Assembly (NCBI GenBank): GCA_018066965.1
Contig: JAGPVP010000043.1
Coordinates: forward strand, 1 to 53,410
Length of the DNA stretch: 53,410 nucleotides
DNA from: Zhongshania sp.
GTDB lineage: Bacteria; Pseudomonadota; Gammaproteobacteria; Pseudomonadales; Spongiibacteraceae
Direction of reading: 5' to 3'
Shown in pieces: positions 1 through 53,410 of this stretch. The position numbers and the translations under genes were made by a program. The notes beneath the pieces are model-generated. The model was not told the origin of the DNA. It did no database searches and worked only from the letters and a program-made list of their open reading frames with translations. Positions within the stretch are counted from its first letter, which is position 1. Each line of letters opens with the position of its first letter.

Positions 1-1
1 C

Positions 2-250
2 GACACACACATACCCGCAGACCACCCCATCCACATTATTGGCCACTTCCCACTAGCTTGCGAAGTCGTCGCCGCCACCGACGCCGTTGCAACGGTGGGA
101 CAAACTTACTTAAACAATAAGGAGTTTCTAAAACGCTTCACTATTCTCGACTTTACTTCGGCAGACAAGTTAAGCGTGTGCTGCGCCCACCGACAGGAAT
201 TTGAATTATCTGCCCCCGCGACTGCGCTAGTTAAATTACTCGCGCAATAA
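2..250 (+). CDS. LysR-type transcriptional regulator, C-terminal fragment (5' end outside window)
   Basis: An open frame runs in from the left edge and stops with TAA at 248-250, giving about 82 residues. The stretch reading LACEVVAATDAVATVG matches the closing part of a LysR substrate-binding domain, where a segment of the type aatdlvatvp precedes the last strands. The final residues (SAPATALVKLLAQ) fit the usual terminal helix. The DNA-binding domain lies outside the window, so the regulon cannot be inferred. It converges on the integron cassette that follows. The family call rests on pattern memory of a short tail and is moderate. Confidence 0.55.
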   Translation, partial: DTHIPADHPIHIIGHFPLACEVVAATDAVATVGQTYLNNKEFLKRFTILDFTSADKLSVCCAHRQEFELSAPATALVKLLAQ

Positions 251-420
251 AACGCTGATCTATCCACTAGCTATTCGAGTTAGTCCACTTACTACCTGAC
301 TGCGCTGGGGCGGCAAAAACGATGGCCAGAGCTGCTAAAAAAGCGGAAGGTCAAAAAATCGAAACTGATGGAAGTTGGTAGGTTTTTATACAGCATCAAC
401 GCCCGTATTTGGGGCGACTG
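251..420. other. Intergenic segment between LysR gene and integron attC
   Basis: No convincing gene is visible. A 19-codon ORF (322-381) is too short to support. The segment separates the LysR gene end from the outer boundary of the cassette attC and would be the first chromosomal DNA beyond the array. No second attC was recognised here. Confidence 0.4.
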
Positions 421-486
421 AAGCAACGCGTAAGCCGTCCCAGCAGCGCAGCTTTTTTGCGCTGCGACAACATGCGCTTGTTAGGA
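421..486 (-). other. attC recombination site of an integron cassette
   Basis: Read on the minus strand, the site opens with TCCTAAC (486-480, R'' type) followed by AAGCGC. It closes with ACGCGTTGCTT, where GTTGCTT (427-421) stands in the R' position. Between them the outer arms are imperfectly complementary with unpaired bases, and a perfect 8-bp stem (GCAGCGCA/TGCGCTGC) forms the tip. The length of 66 bp is within the usual attC range. The decisive point is that R'' (TCCTAAC) is the exact complement of GTTAGGA at 1057-1051, where the cassette begins. This is what a circular cassette intermediate requires. Confidence 0.75.
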
Positions 487-1056
487 TTCACTACGCCACA
501 CCTATTGCGATTGAGATAAAAACAATTGCCTTTATCAGCCAGTAAAGTGTGAAACCAGCCCCGGTAAGTATCACTAAGCCAACCAATGCCAAAAGCCAAT
601 TTGGATATATGCGCTGCAAGTGTACTTGTATGAGTTGAGCTTGGCCCTCTGCACAACGGACGTTAGACAATACTGGAGACTGACTGTGACTCAGAAGCTG
701 AATATTTATGTGCTCCTGCGACCCTAGGCTGGGAATTTTGATTATGTGCCTACCATCTGGAGTAGTTGATTCCGTGTATTCAAGCGCTGTTGAGAATTGA
801 AAATGGTCTGGGCGCTGCTCATGAATGATTTCAATATTATGAGCTGGCAGACGACCGGTATTTTGTATTGTCAGTGAATCGGTTCGCAGAGCCACCTTTG
901 GATCAGAAACATTAAACAGAAATGAGCCTGGAACCCAGTAGAGAAGTTTTGGCCTCGCTTGAAACCGCTGAAGTAATAGCCCAACAACCAAACTAACTAG
1001 GCCGGTTGCGATGTAGGGAATTAACTGATCCATAGCACCTTTCTCTTAAATCCTAA
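427..1056 (-). mobile_element. Integron gene cassette (single, 630 bp)
   Basis: The cassette starts on the minus strand at the T of G^TTAGGA (G at 1057). It carries one gene (1033-491) and ends at the G of GTTGCTT inside the attC (427). The start sequence and the attC R'' site are complementary over 7 bases. The gene reads away from the integrase remnant at 1375-1772, the canonical integron layout. No further cassette was recognised on the far side, so this appears to be a one-cassette or decayed array. Confidence 0.7.
491..1033 (-). CDS. Cassette-borne membrane protein of unknown function
   Basis: The 180-residue product opens with a hydrophobic helix (about residues 6-22, IATGLVSLVVGLLLQ) followed by a basic turn. 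The middle is soluble and beta-rich (about 30-140), with the phrase LTIQNTGRLPAHNIEI typical of an immunoglobulin-like fold. A second membrane segment closes the protein (about 147-178). This suggests an extracytoplasmic or cytoplasmic domain held by helices at both ends. The start is preceded by AGAGAAAGGTGCT, a usable ribosome site. I do not recognise the family, which is usual for cassette genes. The promoter is presumably the integron Pc, now perhaps lost. Confidence 0.6.
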   Translation of the reverse strand: MDQLIPYIATGLVSLVVGLLLQRFQARPKLLYWVPGSFLFNVSDPKVALRTDSLTIQNTGRLPAHNIEIIHEQRPDHFQFSTALEYTESTTPDGRHIIKIPSLGSQEHINIQLLSHSQSPVLSNVRCAEGQAQLIQVHLQRIYPNWLLALVGLVILTGAGFTLYWLIKAIVFISIAIGVA

Positions 1057-1374
1057 CAGTTTTATTCAGACGACTCAGGCCATATATCACTTTGGCCCCC
1101 TTATCACGGAAGTAGCTTTTACGTTGATTGAAAAATTTTAGGGAATTCAATGATGTAGCGACCTCACCATTAGCGAGCGCCGGTCAAACGAAGACTACGT
1201 CCCTTTATTTCTGCCAAACATTCCTTTCCCTTGATCATATCGCGTTTTTTATAAATTTCAATAACTTAAGTAACGCTGCAATGTGTTAATGGGAAGTGCT
1301 CTCTTGTTCACGGGCCTTGACGACCCGATGGCAATACATATGCGTATTTATAAGCAGTATTATTTGGAGTTGTT
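1057..1374. promoter_or_regulatory. Putative attI and integrase-cassette intergenic region
   Basis: On the minus strand the sequence AATAAAACTG ends at the recombination point G^TTAGGA (1057/1056), which by position must be the attI crossover. I could not identify the accessory integrase-binding repeats of attI or a clear Pc promoter, so only the crossover edge is supported. A good ribosome site (TTGGAGTTGTT) precedes the integrase remnant start at 1375. No separate gene is visible. Confidence 0.4.
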
Positions 1375-1772
1375 ATGGAAGACATTCGCCCTCTTATTTC
1401 GCCTAACTCAGGTCGTTTCCTCGACCAATTGCGCTTACACATCCGCCAAAAGGTCTGGCCTACCGGACAGAGCAAACTTACCTGCATTGGGTAAAACGGT
1501 TTATACGGCTTCATGGCCGAAAGCATCCAAAAGACCTTTGTATGCCTGATGTTGGGGCATTTCTAAGTCATTTAGCAGAACAGCGCAAATACCCAACGAA
1601 TCGCCCTCAATGCCTTGGTTTATTTATATAAGCGGTTCTTGGGGCTAGATGTTGGTGATCCCGCGCTAGGCGCATCCCTGTGGTCTATAGCCGTGAGGAA
1701 ATCTCAGCGATTCTTTCTAATCTTCGGGGTGCTCACCGTTTACAAGTTGAGCTGATGTACGGCTCTGGCTAA
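1375..1772 (+). pseudogene. intI: Integron integrase (IntI) remnant, frameshifted and truncated
   Basis: Pieces in successive frames reconstruct the N-terminal half of an integron tyrosine recombinase. From ATG 1375 one reads FLDQLRLHIRQK. After a single-base shift near 1450 comes YRTEQTYLHWVKRFI, then HGRKHPKD and FLSHLA. After a second shift comes LNALVYLYKRFLGLDVGD, and after a third VYSREEISAILSNLRGAHR and LQVELMYGSG followed by TAA at 1770-1772. The catalytic half (the HxxR box, the final tyrosine and the IntI-specific insert) is absent. At least three frame changes are needed, so no active enzyme is made here. Confidence 0.85.
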
Positions 1773-1816
1773 AGAAGGCACAGTCCTTTAAGTTATCGCT
1801 GCGCAGCCACCTACCT

Positions 1817-2944
1817 TCAATAGAACGCCGCACCGCAAACGGCGAACACCACAATAATAGCCATAATCGGCACACGCTTGCTGCGCAGCGCAATGAATCC
1901 CACCACGGCCAATAGAAGGGCAAACCAATCGTGGGGGGCACTACTCGCCACGGGGTTTATCCACGCCGCTGCCAGCATGCCAACGGCAACGGCATTAACA
2001 CCGGCAATGGCCGCAACGATAAGGGGTCTGGTCGATAACTGCTGCCAAATCCCCCGGAATCCTGAAAGAAGCAAAAAGCCTGGGGCGAACACAGCCAGCG
2101 TGGCGATAAATGCATATAACAAGGCCGCGTCTGAACGTATAGCCGCACCAAGGTAGGCGCTGAGGGAAAACATGGGGCCCGGCACGGCCTGCGCGGCAGC
2201 GTAACCCAATAAAAACTGGTCTTTGCTCAAGGCCTCGCCAACTAAAGGCTCTAACAGCGGCAAGACCACATGACCGCCACCAAACACCAAGCTACCGGCT
2301 TTATAAAACGTCGCGAAGATACCCGCAGAAAAAATAAAACACACTGCGAATAGCAGCACGAAAACTGTAAGACAAGCCAGCAAGGTACGGTCTGTTTTAA
2401 TACCAACAAGGTTCTGCGCTGGCTCGGCTCGCCACGCCATAACACCTGCGGCTAGCGCCATTAATGAGAACTGCCACAGGGGTGTCATGGCCCACGCCAA
2501 CGTCGCCGTACTTAATACGGCCAATGCGATGGTTAGCGGTTGCCGACAAAACTGATTTGCCATGCCCCACACTGCATCGGCCACCACCGCCACCGCTAAC
2601 AGCTTTAAGCCGCTAACAATACCGAATTGCAGAGTGCCTTCAGCAATGTTTAATTGCCAAACCGCGAGGCCATACATAAGAAGAAATGAAGGTAAGGTAA
2701 ATCCGAGGAATGCCGCGATGCCCGCGGGAATACCACCACGCCGACAGGCGATAGCGTAGCCTAACTGACTAGAAGAGGGGCCAGGAAGAAATTGGCAGAG
2801 GGCAAGATCAGCAGCAAATTCTTGTTCACTTAGCCAAGCCTTTTGTTCTACAAATACTTTTCGGAAGTAACCGATATGTGCAGCAGGGCCGCCAAAACTA
2901 ACGCAGCCCAAATAGAGGAATTGCAGAAAAACACGCCAGACCAC
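1817..2944 (-). CDS. chrA: Chromate transporter, CHR family (ChrA)
   Basis: The 375-residue, strongly hydrophobic protein consists of two homologous halves, the long-chain CHR arrangement. The first half has the signatures VSFGGPAAHIGY (about residues 15-26) and CQFLPGPSSSQLGY. The second half repeats them as VFGGGHVVLPLLE and AQAVPGPMFSLSAY. In the family this is a membrane transporter exporting chromate, sometimes linked to sulfate. Translation begins at GTG 2944, which lies in one arm of a 12-bp inverted repeat (2944-2985). The gene ends 44 bp from the integrase remnant. No chrB-like regulator gene is adjacent. Substrate is inferred from family only. Confidence 0.88.
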   Translation of the reverse strand: MVWRVFLQFLYLGCVSFGGPAAHIGYFRKVFVEQKAWLSEQEFAADLALCQFLPGPSSSQLGYAIACRRGGIPAGIAAFLGFTLPSFLLMYGLAVWQLNIAEGTLQFGIVSGLKLLAVAVVADAVWGMANQFCRQPLTIALAVLSTATLAWAMTPLWQFSLMALAAGVMAWRAEPAQNLVGIKTDRTLLACLTVFVLLFAVCFIFSAGIFATFYKAGSLVFGGGHVVLPLLEPLVGEALSKDQFLLGYAAAQAVPGPMFSLSAYLGAAIRSDAALLYAFIATLAVFAPGFLLLSGFRGIWQQLSTRPLIVAAIAGVNAVAVGMLAAAWINPVASSAPHDWFALLLAVVGFIALRSKRVPIMAIIVVFAVCGAAFY

Positions 2945-2985
2945 GTTTACACTCTCAGCTCAAATAAGCGTGAAGAGTGTAAACG
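2944..2985 (-). promoter_or_regulatory. Perfect 12-bp inverted repeat over the chrA translation start
   Basis: CGTTTACACTCT (2944-2955) and AGAGTGTAAACG (2974-2985) are exact complements separated by 18 bases. The repeat contains the GTG start and, on the mRNA, the GAGAG that would serve as ribosome site. It could be an operator for a dimeric repressor or an RNA hairpin that hides the start. There is no U-tract, so a terminator for the upstream helicase gene is less likely. Confidence 0.7.
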
Positions 2986-2999
2986 AAGCGTATTACGGT

Positions 3000-4805
3000 T
3001 TATAGCTTACCGCGTTTTTCTCTTGGCGCTGAAGGCTTAGTCGTTGTTTTTGCCTTCACTTTAGTCACAGGCTTACGACCACCTTTCTCACCGGTCTTGC
3101 TAATGCGTGGTTTGCGAGGACGCTCGCGTTCAATCGGCATATCACCGCCTTCATGCACAGAAATATTCAAAGCCTGCCCAGCAACGCGGGTAGTTTTCAA
3201 ACACTCAAATGCGCCTTCAGGTAAGTCTGCCGGCAAATCTACTGTGCTGAACTCTGGGTAGATTGAAATGCGGCCAATATTCGCGCTGTCGATATTTGCT
3301 TCATTGGCGATAGCACCCACAATATTCCCAGCACTAACACCGTGCTGACGTCCAACTTCTAAACGGTAGCGCTGCAAGCTAGATTCAGCAATACGCTTGC
3401 CGCCGGTGCTAGGCTTGTCGCCTTTGTCACTCTTGTCACGCGCACGCGTTTCGGTCATCAGCTTAGGTGCGTCTTTTACTAATAAGGGTTTGTCGCCCTG
3501 CAACTGGCAGGCTAGAGCGGCAGCCACATCAATATCAGCGACATCGTGCTTGCTCACGTATTCCTGAAGCATTTTGCGGTAAAAACTCAGATCCGTACCA
3601 GCAAGGGTATCGGTGATCTTTTGCATAAACCGGTCAACACGCAAGGCGTTAATATTCTCTGCTGTTGGCAGACCCATTTCTTCAATGGACTGACGTGTAG
3701 CGCGCTCGATTGCCTGCAACATGCGCTTTTCACGCGGCGCCACAAACAAGATCGCATCGCCGCTACGGCCAGCACGACCAGTACGACCAATGCGGTGAAC
3801 GTACGCTTCGGTGTCGTGAGGAATATCGTAGTTAATAACATGGCTAATACGTTCAACATCCAAACCACGTGCCGCAACATCCGTCGCGATGACGATATCA
3901 AGACGGCCATTTTTCAGTTGTTCAACGGTGCGTTCACGCTGGGCTTGGGCGATATCGCCGTTCAACGCCGCCGCTGTGTAGCCACGAGCCTGCAATTTTT
4001 CAGCAAGCTCGGTAGTAACCAATTTGGTACGCACAAAAATAATCATGCCATCAAAGGGTTCGGCTTCAAGAATACGCGTTAACGCATCTAGCTTGTTCAA
4101 GCCACGCGCCATCCAATAACGCTGACGGATGGTGATTGCCGTCGAGGTTTTGGTTTGAATAGTAACTTGCTCAGGGTTATTCAAATACGTTGTTGCAATA
4201 CGACGAATAGCCGGTGGCATGGTGGCAGAGAACAAGGCGATTTGGCGCTTCTCTGGCATCTGCGACATAACCCATTCAACATCGTCGATGAATCCCATAC
4301 GCAGCATTTCGTCTGCTTCGTCCAACACCAAATGCGTTAAATCATCTAGCTTTAAAGTGCCGCGACGCATGTGATCCATCACCCGACCAGGCGTGCCGAC
4401 AACAACTTGAACACCGCGCTTAAGAGCGGCTAACTGACCGCGATAATCTTGACCACCGTAAATTGGCAGCACTTGAAAACCGGGCATATGCGAGGCGTAG
4501 CTCTGCAAGGCTTCTGCTACCTGAATCGCTAATTCGCGAGTTGGGGCTAGAATCAAGGCTTGGGTACGACGGCTATTTACGTCAAGGCGCGACAATAACG
4601 GCAAAGCAAATGCCGCTGTTTTACCGGTACCAGTCTGGGCTTGACCAACCAGGTCTCTGCCAGCAAGAATAAAAGGAATTGTCGCCGCCTGAATTGGCGA
4701 GGGTGTTTCGTAACCAACCGCTTTCACAGCGGCTAGTACCATGGGCGATAAGCCCAAATCATCAAAAGTAATTGTTTCCGCTGCCGCGGCCGTATCAGAG
4801 GGCAT
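3000..4805 (-). CDS. deaD: DEAD-box ATP-dependent RNA helicase (DeaD/CsdA type)
   Basis: ATP-driven remodelling of RNA, in relatives for ribosome assembly and cold growth. All core motifs are present: the Q-motif GYETPSPIQ, Walker A AQTGTGKT, PTRELA, the DEAD box, SAT, ATDVAARGLD and HRIGRTGRAGR. After the helicase core, about residues 470-560 form a DbpA-type RNA-binding domain (RLEVGRQHGVSAGNIVGAIANE), followed by a highly basic tail rich in K and R. I start at ATG 4805, giving 601 residues, because MPSDTAAAAETITF directly precedes the core. The frame stays open to 4910, but those extra residues look like untranslated leader. Confidence 0.93.
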   Translation of the reverse strand: MPSDTAAAAETITFDDLGLSPMVLAAVKAVGYETPSPIQAATIPFILAGRDLVGQAQTGTGKTAAFALPLLSRLDVNSRRTQALILAPTRELAIQVAEALQSYASHMPGFQVLPIYGGQDYRGQLAALKRGVQVVVGTPGRVMDHMRRGTLKLDDLTHLVLDEADEMLRMGFIDDVEWVMSQMPEKRQIALFSATMPPAIRRIATTYLNNPEQVTIQTKTSTAITIRQRYWMARGLNKLDALTRILEAEPFDGMIIFVRTKLVTTELAEKLQARGYTAAALNGDIAQAQRERTVEQLKNGRLDIVIATDVAARGLDVERISHVINYDIPHDTEAYVHRIGRTGRAGRSGDAILFVAPREKRMLQAIERATRQSIEEMGLPTAENINALRVDRFMQKITDTLAGTDLSFYRKMLQEYVSKHDVADIDVAAALACQLQGDKPLLVKDAPKLMTETRARDKSDKGDKPSTGGKRIAESSLQRYRLEVGRQHGVSAGNIVGAIANEANIDSANIGRISIYPEFSTVDLPADLPEGAFECLKTTRVAGQALNISVHEGGDMPIERERPRKPRISKTGEKGGRKPVTKVKAKTTTKPSAPREKRGKL

Positions 4806-4974
4806 AATCGCTACCGTAAGAAATGCATGAGTCGCCGCAACATTAGACCTCACACTCGGCCGAACGCAGATATGGCGTTGAGGCCGCATTATACCGGCAT
4901 GAGGCCACAAATACCTTGAAACCTTTGGCCTTTTTTGGCATTCAAGGCATAGATGGCGGGGCTAAACCTTGCTA

Positions 4975-5361
4975 TTAACGCAGTTTTTCCAACTCAGCGC
5001 GTAAAGCGCCAGTAATTTCCTGCTTGCACTGCTGTGCAAAATCAAAATAAATCATCACCGCGCTGCCTTTGGCGACCAATTCATCGCGCTGCCAAGCCTC
5101 GTGTTCGCAGGTAAACGACGAGCTGCCAATATGGCCAATACGGGTTCTAATCTCGACAGCTTGGCCGTGATAAATCTGCGCGATAAAATCGACATCCATC
5201 TTGCGCAGAATCACGTTCCATTTTTTCAAATCTTGCCCAGGGTTAAACAATTCAAATACGGCGCCTCGTGCAGTCTCAAACCACATTGGCACAACCGTGT
5301 TATTGATATGACCCAACGCATCTGTTTCACAGAATCTAGGCTCCATAGTACAACGCAACAT
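4975..5361 (-). CDS. Acyl-CoA thioesterase, 4HBT/YbgC-like hotdog protein
   Basis: A 128-residue single-domain protein, the usual size for the family. The motif RFCETDALGHINNTVVPMWFE near the N-terminus matches the YbgC/4-hydroxybenzoyl-CoA thioesterase signature: an aspartate after the conserved T, then GHINN, then a WFE/YFE helix. It should hydrolyse an acyl-CoA or acyl-ACP thioester in the cytoplasm. The substrate cannot be deduced. The next gene downstream (5397-5669) lies upstream in transcription with a 35-bp gap, so co-transcription is possible. Confidence 0.82.
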   Translation of the reverse strand: MLRCTMEPRFCETDALGHINNTVVPMWFETARGAVFELFNPGQDLKKWNVILRKMDVDFIAQIYHGQAVEIRTRIGHIGSSSFTCEHEAWQRDELVAKGSAVMIYFDFAQQCKQEITGALRAELEKLR

Positions 5362-5396
5362 GTTCTACAATTCCTTACCGCTGCAAGCGGAATTAA

Positions 5397-5669
5397 TTAC
5401 TGCGCCGCCCAGCGCAAGACCATACACAACCAAAGCACATAGCTCATGATAGAGGCAGGGAATGCCTTGAAACCCAAATCACTGCCGCGCTGCTTTTCTA
5501 GTGCGGCATACACCATCGCGCCACTAACTAAGCCGTGTAAAAACATCAAAGATGACGCTTGCTCCCAGCCATACTCATGTCCATTTACGGGCAGCGGCAC
5601 AAACACAGCAAGCAATAACAACAGGCCATTTAACAGACCAAAACTCATCACAATACGACATAAAATCAA
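5397..5669 (-). CDS. Small membrane protein of unknown function
   Basis: Ninety residues with an N-terminal hydrophobic segment (about 1-27), a second in the middle (about 41-58, SLMFLHGLVSGAMVYAAL) and a third at the end (about 70-88). It is therefore probably an inner-membrane protein with three helices. I do not recognise the family. It sits between the hemolysin III-like gene (29 bp upstream) and the thioesterase gene, all in one direction, so an operon of three is plausible. Confidence 0.55.
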   Translation of the reverse strand: MILCRIVMSFGLLNGLLLLLAVFVPLPVNGHEYGWEQASSLMFLHGLVSGAMVYAALEKQRGSDLGFKAFPASIMSYVLWLCMVLRWAAQ

Positions 5670-5698
5670 GAAATCAGGCCTCCGACAACTACGCTAAA

Positions 5699-6316
5699 TC
5701 AGGCGACATAATAATAGATCGTAAAGAAGTGACACACACTTCCCGCCAATACAAAAAGGTGCCATATGCCGTGAAAATGCGTAACCTTCTTATCCAATAC
5801 GTAAAATATTATGCCAGCGGTGTACGCAATACCGCCGGCCAGCAATAAAGTAAACCCACCTTCTGGTAGCGCCGCGTTCAGGGGTTTAACCAAAAATACC
5901 GCCAGCCAACCCATCAGCAAATAAACGCCGATTGACCAAGCACGCCGCCCCGCCTTGGGAATAGATTCCAAAATCATACCAATGGCCGCCAACGACCAGA
6001 TTAACGCGAACATCCACCAGCCACCGCTATCACGCAGTGTTACCACTAAAAACGGCGTGTAGGTGCCAGCAATGAGCAGGTAAATCGCCAAATGGTCTAA
6101 CTGCCGATATAGGGCTTTATTCGGGCCTTTGGTGCTGTGGTACAAGGTAGAAAATAGATACAACGACAGTAAAGAGACGCTATAAACAGAGAACCCCAGA
6201 ATTTTCCAGCCTTCACCGCTTTGCACCGCAGGCCAAATTAGCACCACGCTGCCTAACACCGCCGCCAGCACTCCCACTAAATGAGATACGCTATTAAAAC
6301 GTTCGCCTTTATACAC
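5699..6316 (-). CDS. trhA: Hemolysin III family / TrhA-like membrane protein
   Basis: A 205-residue polytopic protein with about seven membrane segments, matching the bacterial branch of the PAQR superfamily. Diagnostic stretches are NSVSHLVGVLAA at the start, STLYHSTKGPNKALYRQLDHLAIYLLIAGTYTP in the middle and a histidine-bearing segment near the C-terminus (FHGIWHLFVLAGSVCHFF). These histidines with the conserved aspartate form the metal site in PAQR relatives. The biochemical role in bacteria is poorly defined. Links to membrane-fluidity control have been proposed for the family. Confidence 0.88.
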   Translation of the reverse strand: MYKGERFNSVSHLVGVLAAVLGSVVLIWPAVQSGEGWKILGFSVYSVSLLSLYLFSTLYHSTKGPNKALYRQLDHLAIYLLIAGTYTPFLVVTLRDSGGWWMFALIWSLAAIGMILESIPKAGRRAWSIGVYLLMGWLAVFLVKPLNAALPEGGFTLLLAGGIAYTAGIIFYVLDKKVTHFHGIWHLFVLAGSVCHFFTIYYYVA

Positions 6317-6636
6317 GATGCTTTTACCGCCTTATGGTTAATCGCAGTTATTGTTGGTCGCGGGCATTCTCGATCGCAGCCCTTGCGAACGCACTAAAAT
6401 AAGACTTCAGCTAAAATGACTACGTTTGTAGTGAAAACTCGACTTTAAGCAGCAATTTAAGCGATTTTAGATACGCGTAGTGTTCGGGGGGATGATGCAC
6501 TATGTCGACACGAAAAGACACGCAAGGAATATGGGGCAGGTGCGCGGTTATAAGAAAAGGAAGCAATTCAAACGCGATACTTTAAGCAAGTTACGCAGGC
6601 CGCCTGAAAAAACCCGCGCTTAATGAGAAGCTCAAC
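6317..6636. other. 320-bp intergenic stretch with one weak small ORF
   Basis: Mostly unremarkable DNA. The one thing worth noting is a 43-codon ORF on the plus strand (6492-6623) that starts ATGATG directly behind six Gs and encodes a very basic peptide. Lysine and arginine make up about a third of its residues. The ribosome site is too close to the start to be convincing. I leave it as a possible small gene or a fragment of something larger. Confidence 0.3.
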
Positions 6637-6912
6637 TCAGGCCGCAGACCCTAGGCTACCCACGCCTTCAAAGAGCAGTTCAACATGCAAAGAGCCGTTG
6701 GTATTCACCACTTTGCGAATACGAATCGCCCCCAGGCGCCCATCGCGCAAACGGATCCGATAATCGGTTCCGCTCAAGCTCTCGCTGACCTGCTTATTCA
6801 AATGCAGGCAACCGCCCCATTTCACATAATTACTGCTTGCACTGATATACATGGGAACGTCCGATAACAATTCCCTATCACCCAGCAGAACACTGCCATG
6901 CGTCAAATCCAT
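6637..6912 (-). CDS. Hypothetical small soluble protein
   Basis: Ninety-one residues when started at ATG 6912, chosen because a strong GGAGG precedes it. The frame is open to 6942 but has no ribosome site there. The sequence is rich in alternating hydrophobic residues (YRIRLRDGRLGAIRIRKVV, LHVELLFEGVG), suggesting an all-beta fold. No signal peptide or membrane helix is seen. I do not recognise a family. Its first residues, MDLTHGSVLLGDRELL, give no motif. It stands alone between two longer intergenic stretches. Confidence 0.55.
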   Translation of the reverse strand: MDLTHGSVLLGDRELLSDVPMYISASSNYVKWGGCLHLNKQVSESLSGTDYRIRLRDGRLGAIRIRKVVNTNGSLHVELLFEGVGSLGSAA

Positions 6913-7081
6913 TGACAACCTCCATGCTATACAAAAAACCAAACATACGTACTTTGACTTATAGCATCCTTGCCAACATGGAAGTTATAACACATTAACA
7001 AAGGGAATCCTTCTCGAAAATTAGATCAAAACACCTTAAATAACCGCCCTCTCCATAACCAAATCGCATTAAAATCTGCAC

Positions 7082-8284
7082 TCACGCGTCAATACCCAGC
7101 ATATTTGCCGCATTGCCACGCATCATTTTATAAACCTCGTCCTCAGAAAATTCGTCCATTTCCTCTGTCATTTCCGACGGCCACAACAAACCTTCGGGGT
7201 GTGGGTAGTCGGACCCATTAACAATGGTTTCTACCCCGACGCTATGCGCAATACGGCTAAAATCATCTTCGTGAAATGGCACAATTTTAAAATGTTTCCG
7301 AAAGACCTCGCTCGGTAACCCTGGCTTGCCATAGGGCCAACGGCTTTTGTGATCACCAAGACGGTAGATTTTATCCATGGTCTTGAGTAAGTGCGGCAGC
7401 CAAGCGGCGCCAAACTCCACAATCAAAAACTGCAGGCGTGGAAAACGGCCAAACAGGTTTTGGAATATCGTTGCCGAGATCTGGTCAACCACCGTGCGCT
7501 CACCCATGCCAACAAACATATTGAATGCCGTAAAACGATGCGACGGTGGGTTCGCCGGCTCGCCCCACGGCGCGGCATATAGCTCGGTAAACGGGCCGCT
7601 GCCTATATGGTAGGTCACTATCACATTGGCCTCCTGCACACGCGCCCAGAAAGGATCGAAATGCGGATCTGCAGGCGAGCGCCCCTCAATAGGACCAGTA
7701 TTAATATGAACTAAGCGACAGCCTTCTTTTATAATCCTCTCTAGCTCTATCAGCGCTTGGGCAACATCTAGCAGGCTCATCATGGCGGTGGCAAAAACCC
7801 GGCCATCGCCACCCCAACCCCAATCCTCACTAACCCAGCGATTGAAGGCCCGAATACTTGGATACGCTATATCATGATGGATAGGCTTACGAAGCTGATA
7901 TTCCACACCACAGCCCAAGGTCGGAATCATCACACAGGCCTCTACGCCCTGTTCGTCCATCCTTGCAAGACGAGCTTGCTTATCAATGAATTCAGGGCAA
8001 TCAATAGCGCGAATCGCATTGGCGTTTACCGCACCTCCGGTATCAATATCACCCTTAAAAAACGCCTTCATGGCACCAGGCGGGCCAACGTAATCGCCCA
8101 CGCCAACGCTAAAGAAGTTAAGTCGCTCATCACCTAGCTTCATTATTCCAAAGCCGTCATCACGCCCGCGCTCTACCCACACCGTGCGATCTTTGAAACG
8201 AGATTCAATATGCCGACTAAAGCAGTCGTCGGGTTCGTAGTAATGGTTATCGCAATCGATAAGAGAATACGGAAGGGGATTCAT
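7082..8284 (-). CDS. Amidohydrolase_2 family metal-dependent hydrolase/decarboxylase
   Basis: A 400-residue TIM-barrel protein of the amidohydrolase_2 type, the superfamily of aminocarboxymuconate-semialdehyde decarboxylase and related ring-cleavage or carboxy-aromatic enzymes. The N-terminal metal motif reads DCDNHYYEP. A barrel histidine is in VTYHIGSG, and the late aspartate is in NGSDYPHPEG. I start at ATG 8284 (MNPLPYSL), six codons inside the longest frame, because the core begins there. The MaoC-like gene lies upstream on the same strand with a 147-bp gap. Together they suggest catabolism of a cyclic or carboxylated compound. The exact substrate is unknown. Confidence 0.8.
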   Translation of the reverse strand: MNPLPYSLIDCDNHYYEPDDCFSRHIESRFKDRTVWVERGRDDGFGIMKLGDERLNFFSVGVGDYVGPPGAMKAFFKGDIDTGGAVNANAIRAIDCPEFIDKQARLARMDEQGVEACVMIPTLGCGVEYQLRKPIHHDIAYPSIRAFNRWVSEDWGWGGDGRVFATAMMSLLDVAQALIELERIIKEGCRLVHINTGPIEGRSPADPHFDPFWARVQEANVIVTYHIGSGPFTELYAAPWGEPANPPSHRFTAFNMFVGMGERTVVDQISATIFQNLFGRFPRLQFLIVEFGAAWLPHLLKTMDKIYRLGDHKSRWPYGKPGLPSEVFRKHFKIVPFHEDDFSRIAHSVGVETIVNGSDYPHPEGLLWPSEMTEEMDEFSEDEVYKMMRGNAANMLGIDA

Positions 8285-8431
8285 AGCTCGGCGCCTTATC
8301 ACTGATATGACACTACTCTACGCCGGCTCTGGGGCGAACACATTAGCTACAGCAATCACCAGACGGTGACAAAAAAGCTCACCACCGGAAGATTGCCGAT
8401 TTACTCAAAACGTTTTCATAGGATGAATCAA

Positions 8432-8890
8432 TTAAGCGGGGAAATAGCGGCTAATCGTGTCTGCCACGCATGCGGGTCTATCACTACCTTCAATTTCTAC
8501 GGTAATTCTGACGACGGATTGAACGCCGCCCTTTATTTCTTCAATCGACATTAGCTCACCAGTGCCGCGCACACGGGAACCAACCGGCACCGGGGCGGGA
8601 AATCGAATACGGTCACAGCCCACGTTTACGCCCATCGAAATGCCCTGCACCTCAACAATTTGGGGTAGAAACAAGCTCACCAAGGACAGTGTTAAATAGC
8701 CATGGGCAATACATTTACCAAACGGACCGTCCTTGGCACGCGCCGGATCTACGTGTATCCACTGGTGATCACCCGTCGCGTCGGCAAATAAATTAATGCG
8801 TTGCTGATCAATCTCCAACCACTCACTACTGCCCAGCACAGTACCAACGGCTGAGATAAGATCTTGAGGCTGTTTAAAAACGGTAGTCAT
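8432..8890 (-). CDS. MaoC-like (R)-specific enoyl-CoA hydratase/dehydratase
   Basis: A 152-residue hotdog protein with the hydratase-2 signature: ADATGDHQWIHVDPARA, then GKCIAHGYLTLSL. The aspartate and histidine of DHQWIH are the catalytic pair in the family. This form (NodN/MaoC, about 150 residues) hydrates trans-2-enoyl-CoA or acts on side-chain CoA esters in the cytoplasm. The neighbour downstream is the amidohydrolase, which supports a degradative role, but there is no direct evidence of the substrate. Confidence 0.85.
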   Translation of the reverse strand: MTTVFKQPQDLISAVGTVLGSSEWLEIDQQRINLFADATGDHQWIHVDPARAKDGPFGKCIAHGYLTLSLVSLFLPQIVEVQGISMGVNVGCDRIRFPAPVPVGSRVRGTGELMSIEEIKGGVQSVVRITVEIEGSDRPACVADTISRYFPA

Positions 8891-9182
8891 GGGCTCTCCG
8901 GTGTCACACTGACATCTTCTTTTAGTTATCCAGCCCCTGCTAAATCAAAGATGACTTGGATATCGAATCATACAATGGCAACTCTACCACTGCCCGTAAA
9001 TCCTGAGGCATCGTCTATCAGGACGACAAAGAACCATCCCGACCTTATCCACAAGCGCAAATATCACCCGCTAGGATATCCGCTACAATGTAGCCCAAGG
9101 CACAACTTATTTATTAAATCGGGTTCTAAGTGAAAGAGCGAAAGGAACCTAAAAAATAATATTGGGATAAATAACACCGTAT
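8891..9182. promoter_or_regulatory. Divergent promoter region between maoC-like gene and cls
   Basis: No gene is visible in these 292 bp. They must hold the promoters for the two divergent genes. A TACAAT at 9084-9089 could be a -10 box for cls and lies within a 6-1-6 palindrome (9082-9094, GCTACA-a-TGTAGC), which might be an operator. No matching -35 box is clear. A lone TTATCCACA (9045-9053) looks like a DnaA box but is single. Confidence 0.35.
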
Positions 9183-10649
9183 ATGGCCACATACTCCGCA
9201 CCAGAATTATGGAACTGGCTTAGCGCTAACCTAACAGGCATCGGTGCCTTGTTAGCCGCCATTTTCGCCGTACTAGGTGTTTTATCCGCTTTAGAAGCAA
9301 TACTGAAAACCCGAACAGCGCAAGGTGCCGTAGCGTGGGCCATCGTTCTTGTTGGCTTTCCCCCTGTTTTTGTGCCGCTGTATTGGATATTTGGTCGCCG
9401 GAAATTTCGCGGCTATGCCTTAGCCAAGCGCAACAATCACCTACAAATTGACGAAGTAGCCGACGACCTACTCACTGGTTTCCCTGAGTTTGGCACCGAA
9501 ACAAGCAGCAATGACCCACGCCTAATTGCGTTAGAGCAGCTCACCACGTTGCCATTTTGCACCCACAACGACTGCCAGCTACTTATTAACGGCGCGCCCG
9601 CATTTAACGAGATCCTCACCCGCATTGAGGCCGCGAAAGACTATGTGTTGCTGGAATTTTATATTATTCGCGATGACAAAATCGGCCGTGAACTAGCCGA
9701 ACTACTAATTAAAAAGGCCCAGCAGGGGCTGCGCATTTTCTTCGTTTACGACGAAATCGGCTGCCTCAAACTTCCCAATCAGTATTTGCAAAACTTGCGT
9801 AATAACGGGGTCAATATACGCCCCTTTAATACCACCAAAGGGCTGGGTAATCGCCTGCAGCTTAACTTTCGCAACCACCGCAAAATTGTGGTGTGCGACG
9901 GTGATTACGCCTTTATCGGCGGTATGAATATTGGCGATGAATACCGCGATATGCACCCGGTTCTCACACCGTGGCGCGACACAGGTATCTCGATATCTGG
10001 CCCGGCAGTGCAATCGGTGCAAATGGCCTTTGCCGAAGACTGGTTCTGGGCTAGCGAATCATTACCCAAGCTTAATTGGCAGGTCACCACCGCCAGCGGT
10101 AACTTAAATACATTAGTATTGGCCACTGGACCAGCCGACAACACCGACAGTTGCGCACTGTACTTTTTGAATATGATCCACCAAGCTCGCCAGCGACTGT
10201 GGATAGTCAGCCCATATTTTGTTCCCGACGCACCGGTAATCTACGCATTGCAGCTGGCAGCCATGCGCGGGGTCGATGTACGAATTATGCTGCCGGCTAA
10301 ACCCGACAAGCTAATGATTCAACTTTCGTCTTATACGGCCATCAAAGAAACCCTTTCCAGAGGCGTACAGTTTTATTACTACCAAGACGGCTTCTTGCAT
10401 CAGAAAGTCATGTTAGTAGATGATGATATTAGCGTAGTCGGTACCGCCAATATGGATAACCGCTCATTTCGTCTCAATTTTGAACTCTGCGTTATCAATC
10501 ACAGCGTGGACTTTGCCAGCAAAATGGAAAATATGCTTAACGACGATTTTCAGAAATGTAAGCAATTATTGCCGCGAGAAGTGGCCCGATGGTCGCTCAA
10601 ACGTCGCATTCTCAGCCGTTGCGCCTACCTATTCGCACCACTGCAATAA
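9183..10649 (+). CDS. cls: Cardiolipin synthase (phospholipase D family)
   Basis: Condenses two phosphatidylglycerols to cardiolipin at the inner membrane. The 488-residue protein begins with two membrane helices (about 16-40 and 48-70), then has paired PLD domains. The two HKD motifs are HRKIVVCDGDYAFIGGMN (His at about 232) and HQKVMLVDDDISVVGTANMD (His at about 406). Length and layout match ClsA. The pqiA-like gene starts nine bases after its stop, so the lipid synthesis gene leads an operon with MCE-type lipid transport genes. Confidence 0.93.
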   Translation: MATYSAPELWNWLSANLTGIGALLAAIFAVLGVLSALEAILKTRTAQGAVAWAIVLVGFPPVFVPLYWIFGRRKFRGYALAKRNNHLQIDEVADDLLTGFPEFGTETSSNDPRLIALEQLTTLPFCTHNDCQLLINGAPAFNEILTRIEAAKDYVLLEFYIIRDDKIGRELAELLIKKAQQGLRIFFVYDEIGCLKLPNQYLQNLRNNGVNIRPFNTTKGLGNRLQLNFRNHRKIVVCDGDYAFIGGMNIGDEYRDMHPVLTPWRDTGISISGPAVQSVQMAFAEDWFWASESLPKLNWQVTTASGNLNTLVLATGPADNTDSCALYFLNMIHQARQRLWIVSPYFVPDAPVIYALQLAAMRGVDVRIMLPAKPDKLMIQLSSYTAIKETLSRGVQFYYYQDGFLHQKVMLVDDDISVVGTANMDNRSFRLNFELCVINHSVDFASKMENMLNDDFQKCKQLLPREVARWSLKRRILSRCAYLFAPLQ

Positions 10650-10657
10650 ATAACCCC

Positions 10658-11287
10658 ATGACCGAACCCAGTCATATACCTAAACACGCCACTGCCTGCC
10701 CAGACTGCGATATGTTATTGCAAACGGCGCAGTCAAATCATCACCTAGAAGGCCGCTGTCCGCGCTGTAAGGCCGTGCTGTGGCACGCGGCCAAACACAC
10801 CGATACCATTAGCTTTGCGGCTGCCATCAGCGGTCTTATATTATTTTACCCAGCAATAACGCTACCCATTCTTAAATTAAGCATGGTCGGCCAGCGCGGC
10901 AGTAATTCTCTGCTTGGCGGCATCTATCGCATGTGGTTAGAAAACGAACAAGTGCTAGCGGTATTAATTATGCTGTGCTCGCTCGTTGCGCCACTTATAC
11001 ATTTGCTGCTAACGGCCGTGGTCTGCTTCAGTATTAGACTGAATCATTACCCGCGGCATTTCCCGCTGTGGTTAAAATACAAAGTCTGGATGCAGGGCTG
11101 GAATATGCTTGAAGTCTATGCAATGGGGATTATCGTCGCCTACGTTAAGGTAATGCACGACGGCGAGGTGAGTGTTTCTGGCGGCACCTACTGCCTTAGC
11201 GCGCTTCTCCTTTGTATCATTTTATGTAGCCAGTATTTTCACGAAGAACAGGCATGGCAACACTGGGAGCAAAATAAACCCGCATGA
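10658..11287 (+). CDS. pqiA: PqiA-domain inner membrane protein, first half of a split PqiA/LetA
   Basis: Started at ATG 10658, the protein has 209 residues. The frame is open from 10589, inside cls. It opens with a zinc-ribbon-like pair (ACPDCDMLL, then GRCPRCKAVLW) typical of PqiA/LetA, followed by about four membrane helices. In E. coli PqiA and LetA carry two such modules in one chain; here the modules are separate genes. The stop overlaps the next start (ATGA at 11284). These proteins are inner-membrane partners of MCE proteins in lipid movement between membranes. Confidence 0.85.
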   Translation: MTEPSHIPKHATACPDCDMLLQTAQSNHHLEGRCPRCKAVLWHAAKHTDTISFAAAISGLILFYPAITLPILKLSMVGQRGSNSLLGGIYRMWLENEQVLAVLIMLCSLVAPLIHLLLTAVVCFSIRLNHYPRHFPLWLKYKVWMQGWNMLEVYAMGIIVAYVKVMHDGEVSVSGGTYCLSALLLCIILCSQYFHEEQAWQHWEQNKPA

Positions 11288-11904
11288 CTATTAGCGCCCA
11301 ACAACGCGGCATCGCCCGCTGCAGTGAATGCGGCAAACTCAGCCAGCTGCCCACGCTCAACCGTAACACCACCGCGGCATGTCCGCGCTGCAGCGCTACG
11401 CTAAGTTTTCGCAAACCACAGAGTTTGCAGCGCAGCTGGGCCTACACCATTGCCGCAACCGCGCTGCTAGTACCCGCAAATATTTTACCTATACTGACGG
11501 TAATTAGCTTTGGTCAGGGCGACCCCGACACCATCATGTCTGGTGTGGTTAAACTGTGGGTGTCTGACCTGCAAGCCATCGCCGCCATCGTATTTATTGC
11601 CAGTATTGCGGTGCCGGTAATCAAGCTAATTATTCTGGTTATTTTAATGTTAGTTGTGCAATTGCAACTGCCGCTAAGCCGTCAACAATGTACAGTACTG
11701 TATCGCTTTATTCACTTCATTGGCCGCTGGTCAATGCTCGATTTATTTATGATTTCTATCTTGGTCACACTGGTACACCTAGGCAATATTGCCACGGTGG
11801 AGAGCGGCCCCGCAGCCACCGCCTTCGCCGCGGTGGTGGTACTTACACTATTTGCCGCTAATAGTTTTGACCCGCGTTTATTATGGGATTTAGACAATGA
11901 CTGA
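11284..11904 (+). CDS. pqiA: PqiA-domain inner membrane protein, second half of a split PqiA/LetA
   Basis: The 206-residue product repeats the module of the previous gene: a zinc ribbon (RCSECGKLSQLP, then ACPRCSATLSF) followed by about four membrane helices, including the characteristic VPANILPILT. It starts in a 4-base overlap with the first half and itself overlaps the MCE gene by 8 bases, so all three are translationally coupled. The two halves probably pair to form the equivalent of a single E. coli LetA/PqiA. Confidence 0.87.
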   Translation: MTISAQQRGIARCSECGKLSQLPTLNRNTTAACPRCSATLSFRKPQSLQRSWAYTIAATALLVPANILPILTVISFGQGDPDTIMSGVVKLWVSDLQAIAAIVFIASIAVPVIKLIILVILMLVVQLQLPLSRQQCTVLYRFIHFIGRWSMLDLFMISILVTLVHLGNIATVESGPAATAFAAVVVLTLFAANSFDPRLLWDLDND

Positions 11905-14218
11905 CCGCAACATCTCGTCCGCCGTGCTCACCCCAAAGCGCGGTCTTTCTGCCATTTGGTTACTGCCGATTATTGCCTTGGGTATTGCGGTTTGGCTCAT
12001 GTATAAAAGTCTTAGCGATAGCGGCCTTAGCGTCACTGTCGCCTTCGACAATGGCAGCGGCATTAATGTGGGTAAAACGCCGGTAATCTACCAAGGCATT
12101 AATGTTGGCCACGTGCAAAGTTTACAGCTCGACGACGATCTTGAGGGCGTCACTGCCACCCTCGAACTATCGCAGCAAATAGAGCCACTCATTAAAGAAA
12201 ACACCAAGTTCTGGCTGGTAAAGCCGCAAATTTCGCTGTCTGGTGTATCGGGGTTAGATACCCTTGTTGCCGGCAATTACATTAGCTTCAATCCCGGTGA
12301 CGGCAAAGCCAGCCAACACTTCACCGCGCTAAATACGCCGCCACCGCAAACCAATAATTTGCCCGGCCTGCGTTTGGTATTAAATGCCGCAGAATTGGGT
12401 TCGCTCTCGGTCGGCGCACCAGTGTTGTATCAACAAATTGATGTGGGCGATATTGAGGGCTACCAACTCAGCGACGACAAGATTGAAGTTAATATTCGCA
12501 TCGACCCCCAATATAGTCATTTAGTAAATAGCAGCTCGCGATTTTGGGTTCAAAGTGGCCTCAAAATAAATGCCGGACTGCAGGGCATTGATATAGAAAC
12601 AGGTTCGATGGCGAGCATTTTAGCTGGCGGCATCGCCTTTGATACACCATCAAAGTCTGATCCCGAAACTGAAAATAACGCGACATTTAAATTATTCCAA
12701 AACCAAGAACGCGCCAAAGGCAGTAAGAATATTAGCGTGTATTTTAGCAATCCCGACGGTTTAAATATTGGCAGTAGCGTACGCCTACTAGGCATGGAAG
12801 TCGGCAAAGTAGAAGGCCTACAATTTGTTGATGACAACCCGAATCTCGGCGCCAATATACGTATCGCAATCTCGTCGCCACACCATCGCTACCTAAACGA
12901 GAGCACTAAGTTTTGGCTGGTAAAACCCGAAGTCTCCAGCAGTGGAGTCAGCGGTTTAGACGCCTTAATTGGCGGCCCTTATATAAACCTTCAAGTCGAA
13001 GGCAAAGGCGGCACAATTCCAGAGCAATACACCGCATTAGTAAAGGCACCCGAAAGCCGAGTACAACAACCCGGCTTGCGACTCACCCTGCGCAGCGATG
13101 AGCTTAGCTCGGTAAGCATCGGCAGTAAAATCTACTACCGCAAAATTGCGGTGGGCCAAGTCGAGTCTGTCGACCTTGATAAAGACGGCGTAAATATCGG
13201 CATTTTTATTCACCAGCGTTACGCCAACTTAGTTCACCGTGAATCCCAGTTTTGGAATGCCAGCGGGCTAAGTATTAGCGGCGGCTTAAGTGGTCTCGAT
13301 ATTCATGCTGATTCCCTAGCAACGATTGTTGCGGGCGGTATTGCCTTTCACACGCCCGAGGTCAATAAGCCGCAATCTGCATGGGAAGGCTTACGCTACA
13401 CCCTGTACCCAGACTTCCAAAGTACCTACGCGGAAAAAGGCCGTGATATTAGCCTGTATTTTGCGAGCGGCAGCAATATTAATAAGGGCACAGAAATTAA
13501 GTATCAGGGCATTAAAGTTGGCGAGGTGGTCACGGTAGAATTAGACGACAATATGGATCGCGTAAAAGTCAGCGCTCGCCTTGCACCGTCAGCTAAAGCC
13601 TTGGCGCGCACAGGCAGCCAGTTCTGGGTGGTGCGGCCGCAGCTCGGACTCATCGGCACCCGCAATTTAGAAACCCTCGTCACTGGCAGCTATATTAGCG
13701 TTCGGCCCGGCTACGGTAGCGTCGAAACCAAGTTCGTTGCGCTTGATAAGCCACCACCACTCAGCAAACCCAGCAATGGTTTAAACCTGATTGTTACCGC
13801 CGCCCAACGCGGCTCTATAAAAGAAGGCGTAAAAGTCTTTTACCGCGACATTCCGGTTGGCGAGGTTTTTGGCTACGAACTGGCGGAAGATGCCACCCAA
13901 ACGCTTATTCACATCAACATTGAACCCCGCTATACCAGCCTTGTGCGTGAAAATAGTGAGTTCTGGAATTCTAGCGGTATCGCGGTAAAATTTGGCCTAT
14001 TCAGCGGTGCTACCATTCGCAGCAAGTCTATTGAATCTTTGTTAGAGGGCGGCATTGCTTTTGCCACGCCGGGCGGTGAAGACTTGGCTCCCGTGGTGAA
14101 CGACGGTAAGAACTTTGCGCTTCATCAATCTGTCGATCAACGCTGGCTAGAATGGACACCTCAAATTACCCTGCCAAAAGAAGCCGACACGGGTGAAAAC
14201 TGGATACGCGCTGATTAA
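11897..14218 (+). CDS. MCE/MlaD-domain intermembrane transport protein, LetB/PqiB-like with six MCE domains
   Basis: The 773-residue protein has one N-terminal membrane anchor (about 17-37), then tandem MCE domains in the periplasm. I count six by their starts, near residues 43, 157, 278, 393, about 510 and about 625, each with a G-x-x-V-x-Y/L-x-G-I/M-x-V-G-x-V core such as GKTPVIYQGINVGHV. E. coli PqiB has three MCE domains and LetB (YebT) seven, so this is an intermediate form. Such proteins stack hexameric rings into a lipid tunnel to the outer membrane. It follows the split pqiA genes in one operon. Confidence 0.9.
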   Translation: MTDRNISSAVLTPKRGLSAIWLLPIIALGIAVWLMYKSLSDSGLSVTVAFDNGSGINVGKTPVIYQGINVGHVQSLQLDDDLEGVTATLELSQQIEPLIKENTKFWLVKPQISLSGVSGLDTLVAGNYISFNPGDGKASQHFTALNTPPPQTNNLPGLRLVLNAAELGSLSVGAPVLYQQIDVGDIEGYQLSDDKIEVNIRIDPQYSHLVNSSSRFWVQSGLKINAGLQGIDIETGSMASILAGGIAFDTPSKSDPETENNATFKLFQNQERAKGSKNISVYFSNPDGLNIGSSVRLLGMEVGKVEGLQFVDDNPNLGANIRIAISSPHHRYLNESTKFWLVKPEVSSSGVSGLDALIGGPYINLQVEGKGGTIPEQYTALVKAPESRVQQPGLRLTLRSDELSSVSIGSKIYYRKIAVGQVESVDLDKDGVNIGIFIHQRYANLVHRESQFWNASGLSISGGLSGLDIHADSLATIVAGGIAFHTPEVNKPQSAWEGLRYTLYPDFQSTYAEKGRDISLYFASGSNINKGTEIKYQGIKVGEVVTVELDDNMDRVKVSARLAPSAKALARTGSQFWVVRPQLGLIGTRNLETLVTGSYISVRPGYGSVETKFVALDKPPPLSKPSNGLNLIVTAAQRGSIKEGVKVFYRDIPVGEVFGYELAEDATQTLIHINIEPRYTSLVRENSEFWNSSGIAVKFGLFSGATIRSKSIESLLEGGIAFATPGGEDLAPVVNDGKNFALHQSVDQRWLEWTPQITLPKEADTGENWIRAD

Positions 14219-14269
14219 CAAGTTTTCACAACATCGTCACCCAGATAACGATACAATGCCCCTACTTTG

Positions 14270-14336
14270 ATACCCAGTGCACACGGCTTCGTGTGCACAT
14301 GTCGTTTGGTGCCACAACGTACACAACACTGGGTGT
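14270..14336 (+). promoter_or_regulatory. Nested inverted repeats in the leader of the RND efflux operon
   Basis: GTGCACACG (14277-14285) and CGTGTGCAC (14290-14298) form a perfect 9-bp stem with loop GCTT. ACCCAGTG (14272-14279) also pairs perfectly with CACTGGGT (14327-14334), extendable by two pairs. The two stems share the bases GTG, so in RNA they would compete at their edge. A TACAAT at 14252-14257 could be a -10 box placing the structure in the transcript leader. It may be a regulator site or an RNA switch; the sequence alone does not decide. Confidence 0.55.
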
Positions 14337-14360
14337 AATCACGAAATAGAGAACGTCTGC

Positions 14361-15584
14361 GTGTTAAAAACTTCGAAACAAACTCGCCAATCGGCAGCTG
14401 TTATTGTCATTGCCATTGTCATTGCCGCTATCTTCTTCGCTTTAAAGCCACCACCTGAAACCATCATTACCGTACCGCCCGCATTGAATATCGACGTTGC
14501 AATTGCTGAAAAACAAACCCTATCGATTGCCGTTAGCTCTCAAGGCACCGTACAGCCACGAACAGAAACCATTTTAATTACTGAGGTATCTGGCAAAATA
14601 ATCGAGGTTGCGCCGCAGTTTCAAAGCGGCGGCCTAGTTGAAAAAGATGAGTTATTACTCAGCATTGATCCCCGTAATTACGATGTTGAAGTCAAACGCG
14701 CCGAAGCAAATGCCGCCACCGCCTTTAGTAATTTAATTCAAGAGAAAGGACGCGCCGCCGTCGCGAAGCAAGACCTTAAAAAGTATCCGCGCCAATACGC
14801 CAGCAAAGAAGCGCATTACCTCGCTCTGCGACTGCCGCAATTAAAAGAAGCACAAGCACGCTTAGATTCTGCCAAGGCAGATCTAGAGCACGCTAAGAAC
14901 AACTTGGATCGCACCAAAATTCGCGCCCCCTACCGTGGCATCATTAAGGCGCGCAGTGTTGATCTTGGTCAATTTGTTAGCCCCGGCACCCAGCTCGGTC
15001 AAGTCTTCGCGGTAGATTTTGCAGAAGTTCGACTTCCTATCCCCGCCGACCGCTTGGCGTATTTAGCGCTTCCAGACAGTTATGGTAACGATAAAGCTCC
15101 CGCCGTTATTTTAGAAAATGAGCTAGGTCGTGTATGGCAGGGCAAGATAGGTCGTACCGAGGCTGTATTAGATGAGCGCAGCAGAGTGCTGTTTGCGGTC
15201 GCGAAAATTGACGACCCCTACGGCCTAGAAAACGGCGGTGAAACCTTGCTGATGGGTAGCTTTGTTAAAGCAGAAATCAGCGGTAAAAAAATTGAGGGTT
15301 TGGTTGCCATCCCACGCTATATTTTACGCACCGGTAACAAAGTGTGGGTACTCGACGACGAGCAGCGTATCCGCAATCGAGATATCAAAACGCTGCATAC
15401 CGAAGGCAAGCTGGTCTATGTTTACGAGGGCTTAAACGATGGCGATATTATCTGCTTATCAACTATTCCCAACGCCGTCGCCGGCACCAAGGTAGATGTA
15501 AACAACAGCACAAAAACCAGCAGCTTGGTGGACGCGCGTTTAGATCAGATAGCTGACAGCAGCGCAGAGACCAATAAGCTATGA
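14361..15584 (+). CDS. RND efflux periplasmic adaptor (membrane fusion protein, HlyD/AcrA type)
   Basis: I start at GTG 14361, giving 407 residues, because the charged MLKTSKQTRQ and a membrane anchor (about 13-29, AAVIVIAIVIAAIFF) follow. The longer frame from 14277 runs through the leader hairpins. The adaptor has a lipoyl half-motif (about 60-80), a helical hairpin rich in A, K and E, the second lipoyl half with NNLDRTKIRAPYRGIIKARSV, and a beta-barrel domain. It would link the inner-membrane pump to an outer-membrane channel; no tolC-like gene is in the window. It overlaps the permease gene by 4 bases. Confidence 0.9.
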   Translation: MLKTSKQTRQSAAVIVIAIVIAAIFFALKPPPETIITVPPALNIDVAIAEKQTLSIAVSSQGTVQPRTETILITEVSGKIIEVAPQFQSGGLVEKDELLLSIDPRNYDVEVKRAEANAATAFSNLIQEKGRAAVAKQDLKKYPRQYASKEAHYLALRLPQLKEAQARLDSAKADLEHAKNNLDRTKIRAPYRGIIKARSVDLGQFVSPGTQLGQVFAVDFAEVRLPIPADRLAYLALPDSYGNDKAPAVILENELGRVWQGKIGRTEAVLDERSRVLFAVAKIDDPYGLENGGETLLMGSFVKAEISGKKIEGLVAIPRYILRTGNKVWVLDDEQRIRNRDIKTLHTEGKLVYVYEGLNDGDIICLSTIPNAVAGTKVDVNNSTKTSSLVDARLDQIADSSAETNKL

Positions 15585-18500
15585 GCTCCCTGCCAGAGTT
15601 TGATACTAACAAGGGCATTATTCCTTGGTTTGCGCGCAATTCTGTAGCAGCAAACCTGCTGATGATTGTCATTATCGGTGTCGGTCTGGCCACGGCTTTC
15701 AATATTCAACGAACCATCCAACCCGACTTTGAAATAAACGTTATACAAATTACGGTGCCCTACCCAGGCGCTACCCCAGACGAAGTCGAAAGCGGTGTCA
15801 TTTTAAAAATTGAAGAAGCGCTAAAAGATATTGAGTCTATCGAAAGCCTCGAATCAACTGCCGATGAATCAATTGCAACATTAACCGCAGAAGTTTATGA
15901 GGGTTACGACACCCTTGCCGTAATGGACGAAATCAAAAGTGCTATTGACGGCATTGTCAGCTTCCCCGATCAAGCAGAGCGCCCCATCGTCAATCGCGTA
16001 GAGTTTAATAACCATGCGCTCAATGTGCAGCTCTACGGAGATATTGATGAACGCGGTTTGAAGGAATTAGCCGAACAAGTCAAACAAGAACTCACCCTTG
16101 ATGAAAATATTGCTTTTGTACAAATCAACGGCGCCCGTGATTTTGAAATCAGCATTGAAGTGCCCGAAAACACCCTGCTCCAGTACGGCTTAACACTCAC
16201 CGAAGTGGCAGAAGCCATTCGACGCTCGTCATTAGATTTGCCCGGCGGGTCAATAAAAACGGTTACTGGCGATATTTTACTGCGCACCCGTGGCCAAGCT
16301 CGCAACCAACACGAATTTGAGCGCGTGGTACTTATCACCAACCCCGACGGCACGCGCCTAACTCTCGGCGATATTGCTACCATTAATGACGGTTTTGTCG
16401 AGCAAGACGGCTTCTCATTTTTTGACAGCCAAAGCAGCATTGGCTTGCAAGTATTCGCCGTGGGCAATCAAGATTTACTTAAAGTATCTAATGCTGCTAA
16501 AAAATATGTTGAAGAAAAACGCCACCGGCTTCCCGAAGGCGTGAACATTACCACTTGGGCCGACATCACGTTTTACCTTGAAGGCCGAATGGACATGATG
16601 ATGGCCAACCTCGGCATGGGCGCCCTTTTGGTGTTTATTGTGCTGGGTATGTTCCTAAATATAAAACTCGCCTTCTGGGTGATGGTTGGCTTGCCGATTT
16701 GTTTTCTAGGCACCTTGGCGATGATGCCCATTGTGGGCATTAGCCTCAATATGCTGAGCCTATTTGGTTTTATTTTGGTGCTTGGCATTGTTGTAGATGA
16801 CGCCATCATTATTGGCGAAAGCGCCTACGCTGAAGCAGAAAATAAAGGCCACTCCATCGACACCGTCATTACCGGCGCGCTGCGAGTAGCAACCCCGGCA
16901 ACCTTTGGCGTTCTTACCACCATCATGGCATTTTCACCGACACTATTTACCGATGGCGCATTTTCGCCGTTCCCGGAAGCGGTTGGTTGGGTAGTTATTC
17001 TGTGCTTGATTTTTTCCCTGATGGAATCGAAATGGATATTACCCGCGCATTTAGCGCACAGCACACCCGGAACCTCTGGCATATGGCTTAAAATTGACAA
17101 AATTCCCCGCTACTGCAATGGCAAGCTAACGAATTTTGTTGAAAATACTTATCGGCCGTTTATTCACAAAGCTATCGCCAATCGCTATCTCACTGGTTCC
17201 ATTTTTAGCGCCATGTTAATCATAACGATTGGCTTAATAGCTGGTGGCATTGTCCGTTTTGTCATGATCCCCGAAGTACCGTCTGACTTTATCAAAGCCA
17301 ATCTTGAAATGGTTGAAGGCACCCCAGAAGCACAGACCCGACACGCTTTCGAATACATGGATAAAGCGCTGCAAAAAGTAGACACGGATTATCAAAACAG
17401 CCACCCGAATACATCCAACAAACGCCTAATCAACCATGTACAGGCGTTCGGAACGTCCGGGCGAACTATCAGTTTTATGGTAGAGCTTACTAAAAACGAG
17501 CTACGCGACATCGACGGCAATGAAATTGCGCGGCGTTGGCGCAAAGAGATTGGCGACATCCCCGGTGCCAAGATATTATCCGTCAGCAGTGCTGACCAAA
17601 CATCTGGGCCATCTATATCGCTAAAACTCAGCAGCAACTCCAACACCGAATTAGAAGCGGCGGCCAAAGAAATAGAAGAGGCCTTAAGCCATTACAAAGG
17701 CGTATTCGATATCCGCAATGGCGCCAGCGCTATTCAAGATGAGATAGTGCTAGACATAAAACCCAGCGCAGAGGTGCTAGGTATTTCATCTGCATCGCTA
17801 GGCCGTCAGATGAGAGACGCCTTCTACGGCGCAGAAGCCCAACGTATTCAGCGCGGCAACGACGAAGTCAAAGTCATGGTGCGCTACCCTCGCGACGAAA
17901 GAGCCGCCATATCTGATTTACAAAACATGTATATACGCTCTGCTGACAATGCTTACGTACCTTTAAGTAGTGTGGCAAACATGAGTATCGAGCCCGGTTT
18001 CAGCCAACGTAAACGTATTGATGGCGAGCGCTCAATTACCGTCACCGCGCAAGTTGACAAAGAATTCACAGCACCCGATAAAGTGACTGCACGTGTAATG
18101 AACACCTTGGTTAACGACACCTTTCCCAACAAATACCCCTCTGTCATTGTACAGCTAAGTGGCGAAAGTGAAGAAAGCGGCATTCTAATGAAAAGCCTTG
18201 CCGTAGGCTTTGTTCTTGCCTTATTCGGCATATACGCATTATTAGCGGTTCCACTTCGCTCCTACTTGCAACCACTTATTATTATGGGGGTTATTCCGTT
18301 TGGTATCATAGGCGCCGTGGTTGGTCATATCGTCCTCAATATGTCCTTTAGCATGATGTCCTTCTTTGGTGTTATCGCACTTTCGGGCGTGGTGGTTAAC
18401 GACAGCCTCATTATGGTCGATTTTATAAATTCAGCGATTGCCCGTGGCGAACGCCTGCTAGACGCGGTGGTAGATTCAGGCTGCCTACGTTTTCGCGCGA

Positions 18501-18724
18501 TACTACTGACCTCATTAACCACCTTCTTCGGGCTGCTACCGATGTTATTAGAAAGCAGTGTGCAAGCTCAGTTCGTGATCCCCATGGCGGTGTCACTAGG
18601 CTTTGGAATTATCTTTGCCACGGTGATTACCCTGATCCTGATTCCTTGCTTATATATCGTTTTAAATGATTTCAAAGAATTTGTCGGATCACCATCCACC
18701 AAATTAGCAGACAATACCCACTAA
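15581..18724 (+). CDS. RND family efflux permease (AcrB/MexB superfamily)
   Basis: The 1047-residue protein has standard RND architecture. A first helix near residue 22-40 is followed by a large periplasmic loop beginning PYPGATPDEVESGV, a block of helices, a second periplasmic loop and a final block of helices. The proton-relay aspartates are seen in LVLGIVVDDAIIIGES of the fourth helix. The start ATG 15581 overlaps the adaptor stop. The second-half signature FFGVIALSGVVVNDSLIMVDF is also typical. Substrate is unknown; export of drugs, lipids or solvents is possible. Its stop overlaps that of dgkA on the other strand. Confidence 0.92.
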   Translation: MSSLPEFDTNKGIIPWFARNSVAANLLMIVIIGVGLATAFNIQRTIQPDFEINVIQITVPYPGATPDEVESGVILKIEEALKDIESIESLESTADESIATLTAEVYEGYDTLAVMDEIKSAIDGIVSFPDQAERPIVNRVEFNNHALNVQLYGDIDERGLKELAEQVKQELTLDENIAFVQINGARDFEISIEVPENTLLQYGLTLTEVAEAIRRSSLDLPGGSIKTVTGDILLRTRGQARNQHEFERVVLITNPDGTRLTLGDIATINDGFVEQDGFSFFDSQSSIGLQVFAVGNQDLLKVSNAAKKYVEEKRHRLPEGVNITTWADITFYLEGRMDMMMANLGMGALLVFIVLGMFLNIKLAFWVMVGLPICFLGTLAMMPIVGISLNMLSLFGFILVLGIVVDDAIIIGESAYAEAENKGHSIDTVITGALRVATPATFGVLTTIMAFSPTLFTDGAFSPFPEAVGWVVILCLIFSLMESKWILPAHLAHSTPGTSGIWLKIDKIPRYCNGKLTNFVENTYRPFIHKAIANRYLTGSIFSAMLIITIGLIAGGIVRFVMIPEVPSDFIKANLEMVEGTPEAQTRHAFEYMDKALQKVDTDYQNSHPNTSNKRLINHVQAFGTSGRTISFMVELTKNELRDIDGNEIARRWRKEIGDIPGAKILSVSSADQTSGPSISLKLSSNSNTELEAAAKEIEEALSHYKGVFDIRNGASAIQDEIVLDIKPSAEVLGISSASLGRQMRDAFYGAEAQRIQRGNDEVKVMVRYPRDERAAISDLQNMYIRSADNAYVPLSSVANMSIEPGFSQRKRIDGERSITVTAQVDKEFTAPDKVTARVMNTLVNDTFPNKYPSVIVQLSGESEESGILMKSLAVGFVLALFGIYALLAVPLRSYLQPLIIMGVIPFGIIGAVVGHIVLNMSFSMMSFFGVIALSGVVVNDSLIMVDFINSAIARGERLLDAVVDSGCLRFRAILLTSLTTFFGLLPMLLESSVQAQFVIPMAVSLGFGIIFATVITLILIPCLYIVLNDFKEFVGSPSTKLADNTH

Positions 18725-19110
18725 AAAGGCCAAAACGCCCACAGCGCCACAATAAGCGCAAACGCCGCAGCAATTAACACCCCCGCTGCGGCAACGTCTT
18801 TGGCCTTTCGCACCAAATCATGCGCTTCCGGCACCGCAGCATCAGCCAAGGACTCGAGCGCCGTGTTCAAGGCCTCAGCCATCCATACCAAGGTAATCGC
18901 CAGCAGAATCATCATCCACTCCAGCGACTTCAATCCCGTTAATACGCCCAAGGCCACCACGGCCATCGTCGCAACCAAGTGGATGCGAGCATTGTGCTGT
19001 TCGAAGATCATTGTCATTAAGCCATTGAAGGCATAGCGAAAACTATCCATACGCGCCCGCACGGAAAAGCCTTGCTGGTAACCTCGGCGGCGTTCTGTTT
19101 TGTGCTTCAT
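18721..19110 (-). CDS. dgkA: Diacylglycerol/undecaprenol kinase (DgkA family)
   Basis: A 129-residue membrane enzyme with three helices and the family signature EALNTALESLADAA. The glutamate and asparagine bind Mg-ATP. An N-terminal basic stretch, MKHKTERRRGYQQGF, precedes SFRYAFNGL, a pattern more like the undecaprenol-kinase-like branch than E. coli DgkA, so the lipid substrate is uncertain. It phosphorylates a membrane lipid alcohol to feed phospholipid or undecaprenyl recycling. The gene converges with the RND permease gene and their stop codons overlap by four bases (18721-18724). Confidence 0.87.
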   Translation of the reverse strand: MKHKTERRRGYQQGFSVRARMDSFRYAFNGLMTMIFEQHNARIHLVATMAVVALGVLTGLKSLEWMMILLAITLVWMAEALNTALESLADAAVPEAHDLVRKAKDVAAAGVLIAAAFALIVALWAFWPF

Positions 19111-19151
19111 CGCGGTACCATAGCCCTTTAATCTATCCAGATAGGTATATC

Positions 19152-19472
19152 ATGCCTGAATTCAAACATATCTCACCACAGGATGCCCACGCAATGATCG
19201 AAGCGGGCTGCCAGCTCGCCGATATTCGCGACGAGCAATCCTATGCAATGAGCCACATTCCACGCGCCAATCACTTAGACAACCACGGCCTACAGCAATT
19301 TATTGAACAAGCCGATCCCGATCAAGCGCTTATTATTTACTGCTATCACGGCAATAGCAGCCAAAGCGCAGCCCAATACTTTGTTGAAAAAGACTTTACC
19401 GAGGTCTACAGCATGGATGGTGGATTTGAAATGTGGCGGCAGTTATATCCGCAAAATACGATTGGTAACTAA
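19152..19472 (+). CDS. glpE: Thiosulfate sulfurtransferase GlpE (single-domain rhodanese)
   Basis: The 106-residue protein is close in length to E. coli GlpE (108). The active loop IYCYHGNSSQSAAQYF holds the catalytic cysteine in CYHGNSS, the GlpE version of the rhodanese loop, and the N-terminal part has ADIRDEQSY and HIPRANHLDN. It moves sulfane sulfur from thiosulfate to cyanide or thiol acceptors in the cytoplasm. No glpG or glpR is nearby, so it stands as a single gene divergent from dgkA. Confidence 0.92.
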   Translation: MPEFKHISPQDAHAMIEAGCQLADIRDEQSYAMSHIPRANHLDNHGLQQFIEQADPDQALIIYCYHGNSSQSAAQYFVEKDFTEVYSMDGGFEMWRQLYPQNTIGN

Positions 19473-19482
19473 CTACGTGCAG

Positions 19483-19505
19483 GGCGAACAAGGCGCTCGT
19501 TCGCC
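19483..19505. terminator. Hairpin between convergent glpE and SRPBCC genes
   Basis: GGCGAAC (19483-19489) pairs with GTTCGCC (19499-19505) across a 9-base loop. Its place between two convergent genes suggests a shared transcription end. On the plus strand it is followed by As rather than Ts, so it is not a textbook intrinsic terminator. Confidence 0.35.
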
Positions 19506-19523
19506 AAAAAATACGAGATATAT

Positions 19524-19922
19524 CTAGACCGCCTCAAGAATACCTTTAAGAGTTCTTAAATCTGTTTCAACAGCTAACTTATCATTTAAAAATTCTTGGT
19601 CAGACATACCCGACTGGCGAATTAAGGTAAATATCAACTCGCCGCCGTCACCGTTAGGAACAACTCGCATGGGGTTATGAACTATTTGGCCAGAATCCAG
19701 CTCAACATCGTGGTCCATCACGCCAAATGTATTCTGCACTACAAACCTAATTCTTACCCGACCGAACGGCGCGTCAGCAATCCATTCATCGCCATCTTTA
19801 AGTACATCTGAACGCGCTAGACCCGCAGCCCAACGCGGCAAATTTTCAGGGTTGGATGCGAATGCATAAATATCGCTCGGACACCGCGCAATATAAATAC
19901 TGACATGCTGTACCTCGTTCAT
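19524..19922 (-). CDS. SRPBCC-fold (polyketide cyclase/START-like) protein
   Basis: A 132-residue single-domain protein. The start pattern EVQHVSIYIARCPSDIYAFASNPENLPRWAAGL is characteristic of the SRPBCC superfamily: a first beta strand, then a helix carrying the P-x-x-x-x-W element. These proteins bind hydrophobic ligands or chaperone complexes. No catalytic residues identify a reaction. It follows sppA in coordinates but lies upstream of nothing on its own strand that indicates a pathway. Function is unknown beyond the fold. Confidence 0.7.
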   Translation of the reverse strand: MNEVQHVSIYIARCPSDIYAFASNPENLPRWAAGLARSDVLKDGDEWIADAPFGRVRIRFVVQNTFGVMDHDVELDSGQIVHNPMRVVPNGDGGELIFTLIRQSGMSDQEFLNDKLAVETDLRTLKGILEAV

Positions 19923-19947
19923 AGTTCACCCAATATGTCCGGGGTAA

Positions 19948-21768
19948 TTAGGGCGCCACGCACATTAGGCAGTAGGCATAAACGCCGCGGCTGTCCTTGA
20001 GTTTTAACACGTCACTCCATGCGGGCAGCACACTGTTTAGCACCGATATTAGCGGGGATGATGTGCTGAGTGCCGTTTTCACCATGCCTGAGCCAAGAAT
20101 CATCCGCATCAGCTCTTCTTCAGGGCTTAACGGTAATGACAGTAAACGCGTATTGGCGGGATCGATACCCACCAAGCCCGCCGCGGATTTCACAGCTTGT
20201 TGCAGCCCACCCAGTTTATCTACCAAGCCAAGTTGCTGCGCGTCGATTCCGCTCCACACTCGCCCCTCGGCAATCGGTTCAACCTGCTCCACCAGCTTAT
20301 TTCTGCCATCGGCGACGATGTTTATAAACCGGCGATATCCGTACTCAACACCCGATTGAATTGCACTAGCCAAAATTGGGTCTAGCGGTAAGTCAGGACG
20401 CAATTTGCCCGCCACCGCAGTCGTACCTACGCCGTCGGTACTGACACCCAGTCCTTGCAACATATTTTCAACAGTAGGAAAGGCACCAAAAATACCAATA
20501 GACCCTGTTAAGGTCGCCGGTGTTGCCCAAATTTCGTCGGCACCCGCCGCAATCCAATAACCGCCCGATGCTGCCATGCTACCCATGGACACCACTAAGG
20601 GCTTGCCTGCGTCTTGTAGTTTTTGCAGTTCAGCGCGAATAACCTCAGAGGCGAAGGCAGAACCACCACCGCTATCTATACGCAATACCACCGCTTTAAT
20701 ATCGTCGTCACGGCGTGCCTGTCTAATTAATTTTGCCAAACTATCGCCGCCGATGGTGCCGGCCGGCTGTTCGCCATCAACAATATTGCCACTGGCGACG
20801 ATAATACCTACCGACTCTTTCACTTCAATTAGTAAGCTACGATTTAAGGCTAGATAATCGCGGAAATAACTCTGTTGAAAACTACCGTCTTTGTTTTCGC
20901 CTACACGCTCTATCAACATTTCGCGCAGCATTGGTCGACTGATAATGCCATCGACTAAGCCGTAATCTAGTGCGGCCTGCGCGGCGTCGCCGCCGACTTC
21001 AGTCATAACACGGTCAATATGATTCACGTAATTATCAAGCTTGTTCGCGCTTATTCCTCGGCGCTCAACCACCGTATCGCGGTATAAGGTCCACAATTGA
21101 TTCAACCATGCCTTGTTCGCCTCTTTAGCGGCATCAGACATATCATTGCGCAACAGTGGCTCTACCGCCGATTTAAAATTACCGACCTTAAAAACATGAA
21201 AACGAATTTTTAATTTATCTATCGCTTCCCGAAAGTAGTTGCGAATTACCGCAAAACCTTCAATACCGACTCCGCCCATATTGTGGACGAAAATTTGATC
21301 GGCAAAGCTAGCCAATAAATACTGGTCTTGGTTGTAATGGTTGGCAGTGGCAACCACGGTTTTACCACTTTCGCGAAAAACCTTAATCGCCTCGGACAAC
21401 TCCAAGGTCTTACTCATACCAATGTGGTCTAGCTCATCGAGCTGTAATAGCAGAACCTCGATACGTGGGTCATCACTAGCCAGTTGAACGGCGTCAATTA
21501 AATCTGCCAGTAGGGTTTCTCTGGGTAAACCCTGCGCGCTCAGCTGGGTAAACGCATCAACCGCCGACAATTGATCTACTACAACACCTTCTGGTGCGAG
21601 TACCAATACCGCGCGGTCTGGCACCGTCACTTCTTTTACTGACGTAAAAATTGCCATCGCGATAGCGCCAACTATCACCACAAAAATGATATTCAAGGTC
21701 CAGCGCCTAGCGCCATCGAGAAAACTACCGAGCTTGGCAAAAAAACCGCGCTTTTTATTATCGCTCAT
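19948..21768 (-). CDS. sppA: Signal peptide peptidase SppA, 67-kDa type (protease IV)
   Basis: The 606-residue protein matches the double-domain SppA. It has a membrane anchor (about 24-42) and an N-terminal domain whose GNFKSAVEPLLRNDMS carries the catalytic lysine at about 199. The C-terminal domain has SMGSMAASGGYWIAAGAD with the nucleophilic serine at about 401. These match the E. coli Lys209/Ser409 dyad. It cleaves leftover signal peptides in the inner membrane, facing the periplasm. The ATG overlaps the DUF2069 stop by four bases, placing it at the end of the arsC-wrbA-DUF2069 cluster. Confidence 0.94.
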   Translation of the reverse strand: MSDNKKRGFFAKLGSFLDGARRWTLNIIFVVIVGAIAMAIFTSVKEVTVPDRAVLVLAPEGVVVDQLSAVDAFTQLSAQGLPRETLLADLIDAVQLASDDPRIEVLLLQLDELDHIGMSKTLELSEAIKVFRESGKTVVATANHYNQDQYLLASFADQIFVHNMGGVGIEGFAVIRNYFREAIDKLKIRFHVFKVGNFKSAVEPLLRNDMSDAAKEANKAWLNQLWTLYRDTVVERRGISANKLDNYVNHIDRVMTEVGGDAAQAALDYGLVDGIISRPMLREMLIERVGENKDGSFQQSYFRDYLALNRSLLIEVKESVGIIVASGNIVDGEQPAGTIGGDSLAKLIRQARRDDDIKAVVLRIDSGGGSAFASEVIRAELQKLQDAGKPLVVSMGSMAASGGYWIAAGADEIWATPATLTGSIGIFGAFPTVENMLQGLGVSTDGVGTTAVAGKLRPDLPLDPILASAIQSGVEYGYRRFINIVADGRNKLVEQVEPIAEGRVWSGIDAQQLGLVDKLGGLQQAVKSAAGLVGIDPANTRLLSLPLSPEEELMRMILGSGMVKTALSTSSPLISVLNSVLPAWSDVLKLKDSRGVYAYCLMCVAP

Positions 21769-22160
21769 ACTGCGTCATTCCCCTGCACTGCTGCTTTCTC
21801 GCGCCACACTTGCGCCTGCCAACGAATAAATACGGTGGAACTACAAAATAAAATAACCACCATGGCTAGCTCAACATAGTTAAACCATATAGCCAATGAA
21901 GATAAGGCTTCGGTCACCGCCATAACAAAATACAGCAAACTGGCAAAACACATCCATGCGATTGGACGCAGCTGCGCTTTAAAAATGCCTACTGCAAACA
22001 TCAACATGGGAGCAATACGAATGACCCAAATGGTGATACTGGGCTGACGCCCCTCTTGAACCCACACCCAGGTACCCAAGGTTAAGGTAATTAAAAAACC
22101 GATATAACTCAGCTTCATCATCATGCTTGCAAAAGCAGCGCGTTTTTCTAATGCGGTCAT
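21765..22160 (-). CDS. DUF2069 inner-membrane protein
   Basis: Started at ATG 22160, the protein has 131 residues. The ribosome site GAGGTGG overlaps the wrbA stop. The frame is open two codons further to a GTG. Four hydrophobic segments are visible (about 15-33, 42-60, 65-85, 92-112), the DUF2069 layout. Function is unknown. The gene sits between wrbA and sppA with an overlap, an order seen in many gammaproteobacteria with arsC and wrbA, so it is probably co-translated. Confidence 0.8.
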   Translation of the reverse strand: MTALEKRAAFASMMMKLSYIGFLITLTLGTWVWVQEGRQPSITIWVIRIAPMLMFAVGIFKAQLRPIAWMCFASLLYFVMAVTEALSSLAIWFNYVELAMVVILFCSSTVFIRWQAQVWREKAAVQGNDAV

Positions 22161-22167
22161 GACCACC

Positions 22168-22773
<606 letters not shown>

Positions 22774-22783
22774 TTATATCGTT

Positions 22784-23140
22784 TTATGCTGACAGCAAAG
22801 CCAAGACATTTTCTGGCGGGCGACCCAATATTGCTCGCTCACCATTCACTACCACCGGCCGTTCGATTAACTTGGGCTCAGCAACCATTGCGGCAATCAA
22901 CTGCGAATCTGACAGTGCAGTATTTGCCAAACCGCCCTCTTTATAAGCTTCTTCGCCCTTGCGCAAAAGCTCACGCGGACTCATTCCCAGCTTTTTAATT
23001 AGCTGTTTAAGCTGAGTGGCGCTTGGCGGTGTTTCAAGATACAAGACGATTTCAGGCTCTACACCGTTGTCGCTCAGGAGTTGCAAGGTTTGCCTAGATT
23101 TGGAACAACGCGGATTGTGGTAAATGGTATACTCGGACAT
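22784..23140 (-). CDS. arsC: Arsenate reductase ArsC, glutaredoxin-dependent type
   Basis: The 118-residue protein has the ArsC signature NPRCSKSRQTL with catalytic Cys12, and the conserved arginines in ERPVVVNGERAILGRPPENV. In the family it reduces arsenate to arsenite with glutaredoxin. Chromosomal copies next to wrbA and DUF2069, as here, may have another role, because no arsB, acr3 or arsR is nearby. It is the first gene of the minus-strand operon and is divergent from the TlpA-like gene. Confidence 0.9.
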   Translation of the reverse strand: MSEYTIYHNPRCSKSRQTLQLLSDNGVEPEIVLYLETPPSATQLKQLIKKLGMSPRELLRKGEEAYKEGGLANTALSDSQLIAAMVAEPKLIERPVVVNGERAILGRPPENVLALLSA

Positions 23141-23228
23141 ATCACTCTCTGTCTAACACGGTAATCACAACTTTATTGCGGGTATTATACACGCCCGTTA
23201 CCACGTCTGACCCATATTGAGCATTTGA

Positions 23229-23687
23229 ATGAACACGTCAATTTCCCGTTTTGTAATGTGCCTGCTATTTATAAGCTTAGCGGCCTGTAGCAAACCCGAT
23301 TTCAGCACATTGTCTGGCAGTGGTGGCGACTTTGCCCAAGGCAAATGGCTGCTAATTAACTACTGGGCGACGTGGTGCGGCCCCTGTCGCGAAGAAATTC
23401 CCGCCCTTAACGACTTTACTGCCAAACGCAGCGACGTTGAGATTTATGGCGTAAATTACGACAACTTAAGCGGCGAGGCTTTAAATAAAGCTATCGCCGA
23501 GATGGGAATTCAATTCGACTCTATGCTCGCCGATCCCGCGCCACAATTAAATACTCCCCGCCCCCGCGTGTTGCCAACCACCTTATTAATTAGCCCCGAC
23601 GGTACATTGAAAGCAACCTTAACCGGCCCCCAAACTACCGACACCTTAAGCGCCGCCATCACCCAGGCTGGCGCATCAACGCCATAA
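23229..23687 (+). CDS. TlpA-like thioredoxin-fold lipoprotein
   Basis: A 152-residue exported protein. A short signal ends in the lipobox LAAC with the acylated cysteine at residue 20, and residue 21 is S, which favours outer-membrane sorting. The thioredoxin motif is NYWATWCGPCREEIP with CGPC at 50-53. The cis-proline loop may be VLPTTLLISPDG. It is likely a periplasmic thiol:disulfide reductant, as for cytochrome c maturation or repair, but no partner gene is adjacent. Its end overlaps by 12 bases the convergent dioxygenase gene. Confidence 0.88.
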   Translation: MNTSISRFVMCLLFISLAACSKPDFSTLSGSGGDFAQGKWLLINYWATWCGPCREEIPALNDFTAKRSDVEIYGVNYDNLSGEALNKAIAEMGIQFDSMLADPAPQLNTPRPRVLPTTLLISPDGTLKATLTGPQTTDTLSAAITQAGASTP

Positions 23688-24497
23688 CAAGCCGCTTACT
23701 CTAATCCCCATCATGTCGTCATTAAACACCAGCTCCGCCACGGAGCTGTGCTGGGCAGCCACTCCAAAGCAGACATGCAATGGAAGTAAATGCTCTTCGC
23801 GGGGATGACTAAACCGCGCCTGCGGGGCGGTGGCCCAATTAATTAAACGCTGCTCTCGTTCACTTGCGCCCAACGCCACCCCTGCGCACGTCTCCACCAG
23901 CCAATCATCAAATTCCTCGGCACGCACGGCGGCATCAGCGTGTGAAAACGCCCGCAGATTGTGAAAAGACAGGCCCGAGCCGATCACCAGTATATTTTGT
24001 TCACGCAACTTAGATAGTGCGCGCCCCATTGCAATATGGGCAGCCGGATCGAGTGAACTCAACAATGAAAGCTGAACACAGGGAATATCGGCAGCAGGAT
24101 ACATAAGGGTTAGTGGCACAAACATGCCGTGATCATAACCACGCACGGGGTCGATATGCGCAGGAATACCCGCGTCAGCCAATAATTCTCGTACCGTTTC
24201 TGCCAAGGCTGGACTACCGACTGCGGAGTATTGCAATGCATAGCTTTCTTCAGGAAAGCCGTAGTAGTCGTAAATTAGCTCTGGATTCGCCGCGCCGGTC
24301 AGAGTCGCTTGGGAGCCTTCCCAGTGGGCACTCACTATTACTATCGCCGTCGGTGCACCCAATTCTGACGCGATACTTTTTAAAAAAGTGGTGAGCTGGC
24401 GATGCCCCGGATCACCCAACAAGGGCAGCGGGCCGCCGCCATGAGGGATAAATAACACGGGGGCCAAATTTTCTTGAGCATTCACCTGATCTGTCAT
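23676..24497 (-). CDS. ygiD: DODA-type extradiol dioxygenase (YgiD-like)
   Basis: A 273-residue protein of the LigB/DODA family. Visible metal-site regions are LFIPHGGGPLPLLGD near the start, VIVSAHWEGSQ, YDHGMFVPLTLMYP and GSGLSFHNLR. In E. coli YgiD opens the ring of L-DOPA at the 4,5 position using non-heme iron (or zinc in the crystal form). The physiological substrate here is unknown. The C-terminus reads into the tlpA-like gene on the other strand (12-base convergent overlap). Confidence 0.88.
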   Translation of the reverse strand: MTDQVNAQENLAPVLFIPHGGGPLPLLGDPGHRQLTTFLKSIASELGAPTAIVIVSAHWEGSQATLTGAANPELIYDYYGFPEESYALQYSAVGSPALAETVRELLADAGIPAHIDPVRGYDHGMFVPLTLMYPAADIPCVQLSLLSSLDPAAHIAMGRALSKLREQNILVIGSGLSFHNLRAFSHADAAVRAEEFDDWLVETCAGVALGASEREQRLINWATAPQARFSHPREEHLLPLHVCFGVAAQHSSVAELVFNDDMMGIRVSGLLWR

Positions 24498-24525
24498 TAC
24501 CTACACTGCCATTGATTATTTACCA

Positions 24526-25056
24526 TTAATACTCGCTCCGCGAAAACGTCAATGCCGCCTGCCAGTGAGCCAGCATTTGATCGCTATAAGCCACTAATGT
24601 AATTTCTTCGATGGTATTACGATTTCCGCTCGAGGCGATACTAGCACTTAAGGCGTCGATGGCTATACGAGTCGCGACCTCATGAGGGTAGGCATACACG
24701 CCGCAGCTAATCGCCGGAAATGCCAAACTCTGAATCCCCTGCTGACGGGCAAGCTCAACACAGCGCTGATAGCACGACGCCAACAACGCGGCCTCATTCT
24801 CATACCCACCGCGCCAGATTGGCCCAACGGTATGAATCACATAGTTCGCGGGTAACAAAAAACTAGGACTCAGCTTTGCGTCACCGGTTTCGCAACCGTC
24901 CAAGTCCCGACAATAGTCCAGTAGCGCTGGCCCCGCAGCGCGGTGAATAGCGCCATCTACTCCGCCACCGCCGAGCAAACTATTATTTGCCGCGTTCACA
25001 ATGGCATCCACCGCTAAACTGCAAATATCACCTTTGAAAATTTTAAATATTGTCAT
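24526..25056 (-). CDS. Macrodomain O-acetyl-ADP-ribose deacetylase (YmdB type)
   Basis: A 176-residue single macrodomain. The ADP-ribose-binding loops are clear: DAIVNAANNSLLGGGGVDGAIHRAAG and, later, SLAFPAISCGVYAYP. The asparagine and aspartate in these loops are the catalytic ones in YmdB relatives. It hydrolyses O-acetyl-ADP-ribose or removes ADP-ribose from proteins. It is preceded 19 bp away by the alpha/beta hydrolase gene on the same strand, and the dioxygenase gene follows 28 bp on, so these three may be one transcript. Confidence 0.92.
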   Translation of the reverse strand: MTIFKIFKGDICSLAVDAIVNAANNSLLGGGGVDGAIHRAAGPALLDYCRDLDGCETGDAKLSPSFLLPANYVIHTVGPIWRGGYENEAALLASCYQRCVELARQQGIQSLAFPAISCGVYAYPHEVATRIAIDALSASIASSGNRNTIEEITLVAYSDQMLAHWQAALTFSRSEY

Positions 25057-25075
25057 TCACGCTCAGCCAGCAACA

Positions 25076-26323
25076 TTAAGCTAAACCATGCTCTGTTCCG
25101 CTCATAAACTTGAGTAGCGTTCGATATACCTCTGGGTCATTCAATAAGTCCATATGATTTAATCCACGCCCGACCCAATAATTCCCAGCTGCCAAACCCA
25201 AATCACATTGTGGGTTTTTATGCTGCCCTAGGGCGCTGCCTACCGCCACCAAGCCGTCACCCAACAAATCGTCGCTGAAGTTTTCGGTATCACCAATCGT
25301 GCTCGCGGCAATCGCATAGCACGGCACCTTTTGTGGCAGCTTCTGTGGACGGCGCTGATCACCCGCCATGTCAAAACGGTCTCGGCTATTCCAGTCTTCA
25401 TCAATAATATTGCCGTAGCGCAAATCCGTAATGCCGCAGCTGCGAATTTTGCCTAAGCGTGAAAACGGCGCACTAAAAGGGTTGCTATCCAAAATAACAT
25501 CTATCCAATTACCGCCGCGCTCTAGCAACGCGCCGTGGTGCGGTGTGCCCAAAAAAATTAATTTACGAAGTTGCTCAGTCCACGTTTGACCGCTAAGTTC
25601 AGCGTAATAATAGGCACTGCGTGACACCAAGCCACCCATGCTGTGAGCAACTAGATACAACTCCGCGGGACAAGGTGATTGGGACACCAGCGTCTGCAAT
25701 AGACTCGCTAATTGCCGACCATTCTCCGAGATATGTAAGCCTGTATTGTAACGAAGATAAATCGGCGTAATACCAAGATCAGCTGCCAAAGCCTCGCCAT
25801 GGTTATGACCACGGCGCAGCCACTGCACATCATTCATGCATAAACCATGAACATAAACGGCAACGCGACCATTAGCTTGACGCATAAATTCGGCAAGTTC
25901 ATCTGCAGCAAGCAGTTTACCGCCACGACGTAAACTCATGGTGATGGCGAGCGGATTTTGCTTTTTTTGCAAATGATCGCCCAGCACGCCATTAAGTGCA
26001 GACACAATGGCATCTCGGCCTGCAGAGCTTTGTTGCTCGCCAATTGAGAACGTAAGTCGGCGGATTAAAGCGTCTAATCCCAAACCCACCAAACCGTTAA
26101 TCCTGCGGATACTGCTGTAAACCAAACCGGTAATACCACGAGTGCGCGGTGGTGTTAGCTCATCGGCGTCAGTGGCGTTAGATGGGCCGTCTAAAACACC
26201 ACCCATATTCAAAATTGCATGATGCAAGCCTTCGGCAATATCGGTCACACCCGCAATGGCGTCTATTGTTAGCCGTCCTACGCCTAAAAGATCGCTGGAA
26301 TGCTTTACAGTGCGCTGAGGCAT
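25076..26323 (-). CDS. Alpha/beta hydrolase, lipase/PGAP1-like
   Basis: The 415-residue protein has a helical N-terminal domain (about 1-150) of unknown type with the stretch GRLTIDAIAGVTDIAEGLHHAIL. Its hydrolase core begins with VAVYVHGLCMND (oxyanion region). The nucleophile elbow is LVAHSMGGLVSRSA, and a late LGDGLVAVGSALG and LNHMDLL provide the acid and histidine. There is no signal peptide, so it is probably cytoplasmic. The HSMGG form is common in lipases and PGAP1-like esterases. A hydrolytic role on esters is likely; the substrate is unknown. Confidence 0.82.
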   Translation of the reverse strand: MPQRTVKHSSDLLGVGRLTIDAIAGVTDIAEGLHHAILNMGGVLDGPSNATDADELTPPRTRGITGLVYSSIRRINGLVGLGLDALIRRLTFSIGEQQSSAGRDAIVSALNGVLGDHLQKKQNPLAITMSLRRGGKLLAADELAEFMRQANGRVAVYVHGLCMNDVQWLRRGHNHGEALAADLGITPIYLRYNTGLHISENGRQLASLLQTLVSQSPCPAELYLVAHSMGGLVSRSAYYYAELSGQTWTEQLRKLIFLGTPHHGALLERGGNWIDVILDSNPFSAPFSRLGKIRSCGITDLRYGNIIDEDWNSRDRFDMAGDQRRPQKLPQKVPCYAIAASTIGDTENFSDDLLGDGLVAVGSALGQHKNPQCDLGLAAGNYWVGRGLNHMDLLNDPEVYRTLLKFMSGTEHGLA

Positions 26324-26367
26324 AACATGATTACCGCTGCTGATAGGTATTTAACGGGGGATAAGGC

Positions 26368-26401
26368 AAAAATAGATACCAAGGCCAGAATGGGCTTGGT
26401 A
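26368..26401 (-). terminator. Intrinsic terminator after the DUF4404 gene
   Basis: On the minus strand TACCAAGCCC-ATTCT-GGCCTTGGTA forms a hairpin (26377-26401, one internal mismatch) followed by TCTATTTTTG. It lies 77 bp after the DUF4404 stop and ahead of the hydrolase gene, separating the two transcripts. Confidence 0.6.
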
Positions 26402-26477
26402 GTGCAAATAGTACGCAGCGATAAACACCGCGCAATCACTGGCATAGTCATAAGATAGAGGGCGTCAGCGCAATTGC

Positions 26478-26744
26478 CTAAACGCCAATGCTGGCGAGCT
26501 TCACCATAATATCTTTCAAAATACCCGCAACCGTTGGATGCTCTAATTCAAAACTGGAAACCAATTCGTCTAGCCGATCCTGCAAATTGGTATCTTCAAG
26601 CACAAATTGAGGGCCAACGCCTAGCTCACGGTCGATGTCATCGACCAAGGCGTGTAATTTCGACCTATTTCCATCATCAACCGCTAGCGCATCGATTTCG
26701 ATCTGAAGCTGCTTTAACTGTTCGTGTAAGTGTTTTGGATCCAT
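26478..26744 (-). CDS. DUF4404 family protein
   Basis: An 88-residue, mostly helical soluble protein. The opening MDPKHLHEQLKQLQIEIDAL and the closing PTVAGILKDIMVKLASIGV match DUF4404, a small family of unknown function in gammaproteobacteria. Charge and heptad spacing suggest a short coiled coil or helical bundle. A ribosome site (GGAGAACAAC) precedes the start. A terminator follows it, so it is expressed on its own or with the gene at 26821. Confidence 0.75.
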   Translation of the reverse strand: MDPKHLHEQLKQLQIEIDALAVDDGNRSKLHALVDDIDRELGVGPQFVLEDTNLQDRLDELVSSFELEHPTVAGILKDIMVKLASIGV

Positions 26745-26820
26745 TGTTGTTCTCCGCTAGGTTCGGTCTGAGCATAGCAAGTCTCACCCAATACGCACAG
26801 CAACAGATTCTAATACTGCG

Positions 26821-27297
26821 TTAATGGCAGCTATGTTTTAACAATCGCATACTCTCTTGATAGCAGGCTTGGAGCATCTCCTCTTCGCCCGCTGCCTCGT
26901 AATGACGAGATAGCATTTGCAAAGAAATCTCCACGTTGCGCTTTAAAGACAAGCCATGACCCTGCGGACTGCGCAGTACTTTTAACAAATGATGGTGTAC
27001 TGCCAGCAAGCAATGACGCTGCAAACAACTGTCTTGGCAACGCCCAAAACACTCTGCCAAGAAATGCCCCGAAACCATATAGCGGTCAACGTTGCTAAGC
27101 GTCGGCAACGCCTCGCTACTCAGCAGCATTTCACTCAATTCAAAACTACAGCCCAAATATTTCAGTGCCGCCTGCCAATCGCGCTGCGCAAAAGCTTCCC
27201 GCCCGGCCTCCATCCATTCATCCCAACGATTCTCGGCCACAATTCTGCTGCGCTTAAGCTGCTGCCGATGTGTTGAACATAAAAATTGCATCGCCAT
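26821..27297 (-). CDS. Fur-box-controlled protein of unknown function, possibly TPR-like
   Basis: A 158-residue soluble protein with no signal peptide. It begins MAMQFLCSTHRQQLK, with a C-x-x-H pair, and has helical repeats that look like degenerate TPRs (WMEAGREAFAQRDWQAALKYLGCSFELSEML). A cysteine- and histidine-rich centre follows (FGRCQDSCLQRHCLLAVHHHL). I do not recognise a named family. The start has a good ribosome site (AGGAGATAAAC). A near-perfect Fur box lies 38 bp upstream, so the gene is probably derepressed when iron is short. The Cys/His content suits metal binding, but this is inference. Confidence 0.65.
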   Translation of the reverse strand: MAMQFLCSTHRQQLKRSRIVAENRWDEWMEAGREAFAQRDWQAALKYLGCSFELSEMLLSSEALPTLSNVDRYMVSGHFLAECFGRCQDSCLQRHCLLAVHHHLLKVLRSPQGHGLSLKRNVEISLQMLSRHYEAAGEEEMLQACYQESMRLLKHSCH

Positions 27298-27334
27298 GTT
27301 TATCTCCTGTTATTCGATCCTGCAGAAGATATTA

Positions 27335-27353
27335 AATGATAATCATTATCATT
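27335..27353 (-). promoter_or_regulatory. Fur box
   Basis: AATGATAAT-C-ATTATCATT is a perfect 9-1-9 palindrome and matches the core of the Fur consensus GATAATGATAATCATTATC in nearly every position. It lies 38-56 bp upstream of the ATG at 27297, the right place to block a promoter. A related metalloregulator such as Zur is possible but the match is better for Fur. The divergent SDR gene starts 150 bp away. Confidence 0.85.
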
Positions 27354-27502
27354 AAAAGAGTTTCAGTTTAATAATTTATTCTTTTGTTATATGTCGTCAT
27401 AAGGCACAGCAAAAGACCATACAAAAGACCGGTTTAGCCATTGACCCAACTGGCACCACTTCGCGAGACTGCAAAAATAAAACTAGCCCCAAGGATAGAT
27501 CC

Positions 27503-28297
27503 ATGAGCATTCAGCAATTATTTTCTCTAAGCGGCGAGGTAGCTATAGTCACCGGCGCAGGGCGCGGTATTGGTCGAGCAATCGCCATCGCGTTTGCCGA
27601 AGCCGGCGCGTCGATTATTTGTGCCGCCAGAACCCAAGCGGATATCGACGAAAGTGCGCGCCTTTGTAATGCCGCACTGCAGCAATACCACCCCAATAGC
27701 ACGGCTAAGGCGATTGCGTTGAATTGCGACGTCAGCGACGAGAGCGCATTAGAAAATCTAGTCAACAACACCATCGAGGCGTTCGGTAAAATCAGCATAT
27801 TGGTCAATAACGCCGGCGGCGCCTATCCAAATGACCCACTCAAAACCTCGGCTAAAACCTTTAATCGCGACTTTAATTTCAATGTCACCAGCGCCTTTAA
27901 TCTCACCCGCCTCTGTCATCCTTATTTACAACAAAACCAAGGCAAAGTGATTAATATTATTTCGGCTTCATCTCGTTATTCGCAAGCTGGCTTTAGTAGT
28001 TATGGCACCGCCAAAGCAGCCCTAGAACAACTGACCAAGCTGTTAGCCGCTGACTTTGCGCCAGCCATTCGCGTAAATGGTATTTCGCCCGGCACCATCT
28101 TAACCGAGGCTTTAGGCCAGTATCTTAACGATGACGTTCAGCAAAAAATGACGGCATTAACGCCCATGAAAGCCTTGGGCGAGCCACAGGATATTGCCGC
28201 TGCAGCCCTATATCTTGCCTCCACGGCATCGCGCTGGGTGACTGGTAAAATTATCGAAGTCGATGGCGGCGCGGAATCTACAACCTGGCCGTTCTAG
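27503..28297 (+). CDS. Short-chain dehydrogenase/reductase (SDR, classical)
   Basis: A 264-residue cytoplasmic oxidoreductase. The cofactor loop is TGAGRGIGRAIA, followed by NNAGG and the catalytic SSYGTAKAALEQ with Tyr and Lys in the YxxxK spacing. A serine lies in the preceding ISASS. The C-terminal ITGKI/VDGG element is typical of FabG-like and hydroxysteroid-dehydrogenase-like SDRs. An arginine near the first loop hints at NADP preference, though this is weak. No substrate can be assigned. The gene has its own ribosome site (AAGGA) and no operon partner. Confidence 0.88.
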   Translation: MSIQQLFSLSGEVAIVTGAGRGIGRAIAIAFAEAGASIICAARTQADIDESARLCNAALQQYHPNSTAKAIALNCDVSDESALENLVNNTIEAFGKISILVNNAGGAYPNDPLKTSAKTFNRDFNFNVTSAFNLTRLCHPYLQQNQGKVINIISASSRYSQAGFSSYGTAKAALEQLTKLLAADFAPAIRVNGISPGTILTEALGQYLNDDVQQKMTALTPMKALGEPQDIAAAALYLASTASRWVTGKIIEVDGGAESTTWPF

Positions 28298-28476
28298 GCC
28301 AAAACTCCGTATAAATACCCAATATTTGCCCGCAGCGTGGCCTAGTCTGGCACGCTGGCATTGTGGTCTGCGGCGGGTCCATGTTTATAATTGTCGCTGA
28401 TTTCATCCGCTGACTCCGCAATCGACGGCAAACACGTCAGTATTCACGCCACCACAATCCACCAGGGTAGAGACAT

Positions 28477-29313
28477 ATGGACTCGAAAGCGCTACAGGAA
28501 ATGATCGAACAATACGGCCCCGACGCCGCCGCCATAGGGCTTCGTGCAGCAAGCTCACTAACAATGCTTTTAGTCGGCTACTGGGTCGCGAAATTTGTAT
28601 CTGGCGTTGTTCGTAAAGCTATGGCAAAGCGCGGCATTGATGCCACACTCACTAACTTCATTGTTAAACTGGTGTTCTGCGTTCTGTTCGCCTTAGTTGC
28701 TATCCCTGCGCTGGGCCATGCGGGTATTCAAACCGCGTCTGTTATTGCCGCCTTGGGTGCTGCCGGTTTAGCTGTTGGCTTAGCATTACAAGGCTCGCTA
28801 GCTAACTTTGCTGCCGGTGTACTACTTATCGCTTTTCGCCCCTGCCGTGTTGGCGACTGGGTCGACGCCGGTGGCTGCTCTGGCACCGTAGAAAGCGTTA
28901 GCTTATTTTCTACCATCCTGCTGACCGGTGATTATAAGCGTATTGTTATTCCTAACTCACAAGTCATGTCAGACGCCATCACCAATTACAGCGTTATGCC
29001 ACGCCGCCGCATTGATTTAATCGTTGGCATTTCTTATGACGCAGATATGCGTGTTGCCAAAGACATTCTAAAAAAACTAGTTGATGCCGATGAACGTATT
29101 CTTAAAGATCCCGCGCCAACCATTGCCGTGTCTGAATTAGGCGACTCATCGGTTAATTTAATTTGCCGCCCCTGGGTAGCCACTGGCGATTACTGGCCAA
29201 CACGCTGGAAACTAACCGAAGATATTAAAACCGAATTTGACGCAGCCGGCGTAGGCATTCCCTACCCACAAATGGATGTGCACTTTCATAGAGAAGAAAC
29301 CGAACAGCAGTAG
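28477..29313 (+). CDS. mscS: Small-conductance mechanosensitive channel (MscS family)
   Basis: A 278-residue protein with three membrane helices, then a cytoplasmic domain, the layout and size of E. coli MscS (286). The pore helix reads VIAALGAAGLAVGLALQGSLANFAAGVLLIAFRP, with the glycine-alanine packing pattern of TM3. The following loop VGDWVDAGG and the beta domain match the family. It opens under membrane tension to release solutes during osmotic downshift. A ribosome site (AGGGTAGAGAC) precedes it. The DUF481-type outer-membrane protein gene follows. Confidence 0.93.
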   Translation: MDSKALQEMIEQYGPDAAAIGLRAASSLTMLLVGYWVAKFVSGVVRKAMAKRGIDATLTNFIVKLVFCVLFALVAIPALGHAGIQTASVIAALGAAGLAVGLALQGSLANFAAGVLLIAFRPCRVGDWVDAGGCSGTVESVSLFSTILLTGDYKRIVIPNSQVMSDAITNYSVMPRRRIDLIVGISYDADMRVAKDILKKLVDADERILKDPAPTIAVSELGDSSVNLICRPWVATGDYWPTRWKLTEDIKTEFDAAGVGIPYPQMDVHFHREETEQQ

Positions 29314-29320
29314 TCAGTTT

Positions 29321-29346
29321 GAGAGCGCACGGCACCCTGCGCTCTC
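29321..29346 (+). other. 9-bp stem-loop between mscS and the DUF481 gene
   Basis: GAGAGCGCA (29321-29329) pairs exactly with TGCGCTCTC (29338-29346) across eight bases. It starts eight bases after the mscS stop. No U-tract follows on the plus strand, so it may protect the mscS mRNA end, or act within the leader of the following gene, rather than terminate. Confidence 0.5.
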
Positions 29347-29390
29347 AACAAAAAACCACTTTTTATATTAATTTCCAAGTAAGGGACACA

Positions 29391-30125
29391 ATGAAATATC
29401 TTAATAGCACTCTGGCAGCCGTCGCTGCCACCGTGGCGGCCAACGGTGCATTTGCACAAGACGCAGCAACAAAGCTCTGGAAAGGCGACGTGGAATTTGG
29501 CTATTACCAACAAGAAGGTAATACCGAAGAATCTAGCGTTATCGGCAAAGCCAATGGTAAACGCAGCAATGGCCAATGGACTTACGACGTAACCGCCGAG
29601 GGCCAAAATAGTGAAACTACCGGTGTACGGTCAGCAGAACGCTATTTTTTAAGTAATCGCCTCGCCTACGACTTTAGCAAATTCAACTACACCTTCGGAT
29701 ACGCCTCTGCCGATAAAGACCGTTTCAGTGGCTTTGTTTACCAAGCTACAATGGCTGGCGGCTATGGTCGTCGACTGCTAAAAAACGACCGCATGACCTG
29801 GGACGCTGAAGTTGGTCCCGGTGTACGCGTCAGTGAATTTGAAACCGAGAGCGACGCCGGCGATGGTCAAATCACCGAAGCGATCTTGCGCATGTCTACT
29901 GACTTTTCCTTAGCCGTTTCAGAAACCGCCACCTTTGAGCAAAAGCTAACAGTGGAGAGCGGCGACGAAAACACCGTATCAAAATCAGTAACATCGCTGA
30001 AAACAAAAATTGTTGGTGGCCTAGGTTTAAAGATCAGCTACACCATGGAATACAACGAAATTGTGCCTAACGACACCGTGCATATGGATCGAGAAACGGC
30101 GGTTACCGTGGTCTATAGTTTCTAA
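29391..30125 (+). CDS. DUF481 (YdiY-like) outer membrane beta-barrel protein
   Basis: Started at ATG 29391 behind an AAGGGA ribosome site, the protein has 244 residues. The signal peptide ends at NGAFA-QD. The mature part is typical of the DUF481 salt-induced outer-membrane family: a repeating beta-strand pattern starting KLWKGDVEFGYYQQEGNTEESSVIGKANG and a final aromatic ending VVYSF, the outer-membrane barrel signature recognised by BamA. The ligand or function is unknown. Confidence 0.82.
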   Translation: MKYLNSTLAAVAATVAANGAFAQDAATKLWKGDVEFGYYQQEGNTEESSVIGKANGKRSNGQWTYDVTAEGQNSETTGVRSAERYFLSNRLAYDFSKFNYTFGYASADKDRFSGFVYQATMAGGYGRRLLKNDRMTWDAEVGPGVRVSEFETESDAGDGQITEAILRMSTDFSLAVSETATFEQKLTVESGDENTVSKSVTSLKTKIVGGLGLKISYTMEYNEIVPNDTVHMDRETAVTVVYSF

Positions 30126-30178
30126 ATCAATGCTCACCACTCAACAATGCCCATACCAAAGGCATAAGTAGTAAGGAA

Positions 30179-30216
30179 GTGTAGAGGGCATGCCAATACA
30201 TGACGCCCCTCTACAC
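30179..30216. other. Perfect 10-bp inverted repeat with 18-nt loop
   Basis: GTGTAGAGGG (30179-30188) and CCCTCTACAC (30207-30216) are exact complements. The place between convergent genes suggests a transcription end, but no U-tract follows on either strand. The loop length of 18 equals that of the repeats at 2944-2985 and 40732-40773. Confidence 0.55.
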
Positions 30217-30265
30217 ATCTAATGCTAGCCGCCTATACAAGAATCACTCTTTCCCGCGCTCAACA

Positions 30266-30829
30266 TCAACTAGCATCACATGCTGCAAAATAACTGAATT
30301 TCTCTGAACTTAGCATCTCGTCCATTGACGGCAAGTCCCTCACATCTGGGTCGAGGTTATTAGCCTTAAACCACGTTCGCTCCCTCGTACACTGAATATG
30401 ATTGTAATCAAGAACGCTATTGAGCATCGCGACTTTAAACTCAGCGCTACCATCCTTATATGCGGCAGCAATCAGTTTATCAACGGCAGCACCTAGACTT
30501 TTAGTCAGGTCGTTAACCGTATTAACCGTAAGAGGAAGTATCTCTGGAAGCGACGCTAGCAGTGCGCCTATTTGTGCTGCAGCGCCTTTACTTTCAGTGC
30601 CACCCATCGCTAGCTGCTGGATCCTAGTTGCCAGCGCGAGCATATTGTCGAATGAGCCTTTCTCATACAAATAGGCAAAATCCCATTGCTGATCGAGCAT
30701 TTTTAGATGACCGAGCATCAGTGCAGCTTGCTCGGCGGCAAAACTATTGTCGGTAGGAATCGCCGGCATAATTACCGTTTCCAATGCCTTGCTGAGATTA
30801 TTAATTCTGTTTGAAATATCAGGCAACAT
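30266..30829 (-). CDS. Small partner protein of the phosphotransferase, unknown function
   Basis: A 187-residue helical protein without signal peptide. It overlaps the phosphotransferase gene by 11 bases, and its ribosome site (GAGGAG) lies inside that gene, so the two are co-translated and likely interact. The N-terminal pattern LSKALETVIMPAIPTDNSFAAEQAALMLGHLKML resembles the helical partner proteins (LvaB or DUF6285-like) that accompany APH-family kinases in acyl-CoA catabolism. That relation is my inference from layout and a faint motif, not a firm homology. Confidence 0.6.
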   Translation of the reverse strand: MLPDISNRINNLSKALETVIMPAIPTDNSFAAEQAALMLGHLKMLDQQWDFAYLYEKGSFDNMLALATRIQQLAMGGTESKGAAAQIGALLASLPEILPLTVNTVNDLTKSLGAAVDKLIAAAYKDGSAEFKVAMLNSVLDYNHIQCTRERTWFKANNLDPDVRDLPSMDEMLSSEKFSYFAACDAS

Positions 30830-31991
30830 TTGGCAACTCCTCTCTGATTAACATTTCGATCTGATCTAAGAATACTGCGCCAGCTGAGCCCAACCAGGTG
30901 ATAAGCAAGTCTTGGTGATTGTTTGCGCGCTGGCCGGCAATAATGGCGCTAGATAAATCCATAATCGCGCACTTCCAAGCATTAAGTACTTCGTAGTAAC
31001 GCAAAACATTCGGCTTAATTTCACGACCAGACAGACACTGATATTCCGAAATAAACTTTTCTCTTTCCATTAAGCCGCACACCAAAAATTCTCCCTGAGC
31101 ATTCCACGTGCCAAACAATTTTTGCAGAATCCATGCGAGATCTTCGTGAAAATCGCCAAAGTGAGCTAACTCCCAATCGAGGATAGTAGTGATAGCCCCG
31201 GAAGGCTCTTCAAACATAAAGTTACCGACACGATAGTCGCAATGAACAAGACATGGTTCTTTACAAATCGGCGCATTTTCGCGAAGCCATTGTTCAGTCA
31301 AAGTCACCATTGGCACTGGCTCAACACAGTCTTGCTGCCATGTTTCAGCCCATAAATTAACTTGGTACAGCGCAGCTTCAGTGCTGTTCGCTCTGGGAAT
31401 AACGTAGTTCGGCAAAGCGGCATTTACCCATCCCTGCCAAGAGTGAAGCTTAACCAGAATATTCAGAAACTGCGGCGCAATAAGCTCTGCGTAATGACCG
31501 TAGCTAGAGCCTATGCCAGAAACACTCTGACCTTCTTGGCTCGTCGGCTTGGTTACGCCAGACACAAAACCAGTGATTAAACCGGGGCTACCCAGCAAGT
31601 CGCCTTCGGCGTCAACCGTTAATATCTCTGGCACCGGGAAGCTGCCAGCTAGCGCCTGAAGTAGCTCGGCTTCTCGTAAGCGGCAGGTTTCTACAATACC
31701 CTCAAGGGGGTCCATACGTAGCACATAGCCTTGGGGGGCCGCGAGACCGCTGTGCTGTAGCTGGAAAAGAAACTGTTCTTTAGACGCGCCACCAGTCATA
31801 CGCTTAACACCGCTAATGGCGATCTCGCTCATGCCTTCGGCTTCAAATAACTGTTTTAAACTTTGCTCAATTTCCGCCGCCGTTTTAGGTTTGTAGGGGC
31901 CCAATTTACTGCGGCGCAGTTTACGCTCCAGAATATAGGCCATGCGCGGCTCAATGAGCGTATTACTAATTTCTGATATTTTCATATCCAT
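30819..31991 (-). CDS. APH-family phosphotransferase (ACAD10/LvaA-like kinase)
   Basis: A 390-residue protein with the eukaryotic-like kinase fold. The Brenner motif is LVHCDYRVGNFMFEEP (H-x-D-x-x-x-x-N) and the metal-binding motif ILDWELAHFGDFHEDLAW. N-terminally, MTGGASKEQFLFQL is the nucleotide loop. Relatives in aerobic bacteria phosphorylate a hydroxy group on hydroxyacyl-CoA (LvaA in levulinate breakdown) or similar. Antibiotic modification is less likely given the company of a TonB receptor and a partner gene. It is third in the minus-strand run. Confidence 0.8.
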   Translation of the reverse strand: MDMKISEISNTLIEPRMAYILERKLRRSKLGPYKPKTAAEIEQSLKQLFEAEGMSEIAISGVKRMTGGASKEQFLFQLQHSGLAAPQGYVLRMDPLEGIVETCRLREAELLQALAGSFPVPEILTVDAEGDLLGSPGLITGFVSGVTKPTSQEGQSVSGIGSSYGHYAELIAPQFLNILVKLHSWQGWVNAALPNYVIPRANSTEAALYQVNLWAETWQQDCVEPVPMVTLTEQWLRENAPICKEPCLVHCDYRVGNFMFEEPSGAITTILDWELAHFGDFHEDLAWILQKLFGTWNAQGEFLVCGLMEREKFISEYQCLSGREIKPNVLRYYEVLNAWKCAIMDLSSAIIAGQRANNHQDLLITWLGSAGAVFLDQIEMLIREELPNVA

Positions 31992-32034
31992 TATCTACCT
32001 GCCTGAGGTACTTAGACCTGATTTCACCGCTGTA

Positions 32035-32970
32035 TTAGTTACCGTTTCCCTGCCAAGGAAAGCTAAATCCACCCTCTCCCATACCATAGCCTTTGGTGCC
32101 ATCAGCCATGGTGTACTCCATCATCTGCTCAACAAACATGAAAGAGTCGTAGGGAAACTGCCAACGGAATAAGGGAACACCAGTAAATTCGTAGAGCTTG
32201 CCGCTTTCATCCCAAACCTTCCAATGCACGTGTTTGAAGCCGATATCGTCGTCTTCATAGGTAATGGTTTCTTCGACTTTTTCTAAGGTCAACCAGCGTT
32301 CACCGTCATGTAATATTTTTTGATAGCTGTCACCGTGGGTGGTAATTCCGTGTACTGCGACGCAGCTAATACCATTATCGAAAATAGGCCAAGCGAGTCG
32401 ATAATGAATCAAACCCGTCCAATTTCGTGGGCCAACACTCAGGTCACGAAAACCTTTATCGTTAATATGAATAGTTTCGCCAGTACGAAGATGGATGTCG
32501 CCGACTACTCGACAAAATCCTTCGGGATGAACATAGGTTAGCTCCTTGGCAATGGCATCGTCCTCACCGCACTTACTAAGGGCAATGCTGTCCCCCATAG
32601 GGTGAATTAAATCCCACTCCAATTCCGCATTAAAATCATCAGTTTCTATTTTAACGATTGCGGTTTGTTGCGATTTCGTTGCACGCATTGTGATACCGGC
32701 AATGGTAATGCCAGGATCTAAACGTTCTTCCGTATACGGCAGATTCATATTGATTCGAGTAAACAGGGGCTTGCCGTCTTTAAAAAATATGGCGAAGCAA
32801 TTTATCTCACCAACATTTTCCAGAATACCAATACGAAAAAATCCGCCGGTTTTTTGCTCTCTGTCGTAAAAATTGAAATAGTAACTTTGATTCCATTTGT
32901 AAATATCTGGATTTGGAATATACCGTTCTATATTTTCGCTAAGATATTCTGTTGTGTAATCGGTCATCAT
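32035..32970 (-). CDS. DUF7064/CrtC-like lipocalin-fold protein
   Basis: A 311-residue protein with no signal peptide. The N-terminal YYFNFYDREQKTGGFFRIGILEN and later stretches with paired beta strands are typical of the DUF7064 group, which I relate to the hydroxyneurosporene-synthase (CrtC)/AttH fold. Some CrtC proteins hydrate double bonds; the reaction here is unknown. A strong ribosome site (GAGGAG) precedes ATG 32970. The gene follows the TonB receptor after a terminator and precedes the phosphotransferase by 43 bp, so it is probably part of the same pathway. Confidence 0.6.
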   Translation of the reverse strand: MMTDYTTEYLSENIERYIPNPDIYKWNQSYYFNFYDREQKTGGFFRIGILENVGEINCFAIFFKDGKPLFTRINMNLPYTEERLDPGITIAGITMRATKSQQTAIVKIETDDFNAELEWDLIHPMGDSIALSKCGEDDAIAKELTYVHPEGFCRVVGDIHLRTGETIHINDKGFRDLSVGPRNWTGLIHYRLAWPIFDNGISCVAVHGITTHGDSYQKILHDGERWLTLEKVEETITYEDDDIGFKHVHWKVWDESGKLYEFTGVPLFRWQFPYDSFMFVEQMMEYTMADGTKGYGMGEGGFSFPWQGNGN

Positions 32971-33005
32971 TCGTCTCCTCGCTAAGCGTATATAAGGAAG
33001 CCGTT

Positions 33006-33040
33006 AAAAAGGGCGGCACTCGAACTATTTGAGCACCGCC
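33006..33040 (-). terminator. Intrinsic terminator/attenuator after the TonB receptor gene
   Basis: On the minus strand GGCGGTGCTC-AAATAGTTC-GAGTGCCGCC forms a 10-pair hairpin in RNA (two G-U pairs) followed by CTTTTT. It lies just past the receptor stop and before the DUF7064 gene, so it could lower expression of the three downstream genes relative to the receptor. Confidence 0.7.
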
Positions 33041-33076
33041 AGTGGGAGGCCTTCTGGGTCTAAACTTAAATTGGTA

Positions 33077-35509
33077 TCAATATGAGTAACCGACCGTTAG
33101 TCCAATGGTTCTAGACCGACCGGTAAGACGAGCTGAGGTATCTGAAGAGGCTATGACGTTAGTCGTGTAGTACTCATCAAGGATATTCTTGCCCCATAGC
33201 GTCACACGCCATGTGCCATCGTCAGAGCGGTAGCCCATACGCGCATTAACAACACTGTAAGCGTCCATCTCATTAAATTTATCTTTGATTGCTCTAGCGC
33301 CGCCCGCTTGTTGCGAAGGTGTATAACTCAAGCGATTACCACCAAACGCGGCATCGGACTCCGACTGACCGTTGAGATTTACACCAGCGTAAACTTCCGC
33401 GCCACCGCTGAGCGCCATCGTATACTCAGCATCGAGCATGTACGTTAGCTCTGGCGTAAATGGGATGGGATCTCCAGAGAAATCTTCTTCACCCGTTGCC
33501 AACACCAAGGCACCACTGCCGTCTCTAATTGCTTCGCTTGTAAAGCTAACACCTTTGTAATCCTTAACCTCTGACTGCAAATAGGTAAGCGCGGCCGTTA
33601 AGCGAAGACCTTCTGTTACCTGCGCGGTTATATCTGTCTCAAAACCGTAAATTTCAGTTTTTGGAACATTGTCCAGAGTGTCAAGGAAGCCAAAAATAGG
33701 GTCTAAGATTTTGGTTCTTAACTGCTTGTCTTTGTAATCATAGTAAAAAGCAGCACCATTGAGCTGAACCCTATTGTCCATCAAAGAGCTTTTAACACCC
33801 ACTTCGTAGGCCTGAACAGATTCCTGAGTTACCGGATCTAACTGAAAAAAGTTTGCGGCTGCCAGTGCAGGATAACTTCCGGACTTATAGCCCTTAGATA
33901 TATTGACGTAAACCAACGTGTCGTCACTAAGACCATAATCTGCACCTAGGCGCCAAGAGACATTATCTTCGCTTAACTCATCGACGTAAGGATCGCCAGG
34001 AACACCATTAGCATTAAGCGTATAGCAACCATTAATACCAATCGGCGTGAACGGTACCGTCCCCAGCGCATTACCAAGACTATTAAATAAGGTTGCAGTG
34101 TTTGCGCCGTCACCCGCATCAATAGCACCGGCCATATTCGGCGCCGCGTAGTTACAGCTATTCACCTTAATGCTTGAGTCTGTATATCGTGCACCGACCT
34201 TGACCGTAAGCTGATCTGTTAGGCTGTAATCAAGATTGCCGAACATCGCATACGTTGAAATGTCCTGCGCCAAGGAAATACCACTGGTATTTATATAGGC
34301 GTTTTGATCGGTGTAGTTGGTAGAGTCAATATATCTAAGGGTTTGATCTTCAGCGGTATTGCTTTCCTCGATATTGGCACCGACAACCCACTTAGTGGTC
34401 GCATTAACCGAGGACAAACGAATCTCACTAATCCAAGTGTCAATTTCGCCATAGCTGTCAGCTAAATCGAATAAAACCAAGGGTAAGCCATCACCATCAG
34501 TGTCTTGTGTTTGTTCAAATTCCTGATAGGTAGTCAACGCCGTTAGCGTCATCTCATCGCTAAGATCCCAGTCTCCACGTGCGACCAGCTGATAAAAGTC
34601 TCGCGCAGAAGATGGCGGTGTATCGGCAGACCAATCAGCAGCTTCGGTATCTTCAGCACTAAATTTCTGCGCATTAATTGCCGCCAATGTGCCAGGCGGA
34701 TTACCTGTTGCGCCATCTACCGTGATCGCTGGGTTATACGCTATGTATTGCTGCGCTTGCGGGTCACTATCATCCTGCCAAGCGTTTATATTAAACATAT
34801 AGGCAGAACGGTCAGTGGGGTTAAATTCGACAATCAAGCGACCGGCAAAGTAATCCTGCGCACCATTCTTATCATTTCTAGAAGAACTCTTTTGCCACTC
34901 ATCCGCCTGCAAAGATGTCATCGACAGTCTCGCGCCGACGGTATCGCTTAACGGCCCACTAACAAATCCATTGAGTTCTTTTCTAGCATAGTTACCTATC
35001 GAAACATCACCGCCCGCCTCAAACTCTTGTCCGGGTTTGGCAGAAATAAAGTTTATAGCACCACCAGTAGAGTTTTGCCCAAACAGAATTCCCTGCGGGC
35101 CTTTCAACACCTCCACGCGCTCTAAATCATACGCAGCATGACTAGCCAGCACAGGAAACGGCATCGGCGCTTCATCTATATATAAGCTGGTTGCGGGATA
35201 TGCACCCAAACTCTGCTCATTGAACCCAATACCGCGCAAAGTAAATATGGGCGTATTTGAGGTGCTGGACGAAAATACCAAGCCTGGCACCACCGACGAA
35301 ATTTCTTCAAGTGAGCTGAGCTTTTGCTCAGACATTTGATCACCACTGACGGCAGAAATAGATAAGCCAACATCATTGATGTTTTCGGCGCGCTTATTGG
35401 CGGTAACAATGACCTCTTCTAGCATCGGCGCGGCGTAACTATTTGTAGCAAACATTGCCGCACTGGCAATGCCTATGACAATAGGACGCTTAGTAAAATA
35501 CTTATTCAT
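33077..35509 (-). CDS. TonB-dependent outer membrane receptor
   Basis: The 810-residue protein has a signal peptide ending at SYA-AP, a TonB box (LEEVIVTANKR, about 30-40) and a plug domain with NSTGGAINFISAKP. The 22-stranded barrel ends in the aromatic-final motif VGYSY. This is the sphingomonad/gammaproteobacterial type often linked to catabolic substrates rather than to siderophores; no FecR/FecI-type signalling extension is present. It imports a ligand from outside using TonB energy. The LuxR gene is divergent from it, and the kinase set lies downstream. Confidence 0.92.
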   Translation of the reverse strand: MNKYFTKRPIVIGIASAAMFATNSYAAPMLEEVIVTANKRAENINDVGLSISAVSGDQMSEQKLSSLEEISSVVPGLVFSSSTSNTPIFTLRGIGFNEQSLGAYPATSLYIDEAPMPFPVLASHAAYDLERVEVLKGPQGILFGQNSTGGAINFISAKPGQEFEAGGDVSIGNYARKELNGFVSGPLSDTVGARLSMTSLQADEWQKSSSRNDKNGAQDYFAGRLIVEFNPTDRSAYMFNINAWQDDSDPQAQQYIAYNPAITVDGATGNPPGTLAAINAQKFSAEDTEAADWSADTPPSSARDFYQLVARGDWDLSDEMTLTALTTYQEFEQTQDTDGDGLPLVLFDLADSYGEIDTWISEIRLSSVNATTKWVVGANIEESNTAEDQTLRYIDSTNYTDQNAYINTSGISLAQDISTYAMFGNLDYSLTDQLTVKVGARYTDSSIKVNSCNYAAPNMAGAIDAGDGANTATLFNSLGNALGTVPFTPIGINGCYTLNANGVPGDPYVDELSEDNVSWRLGADYGLSDDTLVYVNISKGYKSGSYPALAAANFFQLDPVTQESVQAYEVGVKSSLMDNRVQLNGAAFYYDYKDKQLRTKILDPIFGFLDTLDNVPKTEIYGFETDITAQVTEGLRLTAALTYLQSEVKDYKGVSFTSEAIRDGSGALVLATGEEDFSGDPIPFTPELTYMLDAEYTMALSGGAEVYAGVNLNGQSESDAAFGGNRLSYTPSQQAGGARAIKDKFNEMDAYSVVNARMGYRSDDGTWRVTLWGKNILDEYYTTNVIASSDTSARLTGRSRTIGLTVGYSY

Positions 35510-35883
35510 ATACTACCCTCAGGTTAATGCAGTTTGACCCTGTAGAAATCACACGAGATATCCGTGCCATAGAGAACTGCCAACATCATTCACTTGCGAT
35601 TCATTAGAGTTATTTCGCCAAATATTAGGGTTTCAGACGCCATGGGCTTATATTGATTGGCAGACATTCACGCTTATCAGGACTGCGTTCAAGGTAGCAA
35701 TAGGCACTGAGAACGTACATAGACGGAAATCCGTCATATTTTCTCGAACAGATTAGGAGCAACATAGTGGTCATTATCGGATCAATCCGACAACTGTAAT
35801 GACATTTTCAAATGTAGCCACAAGTACGTATTGACGCGTAATCTAAGGCGATTAACCTTAGGTAAATAAAAAGGTATTACGCA
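35510..35883. promoter_or_regulatory. Divergent promoter region with two CGGA-core palindromes
   Basis: This 374-bp region holds no gene. Two palindromes share a CGGA/TCCG core: GACGGA-aa-TCCGTC (35722-35735) and TCGGAT-ca-ATCCGA (35777-35790). Their centres lie 55 bp apart, about five helical turns. The second is enclosed by GTCATTA/TAATGAC (35770-35776, 35797-35803). A CTAAGG/CCTTAG repeat (35843-35861) overlaps the leader of the LuxR gene. These are candidate binding sites for the adjacent LuxR-type regulator. No clear -35/-10 pair was found. Confidence 0.5.
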
Positions 35884-36663
35884 ATGAATAATAATAATTT
35901 TGAAATGAGTAACCACAGCCACGCTCAAAGAGTGCTCAATCGCTCAAAGGCCGATGGCATATCACTTTTTATTTTTGACAAGCGCCAAAATGACGACAAG
36001 GCAATTAGCTTTTTATACCAGCGCCACACCAAAGTTGAAGCCATGGATGACTACCGGCTTCGCCTATATAAAGTCGACTCCTTTCTACAAAAAATGGCAG
36101 AGCCTCAGACTCTAGATGCCACCGCCGTGAAAGTAAAAATAAAGGAAAATGATATAACACATAATCTTCCCGCCAAATCAGACCCTAGCGATATATATTG
36201 GCGAGGGCTTGGCTATTACGGTTACCGACAAACAGCGTGCATGATTCACCGGCTAAGCAAAAACCTACACTTAATCATTGGCATGCAGATGCTACAGGAA
36301 CGAAAAAATCTTTGCGTAGAGCAATCCTTGTCTGCCATGGAGGACTGGATGTCCGATAGTAGCGACTATATATTAGAAAGCTCTATCAATGCCTTACGTA
36401 CAGAATGTATTACAGAATCGTCATTGCATAACATGGAAGATATCGCGCCGGATATAAGCCCACGGGAACAGCAGGTGGTTTTTGAAATCGTGCAAGGCAA
36501 AAGTAACAAGCAAATTGCGAGCACCCTATCGCTGTCCAACTACACGATAGAAAACCACCTTAGACGAATTTACCAAAAATTTGGCGTTAGAAGCCGAACA
36601 GAATTAGTTGCGACATTAAATGGAGGACGAATAAAATCTCTATTGCCCCCAGAGGACCAGTAA
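35884..36663 (+). CDS. LuxR-family transcriptional regulator
   Basis: A 259-residue protein. The C-terminal HTH reads ISPREQQVVFEIVQGKSNKQIASTLSLSNYTIENHLRRIYQKFGVRSRTELVA, the classic LuxR/GerE domain with the TIxNHLxxIYxKFGVRSR recognition helix. The N-terminal 190 residues carry no domain I recognise: no response-regulator receiver and no acyl-homoserine-lactone pocket tryptophans evident. It is probably a ligand sensor. Divergent placement next to the TonB receptor gene suggests it controls that operon. The gene begins behind an AAAAGGT ribosome site. Confidence 0.88.
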   Translation: MNNNNFEMSNHSHAQRVLNRSKADGISLFIFDKRQNDDKAISFLYQRHTKVEAMDDYRLRLYKVDSFLQKMAEPQTLDATAVKVKIKENDITHNLPAKSDPSDIYWRGLGYYGYRQTACMIHRLSKNLHLIIGMQMLQERKNLCVEQSLSAMEDWMSDSSDYILESSINALRTECITESSLHNMEDIAPDISPREQQVVFEIVQGKSNKQIASTLSLSNYTIENHLRRIYQKFGVRSRTELVATLNGGRIKSLLPPEDQ

Positions 36664-36899
36664 TTTTTAAAAACCAGTATTAGTCAGCCTACACACTCAT
36701 ATCTAGCTGCTCGCAATAGCACAGAAAAATCCGGTCTGGTTACCCGCTATGGATCTATTTTCAAGTGAAATTAGAATAGGCGTGGCCATTAAAACCCCAG
36801 CTAACGTCGCCGGTAACGACGGCAATATAAACATGTCACCATTTATTCTATTTTCTTAGATCTGCGAGTAAGCCTATAAGACACTCACAGTAAATACCG

Positions 36900-37343
36900 C
36901 TAGGCAACCGCCATTTTTAAACTTCTTACATTATAAGTTTGAGCCATCACGTTTTTCTTTATGGTAGTTGATGAGGTGCGGGGATTATAAAGCACTTGTT
37001 TGATCTGCTTACCGGCTGATTTCAAATACGACTCTACTGCGAGATTATGGGGTTTATTTCCCCAGTCTTCGCCAATCACGAAAATATCTGCATTCACCTC
37101 TTTGCAGCCCGACACATACTCAAGTTCATCGTAAGACCGCACAATATCCACGCAGCTCAATGCCCTAAGCATTTCCATTCTTTGCTCTAAAGGAATAACA
37201 GGTACGTTAGGTTTGTATGAATTCACCACACGATCTGACGCAACACCAACAGCTAACACACCACCCAAGGATTTACAGTACTGCAGTAAAGCAAGATGTC
37301 CCACGTGTAATAAATCAAACGTTCCTACGGTATATACAATCAT
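36900..37343 (-). CDS. Cytidylyltransferase (TagD/glycerol-3-phosphate or phospho-alcohol type)
   Basis: A 147-residue nucleotidyltransferase. The CTP site is GTFDLLHVGHLALL with HVGH at about 13-16, and the second signature is NPRTSSTTIKK near the end. This family makes CDP-glycerol, CDP-ethanolamine or CDP-choline from CTP and a phospho-alcohol. The CDP-alcohol phosphatidyltransferase gene lies 69 bp upstream on the same strand, so the product CDP-alcohol is probably the donor for that enzyme. Which alcohol is used cannot be read from the sequence. Confidence 0.85.
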   Translation of the reverse strand: MIVYTVGTFDLLHVGHLALLQYCKSLGGVLAVGVASDRVVNSYKPNVPVIPLEQRMEMLRALSCVDIVRSYDELEYVSGCKEVNADIFVIGEDWGNKPHNLAVESYLKSAGKQIKQVLYNPRTSSTTIKKNVMAQTYNVRSLKMAVA

Positions 37344-37412
37344 ATGTTATTTAATTCCTCATAAAATAAATATTAGCACCGCTTTAACGGCAGTTTTTGC
37401 GGACCTACATAC

Positions 37413-38069
37413 TCACGATAAAAGTTTCCAAGTGTAAATTGCCGTTATTCCTAGCGTGTAGCATGCAAGCAGAACGACATTTCTCGGATTACCAGAAAGC
37501 TTAGGGGTTTTAATTTCAGACACATTCAAAGCAGCGAGTCCCAATGCGCTGACATAAAGCACAGCTGAGAATATTCCAATAGGCAGAATACTTTCTAAAA
37601 GAAATATCGAAACCAGAATAATATTGTTGTTATCTAGGGCCAGCCCTGTGTACTTCGACTCATCAGACAGGCCAAAGGTACTGAAGTAGCTCAAACGTAT
37701 TGCGCTGGCAGCAAGCACGATAAAGGCTACCGGCAGAAATATCGGATCAAAAACACCGAAGCTAAGCAGCAAAACCGCAGGCGCTACACCATAGCTCACT
37801 ATGTCGATAACTAGGTCGAGTTGACCACCGAAAATGCGGTCGCTCCCCGTGCGCCCCTTCATCCTTCGCGCCACCAAGCCATCGGCCCAATCAAACGCAA
37901 CGGCCCATATCATGCCAATCATCGCAGCATAGAAAACGCCAAGAATGCTGAAATAAATTGCTAGGATCGTGCATGCCAAGCCAGCAAGAGAGCACACATT
38001 AGGGAGATCTTTTACAAAAGAAATAATACTAGGCTGTACGTATTGAGGTTCTTCGTTATTGCTAATCAT
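37413..38069 (-). CDS. CDP-alcohol phosphatidyltransferase family membrane enzyme
   Basis: A 218-residue protein with about six membrane helices. The catalytic motif D-x-x-D-G-x-x-A-R...G-x-x-x-D-x-x-x-D is complete (D60, D63, A67, R68, G81, D85, D89). Family members transfer phospho-alcohol from CDP-alcohol to a lipid or other acceptor, for example phosphatidylserine or phosphatidylcholine synthases. With the adjacent cytidylyltransferase it suggests a lipid head-group or capsule-like pathway. This is inference, and the acceptor is unknown. Confidence 0.85.
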   Translation of the reverse strand: MISNNEEPQYVQPSIISFVKDLPNVCSLAGLACTILAIYFSILGVFYAAMIGMIWAVAFDWADGLVARRMKGRTGSDRIFGGQLDLVIDIVSYGVAPAVLLLSFGVFDPIFLPVAFIVLAASAIRLSYFSTFGLSDESKYTGLALDNNNIILVSIFLLESILPIGIFSAVLYVSALGLAALNVSEIKTPKLSGNPRNVVLLACYTLGITAIYTWKLLS

Positions 38070-38408
38070 GGCGTTCCTAGAAGTAAGTACAAACTAAGGA
38101 AGCACCTACATCACGCTAAAAAAAACGCGCAGCATCTCGCTGCTAATAAAAACAGAGTTACGCCAAAAATCTGAGTTATTCGCATAAAGATCGAAAAGCG
38201 AAAACAGCAGGTGCTATGAATCGACCCTATTCGCGTGTCAACAAACAGAATCGTAATATGGAGGATAAAGATGTGAGCCGTGTCGAATTAACACATGGGA
38301 ACGGCAACTACCCACTATACGCTCTATTTAGACTGTCGCACAGGAGTTTAATAGTTTATTTATATGGCGGAGCCCTGCAGTATAGTTTTTTCCAAGACCC
38401 AATAGGAT
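38070..38408. other. Intergenic stretch upstream of the phosphatidyltransferase gene
   Basis: Apart from the hairpin with a T-run at 38118-38144, I see no gene here. A 75-codon plus-strand ORF (38216-38443) overlaps the lipoprotein gene end and has no recognisable features. Confidence 0.35.
38118..38144 (-). terminator. Probable intrinsic terminator
   Basis: On the minus strand AGCAGC-GAGAT-GCTGC forms a short hairpin followed, after GCG, by eight Ts. It follows the lipoprotein gene (ending at 38409) at a distance and precedes the phosphatidyltransferase gene, so it would separate their transcripts. The stem is only five to six pairs. Confidence 0.45.
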
Positions 38409-38687
38409 CTATTGCACACATTGAAACCGAATTTCTGTTTTAGGGAAATTGCCAAAAATATAAGGCGGTCTTGCATCAATAGCCTCCAGAATCTCAACTC
38501 GCTTCCCGGTCTTTTGGCACTGTACATATGCCTCACGCATTGCATCTGCCTTTAATGTCCCCATTCCCGAAAATCCTGTTGCCGCTTGCCGTGACACCAT
38601 GTATGTATCATTCCCCATTGGAACAATCCCCGAGTTAGACGCGCAGCCTACCAAAATCAGAATCGGCATAAAATGGCTTAATTTCAT
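38409..38687 (-). CDS. Small lipoprotein of unknown function
   Basis: A 92-residue exported protein. The signal ends in the lipobox LVGC with the cysteine at about residue 15, followed by ASNSG. The mature part (about 75 residues) has TYMVSRQAATGFSGMGTLKADAMREAY, reminiscent of small YbaY/YgdR-type lipoproteins but not assigned. It is probably attached to the outer membrane. It lies between the Crp/Fnr regulator gene and the phospholipid gene pair. Confidence 0.72.
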   Translation of the reverse strand: MKLSHFMPILILVGCASNSGIVPMGNDTYMVSRQAATGFSGMGTLKADAMREAYVQCQKTGKRVEILEAIDARPPYIFGNFPKTEIRFQCVQ

Positions 38688-38746
38688 AAATAATCTCTAT
38701 TTGTTTAGGTTGCGGGCCATAGAATACAGGACATTATTCCATATGC

Positions 38747-39442
38747 TTATAACCCATCCAACTCACGCTGCAATGCCACTTCATCCATAACCCGCAATTG
38801 CCCATAGGCGAGTTGGATAATCCCCTCTGATTCAAACCGCTTTAGCTCGCGACTGATGGCCTGCCGAGAAACCCCTAGCATTTTTGCTAGGTCTTCTTGG
38901 GGAAGGTGCACATCAATCAACATACCGGGCTTATCATCGTTCACGCCGTAAAAGGCCAGCAATTCCAAAATGCGCTGGGCCAAGCGCGCAGGTAAGGGAA
39001 ATAGCGCCACTCCTTCTACGTAACTCAAGGCCAAGCGTAATTTGCGACACAGCATGGGGATAAAATATTGATATAGCTCGGGCTTGGCTTTTAATAGGGC
39101 ATCGAATCGTGCTCGGGGTAAAAATAATACCGCGCAGTCCCCCATGGCGAAAGCATCAAGACTACGCGGCAAACCGTCCAGCAGCGACACTTCGCCAATC
39201 CAGTCACCCGGCTCAACCAGCATCACTAACAGCTCTTTGCCCTCGCGACTGCTATTACTGAGTCGGATACGACCCTGCACCACACCAAACAAGCCGTCGC
39301 CATCATCACCCTGCGCATAAACACACTCGCCATCGGCAAGTTGTTTTACTACGCTCACGGCCATTAATTCTTCAACCACGTCGGCAGGTAGACCTGACAA
39401 CAGCGGGTTGGTGGCTAAGATTTCGCGCTTATCGATCACCAT
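38747..39442 (-). CDS. Crp/Fnr-family transcriptional regulator
   Basis: A 231-residue protein with an N-terminal cyclic-nucleotide-binding barrel and a winged helix. The phosphate cassette GDWIGEVSLLDGLPRS resembles that of CRP (GE...RS), so cAMP or a related ligand may bind. No cysteine cluster for a 4Fe-4S centre is seen, so it is not an Fnr sensor. The HTH is LPQEDLAKMLGVSRQAISRELKRFESEGII. It is divergent from the class II aldolase gene (148 bp between starts), a possible target. Confidence 0.88.
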   Translation of the reverse strand: MVIDKREILATNPLLSGLPADVVEELMAVSVVKQLADGECVYAQGDDGDGLFGVVQGRIRLSNSSREGKELLVMLVEPGDWIGEVSLLDGLPRSLDAFAMGDCAVLFLPRARFDALLKAKPELYQYFIPMLCRKLRLALSYVEGVALFPLPARLAQRILELLAFYGVNDDKPGMLIDVHLPQEDLAKMLGVSRQAISRELKRFESEGIIQLAYGQLRVMDEVALQRELDGL

Positions 39443-39590
39443 GTACTTCCGTATTACTAGACACTTTTAATTTTATTCGCGGCCATTCACGCCAACACTG
39501 TAACTTTATTGACAGTTTTTAAGCTACAGAGCGCCGACAATTAGACTATAGATTAAACTCAGATACGCAAAACAATAAGGATAACGTTCC

Positions 39591-40352
39591 ATGACGGCAA
39601 TCACTTCACTTAAAGATCGTGTGTCTGCACAAGAGTGGCAGCTTCGCGTAGACCTCGCCGCGGCTTACCGGCTAGTCGCCTTATACGGCTGGGATGACTT
39701 GGTTTTTACCCATATTTCAGCGCGAGTGCCCGGCCCGGAGCATCATTTTCTGATCAACCCCTACGGGATGATGTTTGAGGAAATCACCGCCTCATCGTTA
39801 GTAAAAATCGACCTCAACGGCGAGAAGGTCGAAGATTCGCCCTACCCCGTCAACCCTGCCGGTTTCACCATTCACAGTGCGATCCACCAAGCGCGAGAAG
39901 ACGCCCATTGTGTAATGCACACCCACTCGCTTAACGGCGTTGCGGTGTCGGCCCAACGGGGTGGCGTATTGCCACTGTCTCAACAAGCCACACTGATACT
40001 CGCAAGCCTCGGCTACCACGATTACGAAGGCATTGCCTTGAACGAAGACGAAAAGCCGCGTTTGGTTGCCAATCTCGCGGACAATACCTTCTTGATGCTC
40101 CGCAATCACGGTTTGCTAACCGTCGGCAACAACCCTGCAGACACGTTTTTGGCCATGTACATCTTTGAGGCCAGCTGTATGATTCAGGTACGCGCACTGG
40201 CGGGCAACCGCGAATTAATTCCGATCAACCCCGCTATCGTTGAAGGTGTAAAAGAAGCGGCAAAAATTGTGACGCGCGGTATGTTCGGCGGCTTAGCCTG
40301 GCCGGGATTACTTCGTAAATTAGACCGCCAAAACCCCGGCTACGCAGAATAG
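39591..40352 (+). CDS. Class II aldolase/adducin-like protein
   Basis: A 253-residue zinc-dependent aldolase-fold protein. Visible are the N-terminal LAAAYRLVALYGWDDLVFTHISARVPG, the zinc-histidine region CVMHTHSLNG and the late LMLRNHGLLTVG. The HTH...H pattern provides three zinc ligands in the family. Such proteins cleave or epimerise sugar phosphates, but many relatives have unknown substrates. The DUF962 gene follows 12 bp later, so the two are probably co-transcribed, perhaps under the divergent Crp/Fnr protein. Confidence 0.87.
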   Translation: MTAITSLKDRVSAQEWQLRVDLAAAYRLVALYGWDDLVFTHISARVPGPEHHFLINPYGMMFEEITASSLVKIDLNGEKVEDSPYPVNPAGFTIHSAIHQAREDAHCVMHTHSLNGVAVSAQRGGVLPLSQQATLILASLGYHDYEGIALNEDEKPRLVANLADNTFLMLRNHGLLTVGNNPADTFLAMYIFEASCMIQVRALAGNRELIPINPAIVEGVKEAAKIVTRGMFGGLAWPGLLRKLDRQNPGYAE

Positions 40353-40364
40353 CAGGAGCACACT

Positions 40365-40688
40365 ATGTCCACGACAAACAACGAATTACAGCATTTCAAT
40401 AGCTTTGCAGAGTTCTATCCTTTTTATTTAAATGAACACGTCAATAAAACTTGTCGCCGCCTACATTTTGTTGGCAGCACGCTGGTTTTGAGCCTGCTAG
40501 TTAGCACCGTGGTAAGCCAGAACTGGGCCTTGCTTTGGCTGCTGCCGGTCATTGGCTACGGCTTTGCGTGGGTGGGGCACTTCTTTTTTGAGCACAATAG
40601 GCCCGCCACCTTCAAACACCCGCTATATAGCTTTATCGGCGATTGGGTAATGGCAAAAGACATGCTGATTGGCCGAATTCCTTTTTAA
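40365..40688 (+). CDS. DUF962/Mpo1-like membrane protein
   Basis: A 107-residue protein with two to three membrane helices. FNSFAEFYPFYLNEHVNKTCRRLHFVG at the start, then GYGFAWVGHFFFEHNRPATFKHPLYS, is the DUF962 signature with conserved histidines. The yeast relative Mpo1 is an iron-dependent dioxygenase acting on 2-hydroxy fatty acids in alpha-oxidation, and the histidine pattern here is compatible. The gene follows the aldolase-like gene with a ribosome site AGGAG. Function in bacteria is not settled. Confidence 0.85.
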   Translation: MSTTNNELQHFNSFAEFYPFYLNEHVNKTCRRLHFVGSTLVLSLLVSTVVSQNWALLWLLPVIGYGFAWVGHFFFEHNRPATFKHPLYSFIGDWVMAKDMLIGRIPF

Positions 40689-40731
40689 GGAAAAGCCTCA
40701 CGAGCACGACAGCGTACTTATTTACGCTATG

Positions 40732-40773
40732 CTGTTACTGAAGATACGCCTCAAACCACGCCTTCAGTAACAG
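40732..40773 (+). promoter_or_regulatory. Perfect 12-bp inverted repeat ending at a ribosome site
   Basis: CTGTTACTGAAG (40732-40743) pairs exactly with CTTCAGTAACAG (40762-40773) across 18 bases. The last bases of the stem run into AGGAG, the ribosome site for ATG 40779, so in RNA the stem would partly cover it. It may be an operator or an mRNA switch. There is no U-tract, so it is not an ordinary terminator for the preceding gene. Confidence 0.65.
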
Positions 40774-40778
40774 GAGCT

Positions 40779-41027
40779 ATGATGGACATTGTTCTACTAA
40801 GCAGCTTTTTAAAATGGTGCTGCATCATTAATTTCAGCTGCCTATTACTCAGTACATTCGCGTTTTTACTCATGCCCGACTTCATATTCAAAGTACATGG
40901 CAAGCTATTCAAACTCACAAGAGAATCCTTCAACACCCAGATTTACCAATTTCTGGCGATGTATAAAATACTGATTTTAGTCTTTAACCTAACTCCCTTT
41001 TTGGCGCTTTGGATTATCCAAGTGTGA
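40779..41027 (+). CDS. DUF6868 small membrane protein
   Basis: An 82-residue protein with two strong helices (about 10-33 and 58-80) and a conserved middle FKVHGKLFKLTRESFNTQIYQFLAMYKI, the DUF6868 layout. Function is unknown. The ribosome site AGGAG is adjoined by a perfect inverted repeat (40732-40773). The preceding DUF962 gene ends 90 bp upstream. The next gene encodes a lipoprotein 70 bp further on. Confidence 0.7.
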   Translation: MMDIVLLSSFLKWCCIINFSCLLLSTFAFLLMPDFIFKVHGKLFKLTRESFNTQIYQFLAMYKILILVFNLTPFLALWIIQV

Positions 41028-41097
41028 GGATATTTTCGCCACGCGGCTAGACTGCGCTAGAATCACCTACCTTGTTGATAATCGGTTTGGAATTTCG

Positions 41098-41505
41098 ATG
41101 AAAAAAATTAGCCTTCTTATTGCCTGTGTCATTTTAGCGGCCTGTTCGGGTAAGCCCAGTGATCGCCAAATAGAAAAATTAGTCTCAGAGGCCGTGCTCA
41201 GCGACGGTGGAGCTGAAACCTACAGTATCTCTGACTTTGAAAAGACCAATGGGCTGGCTAAAAATGAGCAGCTTTATATAGCCGACGTCCGCTACCAACT
41301 CACCTTTAAAAAGGGCTTCGACGAACTGAGCGACCAAGTCATTAACGCACCCAGCGACTCGCCGTTCGAGACTGTGGGCGCAGGATTCAAACTCATGACG
41401 ATGCGTATGCAATTTGGTGACTTTAAAGCAGGTGACTCCATTACCAAGGAAGATCGAGTGCAGCTAATAAAAACCGAGCAAGGCTGGCGCTTAGACAACT
41501 ATTAG
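41098..41505 (+). CDS. Lipoprotein of unknown function
   Basis: A 135-residue exported protein. MKKISLLIACVILAACSGKPS has a lipobox LAAC with the cysteine at residue 16. The mature part has a beta-rich pattern (LYIADVRYQLTFKKGF, then DRVQLIKTEQGWRL) similar to small NTF2-like or DUF4864-like lipoproteins, but I do not recognise the family. It probably sits in the periplasm facing the outer membrane. Confidence 0.7.
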   Translation: MKKISLLIACVILAACSGKPSDRQIEKLVSEAVLSDGGAETYSISDFEKTNGLAKNEQLYIADVRYQLTFKKGFDELSDQVINAPSDSPFETVGAGFKLMTMRMQFGDFKAGDSITKEDRVQLIKTEQGWRLDNY

Positions 41506-41750
41506 CAAACCTTGCTGAGCATTTTAGACGGGGTTTTGCTAGGACCATTAATGGGCACCGTAACCACAACCGAGCAGCCCCCGTACCATCTTGTTCACCC
41601 CCACATATTTCATCGCTTTTCGCCGTCGTCCCGTATTAGTCATATTCATCAAGAAGAGCGCAGGATTTCGATATCCTGTAACAAATGTTCTATGATGTGA
41701 CATTGAGCAATCAACAGCCCCACTAAACAATAAATAAGGGGAATATGATC

Positions 41751-42524
41751 ATGATTGAAAAAACACACTTCGCTGCCCGACTTTTGCTCGGCGGCCTTGG
41801 CACCTTACTGTGTTCCGCACTGCTACATGCCGAAGTCAGTGGCTTTCAAGACCGGTACTTTGCGGAGGTGGATGGCAGCACATGGGTGCTGCAACTAGAA
41901 ACCAATAAAACCTTTCAATCGATGGTTACCGCGAAGTTACAAATGGGCGACACCCGCAACCGTTACTTGCTCATGGGCGGACTGCGTAATAGCCAAATTA
42001 CCGGCAGCTATAAGCCATTGATGGGAAATTCCGACAGTTTCCGCGGCGAACGCCGTTTTGAAATTAAACGCCTTACTGAAAAGACCCTACGCCTGACTTT
42101 AAACGATGAAAATGGCAAACCCAATCAAAACCTCAATTTCACCTCAAACGCCACACAAGCACCCATAGACACGGCAATTTTAGGCACTTGGCTCACTATA
42201 GCTGAGCCCGCTGGCAGCCTTAACAAGCCCTATTCCGGCGAACAATGGGCTATTCGTTTTATTGACGACGGTACGCTTTGTGAAGACAGCTACACCGTCG
42301 ACACCCGTAAGCCACAGGTACAGAAAGATCCGTGTTTAACCGCGCAGCAGCGTCGCTGGAAAGCCGTAGACGGCAAGATATACACAGCAAATAATAACGA
42401 AGATTGGGCAATGCAATTCAACTATCGCTTGATGGGAGAACGCATGGTGGTGAGCTACCCCGGCGGCAAACGTCGGGTAGCTAATATGGCAAATGATTTA
42501 AAACTAAGCGCGGATAATCGCTAG
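41751..42524 (+). CDS. Exported protein of unknown function
   Basis: I start at ATG 41751 (257 residues), nine bases after a GGGG ribosome site; the upstream ATG at 41745 is too close. The signal peptide ends near LLHA-EV. The mature part has two similar beta-rich halves with W and R residues (STWVLQLETNKTFQS and, later, WAIRFIDDGTLCEDS). I do not recognise a family. Its C-terminus overlaps the panE-like gene on the other strand by 21 bases. Confidence 0.65.
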   Translation: MIEKTHFAARLLLGGLGTLLCSALLHAEVSGFQDRYFAEVDGSTWVLQLETNKTFQSMVTAKLQMGDTRNRYLLMGGLRNSQITGSYKPLMGNSDSFRGERRFEIKRLTEKTLRLTLNDENGKPNQNLNFTSNATQAPIDTAILGTWLTIAEPAGSLNKPYSGEQWAIRFIDDGTLCEDSYTVDTRKPQVQKDPCLTAQQRRWKAVDGKIYTANNNEDWAMQFNYRLMGERMVVSYPGGKRRVANMANDLKLSADNR

Positions 42525-43511
42525 TAATTCGTCGCCACGATAATCTCTGCGACCACCTTGTTCGGCTTGTTGAATCAGGCGTCTAATCTGCTCGTTCACT
42601 GGCACCGAAATACCGTGCTTCGCCGCCAAACGAATCACTTCACCATTTAACCACTCCACTTCCGTTTTACGCCCTCGCTCCAGGTCTTCCCACATAGAGG
42701 ACCGCGCCAAGGGATCGATGGCTAACATCGGTTGCGCCAGCCGTTTAAACACAAAATCTGGCAAGCTCAATACTCTTGGAAGCCACTGCGCAGGGACAGC
42801 CGTTAATTTTTGTATGGGAATATTCTCGGCGGTAATCGCCGCCAGTGCTTCGCGCTGCAAGGCTGCCAAACAGAGCCGATAAGCGCGCTGCGACAACTCG
42901 TCTTTCAAGCAAATGCCTGATAAGGCGTTGATAGGGTTATTCAAATTTAATAACAACTTAGACCAGAGTACCGAGCGCATATCGGCGTGGGTTTTGAAGG
43001 GCGTTCCGCTGGCCTGAAAAAATCCCGCCAACTCCTGCGCCATAGCCGCGTCTTGAATAATAACTTCGCCGTCGGTGCCTGCGTGAAAACAGCCTTTATC
43101 GCCCTGCAAGACATTAAACGCAATCATGCCCGGCAACACCGTATTTTGCGGCATAGCCCGCTGTAATAAAGCCGCATTGCCCACGCCATTTTGTAGGCTT
43201 ATCACGATAGTTTTAGCGTCTAAAACCTTAGCCAAATCCGCCACAACCGCCTCGGTGTCACCAGACTTAACCGTCACGATGATGCAGTCGCGGTCGGCCA
43301 TGGCCGCAATGTCGGTATAAAAGCGCAGTTGTGCAGCGGGAATATGATGATTTAAACCACGAAAATCACTGATACGTAAGCCGTGTTCCGCCACTGTCGC
43401 AGCAATACGTTCACGGCCTAAAAAGCTGACTTCAGCGCCACCCATCAGCAAGGCTGCGCCGACGTAACAACCAATACTACCTGCGCCGATTATTCCCACT
43501 CTTAGTGCCAT
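42504..43511 (-). CDS. panE: 2-dehydropantoate 2-reductase (PanE/ApbA family)
   Basis: A 335-residue NADPH-dependent reductase. The Rossmann motif is VGIIGAGSIGCYVGAAL at the N-terminus. The NADPH loop is followed by SLQNGVGN and, in the C-terminal helical domain, KLLLNLNNPINALSG, with the catalytic lysine and asparagine common in the family. It converts ketopantoate to pantoate for CoA synthesis. Several paralogues reduce other 2-keto acids, so the substrate is not certain. The gene lies 70 bp downstream of the second TonB receptor. Confidence 0.86.
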   Translation of the reverse strand: MALRVGIIGAGSIGCYVGAALLMGGAEVSFLGRERIAATVAEHGLRISDFRGLNHHIPAAQLRFYTDIAAMADRDCIIVTVKSGDTEAVVADLAKVLDAKTIVISLQNGVGNAALLQRAMPQNTVLPGMIAFNVLQGDKGCFHAGTDGEVIIQDAAMAQELAGFFQASGTPFKTHADMRSVLWSKLLLNLNNPINALSGICLKDELSQRAYRLCLAALQREALAAITAENIPIQKLTAVPAQWLPRVLSLPDFVFKRLAQPMLAIDPLARSSMWEDLERGRKTEVEWLNGEVIRLAAKHGISVPVNEQIRRLIQQAEQGGRRDYRGDELLAIIRA

Positions 43512-43581
43512 GCTTTACTCCGCATTTACTCTGTTTAGGTTTATTATTTTAAAACTCATCCAGCTAAGGCACGGCTTACCA

Positions 43582-46098
43582 CTAGTAGCGATACGCCACT
43601 TCAATACCGTAACTTAAAGGCTCTCCCCACAGTACGGCGCGGTCAGCATGGGGCAAATTATCTATAGCGTAAGTTTCGTACTCTTCATCGAGTAAGTTTT
43701 TGCCCCACAGCGCCACACTCACTTTGCCGCTGCCAAAGGCGATGTCATCTAGGCTTACCCGGGCATTCCACAATTGGTAGTCACGCAAAATAGTGTAGGC
43801 CTTTTGCACATCGCCACCGCCCAAGCGTGTGTCCATATAATTGGTGTTAACGTTGGCGTGCAGAACCGCTGACTCGCCCCGCCATGCTATCCAATCAGCA
43901 GACGCGGTATAGCTGTTCACCGGCGCCGCCGAGAAGGCATAGCGCTGGGTGACGTTATTGCCAAAACTGTCGATAACCTCGGTGATTTCAGCGTCTAAAT
44001 AGGCGTATTCCATGGAGATAATAAGATCGTCGCCAATCAAGGCCGTCGCATCAAATTCAAAGCCCGACATCCTAGCCTTGCCTGCATTTAACACTTTGGT
44101 GTCGGCAATGGTGCCGTTGAGGATAAAGTTCATCTGCATGTCGTCGAACTCGGTTCGATAAACATCGGCATTGACCCGCAAGCGACCATTCAGCCACTCG
44201 CTCTTAATTCCCAGCTCGACGGTACGTGCTTTTTCCTCACCAAAGCCATCGGCAAAACCAACGCCGTAATCTATGCCATCCGAAGCTGCGCCTTGATTAC
44301 CATCTAACTGCGGATCACGGGTATTAAAGCCACCACTTTTATAAGCTTCAACAATTTTGCCGTATACATTAATGTCGTCGTTAATTTCATACTCGCTCAG
44401 CAGACTAAAGGAATCGTCTTTAAATCGGCTGTCGCCAGATACATTGTCAAAACGCCGATCACCCGGCAGGCCCGCTTGCATAAAAATCGGGCCCAGCACC
44501 GGACCTAACACTGGGTTTTGCGCCAACTCTGCCAAGGGTACAACCAGCGGCAAACCCGATACCGGAGAATACTCAATAAACACCTCATCGCGCTGATTTT
44601 TAAGGGCGTAACGGTGGTCTCGGGAATGGCGAGCACCCACGGTGAGATGCAGGGCCTTATCCAGAATATCTGGCGTCCACGTAAGTTGCCCAAACGCCGC
44701 TAAGGCCTGATTTTCGACCTGATACTTTTGGCTGAGCAAATTGACGATATGTGCGTCCTCAAAGCCATCAATCGGTGCGGTTAACTGCAAATGAAAGGGG
44801 CTGTTATCCTCAACCGCCGACTCCTCAAAATAATAAGCACCGACGATATACTCAATACCCAGATCGTCTATCGCGCTGCTAAATTGTAATTCGTGCGAGC
44901 TTTGATGTTGCCGAACTTCAGGGCGTACCAACGGCGTTGCACCACCCGTCGCAAACTGCGCCGCAGGACCGTCGTAGCTATTGGTGTCGAGCCGGTAATC
45001 TGCTGCACCAAGACCGCCACCCAAGTCGGTGTAAGCGGCATCCTTTAGCTCACGATACGAGCCGATATACTTAAAATCGCCCAAATCAGTATTAGCACTA
45101 ATGATCAATGCGTGACCTTCCACATCACTATTAGACGCCTCTAAAGGCGAGGTCGTCGCTAATGAGGTCAACATATTATCGGCGAAACGGCTACGGGCCT
45201 GAGCCGCGCCTTTTATCGCGTTGGACTGCCCTTTATTACCATCATGGTCTGGCGGCGTTACCGCTTGAAACATATAGTTGTAGGACTCTAGCTCAGAGCG
45301 ATCGTAGCTGTAATCAAGGCGAACGCGCTCACTAATATCCCAGCCCAAGTCAAAGCGCGCACCTTGAATATCGCGATCGCCAAAATCGCCGCCGGGGCCG
45401 ATGTTGTCCACAAAACCATCACGGCTTTCCGTTAAATACGCAAACTTGACGGCCAAGTTATCGGTCACTGGCAAATTAAGACTGGTTTTTGAGCGAAACA
45501 AGGCACGGTTACCCGCCGACACAATCTGACTAAATTCCATGGCGTCGGTATTGGGGCGCCGCGTAATCAAATTAATGGCCCCGCCGGTGGTATTGCGGCC
45601 ATATAACGTACCCTGTGGCCCGCGCAAAATCTCAATCCGCGCCAGCTCCGCCACATCCATCGACGTACCGCTGGATCTAGCGATATATACACCATCTATA
45701 TACAGTGCGACGGGGGTATCTTGGGTCACCTGTACGTCACCAATACCAATACCACGAATATAGATACGCAGGCTGCCGCCATTAATCGGAAACGGCTCAA
45801 TAGTGAGCCCTGGCACCTTGTTGGAAATATCTTTTAGACCGCTAATACCTTCAACGTTTAAACGCTCTTCATTGAAAACCGTCAGTGATATAGGGGTATC
45901 TTGCAGTGACTCGGTTTTCTTGCGAGCACTGACCAGAACTTCCTCAAGGCGGCTCGCTTCCGCCGCAAAAGTGATATTTGAGTTCAGTATTGCACCCGCG
46001 ACTGCGGCGCAGACCAACATGGATCGCAGCGGCGTTAAGGTCGCAACGGTGCGTAGTCGCACTAAATATGGGAAAGTATTAGCGTGTATAAACGTCAT
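43582..46098 (-). CDS. TonB-dependent outer membrane receptor
   Basis: An 838-residue receptor. The signal is long, so the start may be an internal methionine; the segment MLVCAAVAGAILNSNITFA-AE gives the cleavage region. The TonB box is SRLEEVLVSARKK, followed by the plug domain with GRNTTGGAINLITRRP and the barrel ending GIEVAYRY, the usual terminal aromatic. This is again a catabolic-type receptor with no signalling domain. A GGAAGA ribosome site precedes the longest start. The transported ligand is unknown. It may share a transcript with the panE-like gene. Confidence 0.9.
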   Translation of the reverse strand: MTFIHANTFPYLVRLRTVATLTPLRSMLVCAAVAGAILNSNITFAAEASRLEEVLVSARKKTESLQDTPISLTVFNEERLNVEGISGLKDISNKVPGLTIEPFPINGGSLRIYIRGIGIGDVQVTQDTPVALYIDGVYIARSSGTSMDVAELARIEILRGPQGTLYGRNTTGGAINLITRRPNTDAMEFSQIVSAGNRALFRSKTSLNLPVTDNLAVKFAYLTESRDGFVDNIGPGGDFGDRDIQGARFDLGWDISERVRLDYSYDRSELESYNYMFQAVTPPDHDGNKGQSNAIKGAAQARSRFADNMLTSLATTSPLEASNSDVEGHALIISANTDLGDFKYIGSYRELKDAAYTDLGGGLGAADYRLDTNSYDGPAAQFATGGATPLVRPEVRQHQSSHELQFSSAIDDLGIEYIVGAYYFEESAVEDNSPFHLQLTAPIDGFEDAHIVNLLSQKYQVENQALAAFGQLTWTPDILDKALHLTVGARHSRDHRYALKNQRDEVFIEYSPVSGLPLVVPLAELAQNPVLGPVLGPIFMQAGLPGDRRFDNVSGDSRFKDDSFSLLSEYEINDDINVYGKIVEAYKSGGFNTRDPQLDGNQGAASDGIDYGVGFADGFGEEKARTVELGIKSEWLNGRLRVNADVYRTEFDDMQMNFILNGTIADTKVLNAGKARMSGFEFDATALIGDDLIISMEYAYLDAEITEVIDSFGNNVTQRYAFSAAPVNSYTASADWIAWRGESAVLHANVNTNYMDTRLGGGDVQKAYTILRDYQLWNARVSLDDIAFGSGKVSVALWGKNLLDEEYETYAIDNLPHADRAVLWGEPLSYGIEVAYRY

Positions 46099-46462
46099 TG
46101 TCTTCCATTTCTAATTAGTTTTATGAGGTTCGCGAACAAGCGCCTTCGCCTCTGTGTTCAACACTCATTTACCCGCAAAGCACTAGTGTCAGTTACTATT
46201 AGCCCTTCGTCAAAGCGGAGTAACAATACCACAAGGCCGCCTGACAGAAACCTCGGTAGCGTATCATTAGCCCTCAGGGAAATTGCGCATATCCACACGT
46301 AAAGTACGCGTGTAGGCTAGTTCAGCAAATAGGGCGGTGAGCACTATAGCGACCAGTCCCTTAGCGACTAGCAATTGTCATGAACTGGTAACTGTTTTTG
46401 CTGCAACGCTTTCTATAAAATGCACGTTACTGTGAACAATCGATACCCGAGGCCCATCACTC
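46099..46462. promoter_or_regulatory. Divergent promoter region between TonB receptor and desaturase genes
   Basis: No gene is visible in these 364 bp. Both flanking genes must be transcribed from here. An ACACG/CGTGT repeat (about 46294-46312) is the only small dyad I noticed. No promoter boxes or operators stand out. Confidence 0.35.
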
Positions 46463-47686
46463 ATGCCCGAGCAAACACAGCCTGAAAACATGTCGGCTAA
46501 AGCTATACCACCACTACTGTGGATGCAGACAATTTTGTTTTCCAGCACCTTACTGATCGCACTGATCGGTGTCCCTTGGTATGGCATTAGCCAAGGTTTT
46601 ACGTGGACTGCTTGGCTAGGTTTTTTCCTCGTTTTGGGTGCCAACGGTATGTCTATTACCGCCGGCTACCACCGACTTTGGGCCCACAATAGCTACAAAG
46701 CACACCCACTTTTAAAAATCCTGTATGCCCTGTTCGGCGCCGCCGCCACCCAGAACAGCATTCTAATTTGGGCATCTGGCCATCGCCGCCATCACCGCCA
46801 CGTAGACCATGTGGATAACGACCCATATTCAGCTAAGAAAGGCCTGTGGTTTTCTCATATTGGCTGGATGCTACGCGACTACCCCGCCAGCGCAGAAGAC
46901 TTCTCCAACGCCAAAGATTTACAGCGCGACAAAATTGTCATGTGGCAGCACCGCAACTATTTAGCGCTGGTGCTGTTCATGAACATTGCACCCGCCGTTG
47001 CCCTAGGTTTTATCACCGGCCACATGCTTGAGAACATTCTGCTCGCCGGCGTGCTGCGTTTGGTGGTCAGCCATCACACCACGTTCTTTATTAATTCCCT
47101 CGCGCACTTTTGGGGACGCCGTCCCTACACGGACGAAAACACCGCCCGCGACAATGACTTTTTGGCGCTCCTTACCTACGGTGAGGGCTATCACAACTAC
47201 CACCATATTTTTCAAAATGACTATCGCAACGGCATTCGCTGGTGGCATTACGACCCAACCAAATGGCTGATCAAGTCTGCTTCGTGGATGGGCTTAACCT
47301 GGGATTTACGTAAGATTCCAGATTTCAAAATTCAGCGCGCCGTCATGACTATGCAATTCAAAAAGGCCGAACAAGCCTTACGTAATCGCAAAGGGACTGA
47401 CACCAATCAATTTACCGCCTTCCTAGAACAGGAATACCAACAGTTCTGCGACCACCTAAATGACTGGAATACCGTGAGCCAACGCTGGATGGAGGCCAAA
47501 CGCGAACACCTCGCCGCTCAAAAAGATGCCTTACAACTGAATTTAGCTGGCAAAAAAGACGCTCTACAGCAAAACCTGCACGACGCATGGGAACACGCGA
47601 CCCTGCGTAGCCGTTTAAAAGAGCTGGAATACGCGCTAAAAATGCAGCGCAAGCGCCTGCAAATGCTGACGATGGAAATGGCGTAA
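46463..47686 (+). CDS. Acyl desaturase, membrane delta-9 type
   Basis: A 407-residue membrane-bound di-iron desaturase. The histidine boxes are HRLWAH, HRRHHRHVDH and HNYHH, the eukaryotic-like stearoyl-CoA/lipid desaturase pattern, with four membrane segments and HHTTFFINSLAHFWG between boxes. It introduces a double bond into a saturated acyl chain using O2 and electrons from a ferredoxin or cytochrome b5-like carrier. The C-terminal 80 residues are an amphipathic extension with repeated KDALQ and NL units (AAQKDALQLNL, GKKDALQQNL), longer than in typical family members. Confidence 0.92.
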   Translation: MPEQTQPENMSAKAIPPLLWMQTILFSSTLLIALIGVPWYGISQGFTWTAWLGFFLVLGANGMSITAGYHRLWAHNSYKAHPLLKILYALFGAAATQNSILIWASGHRRHHRHVDHVDNDPYSAKKGLWFSHIGWMLRDYPASAEDFSNAKDLQRDKIVMWQHRNYLALVLFMNIAPAVALGFITGHMLENILLAGVLRLVVSHHTTFFINSLAHFWGRRPYTDENTARDNDFLALLTYGEGYHNYHHIFQNDYRNGIRWWHYDPTKWLIKSASWMGLTWDLRKIPDFKIQRAVMTMQFKKAEQALRNRKGTDTNQFTAFLEQEYQQFCDHLNDWNTVSQRWMEAKREHLAAQKDALQLNLAGKKDALQQNLHDAWEHATLRSRLKELEYALKMQRKRLQMLTMEMA

Positions 47687-47704
47687 CGCCGCCAATTCAT
47701 CACA

Positions 47705-47739
47705 CTATCGTTCTCTCGATGACTTCGAGGGAACGATAG
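47705..47739 (+). terminator. Hairpin after the desaturase gene
   Basis: CTATCGTTC (47705-47713) pairs exactly with GAACGATAG (47731-47739), and an inner CTCGA/CGAG adds to the stem. It lies 19 bp after the desaturase stop. No T-run follows, so it may stabilise the transcript end rather than terminate by itself. Confidence 0.4.
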
Positions 47740-47917
47740 CTCAATTAAATACCGTCATACCCACCCTATCTCTACACCCGTATATCGAATGCAGCGTTGC
47801 GCCGTGTCACCCCATCGTTCTATCCCGTATATTTACGATCATAGATGGATCGCTAAGCTCAACATCTAACACGTCAATGTATTCAACAAAACAAGGCATT
47901 TAACGCAGGGGAAAATA

Positions 47918-48313
47918 ATGGCAATTACCGGCGAATGTTTTTGCGGAAATATTAAATATAAAATTGATGGCAAGCTCAAAGACGCGCGCTCTTGCCACTG
48001 CTCGCGCTGTCGCAAAGCGTTTAGCTCGCAAGCCTCGGCTTATGCCTTAGTAGAGCCACATGAATTTAGCTGGCTACAAGGCGCGGAGTTGTTAACGAGC
48101 TTTGAGTCATTGCCAGAATTTGGTTTTCAGTTTTGCAGCCAATGCGGATCGACCCTGTGCGGCACGCATAACGGAATGCCCCACGGCGTAACGCTAGGCT
48201 GCGTTAATGGCGACCCTGATGTAGAAATTGGCTACCATCTTTTTGTAGGCTCAAAAGCGACATGGGAGATTTTACCGACTGGGGTTACATGCTTTGACGA
48301 AGGTCCGCAATAA
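47918..48313 (+). CDS. GFA-family (glutathione-dependent formaldehyde-activating) protein
   Basis: A 131-residue zinc protein. Cysteine ligands come in the family pattern: GECFCGNIKYKI at the start, then CHCSRCRKAF and FCSQCGSTLCG. The family name comes from Gfa, which binds glutathione and formaldehyde, but most members have unknown roles. It is a stand-alone gene behind the ribosome site AGGGGAAA. Confidence 0.88.
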   Translation: MAITGECFCGNIKYKIDGKLKDARSCHCSRCRKAFSSQASAYALVEPHEFSWLQGAELLTSFESLPEFGFQFCSQCGSTLCGTHNGMPHGVTLGCVNGDPDVEIGYHLFVGSKATWEILPTGVTCFDEGPQ

Positions 48314-48423
48314 ACGTCTGACAAACCTCCCTAACCACAAATACTAGATCGCCTATGTGCATACCCAAGGGACATACACACAGGCGCAGTACACCTAAGT
48401 ATTCAACACGTATCCTGAACGGT

Positions 48424-49428
48424 TTAGTCTATTCTGCCGCGTACACTAAATGCTGGCGACACTAACTCACCCTGCCATAGCAAGTTTGCACTAGCGTCCA
48501 TGCCGGGTAGTACAACCGGCGGCCGATAGACCATTCTAAAACGCTCATTAGGTGCCGCGGCGGCAAGTGATGCCGAACCTGTTACGCCATCTTGTAAGAC
48601 ATACCAGCGCGGCAACGCGGTGTCTAATTCAGCGCGATATTCTTGCCCCGGCGCCAAAGTAATAAGATCGCTTTCTTTCAAGACATAGGGGCTGCAGCGG
48701 GTATCCGCCATGGTGAATCGCCGCCCCGTATCACCCTCAGTTTGTAAGGAAAAACCACAGTGAGCGTCATTATCAGCGATCTGCAAGGGGGTTTCAGACA
48801 CGTTTTTTAAAGTGAGAATAACGGTTGGACTACGCGGCGGTGCTCCTTCACCGCGATCATCTTCCGTCGTCACGGTATTTTGCTCTAAGCGGATACCAAT
48901 ACGACTCCAACGGTAATCCGTTAATACCGCGCGACCGCTGCGCCCTAATGCCATCGCGACTTCCATTGGAATTTGCAAATCATCCCGCTCGCCGCGCTTG
49001 CGTTCAATCTCAATGCCGCTGCCCTGCTGAACAAAATACTGTTCAATGCCGTAGCGAACTTGAATTTGTCCTCCGCTAACTTCTCGACTCACTCTTCCCT
49101 GCAAAAACAGGCCCGCGCTGGGCTTGCGATCCGTCAGGTAATCTAGCTGATAGACATCGCTCGCGCTGGGCTTTAAAACCGCGTAGACCTTATCTTCGCG
49201 CTTTAGCGAGTTCGCCGGTATCGATGACCTAAACCGCGCGGTATCTATAGTGTTAAGCGAGTAGCTGAGCTGAACAAAATCTCCACGAAACGGGTCACGG
49301 GGATCGACGGGCGCCGTGCGCAAATACACCTGCTCACCGCGATGTCGTATCCACTCACGCTCACCTGCCATATACGCCAACACCGCGAACTGACTTAACA
49401 CCAACCCTATAATCAAGACTTTACGCAC
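48424..49428 (-). CDS. GDYXXLXY-domain protein
   Basis: I start at GTG 49428 (334 residues). It overlaps the DUF2157 stop by eight bases and has a GGAGA ribosome site ahead. The open frame extends to ATG 49497, inside the DUF2157 gene. The N-terminus has a membrane anchor (VLIIGLVLSQFAVLAYMAG) and the diagnostic DPFRGDFVQLSYSLN. The family member is usually encoded with DUF2157 or DUF4401 membrane proteins, as here. Function is unknown. A second domain (after about residue 200) is beta-rich with a cysteine pair. Confidence 0.8.
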   Translation of the reverse strand: MRKVLIIGLVLSQFAVLAYMAGEREWIRHRGEQVYLRTAPVDPRDPFRGDFVQLSYSLNTIDTARFRSSIPANSLKREDKVYAVLKPSASDVYQLDYLTDRKPSAGLFLQGRVSREVSGGQIQVRYGIEQYFVQQGSGIEIERKRGERDDLQIPMEVAMALGRSGRAVLTDYRWSRIGIRLEQNTVTTEDDRGEGAPPRSPTVILTLKNVSETPLQIADNDAHCGFSLQTEGDTGRRFTMADTRCSPYVLKESDLITLAPGQEYRAELDTALPRWYVLQDGVTGSASLAAAAPNERFRMVYRPPVVLPGMDASANLLWQGELVSPAFSVRGRID

Positions 49429-50734
49429 GGGGCTTCTCCAGCTTACGACGGGTATTTTGTTTGGAATAACGCAAGCCGACGACAAATAACAGCACACCCA
49501 GCAATAAAAATATTGCTGACCGCGCTAATAAACTCTGAAATAAATCGGTAAACCGTGCAGTACCTAATAAAACCAACATAATGCAGCCCAGCGATAAGAC
49601 TCTGCCCTTGAGGTACTCGGTGCCACGGTACACATACAGCACACCGTAAGCTAAAAATACCAAATTAAACACCAGGCGGCTCAGGCCGCTTACATCGCCG
49701 CCAAACAAGGCTGGCAACACCGCGCACACCAATACCAGCAATACCAAACCACTTTCCAGCCACTGCTCTGGCGATGCCGGCCGCGTAGTGGAACGAGCCA
49801 GTACCACGCCCCAAGCCACTATGGTAAACAGCAGCGGTAATAACACATACAACAAGCCAAAACCGGCAAGCTGCGACATGCCTGACAGCAAGGGAAGCCC
49901 TGTAAACGTGCCAATATAAATTAAGGGCAACCAGAGCATGCTAGCGCAAAAAGAGAAGACAGAAGCACTGGCAGGGAAGGCACTAGCCGCCGCTAATCGT
50001 GCCACCGCAAAGTAACTGCTAAGCAATAACAAACCGACGATGAACAAATACTTGTCGCCAATACCAAACACCGTAAACGCATACGACAGCGGCACGGCGA
50101 GCAGTAATAACACCAACATCGGCGTGGAGCGCTGCAACCACGCCAACGGCAATATAAGCAGTAATAACATCCAGCTCGCGACCGGCAAGTGCCGCCCAAA
50201 TTCAAAGGTTTCTAGCCCGCTCCAGAGCAATAATAGAATCGTCGCCAATACGCCGTGAGCAACCGACGGTAAAGCCCACGCCAAACTCAGCGCCGCAAGA
50301 CACCACAGCAAAAAGCCATTCGGATAATGCGCATCAAAATGATAAATTTGCGCCACTAGCCAAATACCCGCACCAAAGAGCATGGTGCCCAACAGGTGCA
50401 AACTTTCCACCACGCGGGGGTTAGCGTTGTCATTTTTAGCCATCAGCAACGCCGTTCCGTGGGCAGCTAAAATACCCACTGCGATCACCGTCAATTTCAA
50501 ATAGCGGTGCATGCCGTCCCAGTTATAGGCAAACAGCAATATGACACCAAGCCCAAACACGCCGGCGCCCAACAGAGCAAAAATAACTTTGCCCCACGCC
50601 CCGTCACTTTTGGGTCGATATGCAACAAACGCCGGATAGCGGGCATACAAGGTTTGTGCCTGCTGATCATTAATAATGCCCTCCCGCAGCCATTGCGCAA
50701 TTTCAGCGCGTAACCAAGGGTTGTTATTATCCAT
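49421..50734 (-). CDS. DUF2157 multi-pass membrane protein
   Basis: A 437-residue inner-membrane protein. A short soluble N-terminus carries the family pattern WLREGIINDQQAQTLYARYP, followed by about 12 membrane helices beginning GKVIFALLGAGVFGLGVILLFAYNWD. This is the DUF2157 layout, and the partner GDYXXLXY gene overlaps its end. The pair is conserved as a unit in many bacteria and no function is known. Expression is expected from the 150-bp gap after 50735. Confidence 0.83.
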   Translation of the reverse strand: MDNNNPWLRAEIAQWLREGIINDQQAQTLYARYPAFVAYRPKSDGAWGKVIFALLGAGVFGLGVILLFAYNWDGMHRYLKLTVIAVGILAAHGTALLMAKNDNANPRVVESLHLLGTMLFGAGIWLVAQIYHFDAHYPNGFLLWCLAALSLAWALPSVAHGVLATILLLLWSGLETFEFGRHLPVASWMLLLLILPLAWLQRSTPMLVLLLLAVPLSYAFTVFGIGDKYLFIVGLLLLSSYFAVARLAAASAFPASASVFSFCASMLWLPLIYIGTFTGLPLLSGMSQLAGFGLLYVLLPLLFTIVAWGVVLARSTTRPASPEQWLESGLVLLVLVCAVLPALFGGDVSGLSRLVFNLVFLAYGVLYVYRGTEYLKGRVLSLGCIMLVLLGTARFTDLFQSLLARSAIFLLLGVLLFVVGLRYSKQNTRRKLEKPRA

Positions 50735-50884
50735 ATTGCTCCTGCAAAACTAGAGTTACTGAACGAAGGGGGCGGCGAAAAGTGCCTTCCAGCTAGGCAT
50801 TATGGGCAATCAGGGTGCAGTATTAAAGGGCTCACAAGGGAATGTGAATAATAGATTTTTAAGCAGAGAACACATCTTTGGCAT

Positions 50885-50936
50885 AAAAAAAAGCAGTGTT
50901 GCCGAGCGTTTAGTTTAAACGCCCACCAACACTGCC
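50885..50936 (-). terminator. Intrinsic terminator of the adhesin operon
   Basis: On the minus strand GCAGTGTTG...CAACACTGC (50893-50901 with 50927-50935) forms a perfect 9-bp stem, with GCGTTTA/TAAACGC as an inner stem, followed by eight Ts (50892-50885). It is 50 bp past the stop of the 175-residue exported protein gene and closes the adhesin transcript. Confidence 0.88.
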
Positions 50937-50986
50937 AAGGTATTGCTAAACAACGGAAGGCCTAATCAATAGATCACTAAAAAATG

Positions 50987-51514
50987 CTATTTTCTAAACC
51001 AAGGCCGCCGTTTTTCTATTTTTGCTTCCTCCATTCCAGTCGCTACCGCAACACCTAAAAGGCGCCACTCGCCGTAAATCATTTGGTAGAGAAGATCGAA
51101 ATTAACCACTTCTGGGGGTATCGAAAATTTACCGCGCATGCGCAGTAAACCCGTTGCCCCAACCTGCGGTGCAATTTCGTATTCTGGTTGTAGCAACAAA
51201 GCTCGACTTAGATCAACGCCCGACTTCTGCAAGCCCGAAAATAATACGGCGACATCGTCCAAGGTATTTTTACGCTGAAATTCCGGTGCCGCAATTTCAC
51301 GCAACACCGAATAATTCAAGGTATCGTTAGCATGCTCGATGGCTAAAAAAGTTGACCACAGAATCCGCGCACCCTCTGCGGAATCAAACTTCTTTACGTC
51401 TTCGTCAGCATATGCGCTCAAGGCAAGCGCCAAAAACGTCCACACCAACACCATCGATCTGAGTAAACAAAACCCCCGAAATCCGGAGGTCATCGTCGTC
51501 AAACGTTTTACCAT
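50987..51514 (-). CDS. Small exported protein encoded in the adhesin operon
   Basis: A 175-residue protein. The signal peptide includes MVLVWTFLALALSAYA, so the effective start could be an internal methionine. The mature part looks NTF2-like: helical beginning (ARILWSTFLAIEHA) and strands ending NFDLLYQMIYGEWRLLGVAV, reminiscent of DUF4864-type domains. I cannot name the family. The start codon overlaps the adhesin stop by seven bases (51508-51514). This tight coupling suggests a helper in adhesin folding or stability, as known for some trimeric autotransporter partners. That role is inferred. Confidence 0.65.
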   Translation of the reverse strand: MVKRLTTMTSGFRGFCLLRSMVLVWTFLALALSAYADEDVKKFDSAEGARILWSTFLAIEHANDTLNYSVLREIAAPEFQRKNTLDDVAVLFSGLQKSGVDLSRALLLQPEYEIAPQVGATGLLRMRGKFSIPPEVVNFDLLYQMIYGEWRLLGVAVATGMEEAKIEKRRPWFRK

Positions 51515-53410
51515 GAAGCAGTCATCCCAACACGGCCACCTACAGTAGAATTACTTTTACCGCTACCAACACCGAACTCAAACTGCAGCGTTTCGGTCGC
51601 GCGAATAGCGCCTGATAGGGCGGTGGCTTCTTCACCTTCAAAGTAGCCTGCACCGATGCTCAACGCAAATCTTTGATCAACAGGAACATAGGGTGAGTTC
51701 ATGGCCATTGCCAAGGCAATACCACCACGGTTCTCTTCTATTGCATCACGGTTTTCCTGAATCTGGCTAAATGTAGCGCCACCATCCGTTGCCAAATTGC
51801 CATTCGCATCAGAGGTCACAAATTCAGTTGGACCAGATTGCGCTGCACGACTCGCAGAAGATGTAATACCAGGCGTGGTGTACGTACTAGTAGAGGTACC
51901 CAACACAACTTGATTTGCACGGGTAGACGTTGCACCTGCACCAATCGCCACAGCATTATCATGAACGGCACTAGCGCCATCACCAATAGCGACCGAACGA
52001 GCACCGCCAGCTGTTGCGGCTTCACCCACCGCGACCGAACGCACACCATTAGCTTGCGCCAAATGGCCAAGCGCAGTTGAGCGCTCGGCGTTAGCACCAG
52101 ACTGCCAACCATAGGCGGTCGCACCAGGACCAGTTGCAACAGATTCACCACCGACAGTCGTTGTCGAGTTTCCATTTGCAACGGCCATAGTACCAATTGC
52201 CATTGCATCGACACCCGTTGCACTAGCTTGATTACCAATAGCAACCGATTCCAAGCCCTCCGCCGTAGCCGCCTCACCAACAGCCGTAGAACGCACGCCA
52301 TTTGCCTTCGCTAAATGACCGAGTGCAGTAGCTCGCTCGGAATTAGCGCCAGACTGCCAACCAAAGGCCGTTGCACCTGGACCGGTAGCAACAGATTCGC
52401 CACCTACCGTTGTGGTTGAATTGCCATTGGCAATCGCCATGGTACCAATTGCCATCGCGTCATTTCCTGTAGCACTGGATTGATTACCAATAGCCACGGA
52501 CTCCAAGCCTTGCGCTGACGCAGCTTCACCGACCGAAGTAGAACGTATACCGTCAGCTTTTGCTAAATGGCCTAATGCTGTAGCACGCTCCGCGTTGGCG
52601 CCTGACTGCCAACCCAAAGCAGTAGCACCTGGGCCGGTAGCTACCGACTCACCACCAATTGCACTGGTAGAGTTGCCGGTCGCCATAGATTGTGTGCCGA
52701 CAGCCAATGCGTCAATACCGTTAGCGGTGGCTTCATTACCGAACGAGGCCGATTGAAGGCCTGTAGCCGACGACAAATTACCCACTGCAACAGACTGATC
52801 GTCTACCGCTGTAGCACCTTCGCCCACTGCGGTGGAACGCACGCCGTTCGCTTGTGACAAATGACCCAAGGCTGTCGCTCTCTCAGAGTTAGCGCCTGAC
52901 TGCCAACCGAAAGCAGTAGCACCAGGACCTGTTGCAACAGACTCACCACCTACCGCACTTGTCGAATTACCGGTAGCGTTAGCCATCGTGCCCACTGCCA
53001 GAGCGTCAACGCCATCGGCGTTAGACTGATTACCTACCGCAACTGACTCTAAGCCCTTCGCCGAAGCTGCTTCACCCGTTGCCGTAGAACGGATGCCATC
53101 TGCCTGCGCCAAATGACCGAGTGCGGTAGCACGTTCTGCATTAGCACCAGATTTCCAGCCATACGCCGTTGCGCCTGGACCGGTTGCTACTGATTCACCA
53201 CCAACAGCGCTCGTTGAATTACCGTTAGCGACTGCATCTGAACCGACAGCTAAAGCATCAACACCTGTGGCTTGCGCACCCAGCGTATCGGCATCACCGC
53301 CGTCACCGCCGATGGCGATCGCACCGTCACCTGCTGCACCTGCATTATCACCAACAGACACCGCGCCAATACCTGACGCCGCAGCTGCTTCACCGACCGA
53401 CGTTGAACGA
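51508..53410 (-). CDS. Trimeric autotransporter adhesin (YadA-like), 5' end outside window
   Basis: The open frame runs from beyond 53410, with no start seen, to TAA 51508-51510. About 480 residues of the head are built from 14-residue YadA head repeats (VAxGxxAxAxG pattern) arranged in 84-residue blocks. Then follows a short coiled-coil neck (SQIQENRDAIEENRGGIALAMAM) and a C-terminal YadA anchor of about 70 residues ending VGMTASW. The anchor trimerises into a 12-strand outer-membrane barrel. It is a surface adhesin; the receptor is unknown. The signal peptide and N-terminal extension are missing from the window. Confidence 0.92.
   Translation of the reverse strand, partial: RSTSVGEAAAASGIGAVSVGDNAGAAGDGAIAIGGDGGDADTLGAQATGVDALAVGSDAVANGNSTSAVGGESVATGPGATAYGWKSGANAERATALGHLAQADGIRSTATGEAASAKGLESVAVGNQSNADGVDALAVGTMANATGNSTSAVGGESVATGPGATAFGWQSGANSERATALGHLSQANGVRSTAVGEGATAVDDQSVAVGNLSSATGLQSASFGNEATANGIDALAVGTQSMATGNSTSAIGGESVATGPGATALGWQSGANAERATALGHLAKADGIRSTSVGEAASAQGLESVAIGNQSSATGNDAMAIGTMAIANGNSTTTVGGESVATGPGATAFGWQSGANSERATALGHLAKANGVRSTAVGEAATAEGLESVAIGNQASATGVDAMAIGTMAVANGNSTTTVGGESVATGPGATAYGWQSGANAERSTALGHLAQANGVRSVAVGEAATAGGARSVAIGDGASAVHDNAVAIGAGATSTRANQVVLGTSTSTYTTPGITSSASRAAQSGPTEFVTSDANGNLATDGGATFSQIQENRDAIEENRGGIALAMAMNSPYVPVDQRFALSIGAGYFEGEEATALSGAIRATETLQFEFGVGSGKSNSTVGGRVGMTASW
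52100..53330 (-). repeat. Tandem 252-bp (84-aa) repeats in the adhesin head
   Basis: The sequence GESVATGPGATA occurs five times, coded at about 52121, 52373, 52625, 52919 and 53171. Spacings are 252, 252, 294 and 252 bp. The 294-bp unit carries three extra 14-residue elements' worth minus none missing, that is one additional 42-bp repeat. Each block reads GNSTS-GGESVATG-GWQSGAN-ERATALGHL-VRSTAVGEA. The DNA copies differ at many third positions, so they are not recent exact duplications. Confidence 0.85.

Follow-up and report, generated by a model that had tools for sequence, protein, structure and literature searches.

Between a gene fragment that we read as a LysR-type regulator and a gene encoding a chromate transporter lies the remnant of a chromosomal integron, in which, very probably, one cassette was recombined into attI and the integrase was truncated and then decayed. 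The window, that is, the whole stretch of 53,410 nucleotides analyzed here, is the entire contig C14 of a draft assembly of Zhongshania sp. (3.66 Mb in 127 contigs, 84% complete, 6% contamination). In the window, 1566 bp separate the regions matched in these two genes, and the features lying at and between them are listed in Table 1. Pfam gave no match for the gene fragment at 2..250 (+), and Rfam returned nothing at gathering scores in the entire window.

Table 1. Positions in the window of the integron remnant and of the genes that mark its locus.
Feature	Position	Strand	Basis
3′ end of chromosomal gene, locus marker	2..250	+	orthologues in sister genomes
Right flank; 397-381 (GATGCTGTATAAAAACC) resembles left terminal repeat of attC-inserting IS1182-like element	333..397	−	
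attC, 93 nt; R″ = TCCTAAC (486-480), R′ = GTTGATG (400-394)	394..486	−	covariance match and alignment to L044:6901-6994
Gene cassette, 657 bp; G^TT crossovers at 1057/1056 and 400/399	400..1056	−	start/R″ complement, attI alignment, attC model
Cassette gene; product of 180 aa with hydrophobic segments at each terminus (hydropathy)	491..1033	−	ORF
attI-type site ending AAAACTG^TT	about 1057..1109	−	aligned with six other loci
Dead integron integrase; N-terminal portion split over two frames and interrupted by stops, catalytic C-terminal half missing	1375..~1783	+	TIGR02249 70 bits; one TGA and two TAA
Chromate transporter, locus marker	1817..2944	−	PF02417

Borders of the cassette and its attC

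The initial annotation had pointed to a complementarity, as in a recombined circular cassette, between the start of the cassette and the R″ core of its attC, and the two are indeed exact complements (GTTAGGA at 1057-1051, minus strand, and TCCTAAC at 486-480). In arrays of the family, R′ and the next R″ are exact complements in 39 of 42 adjacent pairs (44 pairs less two that lie more than 1.6 kb apart, the attCs having been hand-picked among the scan matches listed), as against 69 of 2270 pairs drawn between different arrays. The attI-type site is common to the loci on contigs C120 and C49 of the same assembly and to the genomes G004, G008, G007 and G016, and a motif search for it gave additional matches. 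The seven aligned attI sequences diverge within a few bases past AAAACTG/A^TT, as expected of precise insertion at attI. Because the attI common to the six other loci ends there, the start of the cassette is fixed at 1056, and the 1057/1056 border placed by the initial annotation was correct, as was the order of integrase, attI and cassette that it had called canonical.

The other border depends on the attC, which we sought with a covariance model (R1). Candidates came from a rule-based scan that covered ten loci with arrays in the family, and 52 attCs in eight of these loci were then chosen by eye, L046 and L047 being left out. Training used 48 attCs, none from the genome of the window and some, those of L050, belonging to a different genus in the family, and excluded three attCs longer than 110 bp as well as L044:6901-6994, a close homologue of the attC in the window. 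Since RNAalifold gave only 7 pairs for these 48 sequences, a stem of 15 pairs was drawn by hand. At E≤1, R1 gave a single match in the 53-kb window, at 394-486 on the minus strand (28.1 bits, E=0.0034), so that the covariance check foreseen for the attC did detect one; applied to 16 further loci, of which one had contributed in part to the training, the model yielded 40 matches at the same threshold. Across the entire assembly there were 12 matches at E≤0.01, on contigs C51, C68, C89 and C105. The match in the window is modest (28.1 bits) and is insufficient alone at whole-genome scale, and as the attC of the window is absent from the 12 genome-scale matches, the case for it rests on the combined evidence.

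The attC of the window shares 91% identity over 89 bp with L044:6901-6994, which belongs to an array adjoining the intact integrase of the sister genome G011. Both this alignment and the model place R′ at 400-394, and the cassette therefore extends from 1056 to 400. The right end that had been proposed at 421/427 is off by about 27 bp, and the GTTGCTT (about 428-422) taken earlier for R′ is internal to the attC. One arm, L″, presumably lies within AAGCGCATG (479-471), where it was placed by eye. The attC thus exists, as had been claimed, but its folding is less convincing than had been claimed: that of the interval first proposed is unremarkable (z −0.91 and −0.86 on the two strands), and the true site has a z of −1.82 and a minimum free energy structure of two hairpins rather than the canonical stem, which the L044 homologue does adopt (z −3.08). 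By eye, the L″ and L′ arms in the window can still pair, with one G-T wobble. Going by the R1 match and the alignment to an array attC, the site has the R″/R′ cores, the L arms and the imperfect palindrome of an integron cassette, with a non-canonical minimum free energy structure.

The cassette protein matched no Pfam, NCBIfam or PADLOC family, and its best PHROGs match had E=0.39. A relative was found in one of 20 other genomes of the family searched (G007; 31% identity, E 6.8e-15), where it sits between two attCs of an array adjoining an intact integrase; a scan of named genomes, which detects close relatives only, yielded 32 pattern matches and no relative. One promoter-like site (1261-1234, minus strand) is directed at the cassette, and promoters and terminators showed no excess over shuffled sequence (2 promoter sites versus 3.1 in shuffles). 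One could suppose that the hairpin at 394-486 arose by chance and that the ORF is a chromosomal gene like any other, as the unremarkable fold energy and the modest model score would allow. We consider this highly improbable in view of the 91% identity with an array attC, the junction at attI, the exact complementarity of start and R″, the location between attCs of the only relative of the gene found in the family, and the absence of the gene from the sister genomes at this locus. The borders indicate, rather, that one cassette was recombined into attI.

The truncated integrase and the same locus in sister genomes

A tblastn search with an intact relative aligned two pieces of the integrase, 1375-1659 and 1449-1802, in two frames with stops, the catalytic C-terminal half being absent. 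The integrase is dead, as the initial annotation had stated, on account of the frameshift, the stops and the missing catalytic half, and its picture of a lone cassette beside a decayed integrase agrees with the single attC in the window and the truncated integrase at 1375-~1783. A complete integron has a functional integrase gene at the locus; with a frameshift, stops and no C-terminus, the locus falls outside that class. It also falls short of a CALIN, for which PMC12444791 sets at least two attCs, there being one model match in the window. The stretch 1052-1783 is 85% identical to the attI/integrase region of G004.

Two sister genomes, G016 and G017, have by eye the same 3′ integrase junction at the same locus, where the cassette, attI and the first 50 to 60 integrase residues are missing and a different attC-like stretch is present (R1 match in L145 54-109, E 0.067). 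In three further congeners the matched parts of the flanking genes are separated by only about 48 bp (G004, G008) or about 86 bp (G005), and no integron is present. A comparison with sister genomes for an empty site, as had been proposed, thus gave two results: the last three genomes show a short gap only, and G016 and G017 keep the truncated integrase without cassette and attI. The 3′ junction is common to G016, G017 and the window and, if it was inherited, the death of the integrase would most simply predate the split of the three lineages. On this comparison of sequences, the integrase may have lost its 3′ half before the window's lineage separated from the two sisters, and would then have decayed further by frameshift. 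That the fossil might serve to date the loss, as had been suggested, is partly upheld by the truncation common to G016 and G017 and by the lack of an integron in G004, G008 and G005. Among members of one genus, the locus is without an integron, has an integron with one cassette, has the same integron minus cassette and attI, or has one whose attC core is occupied by an element. This series suggests that integrase death preceded species divergence while the cassette gene remained open.

Decaying sedentary chromosomal integrons that leave In0 and CALIN remnants have been described in Xanthomonas (PMC12444791). The locus described here resembles those remnants in its truncated integrase, its cassette with attC, its fixed chromosomal place and its possible rescue in trans; it differs from a CALIN in having one attC, below the threshold of two, and from the Xanthomonas remnants in that the genus has several integron loci per genome.

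The right flank and an IS1182-like element at attC cores

About 65 bp of the right flank of the cassette recur at loci dispersed through the genus. Beyond this flank roughly 400 bp remain on the contig, in which no matching right end was found, and many loci with the same flank likewise show none. From sequence resemblance, the right neighbor of the cassette is likely what remains of the left end of an IS1182-like element, or of a MITE, of the kind that inserts at the attC core GTT; the identification is only likely because just the left-end-like part remains, with no right end, as at many similar loci.

One alternative hypothesis is that the conserved stretch of about 65 bp to the right of the last attC (GTTGAGGCTGTA...GTCCGCTTATTACC) is the native right boundary of the integron and not a remnant of an insertion sequence, and that, with an outward motif like GACTGTCCGCTTATGACC after some integrases, the whole integron would form a unit with terminal inverted repeats. 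The stretch does recur at the array ends of several loci, many loci of this flank type have no right end, and the 14-mer GTCCGCTTATTACC is rare (0 to 2 per genome in 18 genomes). Moreover, a motif like GACTGTCCGCTTATGACC lies 3′ of the integrase in L032 (2464) and L038 (1464), and L034 has, by eye, a comparable stretch. On the other hand, the stretch begins with ~17 bp that match the terminal repeat of the IS1182-like element in position and orientation alike, most of the 12 integrase 3′ flanks inspected by eye lack the motif, no outward 18-mer match follows the last listed attC of the G007 array, and neither a transposase nor an empty-site pair came to light for a unit of this kind. Motif scans for an integron acting as a transposon with terminal repeats found the motif 3′ of some integrases and not of others. 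A native border is therefore an unlikely explanation in our judgment, and the remnant of an inserted element is preferred. An outward motif like GACTGTCCGCTTATGACC, resembling the right flank of several arrays at its distal end, was also seen at L051 2622, an integrase-relic locus of G010.

The sister genomes G017 and G016 form an empty/filled pair for such an element: the one in G016 lies inside an AAC/GTT that is uninterrupted in G017, the continuity of the G016 insertion being inferred because its two sides lie on two contigs that share the end of the element. A terminal-repeat pattern with at most one mismatch occurs at 26 places in 7 of 18 genomes, and at none in the genome of the window. 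Removal of four identical loci left 22 rows for comparison, in which GTT precedes 12 of the 14 left-end-type rows (the other two having ATT and AAT, the AAT being the right end of a MITE) and flanks all 8 right ends. When 19 loci were given to the attC model, a match (E at most 0.024) abutted each of the 12 left ends with enough upstream DNA.

A search of a collection of named genomes gave 41 loci, 38 of which have the 5′ end, and CGTT precedes all 38 (two were read by eye, and eight have only a few bases upstream). An attC match abuts 27 of the 30 loci modeled, 24 of them at E≤0.02; the three lacking one are L245, L248 and L253. With CGTT as the left anchor and at most 5 mismatches, a right end was found in 30 of 32 loci examined and was followed by GTT in 29 of these, the exception being a poor match at L248. 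The element at L095 (G009:C5) and L215-L254 has terminal inverted repeats and is found in a single orientation at the GTT of the attC core across several marine genera, and MITEs of about 180 bp with both element ends occur on C49, at L103 and twice at L104. The transposase (P0001) scores 256 bits with NF033551 (IS1182), short of the cut-off of 270, and is over the cut-off for PF13751, PF05598 and PF01609. Pfam and NCBIfam thus give only DDE/DUF772 and IS1182/IS5 models, and not the DEDD transposase of IS110/IS1111. Relatives of the transposase (44-45% identity) occur in two Pseudoalteromonas records among plasmid records.

We consider it probable that a clade of the IS1182 family, with its MITEs, targets the attC core mainly or exclusively in marine Gammaproteobacteria, inserting in one orientation with GTT on both sides while the cassette cores persist, and that the cassette in the window is capped by one such end. 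This would be a second, independent case of homing to attC, here by a DDE transposase. A first such group, the IS1111-attC elements, was reportedly described by Tetu and Holmes in 2008 and by Post and Hall in 2009. PMC12444791 and PMC11187229 likewise have IS1111-type elements homing to attC. The element at the sister loci is similar in being an insertion sequence that homes to cassette attCs. It has DDE domains, an IS1182 match below the cut-off, terminal inverted repeats and GTT on both sides, whereas a DEDD transposase and repeats of subterminal position characterize IS1111. According to PMC5678879, IS1272, placed in the IS1182 family, replaces a stem-loop without target duplication. A preference for stem-loop or palindromic targets thus has precedent in the IS1182 family; unlike the target of IS1272, the attC stays at the sister loci, and GTT flanks both ends of the element. 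No work was recognized, mainly from titles, as linking IS1182-type elements to attC, nor, from titles and the start of abstracts, as describing the integrons of Zhongshania. The attC-homing clade is the more novel part of these observations, the cassette and integrase being fossils of a gene-capture system of known kind. The evidence for homing of an IS1182-type element to attC makes a mutual shaping of arrays by transposons and integrons testable.

A candidate integrase in trans and other integrons of the assembly

A compatible integrase can excise an integron cassette as a circle by way of the folded bottom strand. The cassette at 400-1056 retains its ORF, the matching 7-bp start/R″ pair and an attC with L″/L′ arms that, by eye, are able to pair, and could be excised by such an integrase, that on contig C74 being one candidate. 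The latter is an intact integron integrase (L007 1330-2292, plus strand) of 320 aa with tyrosine-recombinase domains, scoring 384 bits with TIGR02249, over the cut-off. Mobilization of the cassette in trans, which the initial annotation had raised, is plausible because the same assembly has this intact integrase, although the attC does not take up the canonical stem at minimum free energy. C74 itself might belong to another organism, given the draft state of the assembly (127 contigs, 84% completeness and 6% contamination). Divergent from the integrase, L007 104-970 (minus strand) encodes a 288-aa SIR2 protein that matches only the N-terminal part of ThsA (Thoeris). The start of C74 carries what reads, by eye, as the end of an IS3-like transposase.

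An intact integrase in the assembly could also mean that the cassette was inserted into the attI of the dead integron in trans by another integrase, and hence is younger than the integrase loss. The attC-like stretch of G016 and G017 differs from that of the window, so the cassette content of the sisters may have differed. However, the attI motif of the locus was not found at C74, whose integrase is only putatively able to recognize it, and the difference is accounted for just as well if the sisters simply underwent loss. We are doubtful of such a late insertion, and favor a cassette recombined into attI beside an integrase that was truncated and then decayed.

The term orphaned, used in the initial annotation, suits the locus itself and not the assembly, given the 12 attC matches on four contigs and the loci on C120 (L039 715-5451) and C49 (L040 3795-6281), which have an attI and cassettes with no recognized integrase. 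On C49, moreover, a fragment of the flank is duplicated, by eye, and a MITE lies at the core of an attC. A second integrase relic, with an attC and a similar right flank, lies on C105 (L008 7198-7281 and about 7764-7927).
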